Origin: a virus
DNA length: 62,111 nt
IMG/VR virus record: IMGVR_UViG_3300010885_003224
Span: 1-62,111 of that record
Reading direction: 5' to 3' (one strand)
In this document: one piece after another, positions 1-62,111 of the stretch
How the letters are laid out: each line of letters opens with the position of its first letter
Numbering within the stretch: the first letter of the stretch is position 1
Position numbers and translations under genes: made by a program
The notes under the pieces: generated by a model
Database searches by the model: none
Told to the model about the DNA's origin: nothing
The model's input: the letters and a program-made list of their open reading frames with translations, nothing else

Positions 1-108
1 AACATCCAGATGCTTACAACTGCGGCATGGGTCACTACGACAACTGTCAGCGTAGGCACATCCGCCACCGCCACTGAGCTTGTTTCTGCTGGTACTGTTT
101 CTGCGATT
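1..108. repeat. Terminal redundancy, left copy
   Basis: Identical to bases 62004-62111. The reading frame of the gene at the right end continues without a break at base 1, so the two copies are overlap from a circular or circularly permuted assembly of about 62,003 bp. A genuine 108-bp packaged direct repeat is possible but less likely, because the junction falls inside a virion gene. Confidence 0.93.
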
Positions 109-267
109 GGTCTTAACGCATTGGCCCCCGGCGCAGATGCAACCCGCACTGCAAACTGGGATGATACTCTTGGCACTGACAAGCGCATCTGGGTTCTTTC
201 CGGCTCAGGTACTGGCGGTGTAGGAACCTTGACGATCCGCTACATCCAAGCGCACGATCTGCCGTAA
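1..267 (+). CDS. Virion structural protein, 3' part (gene wraps from 61815)
   Basis: This is the 3' end of a gene whose start is at 61815 on the far side of the assembly junction. Joining 61815-62003 to 1-267 gives 151 residues. The protein is rich in Thr, Ala, Gly and Val with alternating polar and hydrophobic residues, as in beta-structured head decoration or spike-base proteins. It lies downstream of the major capsid gene, separated from it by a homing endonuclease gene, and is followed by another small beta-rich virion protein. No specific family is recognised. Confidence 0.85.
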   Translation, partial: NIQMLTTAAWVTTTTVSVGTSATATELVSAGTVSAIGLNALAPGADATRTANWDDTLGTDKRIWVLSGSGTGGVGTLTIRYIQAHDLP

Positions 268-322
268 TTGTCACAGAACGGCCCCCAAGTGGGGCCGTAT
301 CCACAACGCTTAGGAGTAGCAA

Positions 323-586
323 ATGGCTGGTAGTACGACTGCATACAGAACGGCAAACGCGACAGTATCCGCATATGATGCGCGGGCTATCACTACGAGT
401 GACACGACAAACATCCCTGCTACCCGTGGCCTCTATGTTGGCAGTGCTGGGAACGTGGTGGTAGACATGGCATACGGAACCACGATCACCTTTGTAGGCG
501 TTCAGGGTGGCACAACCCTCTCCCTCCAAGTGACGCGCATCTACGCCACTGGCACCACAGCAACTAACATCGTGGCCCTGTACTAA
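323..586 (+). CDS. Small beta-rich virion protein, spike-base-like
   Basis: An 87-residue protein with a good AGGAG ribosome site 8 bases before ATG. The sequence has alternating hydrophobic residues, the pattern TRGLYVG near residue 32, TFVGV near residue 56 and a C-terminus TGTTATNIVALY. These features recall the small spike-base proteins of the RCAP_rcc01079 type found in gene transfer agents and phages. That family assignment is from memory. It sits between two virion genes, so a decoration or spike anchoring role is inferred. Confidence 0.75.
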   Translation: MAGSTTAYRTANATVSAYDARAITTSDTTNIPATRGLYVGSAGNVVVDMAYGTTITFVGVQGGTTLSLQVTRIYATGTTATNIVALY

Positions 587-587
587 G

Positions 588-2447
588 ATGTTTATTGGGA
601 TTGGCATGAACCTTGTGCGCGGTGGGGCATCGTCGTCCCCCGCTTCCCTATTCGCAGCATCTGAACCCGGCGTCTGGTACGACCCCTCCGACATCACCAC
701 GCTCTTCCAAGACAGCGCAGGGACCACGCCTGTAACTGCACCCAACCAGCCTGTTGGCTTGATGCTGGATAAGTCTCAGGGGCTGGTGCTTGGGTCTGAG
801 TTGGTGGTGAACGGGGATTTTTCGTCAGGAACGACGGACTTTGTTGCCGCAGGGGGTAATATAGTATCTATCGTAGGGGGTCGCCTGAGAGTTACCCGTG
901 ATGGCTCCCTTAATACTTATAATGGCGCATCTATTACACTAAGCGGCCTTTCTTCAGGGCTTTGGTATCGCCTGAGCATTGAGTGCATATCCGGAACTAT
1001 ACCCGCCTACCACAGGGCAAGGCAAAATAGTTCTGGCGCTGCCTATTATGGTGACAATAAGCCTAGTGGAACCTACACATTCCTGTCCACTGGAACAACG
1101 ATGTTACTAGAAGTGAGTTCGACTAGTAACTCAACCACCGGGTATTTTGAGTTTGACAACATCTCCGTCAAACTTCTCCCCGGCAACCACGCTACACAAG
1201 CCACCGCTGGGCAGCGTCCTACCTACGGTATCAACCCCATCACGGGGACACGCAACCTGCTGCTTCAAACTCAAAGCGCCATTACTTTGCCTTGGAGCTT
1301 CGACGCTTCTACTGGATCGGGTATCACCCTCACAGGCGGTCTTGCCTCAGATGGTACTACGCAATTTGCAGTCTTTAATGAGGGGACAAGCGTAAGCGCC
1401 CACAGAGCCAATCAATCAGTCACTGTTTCAGCGGGGGCTACAGTCACTGTTTCCACAGAGTTTAAAGCTGGAACCTCAAGGTACATTCTTCTGGGGACTA
1501 ATCGCGGGGGTATCTCCATTGACACCAATGACGGGACCATCACCCAAACTATTGCAGCGGCAAGCACAACAACTACAAACGGGGTAGTAACTTCGCTAGG
1601 AGGAGGTTTATATCGTGCTAGCGTGAGTGTTTCCCACACAACTGATACCACAATTTTCTATGTAATTTCTACCGCGACAAGCAGTATCTCTGGAACTATG
1701 ACCCCAGTATTTGCTGGAACAAGCCGCACCGCTGTCTTTACCTTCGCACAATTCGAAGCCTCTGCCACCGCCACAGCCTATCAGAAAGTCGTGACGCAAT
1801 ACGAAGTCACACAGGCTGGCGTTCAGTCTGCATCCTACCTATCCTTCGACGGCGTGGATGACGGCATGGTTACGGGTACGATCACACCAGCCACCGACAA
1901 GGTTCAGGTGTTTGCTGGGGTGCGGAAGCTGAGTGATGCTTCACAATCCATTGTTGCAGAGATGTCAGCTATGGCTTCAGCAAACGCAGGTGTCTTTGCC
2001 TTTACTGCACCAAACGGTGCTGCTGAAAACTACAATTTTATCAGTAAGGGAACGACACTACAAAATAATATAGTGGCGACTTACACTTCGCCTATAACAA
2101 ACGTCGTTAGCGGGCTTGGCGACATTGCAGGGCCATCAAACTTGGTCCGTGTAAATGGCGTACAGGTTGGCTCAACGCTGACTACCCAAGGCACAGGCAA
2201 CTACCTAGCCTACCCACTCTACATCGGTCGCCGTGGAGGAACATTAAACCCCTTCAACGGGCGCATCTACAGCCTGATCGTGCGCTTTGGGGCTAACTTG
2301 ACCACAGGGCAGATCACATCCACCGAAAGCTGGGTTGGCGGTAAGACGGGTGTCAACATTGCTAACAACATCTCGCCTACGATATTCGCCAGAGACGACA
2401 CGGCGGTGCTTGACCGCTTCAACGCCATCATTGAACGGAGGGCCTGA
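588..2447 (+). CDS. Large virion surface protein (head fibre or receptor-binding candidate)
   Basis: A 619-residue protein starting one base after the previous stop; an alternative ATG lies at 606. It begins with a short segment containing PGVWYDPSD, followed by long Ser/Thr/Gly-rich beta-strand stretches that look like carbohydrate-binding or concanavalin-like jelly rolls (for example around residues 75-190 and 420-560). There are no membrane segments. The position among decoration and spike-base genes suggests an exposed fibre or spike. The exact family is not recognised. Confidence 0.75.
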   Translation: MFIGIGMNLVRGGASSSPASLFAASEPGVWYDPSDITTLFQDSAGTTPVTAPNQPVGLMLDKSQGLVLGSELVVNGDFSSGTTDFVAAGGNIVSIVGGRLRVTRDGSLNTYNGASITLSGLSSGLWYRLSIECISGTIPAYHRARQNSSGAAYYGDNKPSGTYTFLSTGTTMLLEVSSTSNSTTGYFEFDNISVKLLPGNHATQATAGQRPTYGINPITGTRNLLLQTQSAITLPWSFDASTGSGITLTGGLASDGTTQFAVFNEGTSVSAHRANQSVTVSAGATVTVSTEFKAGTSRYILLGTNRGGISIDTNDGTITQTIAAASTTTTNGVVTSLGGGLYRASVSVSHTTDTTIFYVISTATSSISGTMTPVFAGTSRTAVFTFAQFEASATATAYQKVVTQYEVTQAGVQSASYLSFDGVDDGMVTGTITPATDKVQVFAGVRKLSDASQSIVAEMSAMASANAGVFAFTAPNGAAENYNFISKGTTLQNNIVATYTSPITNVVSGLGDIAGPSNLVRVNGVQVGSTLTTQGTGNYLAYPLYIGRRGGTLNPFNGRIYSLIVRFGANLTTGQITSTESWVGGKTGVNIANNISPTIFARDDTAVLDRFNAIIERRA

Positions 2448-2449
2448 TC

Positions 2450-3097
2450 ATGGCTTATATCTACGACCTCGCTGACACATGGAATGCCTCTGGCACTACC
2501 TTCACTGCCATCAAGATGAACGTCACAGATACTGCTTCTGCTTCTGCAAGTCTGCTGATGGACTTGCAGGTTGGTGGTGCGAGTAAGTTCAACGTTGATA
2601 AAACAGCAAATATTGGTTTTTCTGGTACTGGAACCACTAGCAACATAAAGATGCTAAGTGCAGCAAACTATGGTATTCAACTGAACTCTGGTTCTCCGGG
2701 CATATTTTTTGGTGTCAACAATTCTCTTTTTGGTTCTGTTGTAATGAGAACATCGGGGATAGGTGTTGGGGCAACATCAAACTTTTTTTGGTGTCCTAAT
2801 GCAAACAGAGCGGATGAAAATCCCGACCTGACACTTTTCCGTGACGCAGCCAACACACTCGCCCAACGCAACAGCACAGCCGCTCAGACCCATCGCCTTT
2901 ATGGCACATACACTGACGCATCAAACTACCGCCGCTTGACCAAGACTATGAGCGTTGGCGGCGTGGCTGAGATTAAGCCTGAGGGCGCTGGCACTGGGGC
3001 ATCTGGTAATGTGCTGTATATCTCCGGACTGCCAACAGCAAACCCCGGCGCGGGCATTCTCTGGAATAACCTTGGCGCAGTTGTAGTGGGAACTTAA
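2450..3097 (+). CDS. Tail-fibre-like or surface virion protein
   Basis: A 215-residue protein whose ATG lies 2 bases after the preceding stop. It has many short Gly/Ala/Ser-rich beta-like segments and the phrase LFRDAANTLAQRNSTAAQTHRLYGTY split across residues 127-152, which is typical of phage fibre shafts and collar regions where RNST(A/T)..Q..R.Y.TY patterns recur. The C-terminal part resembles a shaft-to-knob junction. It probably works with the 619-residue protein upstream. Confidence 0.7.
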   Translation: MAYIYDLADTWNASGTTFTAIKMNVTDTASASASLLMDLQVGGASKFNVDKTANIGFSGTGTTSNIKMLSAANYGIQLNSGSPGIFFGVNNSLFGSVVMRTSGIGVGATSNFFWCPNANRADENPDLTLFRDAANTLAQRNSTAAQTHRLYGTYTDASNYRRLTKTMSVGGVAEIKPEGAGTGASGNVLYISGLPTANPGAGILWNNLGAVVVGT

Positions 3098-3098
3098 C

Positions 3099-3257
3099 AT
3101 GATCACCCTCACCCTCACCGAACAAGAAGTCCAAGCCCTCGCTGGGTTGCTGGATGCTGGCGTAAAGGCACTAGGTCTTCGCGCAGTAAAAGATGCCGCA
3201 ACGCTTCTTGATAAACTGGAAGAAGCCACTCAAGCCAAGGAGCCGACCAATGACTGA
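3099..3257 (+). CDS. Small helical protein of unknown function
   Basis: A 52-residue ORF starting 1 base after the preceding stop. It begins MITLTLTEQEVQALAGLLDA and continues as amphipathic helix with KLEEATQAKEP near the end. Similar short phage proteins beginning with a beta-strand and the TxxEVQxLxxLLD pattern are common next to fibre genes. The stop overlaps the start of the next gene by 8 bases, which supports coupled translation. No function can be assigned. Confidence 0.65.
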   Translation: MITLTLTEQEVQALAGLLDAGVKALGLRAVKDAATLLDKLEEATQAKEPTND

Positions 3258-3450
3258 TTACATCGTCACCACCGTACCCGCCTACGTCCAGCCCACCACT
3301 GAGATCACCACTGATGAGGGCTATGTGGACATGGTAATGAACATGGCGGCACTGTCCTACATGGCTCAGTATGGTGTTGCTACACCTGATGAGGGTATCT
3401 CTGCTGCCCGTGCTGCGTTCAACGCCAGCCTTCCGCCAGTTGCCCCATAA
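3250..3450 (+). CDS. Hypothetical virion-region protein
   Basis: A 66-residue protein. I chose the ATG at 3250, overlapping the previous gene's stop, over an upstream in-frame ATG at 3193 that would bury most of the preceding gene. The sequence begins MTDYIVTTVPAYVQP and contains a helical middle (GYVDMVMNMAALSYM). Its stop overlaps the next ATG by one base (TAATG). Function unknown. Confidence 0.6.
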   Translation: MTDYIVTTVPAYVQPTTEITTDEGYVDMVMNMAALSYMAQYGVATPDEGISAARAAFNASLPPVAP

Positions 3451-3710
3451 TGGCTAAGACTCCGGCTTGGACTAGGGCTGAAGGCAAGAGCGCCGCTGGC
3501 GGTCTCAATGCCAAGGGTCGCGCATCATACAACAAGGCCAATCCCGGTAAGCCGGGGTTGAAGCCGCCCGCCCCAAGTCCGAAGACCCCCAAGGATGCTG
3601 CCCGCAAGAAGTCTTTTTGTGCCCGGATGTCCGGGATGCCGGGGCCTATGAAAGATGAGAACGGTAAGCCTACCCGCAAAGCCCTCTCGTTGAGGGCATG
3701 GAAATGCTAG
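3450..3710 (+). CDS. Basic small protein, DUF6321-like
   Basis: An 86-residue, strongly basic, Pro/Gly/Lys-rich protein. It has WTRAEGKSAAGGLNAKGRASY near the N-terminus, a Pro-rich linker, and a C-terminal half containing KSFCARMSGMPGPMKDENGKP. This layout matches small phage proteins grouped as DUF6321 (recognised from memory). The charge suggests DNA or capsid-interior contact, but no function is known to me. Confidence 0.75.
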   Translation: MAKTPAWTRAEGKSAAGGLNAKGRASYNKANPGKPGLKPPAPSPKTPKDAARKKSFCARMSGMPGPMKDENGKPTRKALSLRAWKC

Positions 3711-3719
3711 GAGAGTAAG

Positions 3720-4046
3720 ATGGCAATTGGTCGCGGTAGCATGACTAAAGAGCTCTTTGGCAACCGTCAGAAAGCTAAGAAAATGGCCGTAGGTGGTATG
3801 GTAACTCCTACCGACATGATGAATACCCGCGGGCGCGACATCGCGGCTGCGGCTCAGCAGGGTGGCATGAAGATGGCTACAAATATCCCTTCACGCATTA
3901 CTCCCGCTAACCCTGTGAGCTACTCCACGGGCCCTGCTCCTATGCCTGATCCCAAAGCTCCTATGCCAAAGATGATGAAAAAAGGTGGTTCAGTGCGTGG
4001 CTGCGGCTGCGCTACCCGCGGTAAATCTGGCGCAAAGGTGTACTAG
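3720..4046 (+). CDS. Basic Gly-rich protein with GGxVRGxGxAxRGK tail
   Basis: A 108-residue basic protein preceded by GGAGAGTAAG. It contains KMAVGGMV near residue 22 and ends with a Gly/Arg/Cys-rich tail (KKGGSVRGCGCATRGKSG). Nearly the same tail ends the unrelated 249-residue protein at 5440. Short GG-hydrophobic motifs of this kind recur in several virion-region proteins of this phage. It is probably a minor or internal virion component, and the function is unknown. Confidence 0.65.
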   Translation: MAIGRGSMTKELFGNRQKAKKMAVGGMVTPTDMMNTRGRDIAAAAQQGGMKMATNIPSRITPANPVSYSTGPAPMPDPKAPMPKMMKKGGSVRGCGCATRGKSGAKVY

Positions 4047-4049
4047 GTT

Positions 4050-4424
4050 ATGGGACGCACCAACGAAGCCTTGTGGGAAAAGTCTAAATCTGAAGCTGAG
4101 GCCAAGATGGGTGGTAAGCATTCCGCCCGGGCTATGCAACTTGCTGGGAAAATCTATAAGGACAAAGGCGGCGCATATACTGGCGAAAAGACCTCTGCTC
4201 AGAAGTCCCTGTCTAAGTGGGGCAAAGAGGACTGGGGCACTAAAAGTGGTAAGCCCTCGGGTAAAACCGGGGAGCGCTACCTGCCAAAGAAAGCTCGTGA
4301 ATCTCTAACAACTTCAGAGTATGCTGCGACTACAAAGGCAAAGCGTGCTGGCACGGCGGCGGGTAAGCAGTTCGTCGCGCAGCCGAAGAAAATCGCCGCC
4401 AAGACGGCAAAGTTTAGGAAGTAA
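4050..4424 (+). CDS. Lys-rich small protein, DUF5872-like
   Basis: A 124-residue, very basic protein. The N-terminal half is Lys/Gly-rich and the middle has LSKWGKEDWGTKSGKP followed by GERYLPKKARESLTTSEYA. This pattern is what I recall for DUF5872 proteins of phages and giant viruses. The high charge suggests nucleic acid binding, possibly packaged DNA contact. It starts 3 bases after the previous stop within the virion operon. Confidence 0.72.
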   Translation: MGRTNEALWEKSKSEAEAKMGGKHSARAMQLAGKIYKDKGGAYTGEKTSAQKSLSKWGKEDWGTKSGKPSGKTGERYLPKKARESLTTSEYAATTKAKRAGTAAGKQFVAQPKKIAAKTAKFRK

Positions 4425-4426
4425 CC

Positions 4427-5110
4427 ATGGCTGTTGTTGTACCCGATCTGCCAGAACTGTTTGAGGAAGCCTACGAACGCGCTGGCCTCGAAATGCAGTC
4501 GGGCTATGACCTGAAGACGGCCCGCCGTAGTCTCAATCTGCTTACCCTAGAGTGGCAGAATCGGGGCCTGAACTTGTTTACAATTGAAGCTGGTACACAA
4601 GCTCTGACTTCGGGAACTGCCACGTACACGCTACCTACGGGCACAATTGACATAATTGAGCACCAACTACGTACCACCACAGGAACTACACAGGTAGATA
4701 CTTATCTAGAGCGCATCAGCGTATCTACTTACTCGCAGCAAACCAATAAGTTGATCACAGGCCGTCCTACACAGATTTTTGTGCAACGTCTTGCTACAGA
4801 GACAAAGTTCACATTGTGGCCTGTGCCTGATAACACTCAGACGTACACGGTTGCGTACTACCGCCTGAAAGGTATTGACGGTCTGGCTTCGGGTATTGGC
4901 GGTGACACGACCTCCGTACCTCCGCGCTTTGTGCCTGCCCTCGTGGCAGGCCTTGCGTATTACATCGCTATGAAGAAGCCTAAGTCGCAGGCTTTGGTTC
5001 CTATGCTCAAGCAAATATACGATGAACAGTTTGAGCTTGCCGCTGACGAAGATCGTGATCGTTCTTCAGTTATGTTTACCCCGTTTAACTCCATGATGCT
5101 AGGTAACTGA
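4427..5110 (+). CDS. Head-tail adaptor / gp4-like neck protein
   Basis: A 227-residue protein with the opening LFEEAYERAGLEMQSGYDLKTARRSLN, split over residues 10-36, followed by a beta sandwich region and a C-terminal helix. This helix-then-beta layout, including the aromatic EWQNRGLNLFTIE strand, fits the head completion or tail adaptor proteins of podoviruses (P22 gp4 or tail tubular A type). It would form the ring between portal and nozzle. The assignment rests on pattern and position. Confidence 0.65.
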   Translation: MAVVVPDLPELFEEAYERAGLEMQSGYDLKTARRSLNLLTLEWQNRGLNLFTIEAGTQALTSGTATYTLPTGTIDIIEHQLRTTTGTTQVDTYLERISVSTYSQQTNKLITGRPTQIFVQRLATETKFTLWPVPDNTQTYTVAYYRLKGIDGLASGIGGDTTSVPPRFVPALVAGLAYYIAMKKPKSQALVPMLKQIYDEQFELAADEDRDRSSVMFTPFNSMMLGN

Positions 5111-5111
5111 T

Positions 5112-5429
5112 ATGCCCGCATATGCCCGTGGTAGTAAAGCTTTTGGATTTTGTGACCTAACGGGTAAGCGCTACCCGTTAAGTGAACTTGTCTGGGAGAT
5201 TAAACTAGGACGGCGCACAGGGTTTCGTGTCGGTAAAGATGTTGTCGATCCTGACCATCCGCAGTTGTATCTCGGGCGTCTCAAGATCAACGATCCGCAG
5301 GCCCTAAAAGACCCGCGCCCTGACACCTCACAGGCAGAAGCAAACGCGCTGTGGGGTTGGAACCCTGTTGGGAATCCTATTCAATATATGGTAGGCTCAG
5401 TAGGAACTGTAACCGTAACTACCACCTAA
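5112..5429 (+). CDS. Conserved phage virion-region protein
   Basis: A 105-residue protein starting 1 base after the previous stop. It opens with GSKAFGFCDLTGKRYPLSEL, a short treble-clef-like strand with one Cys, then PDHPQLYLGR and a Pro-rich stretch. Proteins like this often sit between neck adaptor genes in environmental podoviruses. It ends in a Thr/Val-rich tail. Function unknown. Confidence 0.65.
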   Translation: MPAYARGSKAFGFCDLTGKRYPLSELVWEIKLGRRTGFRVGKDVVDPDHPQLYLGRLKINDPQALKDPRPDTSQAEANALWGWNPVGNPIQYMVGSVGTVTVTTT

Positions 5430-5439
5430 GGAGGCCATC

Positions 5440-6189
5440 ATGGCTCAAGGCGATAACGACAACTATAAAGAAGGCGTGGACTTCGAGTGGGTCCAAGGCA
5501 ACAATGATGAGAACTCCGGGTTCAAGACTCGTCGTTTCTTCACCAAGGCTGAAAAAGCCAAAATGAATGCGCCTAAGCCCGCCGCGCCTAAAGCTGCTGC
5601 CCCTAAGAAGGCCGCGCCAAAGCTGAAAGGCATCACCACTGAAAAAATTACTGTTAAAGCGCTTGATCCGGCTGTGCGCCCTGCGGGCAAAGCATCTGGT
5701 ATGCCTGAGTCTCTTGGTAACGAAGTTAAGCGCCGTACCGGTATCGGTAAAGGTCAAGGTCAAGGTCAAGCAAAAAGTACAAAGGCATCCAATTACGTTC
5801 GTCCTGAAAAAACAGATACTAGCGGGGCACTTGGGGTAAGTAAGTACCGCAAGAATATGAGCATGGTGGACCGTATTATGCAAGCCGCCGGAAATGCAGG
5901 AACTGCAGTTGGCCGTGCTATTGGTAGCGGTGGTATGGCTAAAGGTGGCATGGTCAAAGAGGGTACTGCCAAGGATATGCGGGAAGACAAGGCCATGGCT
6001 AAGAAGTCTGGCATGACCATGAAGCAGCACGAAGCATCTGCTGCTGACAAGAAGCACGATGCCCCCAAGAAGATGGCTATGGGTGGCGCAGTCAAGAAGA
6101 TGAACTATGGCGGTGGCATGAAAACAGGCGGTACTGTTCGCGGTGCTGGTGCAGCTATCCGCGGCAAACGCTTCACGGGATTGTGCTAA
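5440..6189 (+). CDS. Basic virion-region protein with repeated GG motifs
   Basis: A 249-residue protein with a strong AAGGAGG ribosome site. It has an acidic, aromatic N-terminus, an Ala/Pro/Lys linker around residues 45-65, and a Met/Lys/Gly-rich C-terminal half with repeated segments of the type (M)xxGGxV: GGMAKGGMV, MGGAVKK and TGGTVRG. It ends in TVRGAGAAIRGKRFTGLC, almost the same tail as the 108-residue protein at 3720. Likely a minor virion protein; no enzymatic motif is visible. Confidence 0.65.
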   Translation: MAQGDNDNYKEGVDFEWVQGNNDENSGFKTRRFFTKAEKAKMNAPKPAAPKAAAPKKAAPKLKGITTEKITVKALDPAVRPAGKASGMPESLGNEVKRRTGIGKGQGQGQAKSTKASNYVRPEKTDTSGALGVSKYRKNMSMVDRIMQAAGNAGTAVGRAIGSGGMAKGGMVKEGTAKDMREDKAMAKKSGMTMKQHEASAADKKHDAPKKMAMGGAVKKMNYGGGMKTGGTVRGAGAAIRGKRFTGLC

Positions 6190-6192
6190 ATC

Positions 6193-6843
6193 ATGAACTA
6201 CACAGAACTTAGTCAGGCTATTCAGGATTACACTGAAAACAACGAAACCACGTTTGTGGATAACATCCCTACGTTCGTTCGCCAGACTGAGGAGCGTATC
6301 TATCGGTCGGTGATGATCCCCGAACTGCGGAAGAACGTCACAGGCTCTCTGACGAGCGGGAACAAATACCTCGCTCGTCCTACCGACTTCCTCACGGTGT
6401 TCTCCATCGCTGTCATTGATGGCGATGGGAACTACCAATACTTGATCGACAAAGACGTGAACTTCATGCGTGAGGCTTACCCGTCACCCACAGTGACCGG
6501 GCTTCCCAAGTATTACGCACAGTTTGACGGCGATGGCCCTGTGTCTACCTACGGTAACTTTATCTTGGGCCCGACCCCCGATGCCAACTACCAAGTAGAG
6601 CTGCACTACTTCTACAATCCAGTCTCTATCGTGACTTCTGGAACATCATGGCTTGGTGAAAACGCTGAAGCTGTGCTCTTGTATGGTAGTCTCATTGAGG
6701 CTTATACTTTTATGAAGGGCGATACAGACCTTATGGCTAAATATAGTGAACGTTATCAAGCGGCACTTATGAACCTCGGTATGCTTGATGTACGTGGCAA
6801 GCGCGATGACTATCGCGATGGACAGATCAGGACCAACACATGA
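6193..6843 (+). CDS. Phage neck adaptor protein
   Basis: A 216-residue protein starting MNYTELSQAIQDYTEN, followed by FVDNIPTFVRQTEERIYRS and a central beta region with Pro/Gly turns, then a C-terminal helix (SERYQAALMNLGML). This arrangement matches the adaptor proteins that bind under the portal in short-tailed phages and related viruses. The stop overlaps the next ATG by 4 bases (ATGA), so the downstream gene is translationally coupled. Confidence 0.72.
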   Translation: MNYTELSQAIQDYTENNETTFVDNIPTFVRQTEERIYRSVMIPELRKNVTGSLTSGNKYLARPTDFLTVFSIAVIDGDGNYQYLIDKDVNFMREAYPSPTVTGLPKYYAQFDGDGPVSTYGNFILGPTPDANYQVELHYFYNPVSIVTSGTSWLGENAEAVLLYGSLIEAYTFMKGDTDLMAKYSERYQAALMNLGMLDVRGKRDDYRDGQIRTNT

Positions 6844-7136
6844 GCGCTGGAAATATGAGTATCCCGAGGGACATCCCTCTCGTGCAGGTGCACACAACAA
6901 ATAATCGTGGCTTTAACCCTGAAGAGCTTGCAGCGCGTTGTGCTGATAAACTGATCTATGTAGCTGATACAGCGCCTCCAGCTATCCGTGAGCAAGCTTT
7001 GGCATTCAAAGAACACATCGAAAAGGTCGTTGCTATCTATATGCATGAGGCCATCGCAAGTGATCGCACAACTGTGTACAATATGCTTAAATCTGCGGGT
7101 CATGCCGACCTCGCTGAAATGATCAGGAGGATCTGA
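6840..7136 (+). CDS. Hypothetical virion-region protein
   Basis: A 98-residue, mostly helical protein overlapping the previous stop (ATGA). It has an N-terminal beta-rich part with PLVQVHTTNNRGFNPEELA and helices with KEHIEKVVAIYMHEAI and AGHADLAEMIRRI. Similar short helical proteins often lie next to the adaptor in podoviral neck operons. Function unknown. Confidence 0.68.
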   Translation: MSAGNMSIPRDIPLVQVHTTNNRGFNPEELAARCADKLIYVADTAPPAIREQALAFKEHIEKVVAIYMHEAIASDRTTVYNMLKSAGHADLAEMIRRI

Positions 7137-7137
7137 C

Positions 7138-7596
7138 ATGGCGTTTACTGGAAATGCGATGTGTACCTCTTTCAAGACAGAACTCTTGAAGGGTTGCCAT
7201 GACTTCACGCTTACCACAGGTGATGCATTCAAGTTGGCTCTGTACACCAACACAGCATCCTTCACCGCTGCGACCACGGCATATACCGCGACCAACGAAG
7301 TTGGGGCATCTGGATCCTACGCCGCTGGCGGCGGTACATTGACCAACATCACCGCAGTAAACTCAGGGACCACGGCATTCGCTGACTTTGCCGACTTGAC
7401 CTTCACCACAGCAACCATCACTGCCCGTGGCGCTTTGATTTATAACACAACTCCCAACACAACTTCTTCTGCTGGCTTGACCAATCCGACCGTTGTTGTC
7501 TTGGATTTCGGTGCAGATAAGACATCGACTGCTGGTGACTTCACCATCGTGTTCCCAACTGCTGACGCCACAAACACCGTCATTCGGATTGCATAA
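7138..7596 (+). CDS. Beta-rich virion protein
   Basis: A 152-residue Thr/Ala/Gly-rich protein with an AGGAGG ribosome site. The N-terminus has MCTSFKTELLKGCHDFT, then KLALYTNTASF, followed by alternating strands. This start pattern, ending in a hydrophobic strand (FTIVFPTADATNTVIRIA), is a frequent phage tail or decoration protein type. No catalytic motif is seen. Confidence 0.7.
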   Translation: MAFTGNAMCTSFKTELLKGCHDFTLTTGDAFKLALYTNTASFTAATTAYTATNEVGASGSYAAGGGTLTNITAVNSGTTAFADFADLTFTTATITARGALIYNTTPNTTSSAGLTNPTVVVLDFGADKTSTAGDFTIVFPTADATNTVIRIA

Positions 7597-7608
7597 GGTG
7601 ACTTCACT

Positions 7609-7854
7609 ATGTCCACGGTGTACGTATTCGGTGTCTCCGCATTCGGGCGTGTCGGTAACGCACTTGTTTGGGGGGTTATCGTCCCCGGGCAAACTCCCGG
7701 ATATAACCCGCTTACTCCCGGCACATCCGCTGCATATTCGAATGTGGTTCCTAACCAAGCTCCTAGTTACGTAGGTGTTGTCCCAGCTACTTCTACAGGG
7801 TATAGTGACGTAACTCCTGCCCAGAACCCTGTCTGGTCTCCGACCACTGTATGA
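7609..7854 (+). CDS. Short protein with degenerate 12-residue Pro/Tyr repeats
   Basis: An 81-residue protein. After a short hydrophobic N-terminus, residues 27-80 consist of four imperfect repeats of about 12 residues with pattern P-x-x-x-x-x-Y-x-x-V/L-x-P (GYNPLTP, AYSNVVP, SYVGVVP, GYSDVTP). Such repeats suggest an elongated fibre-like segment. It directly precedes the fibre gene and may form its stalk. Not recognised otherwise. Confidence 0.6.
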   Translation: MSTVYVFGVSAFGRVGNALVWGVIVPGQTPGYNPLTPGTSAAYSNVVPNQAPSYVGVVPATSTGYSDVTPAQNPVWSPTTV

Positions 7855-7865
7855 GGTGATACAAT

Positions 7866-9302
7866 ATGCCTAGCACATATACTTCCAGCGGCGGCATTCA
7901 AAAGCCGGGTAACGGGGAACAGTCGGGTACGTGGGGCACCACTGCTAACCTAAACTACGATATTCTAGACAGGCTCGTTAACGGTGTCGCAAGCATTTCT
8001 CTGGCTGGGTATAGTGTCGCGAGCCCGTACTCGCTGACGACCACAGACGGCACGTTGTCCCCCGGCCAGTATATTGTCATCACGTTCACCGGGGCTACAG
8101 TCCCAGTGCAAGTCAACATCGTGCCACAAGACGCTACCAAGCTGTACTTCTTTAAGAACTCCTCCGGCCAGACGGTTACAATCTACCAAGGCAGCGGTGC
8201 TACGGTAAATATCACCAACGGCGCTTCCAAACTGATCTACACGGACGGCACGGGCGCAACCGCGGCTGTGTTTGACTTCACTTCGTTCCTTTCCATGAGC
8301 AGCGTGGCTATCACGGGCGGTACGATTACGGGGATTACTGACCTTGCTATTGCTGATGGAGGCACAGGGGCGTCCAGCGCAGCTACGGCGCTATCAAACC
8401 TTGGTGGTCAGGCGACCATCACTGGTGCTGCCACCACAATCACCACATCCGACCTCACTGTGTCCCGCGCCTTATCCTCTGATGTGTCTGGCAAGGTTGC
8501 AGTTGCAACAACAACTCTTGCTGAACTAAACTTTGTCAACGGCGTAACATCAGCAATACAAACGCAGTTAGGTGCCAAGCAAGCTTCTGATGCTACCCTA
8601 ACGGCACTAGCGGCATTCAATACAAATGGATTGATGACGCAGACTGCTGCTGACACATTTACTGGAAGAACCATTACTGGAAACTCATCCCTGACGGTTA
8701 CGAATGGTGATGGTGTATCTGGTAATCCTGCACTTGCACCAATCTTGGCATCTCAAGCAGAAGCCGAAGCTGGAACTGACGCCAACAAGTTGATGACGCC
8801 GCTTCGCACATCGCAATCTATTGCAGCACTTGGCTCTAGCGTAAACATCCAAGCCTTTACCGCAACTGGAACCTATACGCCTACCGCTGGTTACAAGTGG
8901 GGAATTGCGTTTGTCACTGGGGGAGGCGGAAATGGATATTCAACTGGGGGAGGTGGGGGCGCTGGTGCGACTGCTATCGGCGTTCTTAACCTAATATCTC
9001 TTGGAGCAGTGACTGCGACTATTGGCGCTGCTGCTGGCGCTTCTACACTATCCACGCTTTCTGGCGGCGGGGGCTTTTCTGGAGGCACTAGTAATGCTGG
9101 ATCAGGAGGGAATGCCACTGGTGGCTCTATAAACATAAGAGGCGGATACGGCTCTGTAGGAAATTCCGAAAACATTGGAGGCGGGTCTTTTTGGGGGTCT
9201 AGTGGAGATAGGTCAGGTCCATATGGCTCTGGTGGGTGCGGACAGGGTGGTTTTAATACAGGTGGGGCTTCTGGGGTCATTATGATCATGGAGTTTAAAT
9301 AA
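7866..9302 (+). CDS. Tail fibre / receptor-binding protein
   Basis: A 478-residue protein opening [19 protein letters not shown] with [17 protein letters not shown], a typical N-terminus of phage fibre proteins. The middle contains the fibre-shaft phrase [19 protein letters not shown] near residue 160. The last 100 residues are extremely Gly-rich ([12 protein letters not shown] and similar), as in glycine-rich fibre tips that fold as polyglycine helices and contact receptors. The downstream 108-residue protein may be its assembly factor. Confidence 0.85.
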
Positions 9303-9628
9303 TGAATAAGGCTGACATCAAAAACGGCATCGTCACAAACATCATTCTTGTTGATCCAAGCAATACCCCAGACTTCTGCGCTAAATGGCCTGAAGCCACT
9401 GAAGGTTGTCAGATCGGCGGCGGTTATGTGGATGGCGTATTTACGCCATTGCTTGAGCCAGAACCTGAACCTCTTACGTTCAAGCAACAAGAATTGGCCC
9501 GTTCCGTAGCATATCGCAATGAAGCGGACCCATTATTTTTCAAAGCACAACGCGGAGAAGCAACAATAGATGAATGGTTTGCTAAGGTGTCTGAGATAAA
9601 AGCCCGCTATCCATACCCTGCTGAGTGA
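9302..9628 (+). CDS. Small tail-fibre-associated protein
   Basis: A 108-residue protein overlapping the fibre stop by one base. It begins [18 protein letters not shown], contains an acidic Pro linker (LEPEPEPLTF) and ends in helices. Short proteins with the N-terminal IKNGIVTNII strand and a following helical domain are common after fibre genes and are often labelled tail fibre assembly proteins. The role is inferred from pattern and position. Confidence 0.65.
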   Translation: MNKADIKNGIVTNIILVDPSNTPDFCAKWPEATEGCQIGGGYVDGVFTPLLEPEPEPLTFKQQELARSVAYRNEADPLFFKAQRGEATIDEWFAKVSEIKARYPYPAE

Positions 9629-9882
9629 GCGATATGCAACAAGACCCCGACATGATGGAAATCATCAAAGTGATCTTGCAGTTCGCAATCGTGCCGATCA
9701 TCGCGTTCATGTGGATGCACTACAAAACGACACAGGCCCACGCGACCGAGATTGCTGTAATTCAATCTGAACACGCTTTGGTTAAAGAAAACCACGACCG
9801 CGAGTTCAAAGAGTTGCGGGAAAGCATCAAGACGATCCTGCTCAAGTTGGATGAAATTCAAAGGGATATGCAGAAAAAATGA
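9625..9882 (+). CDS. Membrane protein of lysis cassette (holin or spanin-like)
   Basis: An 85-residue protein. The GTG at 9625 overlaps the previous stop; an ATG at 9634 is an alternative. One membrane segment spans about residues 11-28 (MEIIKVILQFAIVPIIAFMW), followed by a charged coiled coil with repeated Glu/Lys heptads. One N-terminal helix plus a periplasmic coiled coil is the layout of inner-membrane spanins and of some holins. It sits directly before the lysozyme and overlaps it by 4 bases. Confidence 0.7.
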   Translation: MSDMQQDPDMMEIIKVILQFAIVPIIAFMWMHYKTTQAHATEIAVIQSEHALVKENHDREFKELRESIKTILLKLDEIQRDMQKK

Positions 9883-10430
9883 TCGTAAATCAGCGCACTA
9901 TAGAACTACTCAAACGCTGGGAAGGCTGCAAGCTTACTGCGTACCAAGACATAGTCGGTGTGTGGACCATTGGCTACGGCACAACTGTAAACGCAGGTGT
10001 GGGGATCGAGCCCCGTGAGGGTATGAAGATCACACAAGAACAAGCAGACGACCTGCTTCATAAGACGCTCGATAAATTTGCGCCTGCAGTCGAGGCTCGG
10101 ATTAAAGTACCTGTCTCTGATAATGAGTTTGGAGCGCTGGTTCTGCTTTCCTACAATATCGGCCTTGGGGCATTTACCAAGTCTACGGTGCTTCGTGAAC
10201 TTAACAAGGGTAATAAGGCCGGAGCTTCTGCCGCATTCCATATGTGGAACAAGGCTGGTGGTAAAGTTGTCAAAGGTCTTGTAAACCGCCGTATCGCTGA
10301 AGTCGAACTATTCATGTCTAAAGATGCTCCCATTGCAGATATGCACGTAGAAACTGCAGCGGAAGAAAAACCTGAGTCACTTATCGCGTTGATCATCCGC
10401 GTCATCCTGACGCTCATTAAGGGAAAATAA
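9879..10430 (+). CDS. Endolysin, GH24 (T4-type) lysozyme with C-terminal membrane helix
   Basis: A 183-residue muramidase that cuts peptidoglycan glycan strands. The catalytic triad is visible with exact T4 spacing: Glu15 in KRWEGCKL, Asp24 in AYQDIVG and Thr30 in VWTIGYGTT. The C-terminal domain has NEFGALVLLSYNIGLG and a final basic helix. Residues 168-183 (SLIALIIRVILTLIKGK) form a short hydrophobic, cationic tail, which may anchor or destabilise membranes. It overlaps the upstream membrane protein gene and is followed by a small holin-like ORF. Confidence 0.93.
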   Translation: MIVNQRTIELLKRWEGCKLTAYQDIVGVWTIGYGTTVNAGVGIEPREGMKITQEQADDLLHKTLDKFAPAVEARIKVPVSDNEFGALVLLSYNIGLGAFTKSTVLRELNKGNKAGASAAFHMWNKAGGKVVKGLVNRRIAEVELFMSKDAPIADMHVETAAEEKPESLIALIIRVILTLIKGK

Positions 10431-10431
10431 G

Positions 10432-10608
10432 ATGTACGCACCTATCGCTCGTATTTTGATCCGTTACGGCGTTGGCTTAGTTCTTGGAGCTCATGCTGCC
10501 GATATTGCTGCGGGTAACCCGGACCTCGTTACTGTTATAGCAGGCGCAGTCGGTGCCGCAAACGAGGCTATCTACACGGTGGCTAAGCGCAAAGGTTGGA
10601 CTCTCTAA
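10432..10608 (+). CDS. Small holin-like membrane protein
   Basis: A 58-residue ORF 1 base after the lysozyme stop. It begins MYAPIARILIRYGVGLVLGA and contains two moderately hydrophobic segments (residues 5-22 and 32-46) separated by AADIAAGNPD. The size, two helices and lysis-cassette position fit a small holin. Alternatively it could be the regulator of lysis timing for the gene at 9625. Confidence 0.6.
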   Translation: MYAPIARILIRYGVGLVLGAHAADIAAGNPDLVTVIAGAVGAANEAIYTVAKRKGWTL

Positions 10609-10624
10609 CCTCTCGTAGTATAAT
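10596..10624 (+). promoter_or_regulatory. Sigma70-like promoter candidate before 640-residue tail gene
   Basis: A perfect TATAAT at 10619-10624 stands 17 bases from TTGGAC (10596-10601), inside the end of the previous gene. It is followed by AGGAGG and the ATG at 10645. The -35 match is weak, so this is a moderate candidate for a late promoter. Confidence 0.45.
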
Positions 10625-10644
10625 CCCGGCAACAGGAGGCTGCT

Positions 10645-12567
10645 ATGCCGTTAATGAAGCTTCAGTTCCAGCCGGGACTCAACCGCGAAGTCACAGCGTA
10701 CTCAGACGAAGGCGGCTGGTGGGACGCAGATAAAGTGCGTTTCCGTATGGGCTACCCCGAAAAAATCGGTGGGTGGCAGCAATTTAACTCTGCCGCCCTG
10801 CTTGGCACTTGCCGTGCCATCCATCCGTGGGTGGCACTCGACGGCAACGAATACCTCGGATTCGGCACTAACCTAAAATACTATGTGTACGGTAACGGTC
10901 AGTATAACGACATCACGCCGCTTCGGCTCCCCAACGCAACGCTAACAAACCCCTTCACAACAGTATCCGCAGGGTCTGGGATTGTCACCGTTACGGATGT
11001 TGCTCATGGTTGCTTTCCGGGTGACTTTGTTACTTTTTCTGGGGCTACCGCAGTAAGTGGAATCACCCCTGCCCAGCTAAACAAAGAACACCAAGTCCTG
11101 ACAACCCCAACGGGTGATACCTATACCATAAATACTGGGGGGTCCGCCGCTGCAGGGGGCGTAACTGGCGGCGGGACAGTCACCGCTGCGTATCAGATCA
11201 ACACGGGTCTAGACACTTCTATCATTGGGTCAGGTTGGGGCGCAGGGGTTTGGGGCGGTATTGGTACTGGGGGGACTTCTTCGCCGCCGACGACAACCGG
11301 GTGGGGTGATCCTGCTAGTACAACAGTACCCGGTGCGCAGCTTCGGCTGTGGGGGCACGACAACTATGGTGAAAACCTGCTGTTTAACGTGCGTAACGGC
11401 GGTATTTACTACTGGGCCAAGAGCGTTGCGTTCCCCCGTGCCGTGGAGCTATCCTCCTTGGCCGGAGCTACCGCAGGTAAAACACCGACTATCGCGAAGC
11501 AGGTTATGGTGAGCGACAATGATCGTCATGTGCTTGCTTTTGGGTGTGACGATGAGTTTAGCATCGGGACGCAAGACCCGCTACTGATCCGCTTTAGCGA
11601 TGCCGAAAACCTAACCGATTGGCAGTCGCTGCCGACAAACAGCGCTGGGTCCATCCGTATCGGTTCCGGGTCTGCTATCGTTACGGCGGTGGAAACCAAG
11701 CAACAGATAATTGTTATCACAGATACTTCTGTGCACGCACTGCAGTATCTAGGCCCGCCGTTTACTTTCGGTCTGACTATGGTCTCAGACAATATCTCTA
11801 TCACGAGCCCCAACGCAGCGATTGCTGTGGATGACGCTGTGTATTGGATGGGTGAAGGCGACTTCTACGTCTACAACGGTACCGTGACGCAAATCCCGTG
11901 CGAGGTAAAAGACTACGTGTTTTTGCGCATCGACCCTTCGCAAACGCAGAAAGTCGTGGCTGGGGCCAACATTAACTTCGGGGAAGTGTGGTGGTTCTAC
12001 CAGAGCGCTGCGCGCCCCGAAGACGACTACTATCCGACCGATAACGACTCCTACGTAGTCTACAACTACCAACAGCGTATCTGGTACTTCGGCACAATGA
12101 GCCGCAGTGCATGGACTCACAAGAACCTCGGCATCTACCCAATCGCTGCGTCCCCTGCTGACAGCTACATCTACCAGCACGAGTTTGGCACGGACGATGG
12201 TAGCCAGAACCCTCCTGTAGGGATAACCGCGTATATCGAATCTACGGGGCAAGACCTTGGGGACGGCGACTCTTTTGCCTTTATCTGGCGCATGATCCCT
12301 GACATTACGTTCCGCAACTCGGCTACAGTAAACCCGCAGGCTACGTTTACCGTTATGATGTCAAACTTCCCCGGTGCAAACTTCAGCCAGACAAACAATA
12401 ACGTGGTTACAAAGACAAGCTCGTATCCTGTCGAGCAGTTTACGCACCAAGTATTCACGCGCCTGCGCGGGCGTAGCTTCACGTTCAAGATATCCAGTGA
12501 TGAAGTTGGTACCACATGGCGTCTCGGCGCACCGCGCCTTGATGTACGTACAGACGGGCGGAGGTAA
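10645..12567 (+). CDS. Tail nozzle / packaged-DNA stabilisation protein, gp10-like
   Basis: A 640-residue protein with an AGGAGG site 7 bases before ATG. The N-terminus LQFQPGLNREVTAYSDEGGW, followed by DADKVRFRMGYPEKIGGW, is the signature start of podoviral tail accessory proteins that close the tail tube (P22 gp10 or nozzle type). Repeated WGG and LRLWGHDNYGENLLFN segments continue this beta-propeller-like architecture. It should assemble below the adaptor ring. Confidence 0.78.
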   Translation: MPLMKLQFQPGLNREVTAYSDEGGWWDADKVRFRMGYPEKIGGWQQFNSAALLGTCRAIHPWVALDGNEYLGFGTNLKYYVYGNGQYNDITPLRLPNATLTNPFTTVSAGSGIVTVTDVAHGCFPGDFVTFSGATAVSGITPAQLNKEHQVLTTPTGDTYTINTGGSAAAGGVTGGGTVTAAYQINTGLDTSIIGSGWGAGVWGGIGTGGTSSPPTTTGWGDPASTTVPGAQLRLWGHDNYGENLLFNVRNGGIYYWAKSVAFPRAVELSSLAGATAGKTPTIAKQVMVSDNDRHVLAFGCDDEFSIGTQDPLLIRFSDAENLTDWQSLPTNSAGSIRIGSGSAIVTAVETKQQIIVITDTSVHALQYLGPPFTFGLTMVSDNISITSPNAAIAVDDAVYWMGEGDFYVYNGTVTQIPCEVKDYVFLRIDPSQTQKVVAGANINFGEVWWFYQSAARPEDDYYPTDNDSYVVYNYQQRIWYFGTMSRSAWTHKNLGIYPIAASPADSYIYQHEFGTDDGSQNPPVGITAYIESTGQDLGDGDSFAFIWRMIPDITFRNSATVNPQATFTVMMSNFPGANFSQTNNNVVTKTSSYPVEQFTHQVFTRLRGRSFTFKISSDEVGTTWRLGAPRLDVRTDGRR

Positions 12568-12570
12568 CAT

Positions 12571-12867
12571 ATGTCACGTAACATACCCGCCCCGCTATTC
12601 CCGGTACCGCCGAAAGAGTACGATCCACGCTATATGTCGGAACTCACCCGCGTGTTCGCGCTGTACCAACAGCAAATCCAGAACCCCGGCCAAGGGCGTA
12701 ACACTTTTACTGTGTTCACCGCACTGCAGGACAACGACCAAGGCTTGGAGCCCGGAGCGGTCTTCCGTGACGGCAACTACTTCCTAAAAGTAACAGCGGC
12801 TAACCGACCGAATGTCGGCGGGCTGTCTGCGACAGGCGGTGTCGGCCAGATAACTAAGGCCCCATAA
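12571..12867 (+). CDS. Small tail-region protein
   Basis: A 98-residue protein starting 3 bases after the gp10-like gene. It begins MSRNIPAPLFPVPPKEYDP and contains YMSELTRVFALYQQQIQNPG, a short helix, and a beta C-terminus. Small proteins of this type commonly follow the nozzle gene in environmental podoviruses. Function unknown. Confidence 0.7.
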   Translation: MSRNIPAPLFPVPPKEYDPRYMSELTRVFALYQQQIQNPGQGRNTFTVFTALQDNDQGLEPGAVFRDGNYFLKVTAANRPNVGGLSATGGVGQITKAP

Positions 12868-12934
12868 ACTTCGTATGGAACTTATTATCTAGCCTGTGCT
12901 AGTATGCAGTAACGAACAGATAGCGAGATAGATC

Positions 12935-14443
12935 ATGTACTCTCCAGAGTTCCTAGGCCAGATGCAGGAATACCTCCGTTCTGGGGCAAATGTTCCATTC
13001 CAAGAGTGGCTGGCTAGTCAGACCGCTCCTGCTCCTGTAGCCCCTACCGTTGCTCCTACTAAGCCCGCCGTTGGGGCTGGGATTACCTCGCTGTCTACCG
13101 CCTCCACTACACCTGCTCCCGGTATGGCTATGCCACCTCCCGGCTACCGCCCCGGTATTGACCCTGAGTTCAACTATGGTTTCTTGCCTCCTGTCAAAAA
13201 CGATACGAGCGAAAAAGACGCAAAAGCTAAGAAGAAAGCCACAGGTGGCTATGTAGATTATATGTATGACGGTGGTGATACCACCAAGGCTGGCGCAGAA
13301 CTTAAATCTGGCAGCGGTACTACCAAAGACTACAGCACCGGAGCTAATACCGCTAAACAAACAGTAGCTGCTGCTTCCGAACGCGCTACTCCGGGCGGCA
13401 GCACGGATCGTCAAACTGACGGAAACAACGGTGGAAACTCCGCCGCTTCGGTTGTTCGTGCTGTTGAGGCTAAAGACACTGCAGCCAAAGAATACTTAAA
13501 TTTCTGGGATCGTATCAATGGCGGTGGCCCCGGGGCAGGTTACAAGAACGCTTGGGATATGGTCAACGGTGGGGGTATGAACGGTTCATATGCTAACCCC
13601 GGCACAAATATCCACGGGCTCGGTGCGGTTGTTTACGATTTGCAGAATGGTGGCATCAGCGCACTTGCACGTGATGCGGTCAATGGTGGTGGTCTCGGTG
13701 CTTCCGGCGACAAGTTCCGTGGCGGTAAGTATGCCCTTATTGGAAATGCACTCGGTATCCGCCCTGCAGGTGACAAGAAAAGTATCTTTAACCGTATCCC
13801 TGAAGCTAGCCCTGAATTAGAAAAGCGTTGGGCAGAAAGCCGTAAGGGCGCGTGGAAAGACAAACTTCCTGAAGAAGAACGTGACAGCAAGTTTAATCTT
13901 AACAACTTGCTTGGTACTCCGGGTACTCCTGCTACAGGTGAATCCGCCGGAGGTCTAGTGCGCTACGCCGAAGGTGGTATCATGGATATCCCTGACTCCG
14001 CACCGCCCGTTCAGCCTCCGGCGGGCAACGAAAAAGATCTTATCTCTACGGCAATTGCAGCCATCAAGGGTCAAGTTGAAGACCCACGCCCCGTACTCGG
14101 TGCATTCCTTGCTAAGTACGGCGAAGATGCCCTGCGTAACCTTGTAGACAAGGTAGAATCTGGTGAAGTAGATCAGACTGCTGCACGTAGTGAGGGTATG
14201 TTGAAGGGCCCGGGTGATGGTATGAATGACCGCATCCCTGCCAAAGTTGAGAATGGGCACGATGTACTTCTTGCAAATAACGAGTATATTGTCCCTGCAG
14301 ATGTAGTATCTGCACTTGGTAATGGCTCTTCGGATGCTGGTGCTGAGCACATGGACAAGATGTTAGATCGTGTACGCGCTGCCGCGCATGGTAAAACTAC
14401 GCAGCAGAAAAAAGTCTCTGCCGACAAAGTGCTTCCGGCGTGA
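12935..14443 (+). CDS. Internal virion protein candidate A
   Basis: A 502-residue protein of low complexity in its first 250 residues (Pro/Ala linkers, repeated NGGG segments such as WDMVNGGGMNG and RDAVNGGGLGA). The C-terminal region has a folded domain with GPGDGMNDRIPAKVENGHD and NEYIVPADVVSALGNGS, a phrase found in many phage virion proteins. Two GG motifs (TGGYVDYMYDGG, AGGLVRYAEGG) echo other virion-region proteins here. It precedes two more candidates and the giant ejection protein. Confidence 0.68.
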   Translation: MYSPEFLGQMQEYLRSGANVPFQEWLASQTAPAPVAPTVAPTKPAVGAGITSLSTASTTPAPGMAMPPPGYRPGIDPEFNYGFLPPVKNDTSEKDAKAKKKATGGYVDYMYDGGDTTKAGAELKSGSGTTKDYSTGANTAKQTVAAASERATPGGSTDRQTDGNNGGNSAASVVRAVEAKDTAAKEYLNFWDRINGGGPGAGYKNAWDMVNGGGMNGSYANPGTNIHGLGAVVYDLQNGGISALARDAVNGGGLGASGDKFRGGKYALIGNALGIRPAGDKKSIFNRIPEASPELEKRWAESRKGAWKDKLPEEERDSKFNLNNLLGTPGTPATGESAGGLVRYAEGGIMDIPDSAPPVQPPAGNEKDLISTAIAAIKGQVEDPRPVLGAFLAKYGEDALRNLVDKVESGEVDQTAARSEGMLKGPGDGMNDRIPAKVENGHDVLLANNEYIVPADVVSALGNGSSDAGAEHMDKMLDRVRAAAHGKTTQQKKVSADKVLPA

Positions 14444-14464
14444 TCGTAAAGATGGGGAACTGAT

Positions 14465-15484
14465 ATGGGCACTGCAGCAACAAGCAATTCGACAACCGCT
14501 ATCCCTGACGAGTACAAGAAGTACTTCAGTGATATGCTCAATCGGGCGCAGACTGCGTCTCTTACTCCCTACACTCCATACGGTGGGCAGCGTCTAGCCG
14601 ATACCAACACTGATATCCTTGGTTCGCATGAGATGATCCGCAACCTTGCAACGCAAGGTCAGCCGGGAACCGCCGAAGCTATGGATATGACCCGCAATGC
14701 TTCCGCGGGTATTGGCGCATTTGCAAACGCTAATCCCTACCAGTATTCTCAGTTTGACTACTCGGGCCCGGGCACCTTTGACGCCGCTTCGGCTACTCAG
14801 TACATGAACCCTTTCGTCCAGAACGTTCTTAGTCAGCAGAATGAGCAAGCTGCTCGGGACTACCAGACGCAGAACGCAGGACGCAGTGCACAGGCTGTGC
14901 AAGCTGGTGCTTTTGGTGGTTCTCGTCAAGCTGTCCAGCAGGGCATGGCCGAAAACGATTTGCTAAATCGCCAGAACATGACGCAAGCCACTGGACTGCG
15001 GGATGCCTACTCTGACGCGCAGAAGATGTTTGAGACTGATCGTCAGGCTCGCATGACAAACGAGCGCGACCGTGCTTCGGAACTTTCCCGTGTACAATCT
15101 GGTCAAGCTGGCGAGAACTACAACTACAATCAGATGGGCCTAAAGGGCCTTGAGCTGCAAGGCAACATGGCTAATCAACTTTCGTCGCTGGAAGCCCGTG
15201 CACGCTCTGGTGATGCTGAAGCTGCTCGTCTGCTGGAAGCCGCAGGTAAGCAAGAACAGGCACAAACTCAAGCTGGTTTGGATATAGGTTACAATAACTT
15301 TACGAACCAGCGGGACTACAACCAGAATCAAGTCAACAACTTCTCTAACATCTTGCAAGGACTTCCACTGGCAGGTGTTGGGCAAACTACGGGCACTTCT
15401 ACCCCCGCACAAGGTAGTATGCTTCAGCAGGGGCTGGGCCTAGGGCTTGCAGCGGTCGGCGGCTACAACGCGCTCTTCGGGTAA
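14465..15484 (+). CDS. Internal virion protein candidate B (coiled-coil rich)
   Basis: A 339-residue protein rich in Gln, Ala and Asn. Residues 125-270 are long amphipathic helices (QNEQAARDYQTQNAGRSAQA and similar), and the C-terminus is hydrophobic and Gly-rich (GLGLGLAAVGGYNALFG). Many podoviral ejection proteins have this mix of coiled coil and terminal membrane-active segment. It is the second gene of the A-B-C-giant series. Confidence 0.65.
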   Translation: MGTAATSNSTTAIPDEYKKYFSDMLNRAQTASLTPYTPYGGQRLADTNTDILGSHEMIRNLATQGQPGTAEAMDMTRNASAGIGAFANANPYQYSQFDYSGPGTFDAASATQYMNPFVQNVLSQQNEQAARDYQTQNAGRSAQAVQAGAFGGSRQAVQQGMAENDLLNRQNMTQATGLRDAYSDAQKMFETDRQARMTNERDRASELSRVQSGQAGENYNYNQMGLKGLELQGNMANQLSSLEARARSGDAEAARLLEAAGKQEQAQTQAGLDIGYNNFTNQRDYNQNQVNNFSNILQGLPLAGVGQTTGTSTPAQGSMLQQGLGLGLAAVGGYNALFG

Positions 15485-15493
15485 GGTACAATC

Positions 15494-16801
15494 ATGGCTA
15501 TGAATATTATCCAGCTTCAAGACAACCTGAAGAACCTGTCTGATCAACAGCTTACGCAAGCTATACAAATGCCTTCGCAGGACACGCCGCCATTTCTTGT
15601 TGTGTCGGAGTTAAACCGCCGCAAGAAGATGCGTGATAGCTTCCAAGCCCAGCAAGCTGATCAGAACAAGACTACGGTTGCACAGGATGTCGTAGCCGCC
15701 GCAGGTGTGCCACAAGGCCCCGCTTCGGATATGGCTCAATCGCTTGCACCGCAGACAGATATGACTAACAATACTGGCATCATGTCGCTTCCACAGGGTG
15801 GTGAACCACAGCGTATGGCTGGTGGGGGTGTCGTAAAGATGGCCCCCGGAAAAGCTGTAAGCCGTACTGGTTTGCCCATTACAGGTAGTACTTACGACCC
15901 GCTTAGCTCACCCGGGTCTATAGGTGATATATTTTTTAGTGGTATTTCAGATATCGGAGGTACGCTTATGGGGCGTACTGTCGAAGAGCAACAACAGATT
16001 GAGGCGCAGCGTGCCGCCGCTATTGCTGCAAATACTCCTGAAATCGCGCCTACCCCGGGGACTCCAGTTGATCTTGCTCAACTTACAGAAATGGCTGTCG
16101 CTAAAAAAGCCGCAGATGAAAAAGCTGCTGCTGACAAAGCCGCCGCTGATGCGGCCAAAAAAGATACTTCGACCTCTGGCGGTGGCGGCGGTTCTTCTAA
16201 GCCTTCCGACTATGAGCAAGCCATCATGGATGCGTTGGCTAACGCAGATAAAAAAGCCAAGCAGGATAAGTGGATGACCCTCGCACAGATGGGCCTGTCT
16301 ATGATGTCTTCGCAGCAGCCTAACTTTTTGGCCTCGGTCGGCGAAGCTGGTGCAGCGGCTATCCCTGCATTCCAGAAAGCCCGTGATACTGCGGATGATA
16401 CTAAGTTGGGCCTTAACAAAGGTCTGTACGACATTGCCATGCAGCGTCAGGCTCGTAATGATGCTATGGCCGCTGCCTCTGCAAAAGCTAGCGCTAATAG
16501 TTCTGGCGGGTTTGGCGTATCCGCAGATGCTGTTCGTCGCATTACCGCCGCTAAAACGGCGGTGGATGTTGCTGCTGGAAATCTAACGCAACTTGGCTAT
16601 CAGCCGGGTATGGACCCTGCTGACCCTAGCTTTACACCAGAACGGCAGATGCAAATAAAATCTGCACTAAATGACTACCAGACTGCCATGAGTAATTTCC
16701 AAACGATGAACGCCATCTTAAACTCTGGGCTTATGGCTACTGGAAGTGAAGCACCTGCTGACCCGACTTCACAACAGGATATTGCAGACTCGCAACCATA
16801 A
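15494..16801 (+). CDS. Internal virion protein candidate C
   Basis: A 435-residue protein. It starts MAMNIIQLQDNLKNLSDQQL, has a GG motif (MAGGGVVKMAPGK near residue 110), an Ala/Lys-rich coiled coil around residues 200-235, a Gly/Ser linker and a helical C-terminal domain (YEQAIMDALANADKKAKQDK). This layout occurs in proteins encoded just before the giant polyvalent protein in marine and freshwater podoviruses. It is probably ejected with DNA; no enzyme motif was seen. Confidence 0.65.
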   Translation: MAMNIIQLQDNLKNLSDQQLTQAIQMPSQDTPPFLVVSELNRRKKMRDSFQAQQADQNKTTVAQDVVAAAGVPQGPASDMAQSLAPQTDMTNNTGIMSLPQGGEPQRMAGGGVVKMAPGKAVSRTGLPITGSTYDPLSSPGSIGDIFFSGISDIGGTLMGRTVEEQQQIEAQRAAAIAANTPEIAPTPGTPVDLAQLTEMAVAKKAADEKAAADKAAADAAKKDTSTSGGGGGSSKPSDYEQAIMDALANADKKAKQDKWMTLAQMGLSMMSSQQPNFLASVGEAGAAAIPAFQKARDTADDTKLGLNKGLYDIAMQRQARNDAMAAASAKASANSSGGFGVSADAVRRITAAKTAVDVAAGNLTQLGYQPGMDPADPSFTPERQMQIKSALNDYQTAMSNFQTMNAILNSGLMATGSEAPADPTSQQDIADSQP

Positions 16802-16832
16802 ACCTCCTCTAGCCCAACACAACTATTGCACG

Positions 16833-16846
16833 TATAGTATCTCCAA
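16833..16846 (+). promoter_or_regulatory. Shared leader block before giant virion gene
   Basis: TATAGTATCTCCAA. The same block (TATAGTGTCTCCAA) occurs at 54704 before the portal gene; each lies about 20-30 bases upstream of its ATG. TATAGT could be a -10 element, but no convincing -35 box is present at 17 bases. Confidence 0.35.
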
Positions 16847-16861
16847 CTATGGAGTTCAGAT

Positions 16862-19800
16862 ATGGCTAACTTCCAAGCCCCCGGGCGTATGAGCGGTCGC
16901 ACTTATAACTTCAACATTCGGGGTGACCTCCCATCTGAAACTGAACGCACACGTATCGCGCAGTACATCGCTCAACAAGAAGATGTATTTGCTCAGCAAT
17001 ATCAAGATACCATGGGCCAGCCCCTTGCGGCTCCTGAAAGCGAACGCGGTGCAATCGGGCGCGGTTTTGAACGTGGTAAATCCTCGGCTTACTCGACGCT
17101 TGGTAGTGCAGTGGAGTACGCTGGCTCTGGGATGGGTCTGGAGTCCTTGCGGGACTTTGGCGCTGGTATGCGGCAGTCTGGAGATACCGCAGGGTTCCTC
17201 AAAGATCTTAGTATGCCCGCCGAAACTCGCTGGGAAGATGTCAACGGTATTGGTTCCTTTGGTTCATACCTTGGTGAAAGTCTGGGGCAGACTGCGCCTA
17301 TCACAGGTGGAGTTATTGCTGGTGGGCTTGCTGCTGCGGGTGCGGTACTACTTGCTCCTGAAACTGCTGCGGCTGCGGGTATTGGTACGGGCTTAGCGTC
17401 CATCCTCGGCGGCACCGCGGTCGGTACTCCATTTGCTTTCGGTAGCAACGTCCAGCGTCAGGAAGCTGAAGTTAAGGCGGGACGCCGTGCAGCCGTAGAC
17501 CCCGGGGCGGCTCTTGTTGCCGCTGTAGGACAGTCTGCCCTTGATGCTATCTCTGACCGCATCACCCTAATTGGCTCTGGGCTTGTTAAACCAGCCAAGA
17601 ATATCTTTGTTCGTGGCTTGGTAGGCACTGCCGAAAGTGCCGCTGCTGAAGGTCTTACGGAAGTCGGTCAGCAGATCATTGAACGCCAACAGGCTGGTCT
17701 ATCGCTTACAGACGATGCAGCTATCAAAGAGTACCTCGACGCAGGTATTGCGGGCGGTCTGATTGGTGGTGTCGTTGGGGGTCCGCTGGCTGCAGTGGGT
17801 GCTCATGGTCGTTCAGATGATATTGGAGAAAACGGCCCGCCAGCGGGTACAAACCAGCCCCCTACTACGCCCCCGGCCCCCGGAGAACCCGGTGCAGTGC
17901 CTACGCAAGCACCACCTGCTCCGGGGAAGCCCAGTGCGGATGCTTCTGTTACTCCGGAAGGCGCACCTGCCGCTGCACCGCCTGTAATTACTCCGGCTGA
18001 CCTCAAGACTCTCGGCATACATCATGGCTCGGGGTTAGCTAAGTATGTGCGTAACACGCCCAATCCTGACCCTGTGAAGGTAAAGGAACTGCTTACATCG
18101 TACATTGCTAACCCGAAGAACGCTGATAAGTTTTCAGCAATTACGGCATTCATGGATTCCATAGGCCAGCCTGCGGTGCAGGAGACACCAAAAGAAACTT
18201 CTACGGAGATTGCTCCAGCAGTAGTGCCTCCGGCTGATCTTACTGATGAGGTCGCAGTACCTCCGTCTGGTACTACGGGTACTGCACCGACAGGCACGGA
18301 AGGCTGGAAGCTGCACCTTAACCCCGTGCCCGGGTCTGAACAGGCTATCTCAGATTACCTGACTGAAAAGGGTATTCCCCATAAGGTTGGGCAGAATAGC
18401 GACCAAGTTGGTAAAGGCATGACGGTATATATCGGTGCTAAAGACGCCGCTAACGCGCTTGCTAACGATCTAAATTCTCGTTTTAACGATAGTTTGAAGG
18501 ACGCCGAAGGCGAAGTACTGTATGACGATACCCCATTGGCTGGTAAGGTCTGGGGCCGTTTCGATATCGGTAAGAAAGACGCGGACTTTCATCAGTACGG
18601 TAAGGAAGGTATTCCGTTCCTCGCAGAGGATATGGGCCAGCTTAACTACGCAAAAGACCGTACAGGTGCATCTGACGAAGCTCGCAACCGCGCAGATGCC
18701 ATTCTTAAGCGGCGCTACGGCGCTTTTTACACAGGCACTCCTGTCGAGCAAGCAGTTGCTGAAACTACTGCAGCTAAAGAAATCACTCCTGCGGGTACGC
18801 TTGAAGACACTGCTAAAGCATGGGATACACAAAATCGCACCAACCGTTCAGATGCTTGGTTCGAAGGTAACGTAACTACAAACGCAGCGTTCAAAGCGGT
18901 TGAAAAAGAAGGTAACTTTATTCCTGCCCATGGTATGTCTAAAGCCCCCACCCTCTCGCAGGGTTTGAAACAACTTACCACTATGTTGGATGGCGGCATT
19001 GACGCAAAGCGTACCTTAAACACCGCGCCTCTTACGGCAATTCCGGGCTCTAGCAGCACTACGCCGGGTGGATACGCATACCGGGATGGGCCATTTATTG
19101 TAACCTTCCGTCAAGGCTTGGCGGGGCAACCGACTTCTGCCGATATTACAGGTGTTTTAGTAAACCCCGCAAACGCAGAAATTGCCGCACAGTTACAAGC
19201 TAAGTACCCAAACTTAACTATCCGCACTTTTGACGCGGTTGCTGATGTAGTTGCGGCATCGAAAACAAAATCAGAGGTGCAAAATGGCGAAGTTGTTAAC
19301 GATGAAGCAATTGGAGCTGGCCCTGAAAACGCTGGACTCGGCGAGGAAAATGTCGGAGCTAAGCCCAATACCGTTGAACCCGCCGCAGACGCTGAGAAGG
19401 TTATCGACACAGGATTGGATACACCTGCAGATGGTACTGACGGACTTGGAGAACCAGCGGGAGAACAGCCCGCTGCACTAGACCTTGGTGTAGCCCTTGG
19501 TATAGACCCTAAAACTCCACTTACTGACCTCACTGGGCGGCAGGTTGACGCAGTATCTACCGCTCTTAGCGAGACCTACGGCAAAAACTATACCACTTCT
19601 CAACTCCTGCAACTGCAGGACGAACTACGCGCACGGAACGTAGCGGTAGAAGAAGCGGCTAATGTAGCTGCACAAGAGAAGCTAACGGCACGGATCACGG
19701 AACTCTCGGAGCAAGAAACCGTAAAATCTGCCGAAAATGCTGCAAAAGCGCGTAGCTACCCCAAAGCTGTGCTCGACCGTATCAAAGTGGCGTACAAAAA

Positions 19801-22800
19801 GTTCTTTGACGATGCTCAACCTACTACTGCAGGGCGTGAGAAACTCAAAGACTTTACTACTTCCGCAGATAAAGAAAAAATCCTTACACTGCTCACCAAA
19901 GAAAAACCATCTGGAGTAAAGGGTGGGTCTGCCTACGATTACTTCAGCAAGTTCTACCGTCCGATTGATGCACTAGACCTTCTTGCTCAGCACATTGCAG
20001 ACCCCAACGAGAAGCGGGCCCGTGCAGATAACAAGACCGCGGAAGAAGTATCCGCGGAAAAGGCAGAGCAAAAAGCAGATGTAACAGGGTTTAAGAATGC
20101 CGTTAATATCGCTGAAGATGCTTACTTCAAGGGTCTTGGCGGTAGCTCTGCTACTAAAGCGGAAGCGTGGGTTCGGGCCGAAGGTAACTTAGACCCTACT
20201 ACAGTCGCTGCGTTTGATGCGCTTATTACGGCTAAGGAAAAGGCGCTTGCAGAAGCCGCGAAGCGGCGGGTCCAGAATGCAATGTACACCGCTTTTTTTG
20301 AAGCAGATGTGAACGAACAAGTAAGTGACGAAAATGCCAACGAGGCGTTAGTAAACACCCGCACGAAAGCCAAAGCAGTTATAAAAGCTGCCAAAAATCT
20401 GGAAGTTACAGATACAAGCAGTGCCCCTACGACACTATCGCAAGTAGTTGGCGCTATACGTGCAGCGGAAAGCAAACCTGTTTCTCTGCCGAAGCTGCCA
20501 TGGCACAAGCGTGTTCTCTCTACAGCGATGGCGTTGGAACAGTCGTTGGCTAACCACGTTGTAAACTTCTTGGAAAACAACAACCTAATGGCTGCAATGC
20601 GTGGCATCTCGGAAACATCTTCTGACCCACGCCTATCCATATTGTCGATGCGCTTGCGTAACTACGTCAAAGATACTCAGGTGCGTATGGTGGACGATCT
20701 GTCTACCTCTACCGGGGAAACTGCGGCTGCGGCCTACGATCCGGCTACGGACACTATCCTGATTAATCGGAGTTCTCCGTATGCGCTGACCAACGTCACC
20801 GTCCTGCACGAAGTAGTGCACGCCATCACCCATAAGGCGCTGAACAACCCCAACCTGCCTATCACGCAGCAACTTACTAAACTCTTTGCGGAATCCCAGC
20901 AGGCACTTGGCACTGATACTGTCGGCATGAATAACATCCATGAGTTCGTGGCCGAAGCATTCACAAACAAATCCTTCCGTGATGTGCTACAGGGGCTAAA
21001 CCCCAATGGCGGTAAGTTCTCGGCATGGCAACGGTTCAAGAACGCCGTAGCTAACTTTGCTCGTCGTATCTTTGGTGCTCAGCCGAAGCCTTTAGGCTCG
21101 CTGATGGACAATCTGGATATGCACCTAGACCAACTGCTGGACACCTCGTCTGACGTTACAGGAGTGCGTCCTGACCCCGACCAAGGTATCCTGTACCGCA
21201 TTGCTGGCGACCCAAAAGAACTGACAGATATCGATGCAGGGTTCTTCCGCTACGAGTCCAAGTTTGGTCAGCCTACCAAGTCCTACCGTGGAGATTGGGC
21301 CCGCAGTGCCGCCGCATTCTTTAAGAACTCTGCTGCCATGTTGGCGCGGGGAGTACTTGGATTCCTTCACTTGCAGCCCTTGGCTGACTTAGCACACGAA
21401 CTGAAAATTGCGGGCTCTTACGATTTGCTTAAGGCTGTGAACGAGTTGGAAGCTGCATCCAAACGCTCTGACGATGAAGTCAAAGGGGTGCTTAAGGTCG
21501 CAGAAGCATGGGTTAAAAAGTTCCCGCAGTTGAAGCGTACCTTCGACAAGGTTGTGGCATTCTCTACCATTCATCAAGTTGATCCTGAGAAGACGGAAGC
21601 ACATTACACTAAGTACTGGCTGAAGTATGACCCCACGGGCAAGTTTGAAACTGGAGTGCAGTATCAGTCATATGATACTGCGGCAGCGCGTGATGCCAAG
21701 CTGGCAGAACTACAGGGTAAGTACGGCGAGAAGAACGCACGGCGTGCGGGTAACGCTAACCCTAAGAAGGCCGCGCAGTTCAAGCAGATGGAAGAAAGCT
21801 GGAAGTCGCTTGGGCCGGAGGGTCAGGCGCTCTATCGCCTGATGCGGGCTATGTACAAGAAGCAGTTTATGGCTATGAAAGCTGCTGTTGGCGGTAAGAT
21901 TGATTACGCGCTAAGCTCAGATGCAGAGATAGCTAGTGCGTTAAAAAGTAGTGTTTATGAACGCTTCTTTGATTTCCAGTCGCTAGAACCTTACTTCCCA
22001 CTAGCCCGTAGGGGTGACTTCTGGATTGAGTACAGCGCACTGAACCCTGAAACCAAAGAGTACGAGACTGTTAAAGAGTCCTTCGAGACCCGTGAGGAAC
22101 GTGCACGGGTCGTATCTATGCTTAAACAGGAAGTACCTTCGGTCGCGCTGAAGCCGGATGGTGCGCCGGAAGTCATGCTGTATGAAAATACGGGTATGGA
22201 AAAAGGACGTATTGGTGCACCGGAAACAAAGTTTGTACGTGATGTACTCAACGCGCTGGCTGCTGGAAACGTAAGTAAAGCAGCCCAAGAACAGATCACC
22301 GAACTATTCTTGAATGCCCTGCCGGAGACTAACTTTGCTCGTGCTCTGAAAGGCCGTAAAGGCGTGCGTGGCTTTGAACCAGACGCACTGGAAGCATTCC
22401 GTATGAAGGCGTTTACCCTAGGGCGGCAAGCTGCACGATACCCATACAGTTCGCGCATTCGCGAGTTGCAGGAGAATATCCAAGCTGCTGGTATGGGCAC
22501 TGCTTCGGATGATCAACTCCGCTTAGCGGTGATTAAAGAACTTAACTCCCGTGCAGAAAATGCGCTGAACCCCCCGCAGGGGGCATGGCAGGATGCTGCT
22601 AAGTCCATGAACCAATTCGCGTACATCTACACGCTGGCTGGTAACCTCTCGGCTGCATTGGTTAACCTCTCGGCAGTGCCGATTGTGATGGCTCCGTATC
22701 TGGCGAGCCGCTACGGGCTTAGCCGCACAGCAAGCGTCACGGGCCGCGCCTTCAAGCTGTTCTTGAACAGCGGGTTCGATACAAACCTGACGCTGCCTAC

Positions 22801-24298
22801 GGACTACATGGGTAAGAGTACGGTCAACGTGCGGGCTAGCCCGTCCATGGATAACTACTACGAACTGCAAGACGTTAACGGTGTGCAGGACTATGTGGTA
22901 CGCAAAGATTTAAAGCTGACTGCTGCTGAGCGCAAAGAGTTGGAGGAGATGCAGCCGCTTATCAAGCTGGCGGCAGAGCAAGGCTTCCTGCACCGCTCTT
23001 TGACCTATGATACCCTCGGCGCAGAGAGTTTCGGGGAGAACAGGACGCTCTTGCAAAAGATGAATGCACTGCAAGGGCTACCGTTTCACATGGTCGAACG
23101 CTCTAATCGTCAGGTTAGTATGATGGTTTCCTACAAGCTGGAACTAGACCGTATGCGGAAGAAGCCTACGCAAAAAGAACAGTCTATGACGGACGATGAG
23201 AAGCAAAAGAAGGCAGCGGAAGAAGCCCTGTACATGACTGCGGAGATGCATGGTACGCACACGCTGGCTGCAGGTTCCCGCTATGCCCAAAGCGGTCTCG
23301 GTCGTATTGCTATGATGTTCAAAGGGTACGGCATCAACATCTTCTACCTGCAAGCCAAGTCGATAGCACAGGCTCTCGGATATATGCTCCCCGGAGATAG
23401 CGCAGAAGCTAAGGCCCAACGGGCCGTTGCCTTCAAACAACTTATGGGGCTACAACTATCCACCGCGTTGATCGCAGGTGTATCTGGCGTGCCGCTCTAT
23501 GGTTTGTACCGTATGATGTACAACGCAATGCATGGGGATGATGAGGAAGATGCGGACATGGTTACCCGCAAAGCCTTCGGCGAGTTGTTCTTCCGTGGCC
23601 CTATCAACGCAATCATGGGTGGGGACGCTGCATCTCGTATGGGGCTTAACGATCTGCTTATCCGCTCAAACCCCTACGCCGATACGCAGTCCACGGCTGA
23701 CTATGTTGCCGCTCTTATTGGGGGCCCTGCATGGTCCACGGGTAACCAAGTCGCTAGCGGTATCGGTGAGATGGTTAAGGCAGCTACAGGCGGCGGTGGG
23801 GACTTCCAGCGCGGGCTCGAAAACACGCTACCTCCAGTTGTCAAGAACGTGCTGAAGACTTGGCGGTACGCTAATGAGGGCGCACAGACCCGCCGCGGTG
23901 ACCCTGTATATGGGGATATTTCTACAGGTGAGATTGCTTGGCAGATCATCGGCTTCAAACCTGCAGAACTAGCACATCGCGAGGAAGTCACTCGCGGCGT
24001 AGCCCGCATCGACAAGACCCTGAATAAGCAGCGTAGTACTCTTATGAACCGCTATAACGTAGCGCGGGCGCAAGGTGATTATAAAGCTGCTTCCGCGGTA
24101 CTGCAGGAAATTCGTGACTATAACGCCAAGGTCCGTGCAAAATCCCCCAAACTGCAAATCTTGCAGGACAACCTCGACGCCTCTGGAAAGTCCTTCGACA
24201 AGACCACTGCACGTACCTACAATGGTGTTACGCTCAGCCCCGCTATGGAATCATACCTAAAGACCATGCTGCGGGATCACGGCGTCCTAAGCCAATAA
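16862..24298 (+). CDS. Giant internal virion / polyvalent ejection protein with zincin motif
   Basis: A 2,478-residue protein, by far the largest here. N-terminal Gly/Ala hydrophobic segments lie near residues 140-195 and 295-315. A Pro-rich linker (about 320-375) is followed by mixed helical domains. A zinc-protease signature is visible: HEVVH at 1316-1320 and a downstream HEFVAE at 1360, the spacing expected for the third ligand of a gluzincin-like fold. The C-terminal region has another membrane-like stretch (LIAGVSGVPLYGLYRMM). Such proteins are packaged in the capsid and ejected into the host. A leftward terminator follows its stop. Confidence 0.85.
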   Translation: MANFQAPGRMSGRTYNFNIRGDLPSETERTRIAQYIAQQEDVFAQQYQDTMGQPLAAPESERGAIGRGFERGKSSAYSTLGSAVEYAGSGMGLESLRDFGAGMRQSGDTAGFLKDLSMPAETRWEDVNGIGSFGSYLGESLGQTAPITGGVIAGGLAAAGAVLLAPETAAAAGIGTGLASILGGTAVGTPFAFGSNVQRQEAEVKAGRRAAVDPGAALVAAVGQSALDAISDRITLIGSGLVKPAKNIFVRGLVGTAESAAAEGLTEVGQQIIERQQAGLSLTDDAAIKEYLDAGIAGGLIGGVVGGPLAAVGAHGRSDDIGENGPPAGTNQPPTTPPAPGEPGAVPTQAPPAPGKPSADASVTPEGAPAAAPPVITPADLKTLGIHHGSGLAKYVRNTPNPDPVKVKELLTSYIANPKNADKFSAITAFMDSIGQPAVQETPKETSTEIAPAVVPPADLTDEVAVPPSGTTGTAPTGTEGWKLHLNPVPGSEQAISDYLTEKGIPHKVGQNSDQVGKGMTVYIGAKDAANALANDLNSRFNDSLKDAEGEVLYDDTPLAGKVWGRFDIGKKDADFHQYGKEGIPFLAEDMGQLNYAKDRTGASDEARNRADAILKRRYGAFYTGTPVEQAVAETTAAKEITPAGTLEDTAKAWDTQNRTNRSDAWFEGNVTTNAAFKAVEKEGNFIPAHGMSKAPTLSQGLKQLTTMLDGGIDAKRTLNTAPLTAIPGSSSTTPGGYAYRDGPFIVTFRQGLAGQPTSADITGVLVNPANAEIAAQLQAKYPNLTIRTFDAVADVVAASKTKSEVQNGEVVNDEAIGAGPENAGLGEENVGAKPNTVEPAADAEKVIDTGLDTPADGTDGLGEPAGEQPAALDLGVALGIDPKTPLTDLTGRQVDAVSTALSETYGKNYTTSQLLQLQDELRARNVAVEEAANVAAQEKLTARITELSEQETVKSAENAAKARSYPKAVLDRIKVAYKKFFDDAQPTTAGREKLKDFTTSADKEKILTLLTKEKPSGVKGGSAYDYFSKFYRPIDALDLLAQHIADPNEKRARADNKTAEEVSAEKAEQKADVTGFKNAVNIAEDAYFKGLGGSSATKAEAWVRAEGNLDPTTVAAFDALITAKEKALAEAAKRRVQNAMYTAFFEADVNEQVSDENANEALVNTRTKAKAVIKAAKNLEVTDTSSAPTTLSQVVGAIRAAESKPVSLPKLPWHKRVLSTAMALEQSLANHVVNFLENNNLMAAMRGISETSSDPRLSILSMRLRNYVKDTQVRMVDDLSTSTGETAAAAYDPATDTILINRSSPYALTNVTVLHEVVHAITHKALNNPNLPITQQLTKLFAESQQALGTDTVGMNNIHEFVAEAFTNKSFRDVLQGLNPNGGKFSAWQRFKNAVANFARRIFGAQPKPLGSLMDNLDMHLDQLLDTSSDVTGVRPDPDQGILYRIAGDPKELTDIDAGFFRYESKFGQPTKSYRGDWARSAAAFFKNSAAMLARGVLGFLHLQPLADLAHELKIAGSYDLLKAVNELEAASKRSDDEVKGVLKVAEAWVKKFPQLKRTFDKVVAFSTIHQVDPEKTEAHYTKYWLKYDPTGKFETGVQYQSYDTAAARDAKLAELQGKYGEKNARRAGNANPKKAAQFKQMEESWKSLGPEGQALYRLMRAMYKKQFMAMKAAVGGKIDYALSSDAEIASALKSSVYERFFDFQSLEPYFPLARRGDFWIEYSALNPETKEYETVKESFETREERARVVSMLKQEVPSVALKPDGAPEVMLYENTGMEKGRIGAPETKFVRDVLNALAAGNVSKAAQEQITELFLNALPETNFARALKGRKGVRGFEPDALEAFRMKAFTLGRQAARYPYSSRIRELQENIQAAGMGTASDDQLRLAVIKELNSRAENALNPPQGAWQDAAKSMNQFAYIYTLAGNLSAALVNLSAVPIVMAPYLASRYGLSRTASVTGRAFKLFLNSGFDTNLTLPTDYMGKSTVNVRASPSMDNYYELQDVNGVQDYVVRKDLKLTAAERKELEEMQPLIKLAAEQGFLHRSLTYDTLGAESFGENRTLLQKMNALQGLPFHMVERSNRQVSMMVSYKLELDRMRKKPTQKEQSMTDDEKQKKAAEEALYMTAEMHGTHTLAAGSRYAQSGLGRIAMMFKGYGINIFYLQAKSIAQALGYMLPGDSAEAKAQRAVAFKQLMGLQLSTALIAGVSGVPLYGLYRMMYNAMHGDDEEDADMVTRKAFGELFFRGPINAIMGGDAASRMGLNDLLIRSNPYADTQSTADYVAALIGGPAWSTGNQVASGIGEMVKAATGGGGDFQRGLENTLPPVVKNVLKTWRYANEGAQTRRGDPVYGDISTGEIAWQIIGFKPAELAHREEVTRGVARIDKTLNKQRSTLMNRYNVARAQGDYKAASAVLQEIRDYNAKVRAKSPKLQILQDNLDASGKSFDKTTARTYNGVTLSPAMESYLKTMLRDHGVLSQ

Positions 24299-24302
24299 AA
24301 AA

Positions 24303-24327
24303 TGGCCCCAGTGTTTAGCTGGGGCCA
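24303..24327 (-). terminator. Terminator of the 25-kb leftward operon
   Basis: A 9-bp GC-rich stem (TGGCCCCAG / CTGGGGCCA) with a 7-base loop. On the minus strand it is followed by six T residues, so it is a strong intrinsic terminator for leftward transcription. It lies between convergent genes and may also slow rightward transcription, although no T-run follows on that strand. Confidence 0.88.
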
Positions 24328-24376
24328 GTAGGGTCTGGAGAACCCATGGCAGGGAGGCTACCACAGGGGTTCTATA

Positions 24377-24595
24377 TCATGTGGTGCGCCATATGCGAAG
24401 CCCCAATCTGTAGTCTTCTACCCGAACCCGCATAACTATGATCCACCCAAACATATTGGCGATCTCTTTAACCTGTGTTTTACAAGCGTCTACGTTGATG
24501 CAGGGGACAAAGATAGATGAACCAACCTCCATGTCCCCCCAGCTTACGGTGATTACTAAGCCATCTGGTTCTAAGTCACGTAATCTCCGTACCAC
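24377..24595 (-). CDS. Small conserved phage protein at operon end
   Basis: A 72-residue ORF starting with GTG inside the last 20 bases of the primase-helicase gene. The upstream AAGGA is a plausible ribosome site. It contains DMEVGSSIFVPCINVDAC and ends in RLGLRIWRTT. I recall many phage small proteins with a DMxVGDSFFVP motif and a final GxRVWR. Function unknown. Confidence 0.65.
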   Translation of the reverse strand: MVRRLRDLEPDGLVITVSWGDMEVGSSIFVPCINVDACKTQVKEIANMFGWIIVMRVRVEDYRLGLRIWRTT

Positions 24596-27386
24596 TTATG
24601 GGTTCCTTGATTGCAAACTCCACGACGATAGCATCGGCAGGCGGTAGGTTCATGTGAGTACCTTTACCCAACCGTACCTTTATCTTCTTCGCACCCATCT
24701 TGTTTTTTAGTTCTGCAGTAAATGACCCATAGTTGATCTGCTGCGCGATGCACCATTCCCGTAGCGGTTTCGGCACAAGGAATAGCTTCTGCAGGTCTGT
24801 CTCGTAGCGGGCCACAAAATTAAAGCGTGGGCGGGCTTCAGGTACAATGATCGTATCTAGCCCATTACCGTGCTTGCTGCGAAGGTCTTCAGTGGACTTG
24901 ATCTGCAGCACTTGGTCGATGTGCTCCAGCACATAGGAGTTCAAAACATCCTGAGCAGATGCTGCCATGTCCGTCATTGAACTATTGTTGGACTTCAGGA
25001 GATCGTTAACGAGGAACCTGAACATCCCCTTGGGGTCGTAGTTCAGTAGCCCAATCTTATTGCAGACCAGCAGCGCGGTGAGAATAGCTGCGGCCCCAGC
25101 CGACCAGAAACGGTTAGCAGCATTAAGGTTCGCTGCTGTATCTATTTTCTGCTGCATCTTTTCGTACAGGGCCCGCACCTCTTCGCGGTGCTCAATAATG
25201 TACTGGGCAAACACAGGGCCCGCATGACCGTAGATACCTACGACCTTCTTAGCCAGAGCATCCGTTTCGGATTTGCTGATGTGTGGGTGCGGCTGCACCG
25301 TATACTCAAGGATACGCATTGCCTCTGCCTCTGGTGCAGCTTTGAGTGTACCGATCTTTTCGATAAGTGACGCATTCGCAGAAGTAACGCACAGCAGCTT
25401 CCATGGCATACCGCGATGCCGTTCCGCGTTAGACCCACTACTCATACGCCCCCGTTGCCGCCCGCTTGTCATCTGGTAGAGCAAATCCGAAAGTTCTTTC
25501 GGCGAAGCGTTGGTAAGTTCATCTATGAGCAAAGGTAGGTGCTGGTAAATCTCCCCGCGATTCATTCGTTGGTTCTGTGTGTCCCGCTCTTGCAGAACAT
25601 ACACATCTGGGTTGCCCCAGATAGACGCCGCCGAAAGCATTGCAGTAGTCTTACCAAGCCCTGTTACGCCGTTGAGGTGGATCGTGAGGCAGTGGACTGC
25701 AGAAAACGGCATAAGGATAGAGCCGAACCCTGCGAGGATTACGGCCTGATGAATTTCCATTGCAGGACGATTGTAGAACGTCATAAGTTCTGTCCAATCG
25801 CCTAGTGTTCCGCGCTGTGTAAACGCATGGAACAACTGTGCTGTCGAGGAAGACGGCGGGTTATACGCTAACCCTGTAGCCGTGATGGCGCTGTCTCCAA
25901 GGATGAACGTGGTCATTTCTTCGTCAGTCCAACCAAACTGGCGGCGGGCTTCGACAGCTTCTTTGTTTGCTTGCAATTCATGTATCCATTGTGTTGTGTA
26001 AACCATAAGGGCTTCCAAGTCCTTGCCCCATGCGGTGATACCCTGTTGAGATATGTACTTCCTGAAGTCTTCTCGTGAAGTCACGGCAGTGAGGGGTACA
26101 GTAAACTCGCGGGGCACATCGCGGGGGAGGTGCAATTTCATAGCAACGACCTCGCCTTGGTCTGGGTCGCTCAGACGGTGCGTAACGTATAGGTCGTTGT
26201 GGTAGACGCACCGCTCAATGATCTCACCTTCATCGTCGGTAGCACGGATATAGACGCCGCCCTTAGCCCCACGGAAGTACGGGGCAGGATACTTAGGGAC
26301 CACGTGCAGCTTCTCGCCCTGCGGGGTATGAACAACGAGTTGGTTGTCTTCTTCGTCGGCTTCGACCACGTGCTGACCAAGTGTGATAGGCGACTTGATC
26401 TTGCCAAGGTGCAGACAGCCTTCGCATCCCCCCGGATTGTACTCATCAAAGCGAGTGCAGAGGTATGGCCCCTTGATGCGGTCCATTTTGTCTTCAGTTT
26501 CGGCAGGGTCATACTCAGGGTGCCCAGAGGAAATCTTATGTGCAGCCTTCACACCATCACTGCAGAACTTGGCAATCGACAAGCCAGCCCGCCACATAGG
26601 CTCTGAAAGTTCAGCGCGGTTCTTGAAGATGTAGGCAAGCTGAGCGCAGCCTTTGCCCTCTGCAGTCTTCTGCATAATCGTTTTGAATACACTCTCACGG
26701 TTGGCAAGCAGGGCGTTCATAACGGCATCAGTCTCGCGTGGGGCATAGGTGCGCGGGGTAAACTCAGATATATCTACCTTGCTGAGAAGTTCCGAAAACT
26801 CGGCGACTGACACACTGTTTGCACGATCCGTTAGAAAACCCACTGGGAGTGCAGGGTCGGATTTGTAATTGTGGGTGCTTGGAACCCGTAGGATACGTGC
26901 ACCATCGGCGGTTACTGCCTTGTCTGCACGTAGTCCCTTGTCCTTGCAAAGCTGCTTTAGTTTACTCGCTAACTTGTACCACTCGGGATATGTTAACGGT
27001 GTAGTCAACATCCAATAAACGTGTACGCCACGCCCTGAGTTGATCATTACAGGCTTGGGTAACTTGGTAGCTTTGCAGAAATCCCGCAAAGCCGAAATCG
27101 CTGCAGGTTGCGAGGGGTAATCTTTCTCTGGCCCGCAGTCGAGGTCTAGATACATAGAGTGCATTACGTCGATGTTAGGCACTTTGCGTGAAACATCATC
27201 CTTGAACGTAGCCAAGGCAAAATAGGCATCGTAACCCTCGGCATCAAAGTTTGCTGCCGCCTCAATAACCTCGCGCTTAGAAGTATAGAATTTCTGTACC
27301 TTCTTGCCGTCACGGATACGTGCAGCAAAGACGCAGTAAAATCCTGTGTTCCCCAGAGCGCGTTCTAGAAATTCTAATGTTTCCAT
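24576..27386 (-). CDS. Primase-helicase: AEP primase-polymerase fused to DUF927-type helicase
   Basis: A 936-residue protein from METLEF at 27386; an upstream ATG lies at 27434 but would reach into the hairpin region. The N-terminal part has a primase-polymerase core: MYLDLDCGPEK (acidic pair Asp81/Asp83), SGRGVHVYW (117-125) and GARILRVPSTHNYK. The C-terminal part is a hexameric helicase ATPase with Walker A GVTGLGKTTA near residue 572, LLIDELTNAS and a sensor VTSANASL. It would prime and unwind at the fork for the family A polymerase. A hairpin separates it from the SSB-like gene. Confidence 0.9.
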   Translation of the reverse strand: METLEFLERALGNTGFYCVFAARIRDGKKVQKFYTSKREVIEAAANFDAEGYDAYFALATFKDDVSRKVPNIDVMHSMYLDLDCGPEKDYPSQPAAISALRDFCKATKLPKPVMINSGRGVHVYWMLTTPLTYPEWYKLASKLKQLCKDKGLRADKAVTADGARILRVPSTHNYKSDPALPVGFLTDRANSVSVAEFSELLSKVDISEFTPRTYAPRETDAVMNALLANRESVFKTIMQKTAEGKGCAQLAYIFKNRAELSEPMWRAGLSIAKFCSDGVKAAHKISSGHPEYDPAETEDKMDRIKGPYLCTRFDEYNPGGCEGCLHLGKIKSPITLGQHVVEADEEDNQLVVHTPQGEKLHVVPKYPAPYFRGAKGGVYIRATDDEGEIIERCVYHNDLYVTHRLSDPDQGEVVAMKLHLPRDVPREFTVPLTAVTSREDFRKYISQQGITAWGKDLEALMVYTTQWIHELQANKEAVEARRQFGWTDEEMTTFILGDSAITATGLAYNPPSSSTAQLFHAFTQRGTLGDWTELMTFYNRPAMEIHQAVILAGFGSILMPFSAVHCLTIHLNGVTGLGKTTAMLSAASIWGNPDVYVLQERDTQNQRMNRGEIYQHLPLLIDELTNASPKELSDLLYQMTSGRQRGRMSSGSNAERHRGMPWKLLCVTSANASLIEKIGTLKAAPEAEAMRILEYTVQPHPHISKSETDALAKKVVGIYGHAGPVFAQYIIEHREEVRALYEKMQQKIDTAANLNAANRFWSAGAAAILTALLVCNKIGLLNYDPKGMFRFLVNDLLKSNNSSMTDMAASAQDVLNSYVLEHIDQVLQIKSTEDLRSKHGNGLDTIIVPEARPRFNFVARYETDLQKLFLVPKPLREWCIAQQINYGSFTAELKNKMGAKKIKVRLGKGTHMNLPPADAIVVEFAIKEPISGTEIT

Positions 27387-27411
27387 GACCGCTTGTTCCC
27401 ATCTACGAAAG

Positions 27412-27432
27412 GGGCGGGGAAAGCCCCCGCCC
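27412..27432 (-). terminator. Hairpin between SSB-like and primase genes
   Basis: GGGCGGGG and CCCCGCCC arms with a 5-base loop. On the minus strand it is followed by CTTTCG, a poor T-run, so it may act as an attenuator lowering primase expression relative to the SSB-like protein. Confidence 0.6.
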
Positions 27433-27457
27433 ACAATGTTACCGACTTGTGAGAGGA

Positions 27458-28402
27458 TTAGTCATCCCACTCATCAACGATGCTTGCAAGATCATTGTTG
27501 GCGACCTGCGCCTTTGGTGCGGCCTTCTTGGTGACCTTCGGCTCCTCAACTTCTTCCTCTTCGACCTCGACGGGCTTGGCCTTAGGTTTCGGTGTGGGCT
27601 TCGGCGCTTCCTCTATTTCGATCTTTTCCTTATAGGGATTGTAAGGCTTGGACCCTTTCGGATCGGCCTTCTTCACACCATCAGTCTGAGAAACAGTCAG
27701 GGTAATCGCATTAATAGCCTCGGGGCTATCTTTTACTTCAATCGCAACGCGCAGTTCTGCCTCGTTCAGGGGGCGCACAGCCTTGAAGAACAGTTTGGGC
27801 GTCTCTGCGTTAACGTCGAAGGACATCTGCGTCACCACGGCGATAGCCGGAGTATTGTGGGCCTGTAGGAAGCGGGCGTAGGCTTGCATCCCCATCGGGG
27901 TGTTACCCTTAGCTTCGCCAAAGATCGACGTAGCCGGAAGCTGCAGTTGGTAGACCTTGTCCAGTTCACCTTCGATAGCCACGGCCAGACGCTGGTTGAA
28001 GCGGCAAGCACGACCTGTACCACTGTTTGCAGAACCCTTGATGTTCATCGGGCAAGTAGCACACTTGTCAGACATACGCTGCTCAGCGGGAACTTCCGGT
28101 GCAGGGGCTTGGGTGTCGGCGCTCCAGCAGGACGGCGGTGCTGGGTTATCGGGGTCATACGTACCTTGAAAGTAGGTGCGCGAGATACGTGCAGCATTAA
28201 GGATTACGATGTTCATCGCATCGTCCTTGGACACGGCGACCTGCTCACCACCAGCATACTGCCGGAAGCGCATCCCACGGATGCTGATACGATTGCCGCC
28301 ACCGCCCAAGCTACCCGCGAGGTTGGTGTTCATATCTTGCAGGGACTTCAGCAGGTCGGCGCTGACGAGGCTATTGCCTCCAAAGAGGGTCATCTCAGTC
28401 AT
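27458..28402 (-). CDS. Probable single-stranded DNA-binding protein
   Basis: A 314-residue protein with an AGGAGAAC site before ATG. Residues 30-220 form a beta-rich core. CATCPMN with a following GRACRFNQR is a likely metal site. The last 70 residues are a disordered Pro/Lys/Glu linker ending in ASIVDEWDD. An acidic tail after a flexible linker is the hallmark of bacterial SSB and phage gp2.5-like proteins, which use it to recruit polymerase and helicase. It sits between replication genes. No family is firmly recognised. Confidence 0.6.
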   Translation of the reverse strand: MTEMTLFGGNSLVSADLLKSLQDMNTNLAGSLGGGGNRISIRGMRFRQYAGGEQVAVSKDDAMNIVILNAARISRTYFQGTYDPDNPAPPSCWSADTQAPAPEVPAEQRMSDKCATCPMNIKGSANSGTGRACRFNQRLAVAIEGELDKVYQLQLPATSIFGEAKGNTPMGMQAYARFLQAHNTPAIAVVTQMSFDVNAETPKLFFKAVRPLNEAELRVAIEVKDSPEAINAITLTVSQTDGVKKADPKGSKPYNPYKEKIEIEEAPKPTPKPKAKPVEVEEEEVEEPKVTKKAAPKAQVANNDLASIVDEWDD

Positions 28403-28418
28403 TGGGTTCTCCTAGGTG

Positions 28419-28619
28419 TTAGGCCGCTGGGCCAGCTTTGGGGATCAGTGCTTCATCAATCAGCGGGATACGAAAGCGGTAGGTCTGCCCGATCTTGATG
28501 TAAGTATTCTTGGGGATATCTCCCATGCGTACCCATGCACGGATAGTGGAAACGGATACGGTATAATGCTTTGCCACTTCTTCGATTGTCGAGTAGGGGC
28601 TTTTGTCTTGGTCAGTCAT
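28419..28619 (-). CDS. Excisionase/MerR-like helix-turn-helix protein
   Basis: A 66-residue protein with STIEEVAKHYTVSVSTIRAW, a winged helix-turn-helix of the HTH_17 type, then a wing ending in YRFRIPLIDEAL. Such proteins bind DNA as excisionases or small regulators. There is no integrase in the genome, so a regulatory or replication-accessory role is more likely. Its ATG overlaps the upstream stop (ATGA). Confidence 0.85.
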   Translation of the reverse strand: MTDQDKSPYSTIEEVAKHYTVSVSTIRAWVRMGDIPKNTYIKIGQTYRFRIPLIDEALIPKAGPAA

Positions 28620-29005
28620 GCTTTCCTCACGGAGATGTTAAACTCCGCATCCACGTTAAGGCCGGGAGGTAGGAGTTCAGGGTTTGCTTCAAGAAACTCC
28701 TTCACCACCGATTGGTTCAGACGCTTTTCAAAGAACTCGGGTACGCCATGTTCCATGATGAACTTGTGCATGGACTCCCAGTCACTCGTCCAATAGCGCG
28801 TCTTAACCGTGCGATAGAAAAGGCCGTGTTGCGTCCTTACGCTCTCCACGCCATGTTCCTTGCAGTACTCTAGCAGACTTTGCTTAACTTTATCAAGCTG
28901 CGCTTGCAACGCTTTGTCTTCTTCGTCGAAGGCCACTTTGATCTCGGCCCGCTTGTCGCGGACGCGAGTATAGACCTTGACCATGGTGTCGATAGATACT
29001 GTCAT
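28616..29005 (-). CDS. Conserved phage replication-region protein of unknown function
   Basis: A 129-residue protein with SD CTGGAGAG. It opens with a helical hairpin (KVYTRVRDKRAEIKVAFDEE, a coiled coil), then HGVESVRTQHGLFYRTVKTR and a closing strand INISVRKA-like. I recall this architecture in many phages next to SSB and helicase genes, but the function is not known to me. Confidence 0.78.
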   Translation of the reverse strand: MTVSIDTMVKVYTRVRDKRAEIKVAFDEEDKALQAQLDKVKQSLLEYCKEHGVESVRTQHGLFYRTVKTRYWTSDWESMHKFIMEHGVPEFFEKRLNQSVVKEFLEANPELLPPGLNVDAEFNISVRKA

Positions 29006-29032
29006 GTGATGCTCTCCAGTGGTGGTTTCTTG

Positions 29033-29061
29033 TATATAATGACTAACGATACGCTAGTCAA
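29033..29061 (-). promoter_or_regulatory. Sigma70-like promoter inside leftward operon
   Basis: TTGACT and TATATA separated by exactly 17 bases on the minus strand. The -35 box overlaps the end of the helicase gene and the first downstream ATG is at 29005. It would boost the HTH, SSB-like and primase genes independently of the distal operon promoter. Confidence 0.6.
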
Positions 29062-30589
29062 TCAGGTCTTTGTAGAGATCAATAAGTTTGGTGTGTACAT
29101 CAATCTTCTGGTCCAGAAGATAATACACCCGCGACTCTACGGGGGAACCGACCAACTGTATGATGGTGCATTTGTTCACTTGGCCGGAACGGTGGATACG
29201 CGCATTGGCTTGCGCGTAAGTTTCGAGTGATGAGGTAGGGCCCCACCAAATAATGGTATCGGCAGCGGTCAGCGTGACGCCATGTGCTGCGGCTTGCGGC
29301 TGGATCACCAGTACACGGGGGCTCTTGGTAGTTTGGAACCTGTTGATGATATCCGTGCGTTTGGAAGCAGACACGCTGCCTTGGATCACCTCGGTATCGA
29401 TACCGTCTTTGTGCAGCTTCTCTGTGATTACTTCGATGGCGTGTTTGAATGGTACGAAGACAAGAACTTTGTTGCTTGTTTCGTCGATTACTTCCTTGAG
29501 GACATTGTAGCGGTTTGAAATGTCAAAGCGCACCGCCTCTCCATCTTCGTCATACACTGCACCTGCAGAAATCTGGAGCAGCTTGCTCATCGCAACTGCA
29601 GCATTCACCGCTGTCACGCGGGTTGCAGCCAACTCCATAGCCAAGTTCTTTTTGAGGAGGTTATAGTAGTGCTTCTGTTGTGGGGTGAGTTCGACTTTGC
29701 GCTTGATGTACGACAGGTCGGGGAGGTCGAGGCATTGGGACTTTAAGAACCTGATGGCAGGTTGCAGTATCCGATAGACTGTGTCCGTAGCCGTCTCCTT
29801 GGGTTCCCAGCGATACTGCGAGACGCGCTGCATTATGGTATCTTTGAATACGTTAAAATTGCGTGGCACGGATGTGTAGTCTAACAACTTAGCTAGCCCA
29901 TAGGCGTCCACAGGGCTCTGTGCGGCAGGAGTGCCTGTCATAAGCCATAGCCACGTGTCGGGGCCTACCAGCTTGTTCAGGGCCTTCCACCGCTTGCTCT
30001 GGGCATTCTTGTAGTGCGTGGCTTCATCGACGATGATCAGGTCGAAACCGCCGTTGGCGATATCTTCTTTGACTATCTCAATACCATCATAGTTTATAAC
30101 TACGAACTCAGTATTTTGTGCAAGCAAAGCACGGCGCTTCTTGGCATCCCCATGAGCAACAGCAATGCTGCGGTGCATCGCAACGCTAAAGAGATCGTCC
30201 CGCCATGCACTATCCATAATAGAAAGCGGGCATACGATCAGCACTCGGTGCACCTTCCCCTGCTTCATAAGAAAGTCAGCGGCCCAGATGGCGCTTGCCG
30301 TCTTGCCTGTGCCCTGCTCGTTGAAACAGAATGCCCGTTTGTTGAGGGTCAGGAAGCTTGCTGTGGTGCGCTGATGGTCCATCGGTTTGTATTTTCCGGG
30401 CCAGTCATAGCGTCCCTCTATGGGGGACGGCACTTTTATGTTCATGTTCCGCAATGCGAACACTTCGTCTACACCCCACTTAACCAGCACTTCATGCTGG
30501 CTTATCATGCGGCTATTTGGGATAATTGTAGTGACTTGTTTTGGATTGCGTAGCTTTAGCAGCAACGCCTTACCGTCGATGATCTTCAT
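29054..30589 (-). CDS. SNF2-family DEAD/DEAH-like helicase
   Basis: A 511-residue superfamily 2 ATPase. Walker A is NEQGTGKTA (93-98), motif II is IIVDEAT (188-191), motif III is WLMTGTPAAQS, and motif VI lies in ANARIHRSGQ in the C-terminal lobe, typical of SNF2/RapA-type translocases. It probably remodels DNA or displaces proteins at forks or recombination joints. It starts with TGGAGAATCTG upstream of ATG and lies between a small HNH-like gene and the promoter at 29033. Confidence 0.93.
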   Translation of the reverse strand: MKIIDGKALLLKLRNPKQVTTIIPNSRMISQHEVLVKWGVDEVFALRNMNIKVPSPIEGRYDWPGKYKPMDHQRTTASFLTLNKRAFCFNEQGTGKTASAIWAADFLMKQGKVHRVLIVCPLSIMDSAWRDDLFSVAMHRSIAVAHGDAKKRRALLAQNTEFVVINYDGIEIVKEDIANGGFDLIIVDEATHYKNAQSKRWKALNKLVGPDTWLWLMTGTPAAQSPVDAYGLAKLLDYTSVPRNFNVFKDTIMQRVSQYRWEPKETATDTVYRILQPAIRFLKSQCLDLPDLSYIKRKVELTPQQKHYYNLLKKNLAMELAATRVTAVNAAVAMSKLLQISAGAVYDEDGEAVRFDISNRYNVLKEVIDETSNKVLVFVPFKHAIEVITEKLHKDGIDTEVIQGSVSASKRTDIINRFQTTKSPRVLVIQPQAAAHGVTLTAADTIIWWGPTSSLETYAQANARIHRSGQVNKCTIIQLVGSPVESRVYYLLDQKIDVHTKLIDLYKDLID

Positions 30590-30614
30590 CAGATTCTCCA
30601 GATAGTTTTATTTT

Positions 30615-30869
30615 TTATTTCTTTTCGCCGGGTTTGTGCCCGTTACGACTGCGGTTCTTTGACGGCGCTTCAAGAACATAACCGTCCTTGTTGCTGCCGC
30701 CTTTGGCGAGAGCCTTCTTGTGGCTCACATCTTTACCCGTGCGGTCCACGCCCTTGGCATCCAAAGCCCGCCGTGCCCGCTGACGTTCCATACGATCTGG
30801 CAACTCTCCCCGTGCCTTTTGCATCTGGTATTCGTGGCCATAAGGACGAGGGGACTTTGTATAGGGCAT
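30615..30869 (-). CDS. Small HNH-like basic protein
   Basis: An 84-residue protein from MPYTKS at 30869, with AAGGAA before ATG; an upstream ATG at 30923 would overlap the nuclease gene. It is basic and contains GKDVSHKKALAKGGSNKDGY, resembling the HNH phrase (D/S)HxxPLxxGGxN with the first His-Asp reduced to SH. Similar small phage proteins are listed as HNH-like. Activity is doubtful because the usual Asp before His is replaced by Ser. Confidence 0.65.
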   Translation of the reverse strand: MPYTKSPRPYGHEYQMQKARGELPDRMERQRARRALDAKGVDRTGKDVSHKKALAKGGSNKDGYVLEAPSKNRSRNGHKPGEKK

Positions 30870-30871
30870 GG

Positions 30872-31543
30872 CTAGTTCCTTCCGTTGTGCGGGCATTCTA
30901 GCACAGCACAGTGCTGCCGACAAAGCCCAGATGTCTTAGCATTCCAAACATTAGCATCGAATGCTTTCTTCATGCTATTGTACTTGCCAAGCCATTTGCT
31001 CCAAAGGGCGGGCTTATCGTCGGTTTTGTACGACTCCATTACAGAGGCATTAGCCACGACAAACAAGAGCGCTGCACGAACCTTTGTGATGTTGGGGAAG
31101 TGCGCGAATACCGCTAGAGACATCAACTCAAGCTGCCCCTTATCGGCGTACTTGGCGCTCTTTCCCGTCTTGTAGTCTATCACGTAAGCACTGCCCTCCT
31201 CATGGTTCAGGATCAGCAAGTCAGCAATACCGCGAAACCATACGTTCTCGGCGTTGAAGCTGCACGGCTCCAAGTCTTCGGTAAGGCCAAGTTTATGCTC
31301 GCAAAGTTTTTCGCCTTCCTTGGCATTCAGTATTTCAAGCAATGACTGAATGTACCCAAACTTCTCGGGAACAGGTATCGCGTTCCCAATGTAATCCTCA
31401 CACGCCTTGTGGAACGCCGTGCCATACGTCATGGCTTCGGTTTCCTGCACGGGATACTGCCTGAGTACCTTCTCGTGGTAGAATTGCTTCGGGCACTGCT
31501 CGAATGCTTTCAGCTTACTGAACGACCAAGGGGCTACACTCAC
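30872..31543 (-). CDS. RecB/Cas4-like PD-(D/E)XK nuclease
   Basis: About 223 residues. The GTG at 31543 is well spaced from GGAG; a TTG at 31552 is also open. Nuclease motifs are visible: YGTAFHKACEDY (RecB-type His), FRGIADLLIL (Asp) and YVIDYKTGKSAK (the D-x-K). One Cys near the N-terminus (FEQCPKQF) and three near the C-terminus (GLCRQHCAVLECP) form the four-Cys iron-sulfur pattern of Cas4/AddB nucleases. It likely processes DNA ends in replication or recombination. Confidence 0.87.
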   Translation of the reverse strand: MSVAPWSFSKLKAFEQCPKQFYHEKVLRQYPVQETEAMTYGTAFHKACEDYIGNAIPVPEKFGYIQSLLEILNAKEGEKLCEHKLGLTEDLEPCSFNAENVWFRGIADLLILNHEEGSAYVIDYKTGKSAKYADKGQLELMSLAVFAHFPNITKVRAALLFVVANASVMESYKTDDKPALWSKWLGKYNSMKKAFDANVWNAKTSGLCRQHCAVLECPHNGRN

Positions 31544-34200
31544 TACACGCAATCTCCATAATTTTTACCCACACCTGCCTCGCAGTTAACAGGCAAACCC
31601 GCAGCCCACTCTGGAACCCAACGCATCGATTGTTCGACCCATGCCTTAGCGCAGGCCACCTCATCGTCGGGAACACAGCAGACAATAGAGTCATGCACAG
31701 TTAGTACGGCGCGGTATTTCTTAGCAATACGTAGCATCTGTTCACCAATGATGCAACGAGCAATAGCTTGGCAGACGTTTTCTATCACCTTGCCGCCGTA
31801 GATGCGGTTCGGACCTTTGCGAGTTTGGTAAGTATATTCAGTGCCATCGGCATTTTGATGCCCACGAAGCCCATCGTAGCGGAGGGTCAGGCCAGACGGA
31901 AGGATAACTCCGGGGGCATCAGGGTCTACGCTGAGAACTCCCTCCTGCCCAAACTCCCGCACATCGCCGTTAGCCAAGTCGCGGAGCATATACCCTGCGT
32001 CTTTCCATAGCTTGGTGATCTTGTCGTTCTCTTCGCGGTAGATGGTGATGATGCGTTTGGCTTCTTCCAAGGTTACTTCCACCCCCTGCGTCAATAGTGC
32101 AGCTTGGAACTTAGCTCCGCCCATGCCGTAGCCACAATTATGTACAATAATTGGTCCGACACTTGTCGCAACTGTGTATCTGTTCCTCGGCCCTGCGAAG
32201 GCGATATCGTAAGTCATCAAGTTCTGTTTGCAGTGCTCCAACCTTACGTTTGTTCCTTGCATTTTCTGACTTTGTTGCAAACCGTAGGTTATTAGGTTCA
32301 TACCCCTTGCTATTGTCGATACGGTCGAGGTCACGCCCAGCTTCATCCCAACCATCAAGAGTGATAAGGTATTTAAGGAATGCTGCGCGATCCTTACGCC
32401 ATGCTTCATGCACGAAAATACCCCTCCCCCCGTAGTGTGGGTAAGTTTTACAGCTTGGGGTGTGGCACCGTGCGATACATGAGGATATACGGTTGAGTAA
32501 CCGTTCCCTGTGCCCATCATCTGGTAGTATTGACTGATACTTAAGCCACCGTTTACGGTGACTAGCGCGTTTGGCACAGACATTGCACCGAGTAGTACGT
32601 CCAGCCTTGACGTTAGCGCGGTCAACCATACCTTCCCAACCGCAAGAACATTTAACAATGGGGTGCCAACCAGACCCTTGTTTTGGTTCCCACCGCAAGA
32701 CTTTGAGTTCGCCAAACATAGTGCCGACTTCAAAAGGGAAGGGTTTGTAATTACCCCGGACCACGCCTGCCACCCATGTTCCGTCAGGATTTCGTGGTCC
32801 GCTGTCGCAGCGACCCCCATATACCGTATCGTCTCCTTCATACCCTGCGGTACTACGCCCCCGTGTGCCACCCATTCTACCCCATCCCATACCATATCCG
32901 TGTCTGTAACTTGGACTATGGGGCACCAGCCACGTTTAGTCAACACTTTAGTATCTGCCGCAAAACATCCCAGAATAGTTGTCTTACCGACGAACCGTTG
33001 GTCCTTGGTAACGTCAGCCTCATCGATGCCATAGATTTTTGCGGCCATCTTCTTATATACATCTTTGCCCTGCGCGAAGTCTTCAACAAGGTCGCTCTGC
33101 TCGGCCAGCCATGCCAGCACCCGTGCTTCGATTTGCGAGGAGTCGGATTCGATTATTGTCATCCCCTCTGGGGCAATGATAGCCCGCTTGAGCACCTTGG
33201 CGTTAGGCCCACGGCTCGGTAGGTTCTGGAGGTTGATCTTATCGTCACCGCCCCAGCGACCTGTATGGGCAGCATAGTACCGCACAGGGACGGGCATAGC
33301 GCCGCGCTTGGAGATATCGATGAAGCGTTGGGTGCGTGTCTCTTCCAGCGTGGACTTAGTGCCTAGCCGTGCAGCTACCACAGCCTGTACGCGGAAGTCT
33401 TCGTGTTCGGCCAGCGCCTTAAACTCTTCGTCGTTCTTAGCCATGGCGTAGGTAAGTTTGCCTGTTGTCGGGCTGATCTTCATGGGAACCTCTGCGCCAT
33501 ACGACCGCAAGATAGCGGCCAGCTTGGCGTTGCTCATCAAGTCTTCCTTGGTCACGCCAGAGGCGGTGAGAAGGTCTTCCTTCATCAGCTTGGTTTTCTG
33601 TAGGTGCATCTCCAACAGGTCGCCGTCCAACTCCAAGATAGGGTGGATGAACATACGCAGTGTGTGGTCGATCAGCTTAAGTTCCTGTTTGGGGAACTTC
33701 TTAAGCATTTGATTGAAGATCGTGTAGGTGAGTTCTACATCGTTGCGGCAGTATTCGCCGTACCGTTCCAACTCAAGTATAGTGAAGTCCACTAGATGTT
33801 TGCCTAGTGCATTGATAACTTCATTACCCTTCTCACCAACCTCGTACTTCTCAGCCAAGGCTTTCAGGCTGGCAGACTTTTCTACACCGTGGATAGCCCG
33901 TGCCATGCACAGGGTATCGAACCATACCTTCGGCTTCACGCCGTAGCGCCACGACAGGATAGCGCCATCGAACATAGTGTTGTGGCATAGGATAGCTGCG
34001 TCAGACCAGTCGATACGCGAGAGCGTATGCGCTACGCGCTTCTCCCCTGCCAGCCAGTATGTGGGCCCATCGTTTTTCTTGATGCCCAACCCGATAGTCT
34101 CGAACAGCGGGCTACGCACATACTCTTCCGTGGTGATCTTCGACAAGGAAAACTCCCTGTCGTAATAGGTCTCCATGTCCACTGTATAAATGTCCATCAT
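31543..34200 (-). CDS. Family A DNA polymerase interrupted by an intein
   Basis: An 885-residue precursor. The exonuclease domain has DMETYYD (Asp8, Glu10), CHNTMFD and YCRNDVELTY. Polymerase motif A is IIESDSSQIEARV. Motif B (KTTILG-CGYGMGG) is split by a 277-residue intein (residues 412-688). After splicing the mature enzyme would be 608 residues. Motif C is LTVHDSIVCCVPDD, with Ser where HDE is usual. The start ATG overlaps the stop of an HNH gene (ATGA). Downstream are a nuclease and helicase, so this is the replicative polymerase. Confidence 0.95.
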   Translation of the reverse strand: MMDIYTVDMETYYDREFSLSKITTEEYVRSPLFETIGLGIKKNDGPTYWLAGEKRVAHTLSRIDWSDAAILCHNTMFDGAILSWRYGVKPKVWFDTLCMARAIHGVEKSASLKALAEKYEVGEKGNEVINALGKHLVDFTILELERYGEYCRNDVELTYTIFNQMLKKFPKQELKLIDHTLRMFIHPILELDGDLLEMHLQKTKLMKEDLLTASGVTKEDLMSNAKLAAILRSYGAEVPMKISPTTGKLTYAMAKNDEEFKALAEHEDFRVQAVVAARLGTKSTLEETRTQRFIDISKRGAMPVPVRYYAAHTGRWGGDDKINLQNLPSRGPNAKVLKRAIIAPEGMTIIESDSSQIEARVLAWLAEQSDLVEDFAQGKDVYKKMAAKIYGIDEADVTKDQRFVGKTTILGCFAADTKVLTKRGWCPIVQVTDTDMVWDGVEWVAHGGVVPQGMKETIRYMGVAATADHEILTEHGWQAWSGVITNPSLLKSALCLANSKSCGGNQNKGLVGTPLLNVLAVGKVWLTALTSRLDVLLGAMSVPNALVTVNGGLSISQYYQMMGTGNGYSTVYPHVSHGATPQAVKLTHTTGGGVFSCMKHGVRIAQHSLNTLSLLMVGMKLGVTSTVSTIARGMNLITYGLQQSQKMQGTNVRLEHCKQNLMTYDIAFAGPRNRYTVATSVGPIIVHNCGYGMGGAKFQAALLTQGVEVTLEEAKRIITIYREENDKITKLWKDAGYMLRDLANGDVREFGQEGVLSVDPDAPGVILPSGLTLRYDGLRGHQNADGTEYTYQTRKGPNRIYGGKVIENVCQAIARCIIGEQMLRIAKKYRAVLTVHDSIVCCVPDDEVACAKAWVEQSMRWVPEWAAGLPVNCEAGVGKNYGDCV
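32137..32967 (-). other. Intein in polymerase motif B
   Basis: Cys1 begins CFAADTKVLTKRGW (block A). Block B is GVAATADHEILT with Thr55 and His58. Block F is MTYDIAFAGPRNRYTV, and block G is VHN followed by Cys+1 of the host protein, so all splicing residues are present (Cys1, His58, His276, Asn277, Cys+1). Removing it restores ILGCGYGMG. The first 80 residues and last 30 look like splicing domain. The middle 160 look like low-meaning overprinted sequence because an HNH gene occupies another frame there. Confidence 0.93.
32138..32719 (-). CDS. HNH homing endonuclease nested out of frame inside the intein
   Basis: The frame is open from 32926 to a TAA at 32138; I place the likely start at the ATG at 32719 (MFGELKVLRW), giving 193 residues. 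It has a zinc ribbon (CSCGWEG, RCNVCAKR), then SSCIARCHTPSCKTYPHYGG and DRIDNSKGYEPNNLRFAT, the classic active region of phage HNH homing enzymes, and a coiled-coil tail. It is shifted one frame relative to the intein, which stays open throughout. Its stop overlaps the last intein codon. No clear ribosome site is seen, so the start is uncertain. Confidence 0.87.
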   Translation of the reverse strand: MFGELKVLRWEPKQGSGWHPIVKCSCGWEGMVDRANVKAGRTTRCNVCAKRASHRKRWLKYQSILPDDGHRERLLNRISSCIARCHTPSCKTYPHYGGRGIFVHEAWRKDRAAFLKYLITLDGWDEAGRDLDRIDNSKGYEPNNLRFATKSENARNKRKVGALQTELDDLRYRLRRAEEQIHSCDKCRTNYCT

Positions 34201-34700
34201 ATGTCCTTATATGTTTCCCTACGTACTACTAAACTTATTGCCCGTTGGCTGACACCGTAGCGGCTAGCTAGATCAACTTGCCGTACTCCTCCAGCATCGT
34301 ATTCACTACGGATAGCCAGAATATCCTCGGGGGTAAGTTTTGCGTTTACGTGTTGGCTTTGCGGTTGTTGCTTACGGCCTTTCTTGTAGGCGTCTAGCAG
34401 GTTCGTTCTCATAGAACCCAGAAACAGATGCTTAGGGTTACAGCACAGGCGGTTATCGCAAGTGTGAAGTACAAACCGTTTATACCGTTTGGCTTTTCCC
34501 TCCATACGGAATCCGGTTTCTAGTGAAATGCCGCCGTTGGTTAAACTGTAAGCTACACGGTGCGCTTGTACGTGTAAGCCATGCCAAGACAAGTTACCGT
34601 ACCCAGAACTTGTAGTAGCGCCTTGCCATTCCCAACATAGGTCAGGAGCGCCCCGATTAACGGAGCGCCAAAAGTTTTCAGGTGTGTTTTTGTTGCTCAT
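34197..34700 (-). CDS. HNH homing endonuclease upstream of the polymerase
   Basis: A 167-residue HNH_3-type enzyme with CWEWQGATTSSGYGNL, AHRVAYSLTNG, VLHTCDNRLCCNPKHLFLGS and NLLDAYKKGR, the hallmark of freestanding phage homing endonucleases. A C-terminal helix-turn-helix (RQVDLASRYGVSQRAISLVV) gives specificity. Its stop overlaps the polymerase ATG (ATGA), and a second HNH sits in the polymerase intein, so both probably target the polymerase region. Confidence 0.92.
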   Translation of the reverse strand: MSNKNTPENFWRSVNRGAPDLCWEWQGATTSSGYGNLSWHGLHVQAHRVAYSLTNGGISLETGFRMEGKAKRYKRFVLHTCDNRLCCNPKHLFLGSMRTNLLDAYKKGRKQQPQSQHVNAKLTPEDILAIRSEYDAGGVRQVDLASRYGVSQRAISLVVRRETYKDI

Positions 34701-34739
34701 ACGAAACCATAGTATGTCTACATAGCTATAGTCAAGTTT

Positions 34740-35150
34740 TTATTTTAGGCGGTTGTCGTTTAGCTTTCCGTTCTTCTCGGCGTCCAACAGGATGTTGCAG
34801 CAAGCCATGATATGAGCAAGATGGGGTAGCCCACTCTCTGGATCGATAGTATCTCCATTAAACCATGCCATTAGGTGTCGCAGGGCTGCATCATAGTAAA
34901 CAGTAGCGGACACCTGATGTTCACGCCAATTAAACCGCCCGTACTTAGCAGCCCCGTTAGTATGCACCTGCCCCATGAGTTGGATACCGACAGTCGGCGT
35001 GTCACTCAGTTTCGGCTTTGCCTCGCCAAAGGCCGTCTTCGGATTGCCGTCAGGATACGCGCTTGCAATAGAAATCGTCTCATCTTCCCACTCGTCTTGT
35101 GCGGTTTTAGCTAACCCACCCATAACCATCGTCTCACTCCACTTCGCCAT
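34740..35150 (-). CDS. DUF5664-like (dATP/dGTP diphosphohydrolase N-terminal type) protein
   Basis: A 136-residue protein from MAKWSE at 35150 with GGAAG before the ATG; an upstream ATG at 35186 lies deeper in the endonuclease VII gene. It contains GAAKYGRFNWREHQVSATVY and AALRHLMAWFNGDTIDPESG followed by HLAHIMACCNILLD. That is the pattern of DUF5664, listed as the N-terminal domain of phage dATP/dGTP diphosphohydrolases. It may adjust nucleotide pools. No PurZ-like gene was found, so there is no sign of a 2-aminoadenine genome. Confidence 0.82.
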   Translation of the reverse strand: MAKWSETMVMGGLAKTAQDEWEDETISIASAYPDGNPKTAFGEAKPKLSDTPTVGIQLMGQVHTNGAAKYGRFNWREHQVSATVYYDAALRHLMAWFNGDTIDPESGLPHLAHIMACCNILLDAEKNGKLNDNRLK

Positions 35151-35559
35151 CTTCCAACCTTCTTTGGTTAAACTCTTCCAGTGCATCAGCGGCTCGGCGC
35201 ATCAGGTCTGGATCATCTCGGAAACCCCCCAGCCCGCGGTTGCAATGCGTGCATAGGATGAATCGTATTTTCTTTGTTTTGTGGCAGTGGTCTAAGTGCC
35301 ACCCTCTAGGAGTTCCCGGATTATCGCCCCTGCAAATAGCACAAACGTGACCTTGGCTGTCAAACATTTTTTCCCATTGTTTTTTAGTGATTCCAATACC
35401 TTTAGCGCGTCTTCGAAAATTTAATTTCTCACGTGCTTCAGGGTCTGCTGATACGGCTTTGCGCCGTACACGACTCTTTTCATTGATGATTTCTCTATTC
35501 TTGGCGGCGTAGCGCCTAGATGCCTCTTTCCATTGCTGTTTTTTTCTCTCGTCAGTCAC
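35134..35559 (-). CDS. Endonuclease VII-type Holliday junction resolvase
   Basis: A 141-residue protein. The zinc and active site region reads HVCAICRGDN, GWHLDHCHKT and ILCTHCNRGLG: Cys73/Cys76 and Cys103/Cys106 bind zinc, and Asp90-His91-x-His93 with Asn107 form the HNH-like centre of T4 gp49. It cuts branched DNA before packaging. The start is GTG and overlaps the preceding small gene. The basic N-terminal 60 residues are extended compared with the minimal domain. Confidence 0.93.
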   Translation of the reverse strand: MTDERKKQQWKEASRRYAAKNREIINEKSRVRRKAVSADPEAREKLNFRRRAKGIGITKKQWEKMFDSQGHVCAICRGDNPGTPRGWHLDHCHKTKKIRFILCTHCNRGLGGFRDDPDLMRRAADALEEFNQRRLEDGEVE

Positions 35560-35698
35560 TGGGGGGAGGTGGTGAGGGGCGATTGGGGAAATAGGCCGTA
35601 GCGCAGTCAGATTTCGACCAATACAAAATTACACCGTTGCCGCTGTTAGATTGTTTCACGCCCCTCATGGGCGTTTTAGCAGGGAAGATTTTTTGCAT
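35552..35698 (-). CDS. Small ORF before endonuclease VII
   Basis: A 48-residue ORF with an ATG at 35698 and a Pro-rich C-terminus. It contains GNGVILYWSKSDCATAYFP. It would fill the otherwise empty gap and its stop overlaps the GTG start of the endonuclease VII gene, a coupling arrangement used across this operon. Function unknown. Confidence 0.5.
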   Translation of the reverse strand: MQKIFPAKTPMRGVKQSNSGNGVILYWSKSDCATAYFPNRPSPPPPSD

Positions 35699-35707
35699 CA
35701 AGGACTT

Positions 35708-35935
35708 TCACTTCTTCTTCCCCTTTATTTTCAAAGCGGTGTAGGCAAACTGCCCATCACCTAATTTGCGTTGGTACAGGACGCACAGTCCTGCTTCATA
35801 GGCGCTAAGCGCATCAGCTTTGTGCGGTCCCCTAGCATATTCGCCTAGGTGGTAAATAAGTGTGTCACCTACAGGTATTTCATTTAACTTGCGCCCGAAT
35901 ACCCCGCGGCCCTCTTTAGTAATATCGTAGTTCAT
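35708..35935 (-). CDS. Small unknown protein
   Basis: A 75-residue protein with a beta-rich pattern (GDTLIYHLGEYARG, GLCVLYQRKLGDGQFAYTAL) and a Lys-rich C-terminus. The layout suggests a small winged helix-like or beta fold. The ATG overlaps the preceding stop (ATGA). Not recognised. Confidence 0.7.
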   Translation of the reverse strand: MNYDITKEGRGVFGRKLNEIPVGDTLIYHLGEYARGPHKADALSAYEAGLCVLYQRKLGDGQFAYTALKIKGKKK

Positions 35936-36129
35936 TCCTTGCTCTCCTCATGTTGCGCCCAAGCAGCGTCGATTTCGCTCATACCTAAAGCTTCGGCCCT
36001 GATGCGGTTGATATCTGGGCCATTTTTCTTAACCATATATTCCACCAGTTCGATTTGTTCGTCAGTGGCCCACCATGCAGGTATTCGTCGATAACCTGCG
36101 GCTCTGAGTGCTTCTGACGCTTTGCCCAT
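35932..36129 (-). CDS. Small unknown helical protein
   Basis: About 65 residues from the ATG at 36129; the frame is also open with a TTG at 36135. It reads ALRAAGYRRIPAWWATDEQ and then a helix ending in AWAQHEESKE. The upstream part overlaps a Cys-rich ORF in another frame. The WWATDEQ(I/L)ELVEY phrase is common in small phage proteins with an HTH-like helix pair. Function unknown. Confidence 0.6.
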   Translation of the reverse strand: MGKASEALRAAGYRRIPAWWATDEQIELVEYMVKKNGPDINRIRAEALGMSEIDAAWAQHEESKE

Positions 36130-36179
36130 TTGCAAGTCCTTCCTTCGTTGCAGTCATGTGTGCAGGGAGGGCAGGTCAT
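35985..36179 (-). CDS. Cys-rich small ORF overlapping its neighbour
   Basis: A 64-residue ORF beginning MTCPPCTHDCNEGRTCKWAK and overlapping the previous stop (ATGA). Such CPPC...C..GR.C starts occur in genuine small phage proteins that bind zinc. Its last 48 codons overlap the 35932 gene in another frame, so either both are translated or the Cys-rich part is only a short leader with a frameshift into the next gene. Confidence 0.45.
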   Translation of the reverse strand: MTCPPCTHDCNEGRTCKWAKRQKHSEPQVIDEYLHGGPLTNKSNWWNIWLRKMAQISTASGPKL

Positions 36180-36478
36180 TTCCCCTCCAAATAATCAACG
36201 TAACGAGACACCCAAGAGTCTTTATATTCTTCGGCTGCGATATCATCAGCAACATTATTGAGATATTTTGTGATGTACTCTTTTGCGTTTTTGATACGCA
36301 TATCACTGTGTTTTGCGTAAAATGATAAAGCCATTATAGGATCTCCATACGCACCGGGATACGACTTCAACGCCTGTGGAACAATGCTAGAGTAGTCAAT
36401 GCTTGGATGTGTGCTGATGCTAGGACAAAATGCCGCATCGATTGAAAACCGCCTCGTCATGATGTAGATATTACTCAT
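36176..36478 (-). CDS. Unknown protein
   Basis: A 100-residue protein starting within ATGA of the upstream gene. It begins MSNIYIMTRRFSIDAAFCPS and ends in a helical segment with EEYKDSWVSRYVDYLEGK. The terminal LEGK matches the LEGKE/LEGKA ends of three upstream genes and contributes to the next gene's GGAGGGG ribosome site. Not recognised. Confidence 0.65.
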   Translation of the reverse strand: MSNIYIMTRRFSIDAAFCPSISTHPSIDYSSIVPQALKSYPGAYGDPIMALSFYAKHSDMRIKNAKEYITKYLNNVADDIAAEEYKDSWVSRYVDYLEGK

Positions 36479-36512
36479 TCTTTCCCCTCCAGTTCAGCCA
36501 GCACGGTGCGGG
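36473..36512. repeat. 40-bp gene-junction repeat, copy 1
   Basis: Identical over 40 bases to 36993-37032. On the minus strand it encodes the end of a gene (RTVLAELEGKE) plus the strong GGAGGGG ribosome site and ATG of the next one, so the same peptide end and translation signal are used at two junctions. Confidence 0.9.
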
Positions 36513-36777
36513 CGTGGTCTGTCATTTTATAAATATTGTAGCCATTCGCTTGGCTGTTCATGACTGCCATAAATTGACTGATTTCCCGCAGCGCCTCCAT
36601 AGCCTTGGCTAGATCATTTGCCAGCATCTGAATGCAGTAATGCGCCCCTGATGGTTGCCACTCAATTGGCGCAAGTCTCATGGATAAGTTGCCATTATCT
36701 TTGACAGCCTGCCACACTAGTTGACGAAGGTTTACATTTGGTATTGGCCTATTTGCCACAATATCAAACTGTGTCAT
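36475..36777 (-). CDS. Unknown protein ending in LAELEGKE
   Basis: A 100-residue protein with QLVWQAVKDNGNLSMRLAP, HYCIQMLANDLAKAMEAL and a C-terminus HARTVLAELEGKE. The final codons are part of a 40-bp repeat shared with the 36995 gene. It has a helical, possibly coiled-coil middle. The start overlaps the previous stop (ATGA). Function unknown; it belongs to a series of small early genes with interchangeable ends. Confidence 0.65.
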   Translation of the reverse strand: MTQFDIVANRPIPNVNLRQLVWQAVKDNGNLSMRLAPIEWQPSGAHYCIQMLANDLAKAMEALREISQFMAVMNSQANGYNIYKMTDHARTVLAELEGKE

Positions 36778-36998
36778 GCTTTCCCCTCCAGTTTTTCGTT
36801 TAGCATACGGGCAATGAACGTGGCCTGAATTTCTGGCAAGAAGGGCAGGGAGTCGCGTGAGGCTGTTAACCCTAACATCTCCACAGCCTCCTTTGTCTTG
36901 TTACGGTCTACTGGGCTATCGTCAGTGACATACCAAAATGGCCACGGTATATCCTTGTCATTCGCAGAACGTGCGCGCCATTTTACACCATCACTCAT
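36774..36998 (-). CDS. Unknown protein
   Basis: A 74-residue protein containing DKDIPWPFWYVTDDSPVDRN, a short Trp-rich segment, and a helical end LPEIQATFIARMLNEKLEGKA. Phage proteins with WYVTDDSPVD-like strands are frequent but without known function. The ATGs on both sides overlap neighbours' stops. Confidence 0.65.
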   Translation of the reverse strand: MSDGVKWRARSANDKDIPWPFWYVTDDSPVDRNKTKEAVEMLGLTASRDSLPFLPEIQATFIARMLNEKLEGKA

Positions 36999-37032
36999 TC
37001 TTTCCCCTCCAGTTCAGCCAGCACGGTGCGGG
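36993..37032. repeat. 40-bp gene-junction repeat, copy 2
   Basis: Second identical copy of the 36473-36512 repeat, spanning the end of the 36995 gene and the start of the 36774 gene. Confidence 0.9.
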
Positions 37033-37339
37033 TCATTGCAAACACATGGCTACGCTCAAGCGACATTTTTCCCAAGTTGAATTTTTCTTTGTCGTGCAAC
37101 CTGACCACGACCCGCAACGCCTCCACCGCCTTGGCGAGTTTGTCTAACGCATCTGCGGCCTGACCGCTCGTGGCAAGCAGTTGCAGGGTTAGTTCTTTGT
37201 TGCGCTCCTCCAACTGTTCGATGCGGTCGGCAAGAACGTATTCACGGCGCTCTGGGTTTGTCACCATACCACCGAAACTTTTGATGGATGGGCGCAACAA
37301 GTACACTTTTTCGGGCCACAGGCCTAGATCGTCACTCAT
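36995..37339 (-). CDS. Coiled-coil protein ending in LAELEGKE
   Basis: A 114-residue protein with IEQLEERNKELTLQLLATSG in the middle, a predicted coiled coil, and basic helices. It ends RTVLAELEGKE, encoded by the 40-bp repeat. Small coiled-coil proteins like this are common in phage early regions (Ea22-like). The function is unknown. Confidence 0.65.
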   Translation of the reverse strand: MSDDLGLWPEKVYLLRPSIKSFGGMVTNPERREYVLADRIEQLEERNKELTLQLLATSGQAADALDKLAKAVEALRVVVRLHDKEKFNLGKMSLERSHVFAMTRTVLAELEGKE

Positions 37340-37659
37340 TCTTTGGCCTCCACATATTTCACGGCGATGCGGGTAGCTTTGCTATTGTTTCCGGCTTTCG
37401 CTACATTTTCACTTGGATAAGCAAGATACCCGCCGTTTGCGTACTCATTCACCCAGATCGCCTTGGGTTCGACGTAGGGTTCGACGACTTGTAACTTGAT
37501 GATGTCACTATCACGATTACTGTGTTTCCACGACAAAGAACCTGCAACACCCCAATGTAGTAAGCCATCATGAAAATAAACCATAACCTCGCTCTTAGGA
37601 TGCACAGGGCATTCACCACCATTCCAGACGTGGATTTTTCCATCGTTATAGTCGTTCAT
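37336..37659 (-). CDS. Unknown protein with aromatic beta core
   Basis: A 107-residue protein. I place the start at 37659 because ATG overlaps the upstream stop there and GGTAAAG precedes it; an ORF start at 37731 would extend back into the preceding gene. It reads KIHVWNGGECPVHPKSEVMV and continues with beta-strands (FHDGLLHWGVAGSLSW). The phrase WNGGECPVHP.S.V.V is a phage pattern I have seen often; the function is unknown. Confidence 0.72.
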   Translation of the reverse strand: MNDYNDGKIHVWNGGECPVHPKSEVMVYFHDGLLHWGVAGSLSWKHSNRDSDIIKLQVVEPYVEPKAIWVNEYANGGYLAYPSENVAKAGNNSKATRIAVKYVEAKE

Positions 37660-37895
37660 TTCTTTACCTGCATCCCTATATAACCATCCCCGTTGTCTTC
37701 CCTCAATTCTATTCCCCATTGGTCTTTCCACTTAGTTGCGGTTGGCCGTTGTGACCGCTTGGGAGATATAAGTACCTGACCGAATGGTGGGGCTTCCCAA
37801 TATGCCACTAGCTGTCCCTCTTCGGTAACGGGGTGCTGTCGATCCATGTCCTGCCACATAGCAGTTGCAGACGGAACGGTTTCAAGCTTACTCAT
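37656..37895 (-). CDS. Unknown small protein
   Basis: A 79-residue protein with ATAMWQDMDRQHPVTEEG and AYWEAPPFGQVLISPKRS. It has a basic middle and an acidic tail (ELREDNGDGYIGM). Both ends overlap neighbouring genes by 4 bases. Not recognised. Confidence 0.6.
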   Translation of the reverse strand: MSKLETVPSATAMWQDMDRQHPVTEEGQLVAYWEAPPFGQVLISPKRSQRPTATKWKDQWGIELREDNGDGYIGMQVKK

Positions 37896-38299
37896 TCATC
37901 ACACTCCGATTTTTTACGATAAAAGATGTGGTTGCCGTACATACCAACCACATCCATATCCTTGACCCAATACGGATGGGCATCACGGGTGGCGTAGTGG
38001 GTAGCACCAGTATTAAAGTCTGACCCGTAAAGCAGGACGGTATTTGCCACGATCTGGGCTTGCAACCATGCGGGGATGTCGGTCGGCTTGTCAGACTTGC
38101 CGTCCTCAGTCCAACTAAACTGGCCATGCTGCCAGACGATGTCGCAGATGTCTTTGGGGTAGCCATGCGTGTATGCCCGTTCCATGACCACCTCGGCGAT
38201 CATGTATTGCGCGTCCGGTTCTTCGCTCCGCGCTTCGAAGTAGACGTTAAGCGCAAGACAGGCTGCTGCTGCTGCTGTGATGATCATTTCAGCACACAA
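37892..38299 (-). CDS. SleB-type cell wall hydrolase (Hydrolase_2)
   Basis: A 135-residue enzyme with ALNVYFEARSEEPDAQY (catalytic Glu in the YFEARSE motif), VVMERAYTHGYPKDICDIVW, QHGQFSWTEDGKSDKP and GATHYATRDAHPYWVKD. This is the lytic transglycosylase-type domain of spore-cortex SleB proteins and phage lysins. A hydrophobic N-terminus may be a signal or membrane segment. It lies in the early leftward operon, far from the GH24 endolysin, so a role in entry, superinfection control or a second lysis step is possible. Confidence 0.88.
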   Translation of the reverse strand: MCAEMIITAAAAACLALNVYFEARSEEPDAQYMIAEVVMERAYTHGYPKDICDIVWQHGQFSWTEDGKSDKPTDIPAWLQAQIVANTVLLYGSDFNTGATHYATRDAHPYWVKDMDVVGMYGNHIFYRKKSECDE

Positions 38300-38460
38300 A
38301 CCCCGTGAACTTCGCGGCCCCAGCCATCTAGTTCTTTATCCTTAATCATTTGTTCAAGCGCTGCCCAAGCATTCTGGCAGTTTTCGAGGCTGGTGAACTC
38401 ATAGCCTGTGCTGTTCGCCGCATAAGAGGCATACGTTATCAGGATTAAAACGTAGATCAT
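38284..38460 (-). CDS. Small secreted or membrane protein
   Basis: A 58-residue ORF. It begins MIYVLILITYASYAANSTGY, a signal-peptide-like segment with an Ala-x-Ala-like end, then an EFTSLENCQNAWAALEQ helix and two Cys (28 and 55) that could form a disulfide. It overlaps the SleB gene start, which suggests coupled expression and a possible envelope partnership. Confidence 0.65.
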   Translation of the reverse strand: MIYVLILITYASYAANSTGYEFTSLENCQNAWAALEQMIKDKELDGWGREVHGVCVLK

Positions 38461-38663
38461 TTACGTACTCCTTGCGGGGGCGTCCCAGCGTCCACCATTT
38501 GGTATTCTTTGGGTTGCGGGGGCATCTTTACGAACTCAAGTTTGATGCCATCTTCTGCCATTTCCACTGCTCCACGCATATCATCCAGCAAAAAATACCA
38601 TACCCTCCCGCTGCGCCCTTCAATACAAAGCCTAACTTTTGTAGGTTGTTTAATGTCACTCAT
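38457..38663 (-). CDS. Small unknown protein
   Basis: A 68-residue protein with KVRLCIEGRSGRVWYFLLDDM, a beta pattern, and a central helix, ending GTPPQGVRK. Small DUF-type phage proteins with this RSGxVWYFL strand are common. Starts within ATGA of the HTH gene. Function unknown. Confidence 0.65.
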   Translation of the reverse strand: MSDIKQPTKVRLCIEGRSGRVWYFLLDDMRGAVEMAEDGIKLEFVKMPPQPKEYQMVDAGTPPQGVRK

Positions 38664-39007
38664 TTCTTCATTTCCTTTTCTCGTTCCCAGCGCATGACCG
38701 CAGCCAGAACCTTCTCGGGGCTGCGTCTCAGTTGTTTATCTAACGTCGATCTCTCCACACCTATCTCCCGCGCCATTTCTGACACAGATGGCCACGAGTA
38801 TTTACCGACAGATACGGCTCTACAGTTTCCTGTGCGCCCACCCCTTGGTTTGCCACAGCGGTCGGTAGACCCATACCGCGACAGCGCCTTGTAGATAGAT
38901 GTGATAGACACACCAATGTGCAGCGACAGTGCCTTGGCGCACGGGAAAACCACCCCACCATGCGACACGGGCAGACATTTCTTGCAGGGTGTCGGGCACA
39001 GGTGCAT
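38660..39007 (-). CDS. Helix-turn-helix protein
   Basis: A 115-residue protein. The N-terminus has three Cys (CPTPCKKCLP) and a helix-turn-helix-like segment (AKALSLHIGVSITSIYKALS), followed by another (SVSEMAREIGVERSTLDKQL). Two HTHs suggest DNA binding and a role as an early regulator. The ATG overlaps the upstream stop (TAATG). It is a candidate binder of the repeated palindromes, but nothing links it to them directly. Confidence 0.72.
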   Translation of the reverse strand: MHLCPTPCKKCLPVSHGGVVFPCAKALSLHIGVSITSIYKALSRYGSTDRCGKPRGGRTGNCRAVSVGKYSWPSVSEMAREIGVERSTLDKQLRRSPEKVLAAVMRWEREKEMKK

Positions 39008-39666
39008 TACAGCTTCTCTGCCTTCGGGCCGATAGCCACGACGATCTTGTTGAGGCGGTCTTGGTACTTCTTGACCTCGGCGCGGAAGGGCTCCAACTCT
39101 GCAAGAGTGTCGGCAATCAAGGCCATGCCGTCCTCAACCTTCTTCATCCATGTAGATAAATCTTTTGCGAGGCCCACCATCTCCTCATTGCCATCGGGTC
39201 CAAACATATCTTCGCGCACGGCGGCGACCCACCCCGCCATGATGCCGTCCTCCAGCATAGCTGCGATGCCCTTGTCAGTCTCAGTGCCTCTGTACCGCTG
39301 GTTTTTAGTGTCGTAGGCATCCTCAAGGGCCGCGACGATCAGGCGCTTCTGGTCCCGTGTGGGCTGGCGCAGCGGTGGTGCGGACGGCGGTGGAATAACG
39401 ATTACAGTAGGTTCTTTAGCCATGATGTTCTCCATGTGGCGTTTTGCTTCGCAGTCGGCACAGCGCAGTATGTTTTTTACATACGTCCACCCCGCTGCGT
39501 GTAGTTTCGGCATTACTTGTGTCATGTTTACTTCGGGGCCACGCGCAGAGTTAGCCCGTGTGGCAAAGCTACTTTTGACATTCACTGAATGCCCGCATTC
39601 GCAGCAGGTGCATTTGGCCGTGGAGTTCCCACGTGCATCCCTATTGGGTGTGAATGGCGATATCAT
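39007..39666 (-). CDS. Unknown protein with zinc ribbon and coiled coil
   Basis: A 219-residue protein. Residues 1-80 carry Cys pairs (CTCCECGHSVNV and RCADCEAKRH) that could bind zinc. A helical middle (RQPTRDQKRLIVAALEDAYD) precedes a long acidic coiled coil (EEMVGLAKDLSTWMKKVEDG). DUF-like phage proteins with RY(R/K)GTETDKGIA...GI.AGWVA motifs exist; this one contains that phrase. No function is known to me. Confidence 0.72.
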   Translation of the reverse strand: MISPFTPNRDARGNSTAKCTCCECGHSVNVKSSFATRANSARGPEVNMTQVMPKLHAAGWTYVKNILRCADCEAKRHMENIMAKEPTVIVIPPPSAPPLRQPTRDQKRLIVAALEDAYDTKNQRYRGTETDKGIAAMLEDGIMAGWVAAVREDMFGPDGNEEMVGLAKDLSTWMKKVEDGMALIADTLAELEPFRAEVKKYQDRLNKIVVAIGPKAEKL

Positions 39667-39821
39667 TTTGAGGCCAGTTTCTCTACCCGCTGCGCTGCTT
39701 TACGCAACGCGATCATCGCACGGGGGTGCTTGAGGAACGGCTCTAGCCCACGGCCCTTGGTCCTGCCGATACGATACAGGGCCAGCACGTGCTTAGGCTT
39801 CATGTCATTCAGCGGGATCAT
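39663..39821 (-). CDS. Small basic protein
   Basis: A 52-residue, highly basic, helical ORF (MIPLNDMKPKHVLALYRIGR, RGLEPFLKHPRAMIALRKAA). It overlaps the VRR nuclease gene by 17 bases and ends inside ATGA of the next gene. The repeated coupling and clean amphipathic helix support it as real. Function unknown. Confidence 0.6.
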   Translation of the reverse strand: MIPLNDMKPKHVLALYRIGRTKGRGLEPFLKHPRAMIALRKAAQRVEKLASK

Positions 39822-40113
39822 CGGTCACCGCCTGTATGTAAATATCAATAACGTCCACGTTGTTTTCGTTGACGACGATGGCCGTGCCCCCCGCTTTGCG
39901 GATGGCCTCTATGTTTATATTTTGCAGAGTAGTCGGCTTGTTATTGTTAGCCTTGCACTCGAACCCAAAGAACCTGCCCTTGTAGCAGCAGATCACATCG
40001 GGCACACCGCTTGCACCATATCCACCCGTCACAGGGTAGAAGTAGTACGCGCCCAAGGCTTTAAGCTGCGTTACAAGTTTAAGCTTTATTTTCTTTTCTG
40101 GTGTATCAGCCAT
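39805..40113 (-). CDS. VRR-NUC domain nuclease
   Basis: A 102-residue stand-alone VRR nuclease. Motifs are KLVTQLKALGAYYFYPVTGG, SGVPDVICCYKGRFFGFECK (with catalytic Pro-Asp and Glu-x-Lys) and TLQNINIEAIRKAGG. This PD-(D/E)XK subfamily processes DNA ends or branched structures. SD is AAGGAGAAC. It is well expressed as part of the recombination set along with endonuclease VII. Confidence 0.93.
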   Translation of the reverse strand: MADTPEKKIKLKLVTQLKALGAYYFYPVTGGYGASGVPDVICCYKGRFFGFECKANNNKPTTLQNINIEAIRKAGGTAIVVNENNVDVIDIYIQAVTDDPAE

Positions 40114-40633
40114 TACCGTTCTCCTTAGGTATCTCCAGCCAAAAAACGTACTTACTTATGCGGCGACCAATGCCTTCTATGTGCTCGGTCGGCGCGGTAT
40201 CGTCTAACAAGTTCATCACGTGCAGTCGGTCCTGCATCCATTGCGGTAGGCACGAGAAGTTAAGATACACAGTATCCGGTGCAGTGTCACCCCTTTCCAT
40301 GCCAATGCTTACCACTTCGATATCATCCCTATCAGGGTGTAGCGCCACACGATAGACTGTTGCGTGTTTTGGCAAAGCGTTAGCCCCTTGCTTGTGGTCG
40401 TGGGAGAGTAGGGCGTTTTTGATATATGCTATCCGCGTAACGGGGTACGCTTCATCTCGCCTTGCCCCCAAGGCTATGATGGGGCTATCAGATACGCTCT
40501 TGTAATGGTCCACCAACTCGGACAGCCGATAGTAATATCGTCTTGGTACAACAGGGCGCATAGTATCCTCCATTAGTTCGCGTGTGATCGTAACCCCATT
40601 GATCACTTGGGTTTGGGTTACGGGGTCCATCAC
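40106..40633 (-). CDS. Unknown protein
   Basis: A 175-residue protein with a beta-rich, Tyr/Arg-rich region (RPVVPRRYYYRLSELVDHYK), a PDRDDIEVVSIGMER segment and an amphipathic end. The ATG overlaps the upstream stop. No recognised family; it might act with the 301-residue gene that precedes it. Confidence 0.68.
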   Translation of the reverse strand: MMDPVTQTQVINGVTITRELMEDTMRPVVPRRYYYRLSELVDHYKSVSDSPIIALGARRDEAYPVTRIAYIKNALLSHDHKQGANALPKHATVYRVALHPDRDDIEVVSIGMERGDTAPDTVYLNFSCLPQWMQDRLHVMNLLDDTAPTEHIEGIGRRISKYVFWLEIPKENGNG

Positions 40634-41535
40634 ACCACCACGAAGTAGCGGTTGGCATCGACCTTCATGCCAACACCATGTACGAACTCCTTGCCCTGCA
40701 TCAGGTACAGCGCGGCGATGCGATCACCGATTGCTTCCATATCGTGGCCCGTAGCTTCAAGGTACGCTGCCGATAGGCCATCCACCGCCTCGAACCTAGG
40801 CAGCGAAGATGTGACTATCTTATTCCACGCGAGCGGGATCACGTTGTAGATAGTCTCCCCAAACTTCACCTGCGGGTGCACAAAGTACATGGACCCAGAG
40901 AAGTTCATCGCTTCGGCGAACACATCCTTGTACTTAAAGTAGTTGTCCACGTGTTTGTTGAAGTCTTTGTCGCCGATCTCATGGCCCATCATACGCAGTT
41001 GGGCGAATGCATTCTCCAGACCTTTGTTGAGGAATATCTCACCTGAAGCGCCGACAATGGCGCGGCGGGCCCCGTCCAACGCCTGCCGTGTACCCCTGTG
41101 CGCCTCGGAGTACCCGTGGTTCACCTCGAACATAGAATACTTAGCCACTTCTAGGGTCGGCACAGGACGCAGATGTTTCTTCACCAGCTTGACAGCTTTG
41201 TCCAAGTCCTCGGTCATCGCCATGTGGTGTGTGTCAGAACCAGCCTTGTACTTACCATTGGTAATGTTGTGGCTGTAGACAGTGTAGCGTTTGTGTAGAT
41301 TAGCAGAGGGGGTGTAGTCCCCGTAAGCAATCCAACCCATAGCAAGAGCATCGCCCTCACGGTACACGGCGATCTCGTTCCCGTCCCACGACTTTGCGGA
41401 ACGGAACTTCAGGTAGGGCATCTCCGCTGCAAGGGCAGCGATAAACTTCTCAGTCTCAGGGTAAAGACCCCTGCGTGTATCGAAGATGTGCTGGGTTTGC
41501 ATCTCTAGGAAGGATACGGGGTAGTGATCAGCCAT
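40630..41535 (-). CDS. Unknown protein of phage early module
   Basis: A 301-residue protein from the ATG at 41535, with CTGGAGAAC 7 bases before it and a palindrome 18 bases upstream. It contains FHTRRGLYP-like FDTRRGLYPETEKFIAALAA, a beta region, and a C-terminal domain (MNFSGSMYFVHPQVKFGETI). Similar proteins accompany MoxR/VWA cassettes in phages. No catalytic signature is visible. Confidence 0.7.
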   Translation of the reverse strand: MADHYPVSFLEMQTQHIFDTRRGLYPETEKFIAALAAEMPYLKFRSAKSWDGNEIAVYREGDALAMGWIAYGDYTPSANLHKRYTVYSHNITNGKYKAGSDTHHMAMTEDLDKAVKLVKKHLRPVPTLEVAKYSMFEVNHGYSEAHRGTRQALDGARRAIVGASGEIFLNKGLENAFAQLRMMGHEIGDKDFNKHVDNYFKYKDVFAEAMNFSGSMYFVHPQVKFGETIYNVIPLAWNKIVTSSLPRFEAVDGLSAAYLEATGHDMEAIGDRIAALYLMQGKEFVHGVGMKVDANRYFVVV

Positions 41536-41553
41536 TGGCGTTCTCCAGATTGG

Positions 41554-41572
41554 TCTAGTGCTATCCACTAGA
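41554..41572. promoter_or_regulatory. Palindrome site 1, TCTAGTG-N5-CACTAGA
   Basis: TCTAGTG CTATC CACTAGA. It sits 18 bases before the start of the 301-residue gene on the minus strand, directly ahead of the CTGGAGAAC ribosome site. One of 12 copies with invariant 7-base arms. Confidence 0.85.
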
Positions 41573-41580
41573 CGAGTTGA

Positions 41581-42630
41581 TTACTTCTCTTCTACAAGAC
41601 CAAGGACTTTGTTCATGTAGTGGTTAAATGCAGTGCCTAACTTGGCCCGCGCCTCTGCCTCGCTGTAGGCTCCCGTGCGGATATTATTTGCAATACGTGT
41701 GTAGCCGCAGTCATCTAAGATATGCTTGGCTAGCACCACGCGCATCGGGTGGTCTTCAGTCTCCACGATCTGCCGCACGACCTTAGGTGCAACGTGATCT
41801 ATGATGTACACCTTTCCATACCCGTTGCTCTCCATCCAACCCCTGAGCAACTGCTCATCAGTAGTATTTTGTGCGGCGTGTGCTTCCCTAGCCCGTGTGT
41901 ATGCGGGGTCTTCTCCCTTTGCAGTCCACAGCCAGTACGGCTTTAGGTTCAGCATGGGGGCCATGATCAAGGCCCACTCTTTGAATGCCCTGATGCTCGG
42001 CGTCAGTGCCTTCTTCAACTCTAGGTTCACCAACTTCTTAGGTGCGGCGTACTCCTCGCTAACCAACGTAAACTTCTTGTTGTCTTCGTGCCTGTAAACA
42101 AGTTCAGGAGTTATTGGCCCTTCATCTTTTGCTGCGAAGACTGACCCGTTCGTTTGGTTAATCTTAATATGCTTCGCATAGGAACCACCCATCCACTTGT
42201 CGTGCGGTAGGTAGTGCTGCTTCAAAGCAAAGTGCGCGATAATACCCTGCTTACCGTTCTGCGTTACAAACGTCAGCCCGTAAGGCAGCACCTCATTCAG
42301 GAACCGATAGTGCGACTGATGCCCGCCGTTATGCCAATCGTTACGCACGTGGATGAAGTCGCCCTTGGCAGTGCGCTCCCACAGGACAGCCGCACGGATA
42401 CGTGCGTCCTCAAGGTCGAAGTCTGTGGTATCGACCCACCAATGCGAGGACGGCCACAGGGCGTAGGTGTTTGCATCGATCTTGATGATGCGCTCGTGTT
42501 GAGTGCTGCGCCGCCCCAAGGGGCGGACATCGTAGGCGGCGTACCTCCCCTTAGAGGGTTTGATGTTGTTGTAGGTGGCGACTGCTTCGTTGAACGAGCA
42601 GGGGCGGGCGAGCGGGTACATACGTGTCAT
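41581..42630 (-). CDS. Unknown protein next to VWA gene
   Basis: A 349-residue protein. It opens with PLARPCSFNEAVATYNNIKPS, has RRSTQHERIIKIDANTYALW and a beta core (WHNGGHQSHYRFLNEVLPYG). Residue patterns recall phage proteins associated with DUF2201/MoxR modules, but I do not recognise a family. It lies 12 bases after the VWA gene and 45 before the next one, so it belongs to this module. Confidence 0.72.
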   Translation of the reverse strand: MTRMYPLARPCSFNEAVATYNNIKPSKGRYAAYDVRPLGRRSTQHERIIKIDANTYALWPSSHWWVDTTDFDLEDARIRAAVLWERTAKGDFIHVRNDWHNGGHQSHYRFLNEVLPYGLTFVTQNGKQGIIAHFALKQHYLPHDKWMGGSYAKHIKINQTNGSVFAAKDEGPITPELVYRHEDNKKFTLVSEEYAAPKKLVNLELKKALTPSIRAFKEWALIMAPMLNLKPYWLWTAKGEDPAYTRAREAHAAQNTTDEQLLRGWMESNGYGKVYIIDHVAPKVVRQIVETEDHPMRVVLAKHILDDCGYTRIANNIRTGAYSEAEARAKLGTAFNHYMNKVLGLVEEK

Positions 42631-42642
42631 CTTCTATTCTCC

Positions 42643-43851
42643 TTACATATTGTCAGTGTTGATGTGGACAGTTTGACCAACGGACGGGTTGGCCGACTTG
42701 TTGTCGAGGACGCACCACAGGACAGGCGAGGTCCACGAACCCCACACGCCGCCCAGATAGCCATCGGTAAGAACGACCACGGCTTGCGGGTCGATACCCT
42801 GCTCGGCCATGTACTTGGACACGCAGCGGATGTCCGTACCGCCACCACCCTTGGGCTTAGTAGTCTGCAACAAGTTTTCTAGTTGGTCAGTCTCATACCG
42901 CTCGGCATGGCAGACCTTGGTATCCCAGTAGATGATGTGCAGCACATCGGGCTTAACCGTGTCACACAGCGACTTGGTTTCTGCCATGAATGTCTCAAGC
43001 ACCCCCGCAGCATAGGTGGAACCAGACGTATCGATTGCCAATACCAGTTCCCCGATCCGCTCGGTGACGCTGCTGGGCATATACATACCCGCACCAAGGA
43101 AGCGGCGATTGGGTTTGGCCCATGTGGAGTAATCCTTGCCCGCGCAGTTGGTCGTGACGAAGTCACGCAGCGCATCGCGCCAATTGACCTGTGGCTCCAT
43201 TAACCCATCGAACAGGCGCTCACCACCTGTGCCCATCTTGCCCGCGACCATCGCACCCTGACGGATAGCCTCGTCGATATCCTGTGCAAGTTCGCGCTTG
43301 TCCTCATCGGACATCTCTTTGGCTGCTTCCCAGTCATGCTCGTCGAAGCCCTTGCTCTCGCCTTCGCCCTGACCTTGGCCCTTGCCCTTGCCCTCACCGT
43401 CCTTCTTGCCCTTACGCAACAAGTTGAATACTTGTGCTGCATCCATGCCGCGATACTTGGGGTCGATCAGCCCGACCTTGGGCATGACCAAGAACCCATC
43501 GCCAGCGGACGCATCGACGATCTTGATGTTGATCACGAAGTCACAGGCCATGTTGGCAAGCTGGGGGTCGATCTTCCACATCCAATCCCACGTAGTCAGG
43601 TGGCGATACATCTTGTGGAATTGTTCATGCACATCGACGAAGCGCAGTTCTGCATCGGGCATATGCTCGAAGAACGCACGCCCGAACATGACGTTCGCAC
43701 CATCGGTGTAGGCGGTGGGACAAGTCTCGCTGACCCCACGTTTGCCAATCATAATGATGCCCGCGAGGGCGGACCACTTGGGGTGGGCCATGATAGCCAC
43801 GGCAGACTTTTGGATACGCTGTTCAAGCGTCAGATTAGTTTGTCCAAACAT
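42643..43851 (-). CDS. DUF2201-type metallopeptidase-VWA protein
   Basis: A 402-residue protein from MFGQTN at 43851. The N-terminal domain carries HEQFH (75-79), a zinc-protease HExxH motif, in FVDVHEQFHKMYRH. A Lys/Gly/Glu-rich linker (147-168) leads to a VWA domain with complete MIDAS: Asp274-Thr-Ser276-Gly-Ser278, Thr339 and Asp363. This is the putative metallopeptidase plus VWA-like arrangement known in bacteria beside MoxR ATPases. The MoxR partner is encoded just upstream, so they should form an ATP-driven chaperone or protease complex. Confidence 0.9.
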   Translation of the reverse strand: MFGQTNLTLEQRIQKSAVAIMAHPKWSALAGIIMIGKRGVSETCPTAYTDGANVMFGRAFFEHMPDAELRFVDVHEQFHKMYRHLTTWDWMWKIDPQLANMACDFVINIKIVDASAGDGFLVMPKVGLIDPKYRGMDAAQVFNLLRKGKKDGEGKGKGQGQGEGESKGFDEHDWEAAKEMSDEDKRELAQDIDEAIRQGAMVAGKMGTGGERLFDGLMEPQVNWRDALRDFVTTNCAGKDYSTWAKPNRRFLGAGMYMPSSVTERIGELVLAIDTSGSTYAAGVLETFMAETKSLCDTVKPDVLHIIYWDTKVCHAERYETDQLENLLQTTKPKGGGGTDIRCVSKYMAEQGIDPQAVVVLTDGYLGGVWGSWTSPVLWCVLDNKSANPSVGQTVHINTDNM

Positions 43852-43872
43852 TGTAGTTCTCCAGATGTTAGT

Positions 43873-43893
43873 GGGGTGGCTTGATGCCACCCC
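43873..43893 (-). terminator. Hairpin between MoxR and VWA genes
   Basis: GGGGTGGC and GCCACCCC arms with a 5-base loop, just after the MoxR stop and before the VWA start. No T-run follows on either strand, so attenuation or RNA processing is more likely than full termination. Confidence 0.5.
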
Positions 43894-43901
43894 TGTTATG
43901 A

Positions 43902-44990
43902 TCAGACCATGTCGGCGGCGAAGAGGTAGCCGTTCAGGCGGGCCCAGTCGGTCCACTTCTTGTTGAGCATCAGGTCACCCTTGCGGGTGAACGTGGGCTT
44001 CATCGCGCCATTGGCGAACATACCCTGTGCCTCGGCGTCAAGACGCAGCATATAGGTCAGCCACGCATCAACCCACGACTTGTCGATGGATGCCAAGGCA
44101 CGGTAAACAACGAGGCACACAGCGGCTGCGCTCGTCGGCACGACAGCGGTATGCGGGTCATCCTTGATGGACTGTTGCGAGGGCAGTTGGTCAGCCATAC
44201 GCACGTGGGTCATCAGGTCAGCGGCAGCGGGCCCACCAATCGTACCAATCAGCATACCCATCGTCAGGTCATCGCCAAGCAGCTTACGCTTCTTGAGGAT
44301 GTGAGATGCCTTCTCCAACGAACGACCCGTGACGAACGATGTGCGGGCTGCATCCTTGGGGTGGTAGATGTAGGGGTTGTCGGTGGGGGCCAGCGTCTCG
44401 AACGATTGGAACAGTTGGGGCGTATCCTTGCACCAGCCAAGCAGGGCGAAGTCGATGCCGTTGTTGATGCCCCATTCGATCCACTCCATGTTGGTGGCCT
44501 TGCGAAGTTGCAGGATGGTGATGCGGTTACGCGCATGGGGTAGGAGCGTATCGCCCACGTTCTCGCTGCCCTTGTTGGTGGTGGCGAACACGATGCTATC
44601 GGGGTGCAGGGTCTGCGTACCAAACTGACGCTCCTGCATCAGTCTAAGCATACCGTTCTGGACGGAGCGGTTGGCCTTGCCCAGTTCGTCGATCATAATG
44701 ATCAGCTTCTTGCCAACAAGGTGCATACCAAGTTCCTCGTTGGGAGCCATGTGCACGTAGTCAAAGCCATCGTCGGTCTTCTTCATCATCGGGATGGCAA
44801 GGTCGCCAACGTCCTTAATGGTGCCGTCGAAGTAGACGGGGATGTAGTCGGGCAGCATAGCGGCCAGCAACTTGAGGATGCTGGTCTTGCCCCAGCCCAT
44901 GTCACCCTGCACGAGGCAGGTGATGGACCCTGCGGTGGCACGGATAGCGAGGGCAGCTTCGTTGATCGACACGGCGTACATTGCAGACAT
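43902..44990 (-). CDS. MoxR-type AAA+ ATPase
   Basis: A 362-residue ATPase. Walker A is GDMGWGKTS (29-37), Walker B is LIIMIDELGKA (Asp101, Glu102), and sensor 1 lies in DSIVFATTNKGS (Asn139). A SEN-like and C-terminal lid domain follow with RNRITILQLRKATN. It starts with TGGAGAACTACC before ATG, and palindrome site 2 lies 20 bases upstream. MoxR ATPases act with VWA proteins to remodel or load cofactors; here the partner is the DUF2201-VWA protein. Confidence 0.93.
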   Translation of the reverse strand: MSAMYAVSINEAALAIRATAGSITCLVQGDMGWGKTSILKLLAAMLPDYIPVYFDGTIKDVGDLAIPMMKKTDDGFDYVHMAPNEELGMHLVGKKLIIMIDELGKANRSVQNGMLRLMQERQFGTQTLHPDSIVFATTNKGSENVGDTLLPHARNRITILQLRKATNMEWIEWGINNGIDFALLGWCKDTPQLFQSFETLAPTDNPYIYHPKDAARTSFVTGRSLEKASHILKKRKLLGDDLTMGMLIGTIGGPAAADLMTHVRMADQLPSQQSIKDDPHTAVVPTSAAAVCLVVYRALASIDKSWVDAWLTYMLRLDAEAQGMFANGAMKPTFTRKGDLMLNKKWTDWARLNGYLFAADMV

Positions 44991-45010
44991 GGTAGTTCTC
45001 CAGATGATGG

Positions 45011-45029
45011 TCTAGTGGTGTTCACTAGA
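45011..45029. promoter_or_regulatory. Palindrome site 2
   Basis: TCTAGTG GTGTT CACTAGA, 20 bases upstream of the MoxR start. Same core spacer as site 3. Confidence 0.87.
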
Positions 45030-45074
45030 TCCTGATTACTTGTTTTTAGGATAGTGTAGTGAGGGCCTAAGCCC

Positions 45075-45995
45075 TCACCAGTTGTCGAGCGAGGGCAGCG
45101 AGGCGATGACCGCGTCCACCTTCTTCTTGGTTTCGTGGCGCAAGTGCGTGTCTTCGCGCAGCGCATCGGGCGTGATGCCATCCATGATCTGCTGCAACTT
45201 GAAGCGCGTCTCGCGGATGGTCGGGTCGTTGGTCAGGTTGTAAGTCTCGAGGCGGTCGATCATGGCGACCACGTTCTCCACCAAGCTATCGCGGAACGTC
45301 TGGATGCCTCGGCTGTTGCCCTTGCCATCGGCGGGGTCGGCCAGCTTCTCGGACATACGCACCAGCGGGTCGAGCGTCTGCTGGTACAGCGTGGCAACAA
45401 GTTTGTTGGTTTGCTCGGCATAGTACTGCTCGTAGTGCTCGGCCAGTTCGGCACGGGCCGTGTTGCCAATGTCCACACGCCAATCGCCAGCCTCGGGCAC
45501 GGGCAGATAGTCCACCACGAACTTGAACTTGCGGGCCAGCACACTGGCGCTGGGGTACTCATCGTCGTTGAACAGCGAACCAAGCGCAGCCTTAGCCTCG
45601 GCGCGGGCCCACTCGTAGGCACTCAAGAACTCTTCGACAAGTTCGGTGAACTTGGCCTGATACTCGGACACTTTCTTCTTGTGGTCGAAGAACTTGCTGG
45701 TCGGCAGCAGCCGCAGCACACCGCTGTTGGACCACGGCATGGTCATCTCGTGGTGCACACCCGTGCGAACCATAGCCACAAAGTCGCTGATGGCCTTCAG
45801 TTCGGGGCAATCGCCCAGCAACTTCTTGGTCACGCTTGCCATGCCACGCTTAGCGCCGTTGTCATCGGCCACCTTGGCGGATGCGGCCTTGTCGCGGCGG
45901 ATGCCGGACCACTGGCTGATGGACATATCCACCAGCATCGCGGCGGACGAGATCGACGGGGCATTGTAGGTGGAGGTAGTGTTAAGTGCGTTCAT
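45075..45995 (-). CDS. Unknown protein at head of MoxR-VWA cassette
   Basis: A 306-residue protein with mostly helical structure: AMLVDMSISQWSGIRRDKAA, a basic part, and coiled coils around residues 100-260 (TELVEEFLSAYEWARAEAKA). It lacks an ATPase or zinc motif. It is followed by MoxR and then VWA, and its own start is preceded by palindrome site 3. In many MoxR/VWA modules a third, helical protein is present, so it may be the substrate-binding subunit. That is inference. Confidence 0.75.
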   Translation of the reverse strand: MNALNTTSTYNAPSISSAAMLVDMSISQWSGIRRDKAASAKVADDNGAKRGMASVTKKLLGDCPELKAISDFVAMVRTGVHHEMTMPWSNSGVLRLLPTSKFFDHKKKVSEYQAKFTELVEEFLSAYEWARAEAKAALGSLFNDDEYPSASVLARKFKFVVDYLPVPEAGDWRVDIGNTARAELAEHYEQYYAEQTNKLVATLYQQTLDPLVRMSEKLADPADGKGNSRGIQTFRDSLVENVVAMIDRLETYNLTNDPTIRETRFKLQQIMDGITPDALREDTHLRHETKKKVDAVIASLPSLDNW

Positions 45996-46014
45996 GGTAG
46001 TTCTCCAGATGGGG

Positions 46015-46033
46015 TCTAGTGGTGTTCACTAGA
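46015..46033. promoter_or_regulatory. Palindrome site 3
   Basis: TCTAGTG GTGTT CACTAGA, 19 bases upstream of the 306-residue gene start. Confidence 0.87.
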
Positions 46034-46072
46034 CGGGGTTCGTTGCGGCGTAAGACAACGCCTGATACAATA

Positions 46073-46095
46073 CTACCCCATTTGACACGGGGTAG
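46073..46095 (-). terminator. Hairpin downstream of 46133 gene
   Basis: CTACCCC and GGGGTAG with a 9-base loop, 38 bases past the stop at 46133 and upstream of palindrome site 3. It ends in TATTGTAT, a weak T-run, so partial termination before the cassette is plausible. Confidence 0.45.
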
Positions 46096-46132
46096 CAAGG
46101 ATTGTGTGAAAAATACATAAGTATTTTAATCG

Positions 46133-46615
46133 CTACTTGGTGCTAGCACTACTCGCGTAAGCGTTAACCCAGCGGTAGACACTGGACACGGCCACGTTGC
46201 ACATGGTGGCAGCGGGCTTTACCCCTTTAGTTTCGGCGATGTGTACGGCGCGTAGCCGTACAACGTCAGGTAGGCCGTAGTCGGGGTGAAATGGCGAAGC
46301 GTTGTTGGGTGGCGGAATGTGGCGTGTGGCGTTGATAACAGTTCCCTCGGCCACCGCCCACTCTATGGCACGGATGATCCACGCATCTGCGGCTTCCTCG
46401 GTCATGAACACCTCGACGTCATTGGTCAGCGGGGTGTCGTAGTCTAGCTTGCCATGCGGGTTGATCACCGCACCTTCCCACGCGAAGGCATAGATGTGCG
46501 CATTGGGGAAGTTGATCAGGCTCAGTTCGTACCCGTTCGGCAGGGCGTAGTTACGCTGCACCCCCTCGCAAAAGTGGGGGCGCTCTTCGCGTAGGCATAG
46601 ATCAGTAAGTGCCAT
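46133..46615 (-). CDS. Protein with C-terminal helix-turn-helix
   Basis: A 160-residue protein from MALTDLCLREERPHFCEG at 46615, with GGAGAACTAAT before the ATG. The last 45 residues hold a transposase-type HTH (GVKPAATMCNVAVSSVYRWV). The N-terminal part is beta-rich with FAWEGAVINPHGKLDYD. It could be a regulator, perhaps a binder of the palindromes, but no evidence ties it to them. Confidence 0.72.
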   Translation of the reverse strand: MALTDLCLREERPHFCEGVQRNYALPNGYELSLINFPNAHIYAFAWEGAVINPHGKLDYDTPLTNDVEVFMTEEAADAWIIRAIEWAVAEGTVINATRHIPPPNNASPFHPDYGLPDVVRLRAVHIAETKGVKPAATMCNVAVSSVYRWVNAYASSASTK

Positions 46616-46616
46616 A

Positions 46617-46964
46617 TTAGTTCTCCACTTCATGTTCGGACACTTCGGTCCAGCTAATCGCGACCTCGGTAAACTCCTTCGACTCCAGCAGGTGCTGGTT
46701 CTCGGGTTTGCATATGAAGTCAACTACCCCCATCACCCACTGCTCGAACGCAGCGAGCCGCGCATCGCTCTGCGCTACGTCTGGGAACCGCTCCGCGAAT
46801 GCAGTCCAAACGTCCGGGAACTGTTCAGCGAATGCGGTCCAGATCATATCGTCGGTGACATCGCTGCCATCCTCGGTGTCGCTATGCACTGTAACTTCAG
46901 GCCACTTGGACCTTGGAGCCCAGTTTAGGGACAAGCCGACGAGACAAAACTTTTCTTCAGGCAT
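46617..46964 (-). CDS. Small protein with tandem 11-residue duplication
   Basis: A 115-residue protein. Residues about 42-63 contain a tandem repeat: WTAFAEQFPDV directly followed by WTAFAERFPDV, with diverged codons in the DNA, so the duplication is not recent. The C-terminus has TEVAISWTEVSEHEVEN. Start preceded by GGAGAACTAAG. Function unknown. Confidence 0.7.
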   Translation of the reverse strand: MPEEKFCLVGLSLNWAPRSKWPEVTVHSDTEDGSDVTDDMIWTAFAEQFPDVWTAFAERFPDVAQSDARLAAFEQWVMGVVDFICKPENQHLLESKEFTEVAISWTEVSEHEVEN

Positions 46965-46993
46965 CTTAGTTCTCCATTTCTTGTTTGCTCATC

Positions 46994-47257
46994 TTAGTTC
47001 TCCATCTCTTGCCCGCAGTGGGGGCAGATTTCGGGTTCTTCCAGCGCGGCGTCATACGCCTCGGTTTCTTCGTCGGTCATCGTGGGTATGCCCAGCGTTT
47101 CAGCCCAGCGTTTGGCGACCCGCAGGAACGTATCGGAATACAGCAAGTGTGCACTCTCCGGCCCACGAAGTATGGCGTTTACCTCGTCCTTGTCTTGCTC
47201 AGTCCCTTCGCAGTATTTCAGGAACAGAGCGTCTAGTTCTTGTTCTTCTTTGGTCAT
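46994..47257 (-). CDS. Small protein with C-terminal zinc ribbon half
   Basis: An 87-residue acidic protein. It starts MTKEEQELDALFLKYCEG, has YSDTFLRVAKRWAETLG in the middle and ends ICPHCGQEMEN, a CPxCG knuckle. Preceded by GGAGAACTAAG. Helical with one CxxC, so it may dimerise through zinc. Function unknown. Confidence 0.72.
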   Translation of the reverse strand: MTKEEQELDALFLKYCEGTEQDKDEVNAILRGPESAHLLYSDTFLRVAKRWAETLGIPTMTDEETEAYDAALEEPEICPHCGQEMEN

Positions 47258-47258
47258 C

Positions 47259-47453
47259 TTAGTTCTCCATTACCCATTGCTTGAACGCAGTGAACTGCTC
47301 GGCGGTCATCACCATGCTGTTGATGTGGACGCCCGCATCCAGCACGGCCACGTGGAACGTGCCATCAGCCGTCTTTTCAAATTCCACAGCGTCCCAAGAA
47401 TCAGGGCCCATTTCCTGCGCCTCAAAGTACTTATCGGTCTTCACGTAGGTCAT
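47259..47453 (-). CDS. Small unknown protein
   Basis: A 64-residue protein from the ATG at 47453, preceded by GGAGAACTAAG. It reads MTYVKTDKYFEAQEMGPDSW, then a beta-hairpin-like stretch and a C-terminal helix (MTAEQFTAFKQWVMEN). I rejected the longer frame from 47555, which would run across palindrome site 4. Function unknown. Confidence 0.7.
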   Translation of the reverse strand: MTYVKTDKYFEAQEMGPDSWDAVEFEKTADGTFHVAVLDAGVHINSMVMTAEQFTAFKQWVMEN

Positions 47454-47504
47454 CTTAGTTCTCCAGTTGATTGTTGTGCGTGTGCCGTTTGGCACACGCT
47501 TCTG

Positions 47505-47523
47505 TCTAGTGGGCCCCACTAGA
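47505..47523. promoter_or_regulatory. Palindrome site 4
   Basis: TCTAGTG GGCCC CACTAGA. It lies 51 bases upstream of the 47453 start and overlaps the very last bases upstream of the 47524 stop region. Confidence 0.87.
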
Positions 47524-48435
47524 TCAGGCTGCGAAGCGGCTTGCTGTCGCGCCATGTGCGGGGATGAACACGTTGGGGTGGTTAGCGCCTTTGCCCGCGG
47601 TCCCGCTGCACGAACCGCAGTCTTCGCAGGATGTCTTGCGACCCGTCAGGGCAAGGAACGGATCAGAGGCGGGGCAGATCATAGCACCCGCGATGTGGGA
47701 GCCGACCGACAAGAGCGAACGCGAGGAGTAGTCGCGGTCCTTGGGGGTGATGAGGAATGCGCGATAGCGCAAGCGGGTGGCCTCGGCGTAGTCATCCATG
47801 TTATCGCACGATGCCATGACGTAGGGTCGCAGCGCCTCGGCGTTAGCCCGCGCAAGGGGATACTTGCTCTTCCACATATGGGTGTAGCCCGTGCGTGTCT
47901 TGGCACGTGACACAAGCGCAATCAGGGGCTCAGGGTTAGCTGCAGCGGGGTCGCCATATGAGCCAAGCCGCACGGCCAGACCAGCGGCTAGCATCGGAAC
48001 CCAATCGGCGGGGAAGTCCACGCCAGCCTCGGGATATGAGGCGCGGAAGATAGCGCCAAGCACGGCAGCGGGTGATTGGTATTCCCGCACGTAGCAAGCG
48101 CCCTTCTCGTAACGGGCGGGCGACGAGCCTTCGACCATCTGCCATGCGTGGGGGCAATCGCCGCAGATACTCACAGCGCCCGTGGATCTAAGCCAATCGT
48201 TGATCTTAGCGGGGGTGGAGCCATTCACGACAATGCCAGCGGCATGGGGGTCGGGCAGGATGTAGGTTTGCACCATCTCGCCTGTCTTGTCGTTCTTGGA
48301 TGCGGCGTCGAACTTAGTTGCCACAATAACAATGGGCGAGCCGTCAATGGCGCTGGGCCCGCGCCACAAGATGATGCCAGCGACCTTGCCCTTGCGAAGG
48401 TCGGCGTTGAACTTGGTGAAGTCGGTGTAGGTCAT
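47524..48435 (-). CDS. Unknown early protein
   Basis: A 303-residue protein from MTYTDFTKFNADLRKGKVAG at 48435, with GGAGAAC before the ATG and palindrome site 5 24 bases upstream. It contains CGDCPHAWQ, AGAMICPASDPF and CEDCGSCSGTAGKG, so several Cys near each end may form metal sites. The middle has ARANAEALRPYVMASCDNMD. The composition recalls conserved early phage proteins of no known role. Confidence 0.72.
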   Translation of the reverse strand: MTYTDFTKFNADLRKGKVAGIILWRGPSAIDGSPIVIVATKFDAASKNDKTGEMVQTYILPDPHAAGIVVNGSTPAKINDWLRSTGAVSICGDCPHAWQMVEGSSPARYEKGACYVREYQSPAAVLGAIFRASYPEAGVDFPADWVPMLAAGLAVRLGSYGDPAAANPEPLIALVSRAKTRTGYTHMWKSKYPLARANAEALRPYVMASCDNMDDYAEATRLRYRAFLITPKDRDYSSRSLLSVGSHIAGAMICPASDPFLALTGRKTSCEDCGSCSGTAGKGANHPNVFIPAHGATASRFAA

Positions 48436-48459
48436 GGTGTTCTCCAGTTGGGGGTGTTG

Positions 48460-48478
48460 TCTAGTGGGGTCCACTAGA
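48460..48478. promoter_or_regulatory. Palindrome site 5
   Basis: TCTAGTG GGGTC CACTAGA, 24 bases before the 303-residue gene start. The spacer is the same as in sites 6 and 8. Confidence 0.87.
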
Positions 48479-48492
48479 TGGGGTGAAAGCTA

Positions 48493-48768
48493 TCAGTCGT
48501 TGCGGGGATCGTCGTCGTGAGTTTCGAATGCGAACGGGTGCGGCGGGTACTTAGTTGCACGGCGGCGGGCCATGGCGGCTTCTATCGTGTCGAGTGATAG
48601 GGTGTGCAACGCCCTCGGCCCGACGAACTGCACAGGGCGGTTGTGTGCAAGGACGAGGTGGTGGAGGTTGTGGGACAGGATGCCTTGCAGTTCATCCTTG
48701 CTGTATCCCTTAACGTCTTGGGACGGGTTCATCAGGTGGATCAAATACACCAAAGTCTTACGCTTCAT
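48493..48768 (-). CDS. First protein of the leftward operon
   Basis: A 91-residue protein starting MKRKTLVYLIHLMNPSQDVK and containing SHNLHHLVLAHNRPVQFVGP and ARRRATKYPPHPFAFETHDD. It is preceded by GGAGAACTAAG and palindrome site 6. There is no family I recognise. It is the first gene after a leader of about 700 bases. Confidence 0.72.
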   Translation of the reverse strand: MKRKTLVYLIHLMNPSQDVKGYSKDELQGILSHNLHHLVLAHNRPVQFVGPRALHTLSLDTIEAAMARRRATKYPPHPFAFETHDDDPRND

Positions 48769-48787
48769 CTTAGTTCTCCAGTTGTTG

Positions 48788-48806
48788 TCTAGTGGGGTCC
48801 ACTAGA
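48788..48806. promoter_or_regulatory. Palindrome site 6
   Basis: TCTAGTG GGGTC CACTAGA, 19 bases before the start of the first leftward gene. Confidence 0.87.
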
Positions 48807-49146
48807 CAGGGTTTTGGCAAAGTGCCTAACGAATAAATGAATGAATGAACTTAGGAAGGGCGGTGTGTCGCACGCTTGCGCGTGGGGTGATTGGTTCACC
48901 ATGTGCAGCGCCCATCCTCGTGATGTGTGTATGCTTTACCACGGACTGTTAATCCCTTTGGGGGCCCCCCTGAATCCTTGCAGCAACGCAAGCCAGCCGA
49001 GCCGTGACAGTTTCGCAATGGGCCTGAGCCCTTTTATCCTTGGTTCCCTTCCGCGAGGCGCGTGTCTTACCGAGTTGTTGTGCCGCCCCAAGCAGGGGGC
49101 TGATAGCCGTGTCATCCGTTCGGGTGAACCTTGCACCTGCGCTTGA

Positions 49147-49165
49147 TCTAGTGGATGCCACTAGA
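49147..49165. promoter_or_regulatory. Palindrome site 7
   Basis: TCTAGTG GATGC CACTAGA, inside the structured leader. Confidence 0.87.
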
Positions 49166-49241
49166 CTGCCATCGGGCTGTGTTTCTTGTCCCTACTTGTT
49201 TGACCTACTCTGTCGCACAACGGCTTAGGTTAGCGTTGGAC

Positions 49242-49282
49242 CGTCCGGCTACGTGGTAGCGAACCCCACGCACTTCCGGACG
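49242..49282 (-). other. Nested RNA hairpin in leader
   Basis: Outer stem CGTCCGG/CCGGACG and inner stem CGTGG/CCACG with a 9-base loop. Both stems nest correctly, so the region likely forms a stable stem-loop in the leftward leader RNA. Confidence 0.55.
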
Positions 49283-49373
49283 CAGCTATTCTGCCGTCCC
49301 CCTTGTTTTGATGCTGATCCCATCCGTTCGGGCACACGTGTCGCCAAGGGGCAAGCGGCGTGTTCAGCTATTC

Positions 49374-49387
49374 AATTGTCAAAGAGC
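49374..49387 (-). promoter_or_regulatory. rrn-type boxA antitermination element
   Basis: On the minus strand GCTCTTTGACAATT. The E. coli rRNA leader boxA region is GCTCTTTAACAATT, so 13 of 14 bases agree. BoxA binds NusB-NusE and loads Nus factors onto RNA polymerase. It comes 3 bases after palindrome site 8, which would form a hairpin just upstream, in the boxB-then-boxA order of rrn leaders. Confidence 0.65.
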
Positions 49388-49390
49388 GGG

Positions 49391-49409
49391 TCTAGTGGGG
49401 TCCACTAGA
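49391..49409. promoter_or_regulatory. Palindrome site 8, beside boxA
   Basis: TCTAGTG GGGTC CACTAGA. In leftward RNA it would form an 8-bp hairpin immediately before the boxA at 49374-49387. Confidence 0.87.
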
Positions 49410-49482
49410 TGTTGCAGGCGGGCAGGCCGAGCCCCGTGGCAGAACGTGTCGCGAAGTGGTAAAATTTGGTGGCCTAGATTTC

Positions 49483-49511
49483 TACATATCAAACTTTGAC
49501 AGGAAAGTCAA
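49483..49511 (-). promoter_or_regulatory. Leftward promoter candidate
   Basis: TTGACT (49506-49511) and TATGTA (49483-49488) on the minus strand, 17 bases apart. The -10 box is weak. It is placed to make the long leader with boxA. Confidence 0.4.
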
Positions 49512-49558
49512 TACTAAGCCAGAAAATACTTTTTTACAAGAATCCTTGGTAAACGATA

Positions 49559-49577
49559 TCTAGTGGAGCCCACTAGA
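49559..49577. promoter_or_regulatory. Palindrome site 9
   Basis: TCTAGTG GAGCC CACTAGA, between the promoter candidate and the AT-rich origin-like segment. Confidence 0.87.
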
Positions 49578-49702
49578 TGTTAAAGGTGGCAGAATCTGTC
49601 GGGGATTAGCAGGTGGTGGAGAACATTAGGCTGTATTGTAAAGTTATTAAAGTTATTTTTATAGACTCTACTAAGTGCTTGAAATTACTGCAATGTTCAC
49701 AA

Positions 49703-49722
49703 TGTTCCTTTGTTCCTTTGTT
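49703..49722 (+). repeat. Inverted repeat arm 1
   Basis: TGTTCCTTTGTTCCTTTGTT. Exact reverse complement of 49820-49839; itself two TGTTCCTT units. Confidence 0.92.
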
Positions 49723-49819
49723 ATTTTTGTTTAAGGGAAGTATTTTTTGTTTGGAATGTTCCAGATGCGTTTTCCGGCCAAACGCGCGGGAAATATTTTA
49801 CCCCGAAATAGTAAACTAG

Positions 49820-49839
49820 AACAAAGGAACAAAGGAACA
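49820..49839 (-). repeat. Inverted repeat arm 2
   Basis: AACAAAGGAACAAAGGAACA. Exact reverse complement of 49703-49722, with 97 bases between the arms. Confidence 0.92.
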
Positions 49840-49968
49840 CCACTGCAATATCAATGACTTAGCCGGTTTTAAAAAGGAACATTAGGTGGAACATTAGCCG
49901 AAAATCGGGAACAAACGCGGGCAAAATAAGTTTTCCACCGTGTTGACAGCTTAATTTTATAAATTTTT

Positions 49969-49994
49969 GGGCTCTGTGCGGTCTGGGAACTGGT
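49969..49994 (+). repeat. Direct repeat R1
   Basis: GGGCTCTGTGCGGTCTGGGA followed by ACTGGT. Imperfect copies at 50130 and 50229; the shared core is G-G-G/C-C-T...GTGCGGG.TGGGAACTGG. Confidence 0.75.
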
Positions 49995-50033
49995 TTTACG
50001 CGAAAAAAGGGGTTGACAAGCGGCAAAAAACTT

Positions 50034-50060
50034 TTTAAAACAGCCGTAGGCTGTTTTAAA
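50034..50060. terminator. Perfect 12-bp palindromic hairpin
   Basis: Arms TTTAAAACAGCC and GGCTGTTTTAAA around a 3-base GTA loop. A-T-rich outer parts give T-runs on both strands, as in bidirectional terminators. Confidence 0.65.
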
Positions 50061-50106
50061 TGATCTACTTTTTGGCAGTTTCCCCCCGAAATCCCCCGAC
50101 TTGCGA

Positions 50107-50125
50107 TCTAGTGGACTCCACTAGA
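50107..50125. promoter_or_regulatory. Palindrome site 10
   Basis: TCTAGTG GACTC CACTAGA, followed 5 bases later by direct repeat R2. Confidence 0.87.
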
Positions 50126-50129
50126 CTTA

Positions 50130-50154
50130 GGCTCTATGCGGGCCGAGAACTGGT
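50130..50154 (+). repeat. Direct repeat R2
   Basis: Variant of R1 (GGCTCTATGCGGGCCGAGAA then CTGGT), directly after palindrome 10. Confidence 0.75.
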
Positions 50155-50196
50155 TTAAGATCGGTGCGGAATTGGTATTAGATTGGTATTACACAG

Positions 50197-50215
50197 TCTA
50201 GTGGACGCCACTAGA
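50197..50215. promoter_or_regulatory. Palindrome site 11
   Basis: TCTAGTG GACGC CACTAGA, followed 14 bases later by direct repeat R3. Confidence 0.87.
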
Positions 50216-50228
50216 TGCGGCGGCGCTT

Positions 50229-50253
50229 GGGCTAGGTGCGGGCTGGGAACTGG
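50229..50253 (+). repeat. Direct repeat R3
   Basis: Third variant (GGGCTAGGTGCGGGCTGGGA then ACTGG). It ends 9 bases before the terminator at 50262. Confidence 0.75.
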
Positions 50254-50261
50254 CATTAGAA

Positions 50262-50283
50262 GCCCCACCCTTTCGGGTGGGGC
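50262..50283 (-). terminator. Terminator of the small leftward operon
   Basis: GCCCCACCC and GGGTGGGGC arms with a GAAA tetraloop on the minus strand, followed by TTCTAAT. It lies 6 bases past the stop of the 29-residue membrane protein gene. Confidence 0.75.
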
Positions 50284-50288
50284 AGGGG

Positions 50289-50378
50289 TCAGGCAAAGAA
50301 CCAGAAGGCTGCAATCCAAGCGGCAATCAAGATCAATAGGGTGATTAGTTCTGACAAGTGAAGCAAGAAGTTTTTCAT
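50289..50378 (-). CDS. 29-residue single-helix membrane protein
   Basis: MKNFLLHLSELITLLILIAA followed by WIAAFWFFA: one hydrophobic helix covering nearly the whole protein. The ATG overlaps the preceding stop (ATGA) and an efficient terminator follows, so it is a credible small membrane protein. Function unknown; toxicity or membrane modulation can be considered. Confidence 0.65.
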   Translation of the reverse strand: MKNFLLHLSELITLLILIAAWIAAFWFFA

Positions 50379-50539
50379 TTGTCTATCCCTTGCTTCTTAG
50401 CTAGGTCTACCATCGCCCGCATGTTAGCGATGTCTTGTTTTGTCAGGCGAGTTTTACCGTCAAACTTCTCTACCGCATATTCTAAGCTGTCTACCATTAT
50501 GTTAAACTGGAACATGGTATCTTGTTCAGTGTCAGTCAT
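50375..50539 (-). CDS. 54-residue helical protein
   Basis: An acidic/basic helical protein (MTDTEQDTMFQFNIMVDSLE, then KFDGKTRLTKQDIANMRAMV). It starts 55 bases after the larger upstream gene and overlaps the 29-residue gene by 4 bases. Function unknown. Confidence 0.7.
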   Translation of the reverse strand: MTDTEQDTMFQFNIMVDSLEYAVEKFDGKTRLTKQDIANMRAMVDLAKKQGIDK

Positions 50540-50593
50540 TGTTTTCTCTTTCATATGGGGGTTGAAGGGCGGGCCTTGCGGCCCGCCCTGTTG

Positions 50594-51289
50594 TCACGCT
50601 TCCAGTGTCAGCGTCTTGCCAGTGTCACCGACGATTGCTTTCGCAACCGCTAGCAGCGCCGCTTGGTAGGCCTTCGATCCGCCTTTCAGCAGGTCATTGA
50701 ACCCTTCCACTTTCGCTGTTCTATTGAGCGCCGTCTGCAGGTCTGCGAGTGTTTTCTCAATCGCCTTCTCTGCATCCGTCTGTTCCACCAGCGTTGCCTT
50801 GGGCAGCAGGTCGTTCGCCTTCAGATAGGCCTTGTATTGCGCCTTGATTGTGGCACGCCGTGTTGACACTTGGCCATTCCAGTTGGTGTTGGTGAAAGCC
50901 GCATCCTTGGCCTTCTCCAATTTCGCTTGGTCACCGTTCAATCCGCCTAAGCGGATGCCTTGGAACAGAGTGTTACCCTTAGGCTTCTTTGCACCCAAGA
51001 TCGTTGCGATGTCGTCGTCGTTCAGCGACACGGCCTTGCCTTTCGCGTTCTTGATGGAAACGCTGAGCCAAGCAAGTTTGTCAACCATCGCGAAGGCCAT
51101 GGCGTGGGTATTGCTCAGCGCCTTGTTCTCAGCGTCGAACATGGCCAGCGTGATATTTGCCGCATGCCACGGCGCGAAGATCTTGGCGCGTGCCGCATCC
51201 GCAAGGCCTAAGGCCTTGTCAAGCGCCGTGTCAGTTTTGATCAACAGAGCAGCGGTTGCGCGGTTGGCGTCAAAAGAAAAGTCAGTCAT
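50594..51289 (-). CDS. Unknown Ala/Lys-rich protein, first gene of second leftward operon
   Basis: A 231-residue, mostly helical, Ala/Lys-rich protein (TALDKALGLADAARAKIFAP, AKLEKAKDAAFTNTNWNGQV, ALLAVAKAIVGDTGKTLTLE). It has no Cys and no enzymatic signature. The composition suggests a structural or DNA-associated protein. It is separated from the terminase genes by a divergent control region. Confidence 0.78.
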   Translation of the reverse strand: MTDFSFDANRATAALLIKTDTALDKALGLADAARAKIFAPWHAANITLAMFDAENKALSNTHAMAFAMVDKLAWLSVSIKNAKGKAVSLNDDDIATILGAKKPKGNTLFQGIRLGGLNGDQAKLEKAKDAAFTNTNWNGQVSTRRATIKAQYKAYLKANDLLPKATLVEQTDAEKAIEKTLADLQTALNRTAKVEGFNDLLKGGSKAYQAALLAVAKAIVGDTGKTLTLEA

Positions 51290-51393
51290 AGTAAAACCCT
51301 TTCTAGGTTTAGTGTGGAAGTCTTATTGCTTGCTTCCACTCTTACTTTATGCCCTATCTGAAATAGTTGTTCTATAGATATTCTGTGGCCAAA

Positions 51394-51412
51394 TCTAGTG
51401 AATCGCACTAGA
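51394..51412. promoter_or_regulatory. Palindrome site 12
   Basis: TCTAGTG AATCG CACTAGA, 105 bases upstream of the 231-residue gene start. The spacer's outer bases do not pair (A and G), yet both 7-base arms are intact. Confidence 0.85.
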
Positions 51413-51651
51413 TTCTAGCAGGCGCTGGCAAACGGCCCTATCCCGTACCCCACGTACCCCCGACCCCCCTTGGGGGAGAGCAAGCCTCGCGCTTATAGTA
51501 ATACTATTCCACTCAAACATATCTAAAAAGAACAGAACCAGAACACTAAAAAGGTAATGCAAACGCATTACCCCCCCCCCACCCCCTAAGCATTTTCGGC
51601 GCGGCCAGACCCCACCCCCATCGATATAGAAAACGTAAGAAAAGACCGCGT
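51413..51651. other. Divergent control region before terminase genes
   Basis: No gene seen. It has a GGGGGTCGGGGGTAC-like C-rich patch near 51465, a GGTAATGC/GCATTACC hairpin at 51553-51572 and a 10-base C-run at 51571-51580. The location next to terminase genes makes a pac/cos-like function possible, but nothing shows it. Confidence 0.4.
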
Positions 51652-51681
51652 TTGCAAAACAGGGGGGTATAGTTGTATAAT
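51652..51681 (+). promoter_or_regulatory. Late promoter candidate for terminase operon
   Basis: TTGCAA (51652-51657) and a perfect TATAAT (51676-51681) with an 18-base spacer. The first ATG downstream is at 51712 with CGGAG before it. Confidence 0.65.
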
Positions 51682-51711
51682 AGCTTGAAACTTCGCACGG
51701 AGTGCGCGCCA

Positions 51712-52317
51712 ATGGCTTTGAATATCGAACCTGACTTTGACGTTCCGTTGCCCGGAATGGATACAGAAGTAGTATCTAAGAAGCACCTGCAAGCTAGGCT
51801 AAATGCTGCGGCAATGACTGCATCAATGCTGGCACAGCACGGTCTTAAGATAGATGAGCCTACCCGAGAGGATAGGAACACTGCTGCAGGGATAGCTGCA
51901 TCCTACGCACACAACCCTACAAGTACTTCTAGGAACACAAGCGTAACGCGCATGACGCCTGCAGCGCTGATTTTGACTCAGCAGATTCTAGATGATTATG
52001 CACACCAGATTGTCACCAGCGCAGTGCAGATCAGACACCTCGTGACAAACAAGTTACTGCAAGAGACCGAGAACCCTGATGCAAAGATACGCCTGCGGGC
52101 GCTAGAGCTCTTAGGTAAGCAGGCAGACGTAGGTCTGTTCAGTGAGAAGCAAGAGATTACAGTGACCCACCAGACTACAGATGACTTAAAGAGCAAGCTG
52201 CGTGAGAAACTCATGCGTCTACGGGACGTAACCCCGGGGGATGGGGAGGAAGAAAACAAGCCGCTTACTTTAAGCGGAGAGATCGTAGATCTTGACGAGG
52301 TACTGGGGGATGACTGA
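51712..52317 (+). CDS. Terminase small subunit-like protein
   Basis: A 201-residue protein from MALNIEPDFD at 51712; an upstream ATG at 51673 overlaps the promoter. It is helical and basic in the middle (AALILTQQILDDYAHQIVTS) and ends with an acidic segment. It sits directly before a small gene and the large terminase subunit, which is the usual place of the small subunit that recognises DNA and starts packaging. No clear HTH was seen. Confidence 0.7.
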   Translation: MALNIEPDFDVPLPGMDTEVVSKKHLQARLNAAAMTASMLAQHGLKIDEPTREDRNTAAGIAASYAHNPTSTSRNTSVTRMTPAALILTQQILDDYAHQIVTSAVQIRHLVTNKLLQETENPDAKIRLRALELLGKQADVGLFSEKQEITVTHQTTDDLKSKLREKLMRLRDVTPGDGEEENKPLTLSGEIVDLDEVLGDD

Positions 52318-52552
52318 GATCGTTAAATTCTACCCGAAGGACGCTGCTAAGGACGCTGACAACGTGCTGGAGCAGGCGATGGGCGTGTATAAAGACGTAA
52401 TACTTCTTGGTTGGGATAAAGACGGTCACATGGAGGCGCGTGCCACGTTGGGCCTGAAAGACGGTGGCGATGTGATATGGCTGCTTGAGAAGTTTAAGCT
52501 AAACCTGCTAAACGGGGCATATATGCCGCCAGAAATTCTAGGCGAAGAATGA
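52310..52552 (+). CDS. Small protein between terminase subunits
   Basis: An 80-residue protein from MTEIVKFYPKDAAKDADNVL at 52310, overlapping the previous stop by 8 bases. It reads ILLGWDKDGHMEARATLGLK in the middle. Small proteins with the GWDKDGxMxARA(S/T) phrase are frequent in phage genomes near terminases. Function unknown; it overlaps the terminase gene by 4 bases. Confidence 0.72.
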   Translation: MTEIVKFYPKDAAKDADNVLEQAMGVYKDVILLGWDKDGHMEARATLGLKDGGDVIWLLEKFKLNLLNGAYMPPEILGEE

Positions 52553-54102
52553 TGGACTTTACCCCAGAAGAGATCGACGAGCTCCTAAAGAACATTGACA
52601 AGTTTTCCTCCGCAGAAGCTGCAGAGATTGAGAAGATGGTTGATGAGCTCACCACGCGCAGGGAGCGTGAGGGTGCACGGGATGACTTGATCAGGTTCTG
52701 CCTCTACATGGACCATAGCTATAAGGTGGGACGACACCACCGCATTCTTGCAGAGATGCTGATGGACCTAGAGCGGGGCGCTAAGGACCGCGGGTGCGTC
52801 AACATGCCGCCGCGGCACGGCAAGAGCCAGCTTGTCTCTATATACTTTCCTGCATGGTTCATTGGGCGTAACCCGGGTAAAAAGGTTATGATGGTGTCCC
52901 ACACCACTGACCTAGCCGTGGACTTTGGACGCAAGGTTCGTAACCTGATCGACACCGCGCAGTTCAAGAACATCTTCCCCACAGTAGGGCTTGCTACGGA
53001 CAGTAAGTCTGCGGGGCGTTGGAACACTAACTTTGGCGGTGAGTACTTTGCCTGCGGTATCGGTAGTTCTATCGCTGGCCGCGGCGCTGACCTCCTGTTG
53101 ATTGATGACCCTCACTCGGAACAAGACGTGCTGAACGGTAACTTTGAGGTGTTTCAGAAGGCATACGAGTGGTTTACATACGGTGCACGTACCCGTCTGA
53201 TGCCCGGAGGGCGTGTGGCAATTATTGCTACAAGATGGCACCAAGATGATCTGGTAGGGCGGGTCATTCGTGACATGGCCCAGAATGAGGGCTCCGATCA
53301 ATACGAGGTGGTAGAGTTCCCTGCGATACTAGAGAAAGAAGTATTTAATGAAAATACGGGCGACATGGACATTGTCCAGAAAGCTCTCTGGCCTGAGTTC
53401 TTCGATATCCCTGCCCTGCTGCGGACTAAGGCGTCTATGCCTGTGTTTCAGTGGAACTCGCAGTACCAGCAGCAGCCCACAGCCGAAGAAGCTGCAATCG
53501 TCAAGCGTGAGTGGTGGAATTGGTGGGAAGATGAAGACCCGCCAAAGTGCGAGTACATCATCATGTCTCTTGACGCCGCTGCCGAGACTAACAACCGTGC
53601 CGACTTCACGGCCCTCACAACGTGGGGGGTATTTACAAACGAGCAAGCCCGCGACGAGAAGCACATCATCCTGCTGAACTCTATCAAGCGGCGGATGGAG
53701 TTTCCCGAGCTCAAAGCCCTGTGCTTAGAAGAGAATAATGAGTGGGAGCCTGACGCATTCATCGTCGAGAAGAAATCAGCAGGGACGGCTATCTACCAAG
53801 AACTTCGTCGCATGGGTATCCTCGTGCAGGAATTCACACCTCACCGCGGCACAGGCGATAAGATGGCCCGCCTGAACTCCGTGTCTGATATTATCTCATC
53901 AGGGCTAGTATGGGTTCCGCAGACCCGCTGGGCAGAAGAAGTTGTCGAGGAGATTGCAGGATTTCCGTTTTCCAGTCATGATGACTTGGTAGACAGCACG
54001 GTCATGGCCCTTCTTCGCTTCCGTCAGGGCGGGTTCATCCGCCTACCGACAGACGAGCGGGACGAGGAACTTCCGTACAGGCACAAAGTAGAGTACTATT
54101 GA
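52549..54102 (+). CDS. terL: Terminase large subunit
   Basis: A 517-residue packaging motor. ATPase motifs are NMPPRHGKS (Walker A-like, 86-93), DLLLIDDPH (Walker B, 181-189) and ATRWHQDDLVGRV. The nuclease domain has IIMSLDAAAE (Asp342) and SHDDLVDSTVMAL near residue 490, the RNase H-like acidic residues that cut concatemers. It opens MMDFTPEEIDELLKNIDKFS. The gene overlaps the previous one and is 8 bases from the next. Confidence 0.96.
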   Translation: MMDFTPEEIDELLKNIDKFSSAEAAEIEKMVDELTTRREREGARDDLIRFCLYMDHSYKVGRHHRILAEMLMDLERGAKDRGCVNMPPRHGKSQLVSIYFPAWFIGRNPGKKVMMVSHTTDLAVDFGRKVRNLIDTAQFKNIFPTVGLATDSKSAGRWNTNFGGEYFACGIGSSIAGRGADLLLIDDPHSEQDVLNGNFEVFQKAYEWFTYGARTRLMPGGRVAIIATRWHQDDLVGRVIRDMAQNEGSDQYEVVEFPAILEKEVFNENTGDMDIVQKALWPEFFDIPALLRTKASMPVFQWNSQYQQQPTAEEAAIVKREWWNWWEDEDPPKCEYIIMSLDAAAETNNRADFTALTTWGVFTNEQARDEKHIILLNSIKRRMEFPELKALCLEENNEWEPDAFIVEKKSAGTAIYQELRRMGILVQEFTPHRGTGDKMARLNSVSDIISSGLVWVPQTRWAEEVVEEIAGFPFSSHDDLVDSTVMALLRFRQGGFIRLPTDERDEELPYRHKVEYY

Positions 54103-54110
54103 GGTGAAAG

Positions 54111-54383
54111 ATGCCTAAAATTCTAGAACGGCTTGTTTCCCAACTTGAAGCAAAAGGGATGTCAAAGAGCAAAGCATTTGCGGTAGCAACTAGCTCCCTG
54201 CAAAAAGCAGGTGATCTAAAGCCGGGATCGCAGCAGCTTACGCAAAAGGGTGAGGTTCGCCAGAAGATGGGTGCTGCAGGTCGTGCTAAGGACCGGGCGG
54301 CTACTAAATCTGGTAAGCATGGCACTGCCGAGTACAAGTATAACCAGCTCACAAACCGTGCACGGTTAAAGAAAGCTAAATAA
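54111..54383 (+). CDS. Small basic DNA-binding-like protein
   Basis: A 90-residue, strongly basic protein with LERLVSQLEAKGMSKSKAFA and GKHGTAEYKYNQLTNRARLK. The helical N-terminus and Lys/Arg-rich C-terminus resemble small virion proteins found near terminases, with the phrase K(A/G)MxxxKAxAxAxxxLQKAG seen in others. Likely nucleic-acid contact; function unknown. Confidence 0.7.
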   Translation: MPKILERLVSQLEAKGMSKSKAFAVATSSLQKAGDLKPGSQQLTQKGEVRQKMGAAGRAKDRAATKSGKHGTAEYKYNQLTNRARLKKAK

Positions 54384-54577
54384 TGTTTGAGGAATTGACC
54401 CCGCCTGCGCCGACAGAAATGCGTGAGGAGTATGCCCGCATGAAAAAGAGGCTGGCTATCGTGAAAGAGGGCATAATGCTACGCGGTACGCGCATACCCT
54501 ACGATCTAAAGGTCGAGGAAGAGATTCTACGTGCAAATATTGCCCACTATGCGCTGCTGTGGGGCTTTACAGAGTAA
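54383..54577 (+). CDS. Small unknown protein before the tRNA
   Basis: A 64-residue acidic protein (MFEELTPPAPTEMREEYARM, then VEEEILRANIAHYALLWGFT). Helical with an aromatic end. It starts within TAATG of the preceding gene. Function unknown. Confidence 0.65.
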   Translation: MFEELTPPAPTEMREEYARMKKRLAIVKEGIMLRGTRIPYDLKVEEEILRANIAHYALLWGFTE

Positions 54578-54598
54578 TTTTGGTTGACTAAAAAGGCT

Positions 54599-54673
54599 CG
54601 CGGGGTGGCGCAGTGGCAGCGCGTTCGGTTCATACCCGAAAGGCCGAAGGTTCAAGTCCTTCTCCCGCAACCA
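54599..54673 (+). tRNA. tRNA-Met(CAT) with initiator-like C1-A72 mismatch
   Basis: A complete cloverleaf with encoded CCA. Stems: acceptor from C1 GCGGGG paired to 63-69, D stem GCGC/GCGC, anticodon stem TTCGG/CCGAA with loop TTCATAC, T arm GAAGG/CCTTC with TTCAAGT loop. Position 1 is C and position 72 is A, the mismatch that marks bacterial initiator tRNA. However the anticodon stem has C29-G41 instead of the full GGG/CCC, and position 11 is C not A, so elongator features are mixed in. Confidence 0.93.
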
Positions 54674-54703
54674 TACCTCTTCCTTAAACATACAAAATAC
54701 TGC

Positions 54704-54717
54704 TATAGTGTCTCCAA
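54704..54717 (+). promoter_or_regulatory. Shared leader block before portal gene
   Basis: TATAGTGTCTCCAA, one base different from 16833-16846. It is 21 bases before the portal ATG, with GTAGGGAGA in between as ribosome site. A -10-like box without a recognisable -35. Confidence 0.38.
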
Positions 54718-54737
54718 ACTTGTAGGGAGATGCCCAC

Positions 54738-57185
54738 ATGGCCATTGCAAAGCCGATGACACCGTCAACTATTGAACTCATGGACCCCAATGATGGTGGT
54801 ATGGAAGTCGATCTTCAGACTGGAGAGACTTCTACACTAGGCAGTACTGTCACAGAGACTGAAGATGGCGGTGCTATCATCGACTTTGGCAGCAGTATGT
54901 CCGATTCCACAGATTCTACAGAGCATGATGCAAACCTTGCGGAGTTCTTAGAGGATTCTGACCTAGGGTCTGTGTCGAGTGACCTTGTAGATGGGTTTCT
55001 AGCGGACCAGAACAGCCGCAAAGAGTGGTCTATGGCCTATATTAAAGGTCTGGACCTGCTGGGTATGAAGATTGAAGACCGCACACAGCCATGGGCAGGT
55101 GCATCTGGGGTATATCACCCTATGCTATCGGAAGCTGTAGTACGTTTTCAAGCACAAGCTATGGGTGAGTTGATGCCCGCAAGCGGGCCCGCACGTTCTA
55201 AGATCGTTGGCAAGATTACACCCGAGAAAACACGCCAAGCTTACCGTGTTGAGCAAGAAATGAACTATCAGATTACTGAAGAGATGCCTGATTATCGCAA
55301 TGAGATGGAGCAGATGTTGTTTCGTCTGCCTTTGGCGGGTTCAGCGTTCAAAAAACTGTATTTTGACCCGATTGAGAAGCGTCCGGTGTCTATTTTCGTT
55401 CCCGCAGAGGATTTTGTGGTCTCTTATGGGGCTTCTAACCTCCGCACCTGCCCCCGATACACCCACGTAATGCGAAAAACGGCTAACGAGATTGCAAAAC
55501 TGCAGTCTGTAGGCTTCTATCGTGATGTAGATTTGCCTGATCCAGAGCCAGATCGCAGCGATATCAACGAAAAATACAACGAAATTGATGGTCAAGACCC
55601 CACGTATTTGACCGATGACAACCGCTACGTGATCTTGGAAATGCACGTAGATATTGATTTACCGGGTGATTTTGCCTCAGAAGATGGCATTGCATTGCCA
55701 TATGTCATTACTATCGACAAAAGTTCCAAGATAATCCTCTCGATTCGTCGTAATTGGTATGCGGATGACGAGACTAAGAAGAAACGTATGCACGTGGTAC
55801 ACTACCCGTACTTGCCGGGTATGGGGTTCTACGGCACGGGTTTGATCCACTTGATTGGTGGACTTGCAAAGTCGGCTACGTCGATCCTGCGGCAGCTCAT
55901 TGACGCTGGCACTCTGTCTAACCTCCCAGCAGGATTAAAGTCGCGCAATTTGCGTATCAAAGGGGATAACACTCCGCTGATGCCCGGTGAATGGCGCGAT
56001 GCAGACGTTGCAGGCGGTACGCTCCGTGACTCACTATTCCCGATGCCATATAAGGAGCCTTCTTCGGTTCTCTATACATTGCTTGGGAATGTGGTCGAAG
56101 AAGGACGGCGTATCGGTTCCGTAGCCGACATCTCTATCAGTGACATGGGCGGTCAAGCCCCCGTGGGTACAACCCTCGCTATCTTAGAGCGTAGCCTAAA
56201 GGTTATGTCTGGGGTACAAGCACGTCTGCACGCTGCTATGAAAGACGAGCTTCGTCTGCTGGCAAACATCATAAAGGAGTATATGCCTCCTGAGTATGAC
56301 TATGAGGTTGAGGGCGACTTTAACCGTCAGGAGGATTTTGGTGGGCCCGTTGATATCATCCCTGTGTCTGACCCAAATGCTGCTACTATGGCTCAGCGCG
56401 TTATGCAGTACCAAGCGGCGCTCCAACTCGCGCAACAAGCCCCGCAACTCTATGACCTTGGAAAGCTCCACCAGCAAATGCTGGAAGTTCTTGGTATCAA
56501 GGATGCGGACAACATCATTAAACTACCGGAAGACATGAAACCGAAAGACCCGGTTACGGAAAACATGGCGATGCTTAAGCAGGAGCCAATCAAGGCATTC
56601 CTGTATCAAGACCACGATGCCCATATCGCAGTGCACCAAGCCGCGATGCAAGACCCCAAACTGCAGCAGATGATTGGTCAGTCTCCCTTCGCGCAGGCTA
56701 TTCAGGCGGCAATGACTTCTCATATCAACGAGCACGTGGCTATGGCGTACCGCAAGGGTATCGAGAAGCAACTTGGTGTACCGCTGCCTGCAGAAGATCA
56801 GCCGCTGCCAGAGGATGTGGAAGTTCAACTATCTCAGCTTATGGCACAAGCAGCACAAAAACTGCTTCAGCAGAGCCAGTCTGAAGCTCAGCAGCAGCAA
56901 GCACAACAAGCCGCTCAAGACCCGCTGACCCAAATTCAGCAGAAAGAACTGCAGATCAAAGAGATGCAAGTACAAGGTAAATTGCAGCTTGAAGAGAAGA
57001 AGCTTCAGGTCACGGCGCAGAACAACGCGGCAAACATCGATATTCAAAAGCAGCGTCTTGAGTCTGAGAACAAACGTGCAGGCGCTCAAGCTGGCGTGCA
57101 GCGCGAAGCAAATGACCATAAGCGCGTGCTTGATCGTGCCAAGCTAGTCATGGACGCAACACGGAATACCTCAAATGGAAAGTAA
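54738..57185 (+). CDS. Portal protein (large podoviral type)
   Basis: An 815-residue protein. It contains QPWAGASGVYHPMLSEAVVR, RLPLAGSAFKKLYFDPIEKR, a stem-like region with QLIDAGTLSNLPAGLKSRNL and then a crown region. The last 150 residues are a Gln/Ala-rich coiled coil (LLQQSQSEAQQQQAQQAAQD), a barrel helix reminiscent of the P22 portal. It forms the dodecameric vertex to which TerL docks and on which the adaptor rings assemble. Confidence 0.9.
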   Translation: MAIAKPMTPSTIELMDPNDGGMEVDLQTGETSTLGSTVTETEDGGAIIDFGSSMSDSTDSTEHDANLAEFLEDSDLGSVSSDLVDGFLADQNSRKEWSMAYIKGLDLLGMKIEDRTQPWAGASGVYHPMLSEAVVRFQAQAMGELMPASGPARSKIVGKITPEKTRQAYRVEQEMNYQITEEMPDYRNEMEQMLFRLPLAGSAFKKLYFDPIEKRPVSIFVPAEDFVVSYGASNLRTCPRYTHVMRKTANEIAKLQSVGFYRDVDLPDPEPDRSDINEKYNEIDGQDPTYLTDDNRYVILEMHVDIDLPGDFASEDGIALPYVITIDKSSKIILSIRRNWYADDETKKKRMHVVHYPYLPGMGFYGTGLIHLIGGLAKSATSILRQLIDAGTLSNLPAGLKSRNLRIKGDNTPLMPGEWRDADVAGGTLRDSLFPMPYKEPSSVLYTLLGNVVEEGRRIGSVADISISDMGGQAPVGTTLAILERSLKVMSGVQARLHAAMKDELRLLANIIKEYMPPEYDYEVEGDFNRQEDFGGPVDIIPVSDPNAATMAQRVMQYQAALQLAQQAPQLYDLGKLHQQMLEVLGIKDADNIIKLPEDMKPKDPVTENMAMLKQEPIKAFLYQDHDAHIAVHQAAMQDPKLQQMIGQSPFAQAIQAAMTSHINEHVAMAYRKGIEKQLGVPLPAEDQPLPEDVEVQLSQLMAQAAQKLLQQSQSEAQQQQAQQAAQDPLTQIQQKELQIKEMQVQGKLQLEEKKLQVTAQNNAANIDIQKQRLESENKRAGAQAGVQREANDHKRVLDRAKLVMDATRNTSNGK

Positions 57186-57363
57186 CATCTTCTCCGTACT
57201 GCTACACCGTATCAACGAGCGTAAGCAGCATATAGAACAAGGCCTCGCCGCTGGCGGGGCTAAGAACTTTGAGGATTACTGTCGTTTGGTGGGCGAATAC
57301 GCTGCACTGAACGATACGGAAGCAGACATCAAAGAACTAGAGAAAAGGTACATTGATCTTTAG
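57175..57363 (+). CDS. Small helical protein after portal
   Basis: A 62-residue protein overlapping the portal stop by 11 bases. It reads LLHRINERKQHIEQGLAAGG, then FEDYCRLVGEYAAL and an acidic helical end. Short proteins of this type follow the portal gene in many environmental podoviruses. Function unknown. Confidence 0.7.
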   Translation: MESNIFSVLLHRINERKQHIEQGLAAGGAKNFEDYCRLVGEYAALNDTEADIKELEKRYIDL

Positions 57364-57391
57364 GTAAATATAGTTTACTGCTTAACACCAT

Positions 57392-57408
57392 CGTGGATTA
57401 GTTCCACG
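57392..57408 (+). terminator. Hairpin before groES
   Basis: CGTGGA/TCCACG with a 5-base loop in the 85-base gap before the co-chaperonin. No T-run follows, so attenuation or RNA processing is more likely than termination. GTAAATATAGTTTAC nearby (57364-57378) is also palindromic and holds another TATAGT. Confidence 0.4.
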
Positions 57409-57448
57409 CAAGGTAACGACAGTACCTAAAACTGTTGCGGAGATTGAA

Positions 57449-57817
57449 ATGTATACGGCTGATAAAGTCGATGACGCAGAAGTCCTTGCGAAGCTGCCTA
57501 ACCCAGTGGGTTATCATATCCTCATCGCCATCCCTGAATTGAGCGATACGACTAAGGGTGGTATCTATATCCCTGACAAACTCAAGCGTGAAGAAGAAAC
57601 GGCATCCGTTGTGGGGTACGTTATCAAAATTGGTCCCGAATGCTACGTGGACAAGAAGAAGTTTCCAAAAGGCCCATACTGTGCCGAAGGCGACTTTATC
57701 ATCTTCCGCTCGTACTCAGGCACGCGCTTCAAGGTGCTGGGTAAAGAGTTCCGTCTTATCAATGATGACACCGTGGAAGCGGTTGTTGAAGATCCCCGGG
57801 GGTATAGCCGCGCATGA
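57449..57817 (+). CDS. groES: GroES-like co-chaperonin
   Basis: A 122-residue Cpn10-family protein, longer than the usual 97. The mobile loop is clear: PELSDTTKGGIYIPDKLKRE, followed by VGYVIKIGPECYV and SGTRFKVLGKEFRLINDDTV. The extra residues are at the N-terminus and around the roof. No GroEL is encoded, so it should cap host GroEL and help fold the capsid protein, like T4 gp31. It lies just before scaffold and capsid genes. Confidence 0.93.
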   Translation: MYTADKVDDAEVLAKLPNPVGYHILIAIPELSDTTKGGIYIPDKLKREEETASVVGYVIKIGPECYVDKKKFPKGPYCAEGDFIIFRSYSGTRFKVLGKEFRLINDDTVEAVVEDPRGYSRA

Positions 57818-58722
57818 GTGACCAAACCGAAGACAATGGCGACGATATCGAACTGGAAATCATTGACGATACGCCAGAACTTGACCGTGGTAAGCCGAAA
57901 GCTACGGATAAGCCCGCTGCAGCAGCTTCTGACGATGATGACGATCTTGAAGGGTACTCCGACAAGGTTAAGAAACGCATTAACAAGCTGAAATATGACT
58001 ACCACGCTGAGCGCCGTGCACGGGAAGATGATGCCCGCTTACGTGAAGAAGCTATCAATATCGCAGTAAAGCTTAAGGAAGAGCGGGACCATATGGCCCG
58101 CCGTCTGGAAGCAACTGAGGATGTATCGCTTGGTCAGGCTAAGCAGCGTATAACTACTGAACTTGCACAGGCTAAAGCACAGTTCAAAGCAGCATATGAG
58201 TCTGGTGACGGCGATGCTCTTGCTGACGCGCAGATGCGTATGACGGAACTGAAAACTGAGGAGGCACGTGTTAACACATTCCGCCCACAGCGCTCAACTC
58301 AAGAACAGCAAGCACAACCTATCGCTCCACGTCCTGCGGGCCCCCCACCTCCGTCCTCTCGCGCAACTACTTGGGCTAAGCAAAATCCTTGGTTTCAGAG
58401 TGATGACGAGATGACCGGGTATGCTTATGGTGTGCATGAACGCCTCCTAAAGGAAGGTGTTGCGCCAGATAGTGAAGAATACTATAATCAAATAAACACA
58501 TCGGTTCGCCGTGTGTTTGCAGACAAGTTTGATGACGAGAAAACTGAGGATAAGACCCCTCGTCGTCAGATGAGTTCCGTGGTGGCTCCTGCTGGTCGTC
58601 AGACCAATGTTACACCACGCAAAGTTGTCTTGTCCTCTACTCAGGTCGCAATCGCCAAGCGTCTGGGCGTCACACCTCAACAATATGCGGCGCAACTCCT
58701 TAAGGATTCCTCCAATGGCTGA
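57814..58722 (+). CDS. Scaffolding protein
   Basis: A 302-residue acidic protein overlapping the previous stop. An acidic N-terminus (DDIELEIIDDTPELDRGKPK) leads into a long coiled coil (residues 50-150, ERRAREDDARLREEAINIAV), a Pro-rich hinge and a basic C-terminal domain (AIAKRLGVTPQQYAAQLLKD). That is the usual layout of scaffolds, whose C-terminus binds the capsid protein. It lies before the capsid gene. Confidence 0.8.
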   Translation: MSDQTEDNGDDIELEIIDDTPELDRGKPKATDKPAAAASDDDDDLEGYSDKVKKRINKLKYDYHAERRAREDDARLREEAINIAVKLKEERDHMARRLEATEDVSLGQAKQRITTELAQAKAQFKAAYESGDGDALADAQMRMTELKTEEARVNTFRPQRSTQEQQAQPIAPRPAGPPPPSSRATTWAKQNPWFQSDDEMTGYAYGVHERLLKEGVAPDSEEYYNQINTSVRRVFADKFDDEKTEDKTPRRQMSSVVAPAGRQTNVTPRKVVLSSTQVAIAKRLGVTPQQYAAQLLKDSSNG

Positions 58723-59161
58723 ACGTACGCCCCGTGCTCAACAAACTCGTGAAGCTGGAGAACGTAAAAGTTCTTGGAAGCGGCAGTCCATGTTGCCGAC
58801 CCCCGAACCCCGTGCTGGAATGAAATTCCGGTGGGTTCGCACCGTTGCCTTGGGTCAGGCAGATATGACAAACGTGTCGCGGCGTTTCCGTGAGGGTTAT
58901 GTGCCTGTAAAGGCGACTGAATTTCCCGAGTTGCATATCATGTCTGATATTGGCTCGCGCTTTCCTGAGAACATCGAAGTCGGTGGGCTCTTGCTCTGTG
59001 CAATTCCCACTGAACTTGCAGAAGATCGTACCCAAGGCCAAGCCGCTGAAGCTCGTACTCAGATGGACGCCGTGGATCAAAATTATATGCGTCAATCTGA
59101 CCCACGGATGCCTGTCCTAGCGCCAGAGCGTTCGTCCCGCACTACGTTTGGTAAGGGTTAA
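58716..59161 (+). CDS. Virion-region protein between scaffold and capsid
   Basis: A 148-residue protein from MAERTPRAQQTREAGERKSS at 58716; the frame continues upstream to 58607 but that would overlap most of the scaffold's end. It reads KFRWVRTVALGQADMTNVSR, EGYVPVKATEFPELH and FPENIEVGGLLLCAIPTEL. A small beta-helical protein of a type often found upstream of the capsid gene in environmental podoviruses. Confidence 0.75.
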
Positions 59162-59197
59162 CCTTATCTAGTTCCGCACTAAGCATGGAGCAGACAT

Positions 59198-59872
59198 ATG
59201 TCTACTATTGCTACTGGTTACGGATTTAAACCGCTGAACTTGATTGGCGGTCAGTCCTACAATGGCGGTGTTATCCGCGAATACAAAGTCGCTGCAAACA
59301 ACTCCGCAGCTATCTTCAATGGTGACCTCGTCGTCCTGTCGTCGGCTGGTCAGCCTTCGGCGGTTGTCACCACCTCGCCTGTTGCCATTCAGATCCCCGC
59401 AACGTCAGCAAACGCTACTGCTGGTATCGTGGGTGTTTGTGTTGGCGCTCGTTATGTAAGCGCAGCAACTAACCAGCCTTTGTTTGCAAACTACTTGCCC
59501 GCAAACGCTGTTACCAACTCTGCTTCTGGCACTGAAGTGTTTGTCCAAGTTATGGATGACCCTGATGCGCTGTTCCAGATCAAGGGCACTGCCGCTCTTG
59601 GCACGTTTAACTCGGGCACTTCTGGCTCTGGTTGGCCGGGTGCTATCGGCAAGAACGCTGCTCTTGGCTTTGGTTCGGGTGGCAACGCTACGACTGGCGT
59701 CTCCAGCTTTGTTCTGACTGTTGGTACTAACGGCGGTTCGCTCGCTGCAACCACGACTCTCGCTCTGCGTATTGTCGATGTGGTTCGCGGTACTGAAGCT
59801 GACGCTTATCCTGAGTTCATCGTCAAATACAACGTTGGCGTGCACTCGTATTACAACCCGCTCGGCGTCTGA
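59198..59872 (+). CDS. Virion structural protein upstream of capsid gene (decoration candidate)
   Basis: A 224-residue Gly/Ala/Ser/Thr-rich protein. It opens MSTIATGYGFKPLNLIGGQS, and beta-like segments follow (NGDLVVLSSAGQPSAVVTTS, AVQIP-like strands, LRIVDVVRGTEADAYPEFIV). One Cys in VGVCVGARY. Proteins starting with GFKPV-type motifs commonly precede capsid genes and decorate capsids. Likely a head protein. Confidence 0.75.
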   Translation: MSTIATGYGFKPLNLIGGQSYNGGVIREYKVAANNSAAIFNGDLVVLSSAGQPSAVVTTSPVAIQIPATSANATAGIVGVCVGARYVSAATNQPLFANYLPANAVTNSASGTEVFVQVMDDPDALFQIKGTAALGTFNSGTSGSGWPGAIGKNAALGFGSGGNATTGVSSFVLTVGTNGGSLAATTTLALRIVDVVRGTEADAYPEFIVKYNVGVHSYYNPLGV

Positions 59873-59887
59873 TAGGAGGGCTGATCA

Positions 59888-60793
59888 ATGGCAATTTCAC
59901 GCGCACAGGCTCTCAAAGAACTTCTTCCCGGTTTGAACGCTCTGTTTGGTCTGGAATATAAGAAGTACGAAAATGAGCACACGGAACTCTACGAAACCGA
60001 ATCCTCGGAACGTAGCTTTGAAGAAGAACAGAAGCTATCCGGTTTTGGAGCAGCTCCTGTGAAAAACGAAGGTTCTGCAATCACTTACGATAACGCACAG
60101 GAAGCGTTCACGGCTCGTTATACGCACGAGACCGTGGCTATGGGTTTCGCCATCACTGAAGAAGCGATGGAAGACAACCTGTACGATTCGCTATCGGCTC
60201 GCTACACGAAAGCTCTGGCTCGCGCCATGGCCTACACGAAGCAAGTCAAAGCAGCTTCGCTGTTGAACAACGGCTTTACTACCTTCACTTCTGGTGACGG
60301 CGTTACCCTGTTTAACACTGCACACCCTACAGTATCGGGCTTCACTAACGCTAACCGCCCCACAACTGACGTTGACCTCAATGAGACTGCTCTCGAGCAG
60401 GCCGTGATTGACATCGCTGCGTTCAAAGACGAACGTGGTCTGCTGATTGCTGCTCGCCCGCGTAAGCTGATCATCCCATCGTCCTCGCAGTTTATCGCTA
60501 CCCGTCTGCTTGAGACGGAACAGCGTGTTGGTACTGCCGACAATGATATCAACGCATTGCGGAACAACGGTGCAATCCCAGGTGGTTATGCTATCAACCA
60601 CTACTTCACCGATACTGATGCTTGGTTCCTGACCACTGATGTTCCTAACGGTATGAAGCACTTTGAGCGTACCTCTATGACTACGTCAATGGACGGGGAC
60701 TTTGACACAGGGAATGTCAGGTATAAAGCAAGGGAACGTTACTCGTTCGGCGTTTCAGATCCGTTGGGAATTTACGGTTGCCCTGGGGCATAA
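59888..60793 (+). CDS. Major capsid protein (Mu gpT-like fold)
   Basis: A 301-residue protein with SD AGGAGGGC. It reads LPGLNALFGLEYKKYENEHT, then SYDNAQEAFTARYTHETVAMGFA in parts (residues 65-87), ALARAMAYTKQVKAASLLNN and the terminal GVSDPLGIYGCPGA. These phrases match Mu-like gpT family major head subunits with the HK97 fold. A strong terminator follows 22 bases downstream. It is in the right order after scaffold and before decoration genes. Confidence 0.92.
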   Translation: MAISRAQALKELLPGLNALFGLEYKKYENEHTELYETESSERSFEEEQKLSGFGAAPVKNEGSAITYDNAQEAFTARYTHETVAMGFAITEEAMEDNLYDSLSARYTKALARAMAYTKQVKAASLLNNGFTTFTSGDGVTLFNTAHPTVSGFTNANRPTTDVDLNETALEQAVIDIAAFKDERGLLIAARPRKLIIPSSSQFIATRLLETEQRVGTADNDINALRNNGAIPGGYAINHYFTDTDAWFLTTDVPNGMKHFERTSMTTSMDGDFDTGNVRYKARERYSFGVSDPLGIYGCPGA

Positions 60794-60814
60794 CCTCTTG
60801 AAAACACTACGAAA

Positions 60815-60838
60815 AATCCCGCTTCGGCGGGGTTTTTT
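60815..60838 (+). terminator. Terminator after major capsid gene
   Basis: ATCCCGC, TTCG tetraloop, GCGGGGT, followed by TTTTTT. A classic intrinsic terminator. Confidence 0.93.
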
Positions 60839-60870
60839 ATTTCTACATGTGAGCATATATTAAAAATAGC

Positions 60871-60899
60871 TTGACGCATTTGTACCACCTAGCTATATA
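60871..60899 (+). promoter_or_regulatory. Own promoter of the GIY-YIG gene
   Basis: TTGACG and TATATA with a 17-base spacer, in the gap after the capsid terminator and 33 bases before the homing endonuclease ATG. Confidence 0.65.
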
Positions 60900-60931
60900 T
60901 TCCGGTGTAGAAGTCACCACAGGAAACCACC

Positions 60932-61690
60932 ATGGAACACACTGATAAACCTGTTATTTATAAAATCATTAACCTTACGAACGCGAAGTTTTATATTGGC
61001 AGCACTGTAAAGTGGCGCACCCGCGTACGCACACACCGCCGCAAGCTTGCTGCGGGAGCACACCATTGCATACCCCTGCAGAACGCGTGGAATAAGTATG
61101 GGGAAGAGTCTTTTGTCTTCCGCATTATCGCCGAGGTCGATAACCCCGTCGAGTTGCACAAAGTCGAACAGATGTTTTTGGACGCGAATCACGGTACGGA
61201 GCAGTGCTATAACATTGCAAAATACACAGACAACTCTAGTCGGGGCGTGGTCCGTGGCGAACGCCATAAGATCCGCATATCTAACGCGCTTAAACATCAT
61301 TATGAGACGCATGAGCACCCGAGGTTGAACCTGCCGCATTCAGAGGAGTCTAGGGCCCTCATGCGGGCTAATCGGGCGGGAAAGGCCGTATCTGAGGAAA
61401 CTAAAGCAAAGTTACGGAATGCCAACCTTGGAAAGCAGGCATCCGCGGAAACAAAAGCAAAACTCAGCGCTATGCGTAAAGGTAAGGAAAGGACCACTGA
61501 GCACGCAGCAAAGTACAATAAGGCCATCATCGAAGTAACATCAGGACAAATTTTTCAGAGCCTAAAGACTGTTAAAGAAGCCTTCGATCTTTCTCCCGGT
61601 ATGCTTGCAAAAGCCTTGGCGGCGGACCGCCCATTGCTCCGGGGTAAAAATGCGGGGAAGCACTTCCGCTACGTGGATTTAACAAACTAA
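60932..61690 (+). CDS. GIY-YIG homing endonuclease with NUMOD motifs
   Basis: A 252-residue enzyme. The catalytic domain has VIYKIINLTNAKFYIGSTVK (GIY and YIG signatures), the conserved Arg in WRTRVRTHRR, and a Glu in EESFVFRIIAEV. The C-terminal half has three NUMOD3-like repeats (HSEESRALMRANRAGKA, SEETKAKLRNANLGKQ, SAETKAKLSAMRKGKE) and a NUMOD1 helix (VKEAFDLSPGMLAKALA) that bind DNA. It cuts at its insertion site in other phages, here between capsid and decoration genes. Confidence 0.94.
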   Translation: MEHTDKPVIYKIINLTNAKFYIGSTVKWRTRVRTHRRKLAAGAHHCIPLQNAWNKYGEESFVFRIIAEVDNPVELHKVEQMFLDANHGTEQCYNIAKYTDNSSRGVVRGERHKIRISNALKHHYETHEHPRLNLPHSEESRALMRANRAGKAVSEETKAKLRNANLGKQASAETKAKLSAMRKGKERTTEHAAKYNKAIIEVTSGQIFQSLKTVKEAFDLSPGMLAKALAADRPLLRGKNAGKHFRYVDLTN

Positions 61691-61814
61691 GTACCTCTTC
61701 CCTTTAGTGCGTCAGCGCTGTACACTGCAGTGGTTACTGGGTCTAACTGCCACCCTGACCGCGCCCAGCGGACCTTGCACAGACAGAGTGGCTCATTGTG
61801 CAAAGGAACCCAAA

Positions 61815-62111
61815 ATGGGTACGTCTACTTTCTCTGGACCGATTCGCGCTGGTGACATTCGTGATACTACTGGCACGACCCTTGGAACCAACGTGCGAAA
61901 TGTTGGCAGCGTGGTGATGGTGCAAACCTTCCCAGTTACTCAGGCGGGAACTCAGACAGCATTGGCCACGCCAATCGTACTTCCGGCTAACAGCCACATT
62001 CTGAACATCCAGATGCTTACAACTGCGGCATGGGTCACTACGACAACTGTCAGCGTAGGCACATCCGCCACCGCCACTGAGCTTGTTTCTGCTGGTACTG
62101 TTTCTGCGATT
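61815..62111 (+). CDS. Virion structural protein, 5' part (continues at base 1)
   Basis: Starts ATG at 61815 after CAAAGGAACCCAAA. Together with bases 1-267 it makes a 151-residue protein beginning MGTSTFSGPIRAGDIRDTTG. Start context and the following beta-rich sequence match a decoration or spike-base-type virion protein. The gene is complete only when the ends are joined. It is separated from the GIY-YIG gene by 124 bases, in which I see no gene. Confidence 0.85.
   Translation, partial: MGTSTFSGPIRAGDIRDTTGTTLGTNVRNVGSVVMVQTFPVTQAGTQTALATPIVLPANSHILNIQMLTTAAWVTTTTVSVGTSATATELVSAGTVSAI
62004..62111. repeat. Terminal redundancy, right copy
   Basis: Identical to bases 1-108; see the left copy. 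Confidence 0.93.

Follow-up and report, generated by a model that had tools for sequence, protein, structure and literature searches.

Organisation of the polA locus

The window analysed here, a 62,111-base IMG/VR virus record, contains a polA-family DNA polymerase gene that is interrupted by an intein, within which an HNH endonuclease is encoded in a second reading frame of the same strand (Table 1). All of these features lie where they were originally predicted to be, although that prediction had left unsaid that the strand is the minus strand. The polymerase matches the Pfam families PF00476 (DNA_pol_A; 1e-31) and PF01612 (exonuclease; 8e-7), and a single 885-codon open reading frame confirms the claim that its frame continues through all 277 codons of the intein with the splicing residues retained. 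The point of insertion is polymerase motif B, FVGKTTILG / CGYGMGG (the slash marks the junction here and below). Intein-less homologues exist, the insertion site being empty in K1G and KPP25. Two further endonuclease genes are located upstream of polA.

The intein is of class-1 type: it starts with Cys1, contains TADH and TYDIAFAGPRNRYTV, and ends with His276-Asn277 before Cys+1; it thus has the first residue, the block B TxxH, the block F and the terminal HN followed by C, S or T that characterise inteins. Across 57 aligned inteins C1, T55, H58, D254, H276 and N277 are invariant, and the +1 residue is either C or S. The structure predicted by AlphaFold2, when supplied with 57 relatives, consists of two ordered halves of a HINT domain flanking a disordered insert; the best Foldseek matches of this model are all mini-inteins (DnaB, gp41-1 and RecA), and in a profile comparison the intein matches that of Mtu RecA (E 4e-5). 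Judging from these motifs and the modelled fold, the intein is predicted to be splicing-competent. The HINT domain is split by about 150 residues that correspond to a complete HNH gene read in its -1 shadow frame.

The overlap between the two frames is larger than the roughly 190 codons first estimated, since all 262 codons of the HNH frame are inside the intein. Its TAA had been placed in the intein's final codon; the stop does use the first two bases of the Asn277 codon, but also takes the last base of the His276 codon. The remaining frame across the intein contains many stops. The HNH protein has a cysteine-rich ribbon (C93, C95, C114 and C117) along with CHTPSCKTYPHYGG and DRIDNSKGYEPNNLRFAT, and the ribbon cysteines and core residues are unchanged across 56 sequences. 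It matches PHROG 374 (HNH endonuclease; E 7e-33), with no match in Pfam or NCBIfam. The AlphaFold2 model of the protein is well ordered (86.6), its C-terminal helix partly overprinting block F of the intein. Neither a closely related solved structure nor a significant match of the model in the PDB was found, and its catalytic activity is therefore inferred from the motifs.

Table 1. Features of the polA locus and their positions in the window.
Feature	Position	Strand	Basis or remark
polA-family DNA polymerase (3'-5' exonuclease and DNA_pol_A)	31543..34200	-	open throughout, 885 codons, interrupted by the intein
Intein, 277 aa (polA residues 412-688)	32137..32967	-	85 further register +2 inteins align with it
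HINT splicing domain, N-terminal half (residues 1-89)	32701..32967	-	AlphaFold2 pLDDT 97-98
Linker, intein residues 91-241: out-of-frame reading of the HNH gene	32245..32697	-	pLDDT <50, 0 stops
HINT domain, C-terminal half (residues 247-277), block F and HN	32137..32229	-	pLDDT 97
HNH open reading frame, 262 codons	32138..32926	-	frame +2 relative to the intein
Nested HNH gene if begun at ATG 32875-32873 (245 aa)	32138..32875	-	frame open from 32926
Alternative HNH starts	ATG 32890-32888; GTG 32773-32771 (211 aa)	-	
HNH core: Cys-rich ribbon, YGGRGI and DRIDN..N	32258..32728	-	alignment; pLDDT about 90
HNH C-terminal tail (end of helix 178-207 and last residues) over intein block F	32138..32240	-	predicted model
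Free-standing zf-His_Me/HNH_3 endonuclease, adjoining polA upstream	34197..34700	-	
Endonuclease VII-like gene, farther upstream of polA	35134..35559	-	

Distribution among relatives

IMG/VR and GTDB genomes were scanned, followed by a profile survey in which sequences of <95% identity were counted as distinct. Retrieval was of the best 80 matches per scan, was seeded with the family in which the HNH is in register +2, as in the window, and yielded 181 locus rows. At least 99 distinct inteins were present in the profile survey, comprising 86 with an HNH in register +2, 11 with one in register +1 and 2 without an HNH. A scan with a gut-bacterial register +1 HNH identified at least 60 loci with complete inteins in register +1, all of them open. 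At least 41 of these are distinct, and they represent a second family, beyond the 86 register +2 inteins, L009 and the APSE phages. In total, about 130 distinct inteins in phage and prophage polA genes have an out-of-frame HNH, in one of two registers; the architecture is consequently not rare, contrary to the possibility first raised.

The register is fixed within each family: it is +2 in 86/86 distinct HNH-bearing loci of the window's family, an endonuclease in frame with the HINT domain being seen in 0/86, and +1 in the second. Two kinds of relative that might have overturned the out-of-frame assignment were sought, but among the 181 locus rows (best 80 matches per scan) there was no intein with an in-frame HNH, and neither register family contained a single intein-frame stop. 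Queries from the two frames match the same loci. The full intein (100% of its length) can be aligned with sequences of Salmonella Jerseyvirus phages, EBPR siphovirus 2, Pseudomonas MR14 and Vibrio 97.13, in all of which the HNH also aligns in the other frame; carriers already in GenBank include Salmonella Jerseyvirus, Pseudomonas, Vibrio and APSE phages.

A third type is found in the aphid-symbiont phage APSE-1 (NC_000935), where the register is +1 and the insertion is at another polymerase site, YGGK(S) / CENI. Second polA inteins at (Y)GGKx / CENI, with an HNH of another subfamily in register +1, were observed in L061 (5175-6098), L156 (5333-6250) and L184, and in L061 and L156 they share the polA gene with a register +2 intein. 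Some inteins with the same HNH family as the window are found a few codons upstream, at GKT / CILGLGYG rather than GKTTILG / CGYG (L024, L049, L057, L058, L061, L083-L085, L087, L088, L090, L114, L160, L167 and L171). On the HNH tree the insertion-site label switches about 10 times, a pattern that a sliding target would give. Two members of the family, L075 (2388-3479) and L076, are 364-residue inteins in which additional sequence precedes the HNH core and the intein frame is still open.

Selection on the two frames

When the codons of the window's HNH core are permuted, 4.0 intein-frame stops are expected and 0/400 permutations are free of stops, which excludes the chance openness of the intein frame. 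The original interpretation, an out-of-frame HNH inside an intein, is supported. The same pattern extends across the family: in counts drawn from related sequences, between most pairs of which synonymous sites are near saturation, and whose nominal p-values overstate because the relatives are not independent, 0 intein-frame stops occur in the 13,819 HNH-core codons of the 86 register +2 inteins, against 228 expected from permuting synonymous codons within each gene and 974 in the third frame. HNH codons that would introduce a stop into the intein frame are wholly avoided: Leu, Val and Ile codons of the HNH that end in A are used at 0/1362 positions before A or G, compared with 242/942 before C or T. 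In register +1, where 425 intein-frame stops are expected and 0 observed, NNT codons are found at 0/824 positions before AA, AG or GA and at 1619/3035 elsewhere.

The median dN/dS of 29 close pairs is 0.14 for the HNH and 0.16 for intein codons 1-60, but reaches 1.39 when the overlap is translated in the intein frame. The proposed selection on both frames is thus asymmetric: the HNH and HINT domains are under purifying selection, but in the intein reading of the overlap only stops are excluded. Divergence at fourfold sites is similar in the HNH (0.645) and the extein (0.617), and no amino acid selection was detected on the linker. Synonymous constraint imposed by the linker was accordingly rejected. 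Given the dN/dS of the overlap and this extein-like rate at fourfold sites, the intein reading of these bases is selected for openness and for little else. Constraint on the HNH and the N-terminal domain, alongside an unconstrained and predicted disordered overlap, indicates that the intein frame here serves as a passive linker, maintained free of stops, and that the HNH is a nested gene. This agrees with the artificial linker envisaged by the original prediction.

Proposed translation of the endonuclease

An HNH-frame ATG is present upstream of the core, or at its edge, in every register +2 locus. Its position within the intein is nt 92 or nt 98 in 77/86 loci, whereas 31.8 +- 4.1 are expected from the codon usage of these genes. 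The ATG at nt 98 requires the Val before Cys34 to be encoded by GTA, which is used in 33/33 cases against a background of 17%. The two positions have undergone only a few changes on the HNH tree, giving few independent changes for a phylogenetic pair test. Of the register +1 inteins, 33/41 have an ATG at nt 145 (19.2 expected), preceded by a GAGGT-type sequence, and the Shine-Dalgarno energy is -8.95, compared with -6.19 on resampling. The equivalent value for the window's family is -7.7, against -7.05 for WDGEEW encoded by random synonymous codons; selection for a Shine-Dalgarno sequence is not claimed here, as the signal is mostly explained by the WDGEEW amino acids. An NTG at nt 194, derived from W66, was also discarded as a conserved start, since it follows from the conserved Trp and is CTG in L010.

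The best explanation for the synthesis of the HNH is internal initiation, and in the window the likely start is ATG 32875-32873, the more upstream of the two positions shared by the 77 loci, which overlaps the Glu-Trp codons of the intein; the start position differs between lineages, a point against regarding any one as proven. The principal alternative is that ribosomes reach the HNH by programmed frameshifting from the polymerase and intein frame. Register +2 corresponds to a -1 shift, and both the variable start codons and the weak Shine-Dalgarno excess in the window's family are compatible with such a mechanism. However, strict X_XXY_YYZ heptamers are found in only 23/86 loci and are of many types, the register +1 family would require the opposite shift, and neither the enrichment of HNH-frame ATGs well above expectation in both registers nor the Shine-Dalgarno energies in register +1 would be anticipated. 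Frameshifting is thus an unlikely route.

Mobility and decay

Recent movement of whole elements is implied by pairs of near-identical copies within diverged polymerases. Between L055 and L060 fourfold divergence is 0.06 in the HNH but 0.57 in the exteins, and between L043 and L060 the values are 0.08 and 0.54.

Single HNH-frame stops, with the intein frame still open, are found in L005, L222, L224, L230 and the second intein of L156. In L157 (659-1081) about 430 nt of the HNH core have been deleted with both frames kept, such that the ends of the HNH are still recognisable. The HNH is therefore dispensable, and its decay, as read from these loci, appears to do the intein no harm. They might also be taken to mean that the HNH frame is generally a dead remnant or by-product and that only the intein matters. 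This is very improbable, because the HNH has a dN/dS of 0.14 and invariant ribbon and core residues, its ATG is conserved, and complete elements have recently been transferred. Natural mini-inteins were seen in L157 and in L240, where the intein is 168 aa.

Two other explanations can be given almost no weight. Sequencing or assembly frameshifts, which would make an ordinary in-frame HNH intein look overprinted through two compensating indels, could produce such a picture in one contig, but are refuted by the recurrence of the same register across unrelated assemblies and the genomes of isolates (86 distinct inteins; phages Ent2, MR14 and Vibrio 97.13 are among the isolates), by the codon-level avoidance of intein stops and by the lack of an in-frame form among the best 80 matches per scan. 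A self-splicing intron with an HNH gene, of the sort typical of phage group I introns, and an incidentally open intein frame is just as implausible, given that positions 30500-35600 have 0 Rfam matches at E<=1, that the insert has a HINT fold and conserved intein termini with a dN/dS of 0.16, and that the intein frame is never broken.

Very probably, then, the window contains a mobile intein with a homing endonuclease encoded by an overprinted gene of its own rather than forming an intein domain. Under this model, the polA mRNA would be read through to give a precursor, from which the intein, including the linker, would be spliced out of polymerase motif B. Some ribosomes would instead begin inside the intein, at the HNH-frame ATG, and release a free enzyme; this would cut intein-less polA at motif B, with repair then copying the intein into the break. 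Splicing, HNH expression and cleavage are all predicted here from sequence. Subsequent decay could occur through stops in the HNH frame only, or through deletion of the core in frame for both, and the remaining mini-intein would persist.

Relationship to known systems

Full-length inteins consist of a HINT splicing domain with an in-frame HNH or LAGLIDADG domain. The window's element resembles them in having its endonuclease between block B and block F and a conserved polymerase motif as its site, but differs in that the endonuclease is outside the intein polypeptide, in another frame, and requires its own translation start. Intein homing endonucleases are taken to be in-frame domains, with expression tied to the host protein. 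With the enzyme and the splicing element as separate translation products of the same bases, their dosage, timing and decay could be uncoupled.

'Fractured genes', said to have been described by Dassa and co-workers in 2009, reportedly contain split inteins with a free-standing endonuclease between the halves. The likeness is that an endonuclease at the intein's HEN site is a separate gene product; however, in 'fractured genes' both the intein and its host gene are broken into separate pieces, while the window's intein frame is continuous through the endonuclease gene.

In APSE-1 an HNH CDS, P46, is annotated inside polA, P45, in another frame and within an intein, as in the window, although the register and insertion site differ; no text interpreting the P45/P46 arrangement was found. 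The only comparable system detected in open-access full texts was the ShiLan domain of mycobacteriophage DNA methylases, in which an out-of-frame HNH is located in a phage methylase (Arsenault, Gosselin, Gogarten 2025, PMC11855218). ShiLan shares with the window an insert in a phage gene that is open in the host frame and hides an HNH in another, a homing-like distribution and a TAA near the end of the insert. It is, by contrast, without a splicing domain and is thought to remain in the protein (PMC11855218), whereas the window's insert, at a polymerase motif, has in its host frame a HINT domain with a complete set of splicing residues, and two registers are used overall.

No description of an out-of-frame HNH within an intein was found in these texts, and papers on the Guernseyvirinae mention inteins without the hidden HNH. 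The second half of the original suggestion of a 'rare or undescribed' arrangement accordingly survives: the mobile intein with an overprinted HNH is apparently not described. On balance, these elements seem to form an undescribed but widespread class of phage polymerase inteins that are mobile and have an independently translated, overprinted homing endonuclease. The class would have arisen more than once and could lead to split inteins whose endonucleases are free-standing. Multiple origin is suggested by the two registers and the several insertion sites. Such inteins provide many natural examples of overlapping genes with one frame under selection for almost nothing but the absence of stops, and reveal endonuclease genes in widely sequenced phages, such as Salmonella Jerseyvirus, that are annotated only as an intein-containing polymerase.

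Once the endonuclease has a gene of its own, the host gene could be fractured by stops arising in the intein frame, which suggests a testable course by which contiguous inteins might become split. A split polA intein was observed at a second site, GRFGG / C, in L005 (3641-4660), L017 (from 1966) and L072 (from 2644), in an arrangement resembling that of 'fractured genes' and suggesting that overprinted inteins could give rise to split ones. In these loci the IntN reading frame ends in a stop, an HNH gene in another frame bridges the gap, and IntC and the rest of polA follow in the third, such that all three frames are used.
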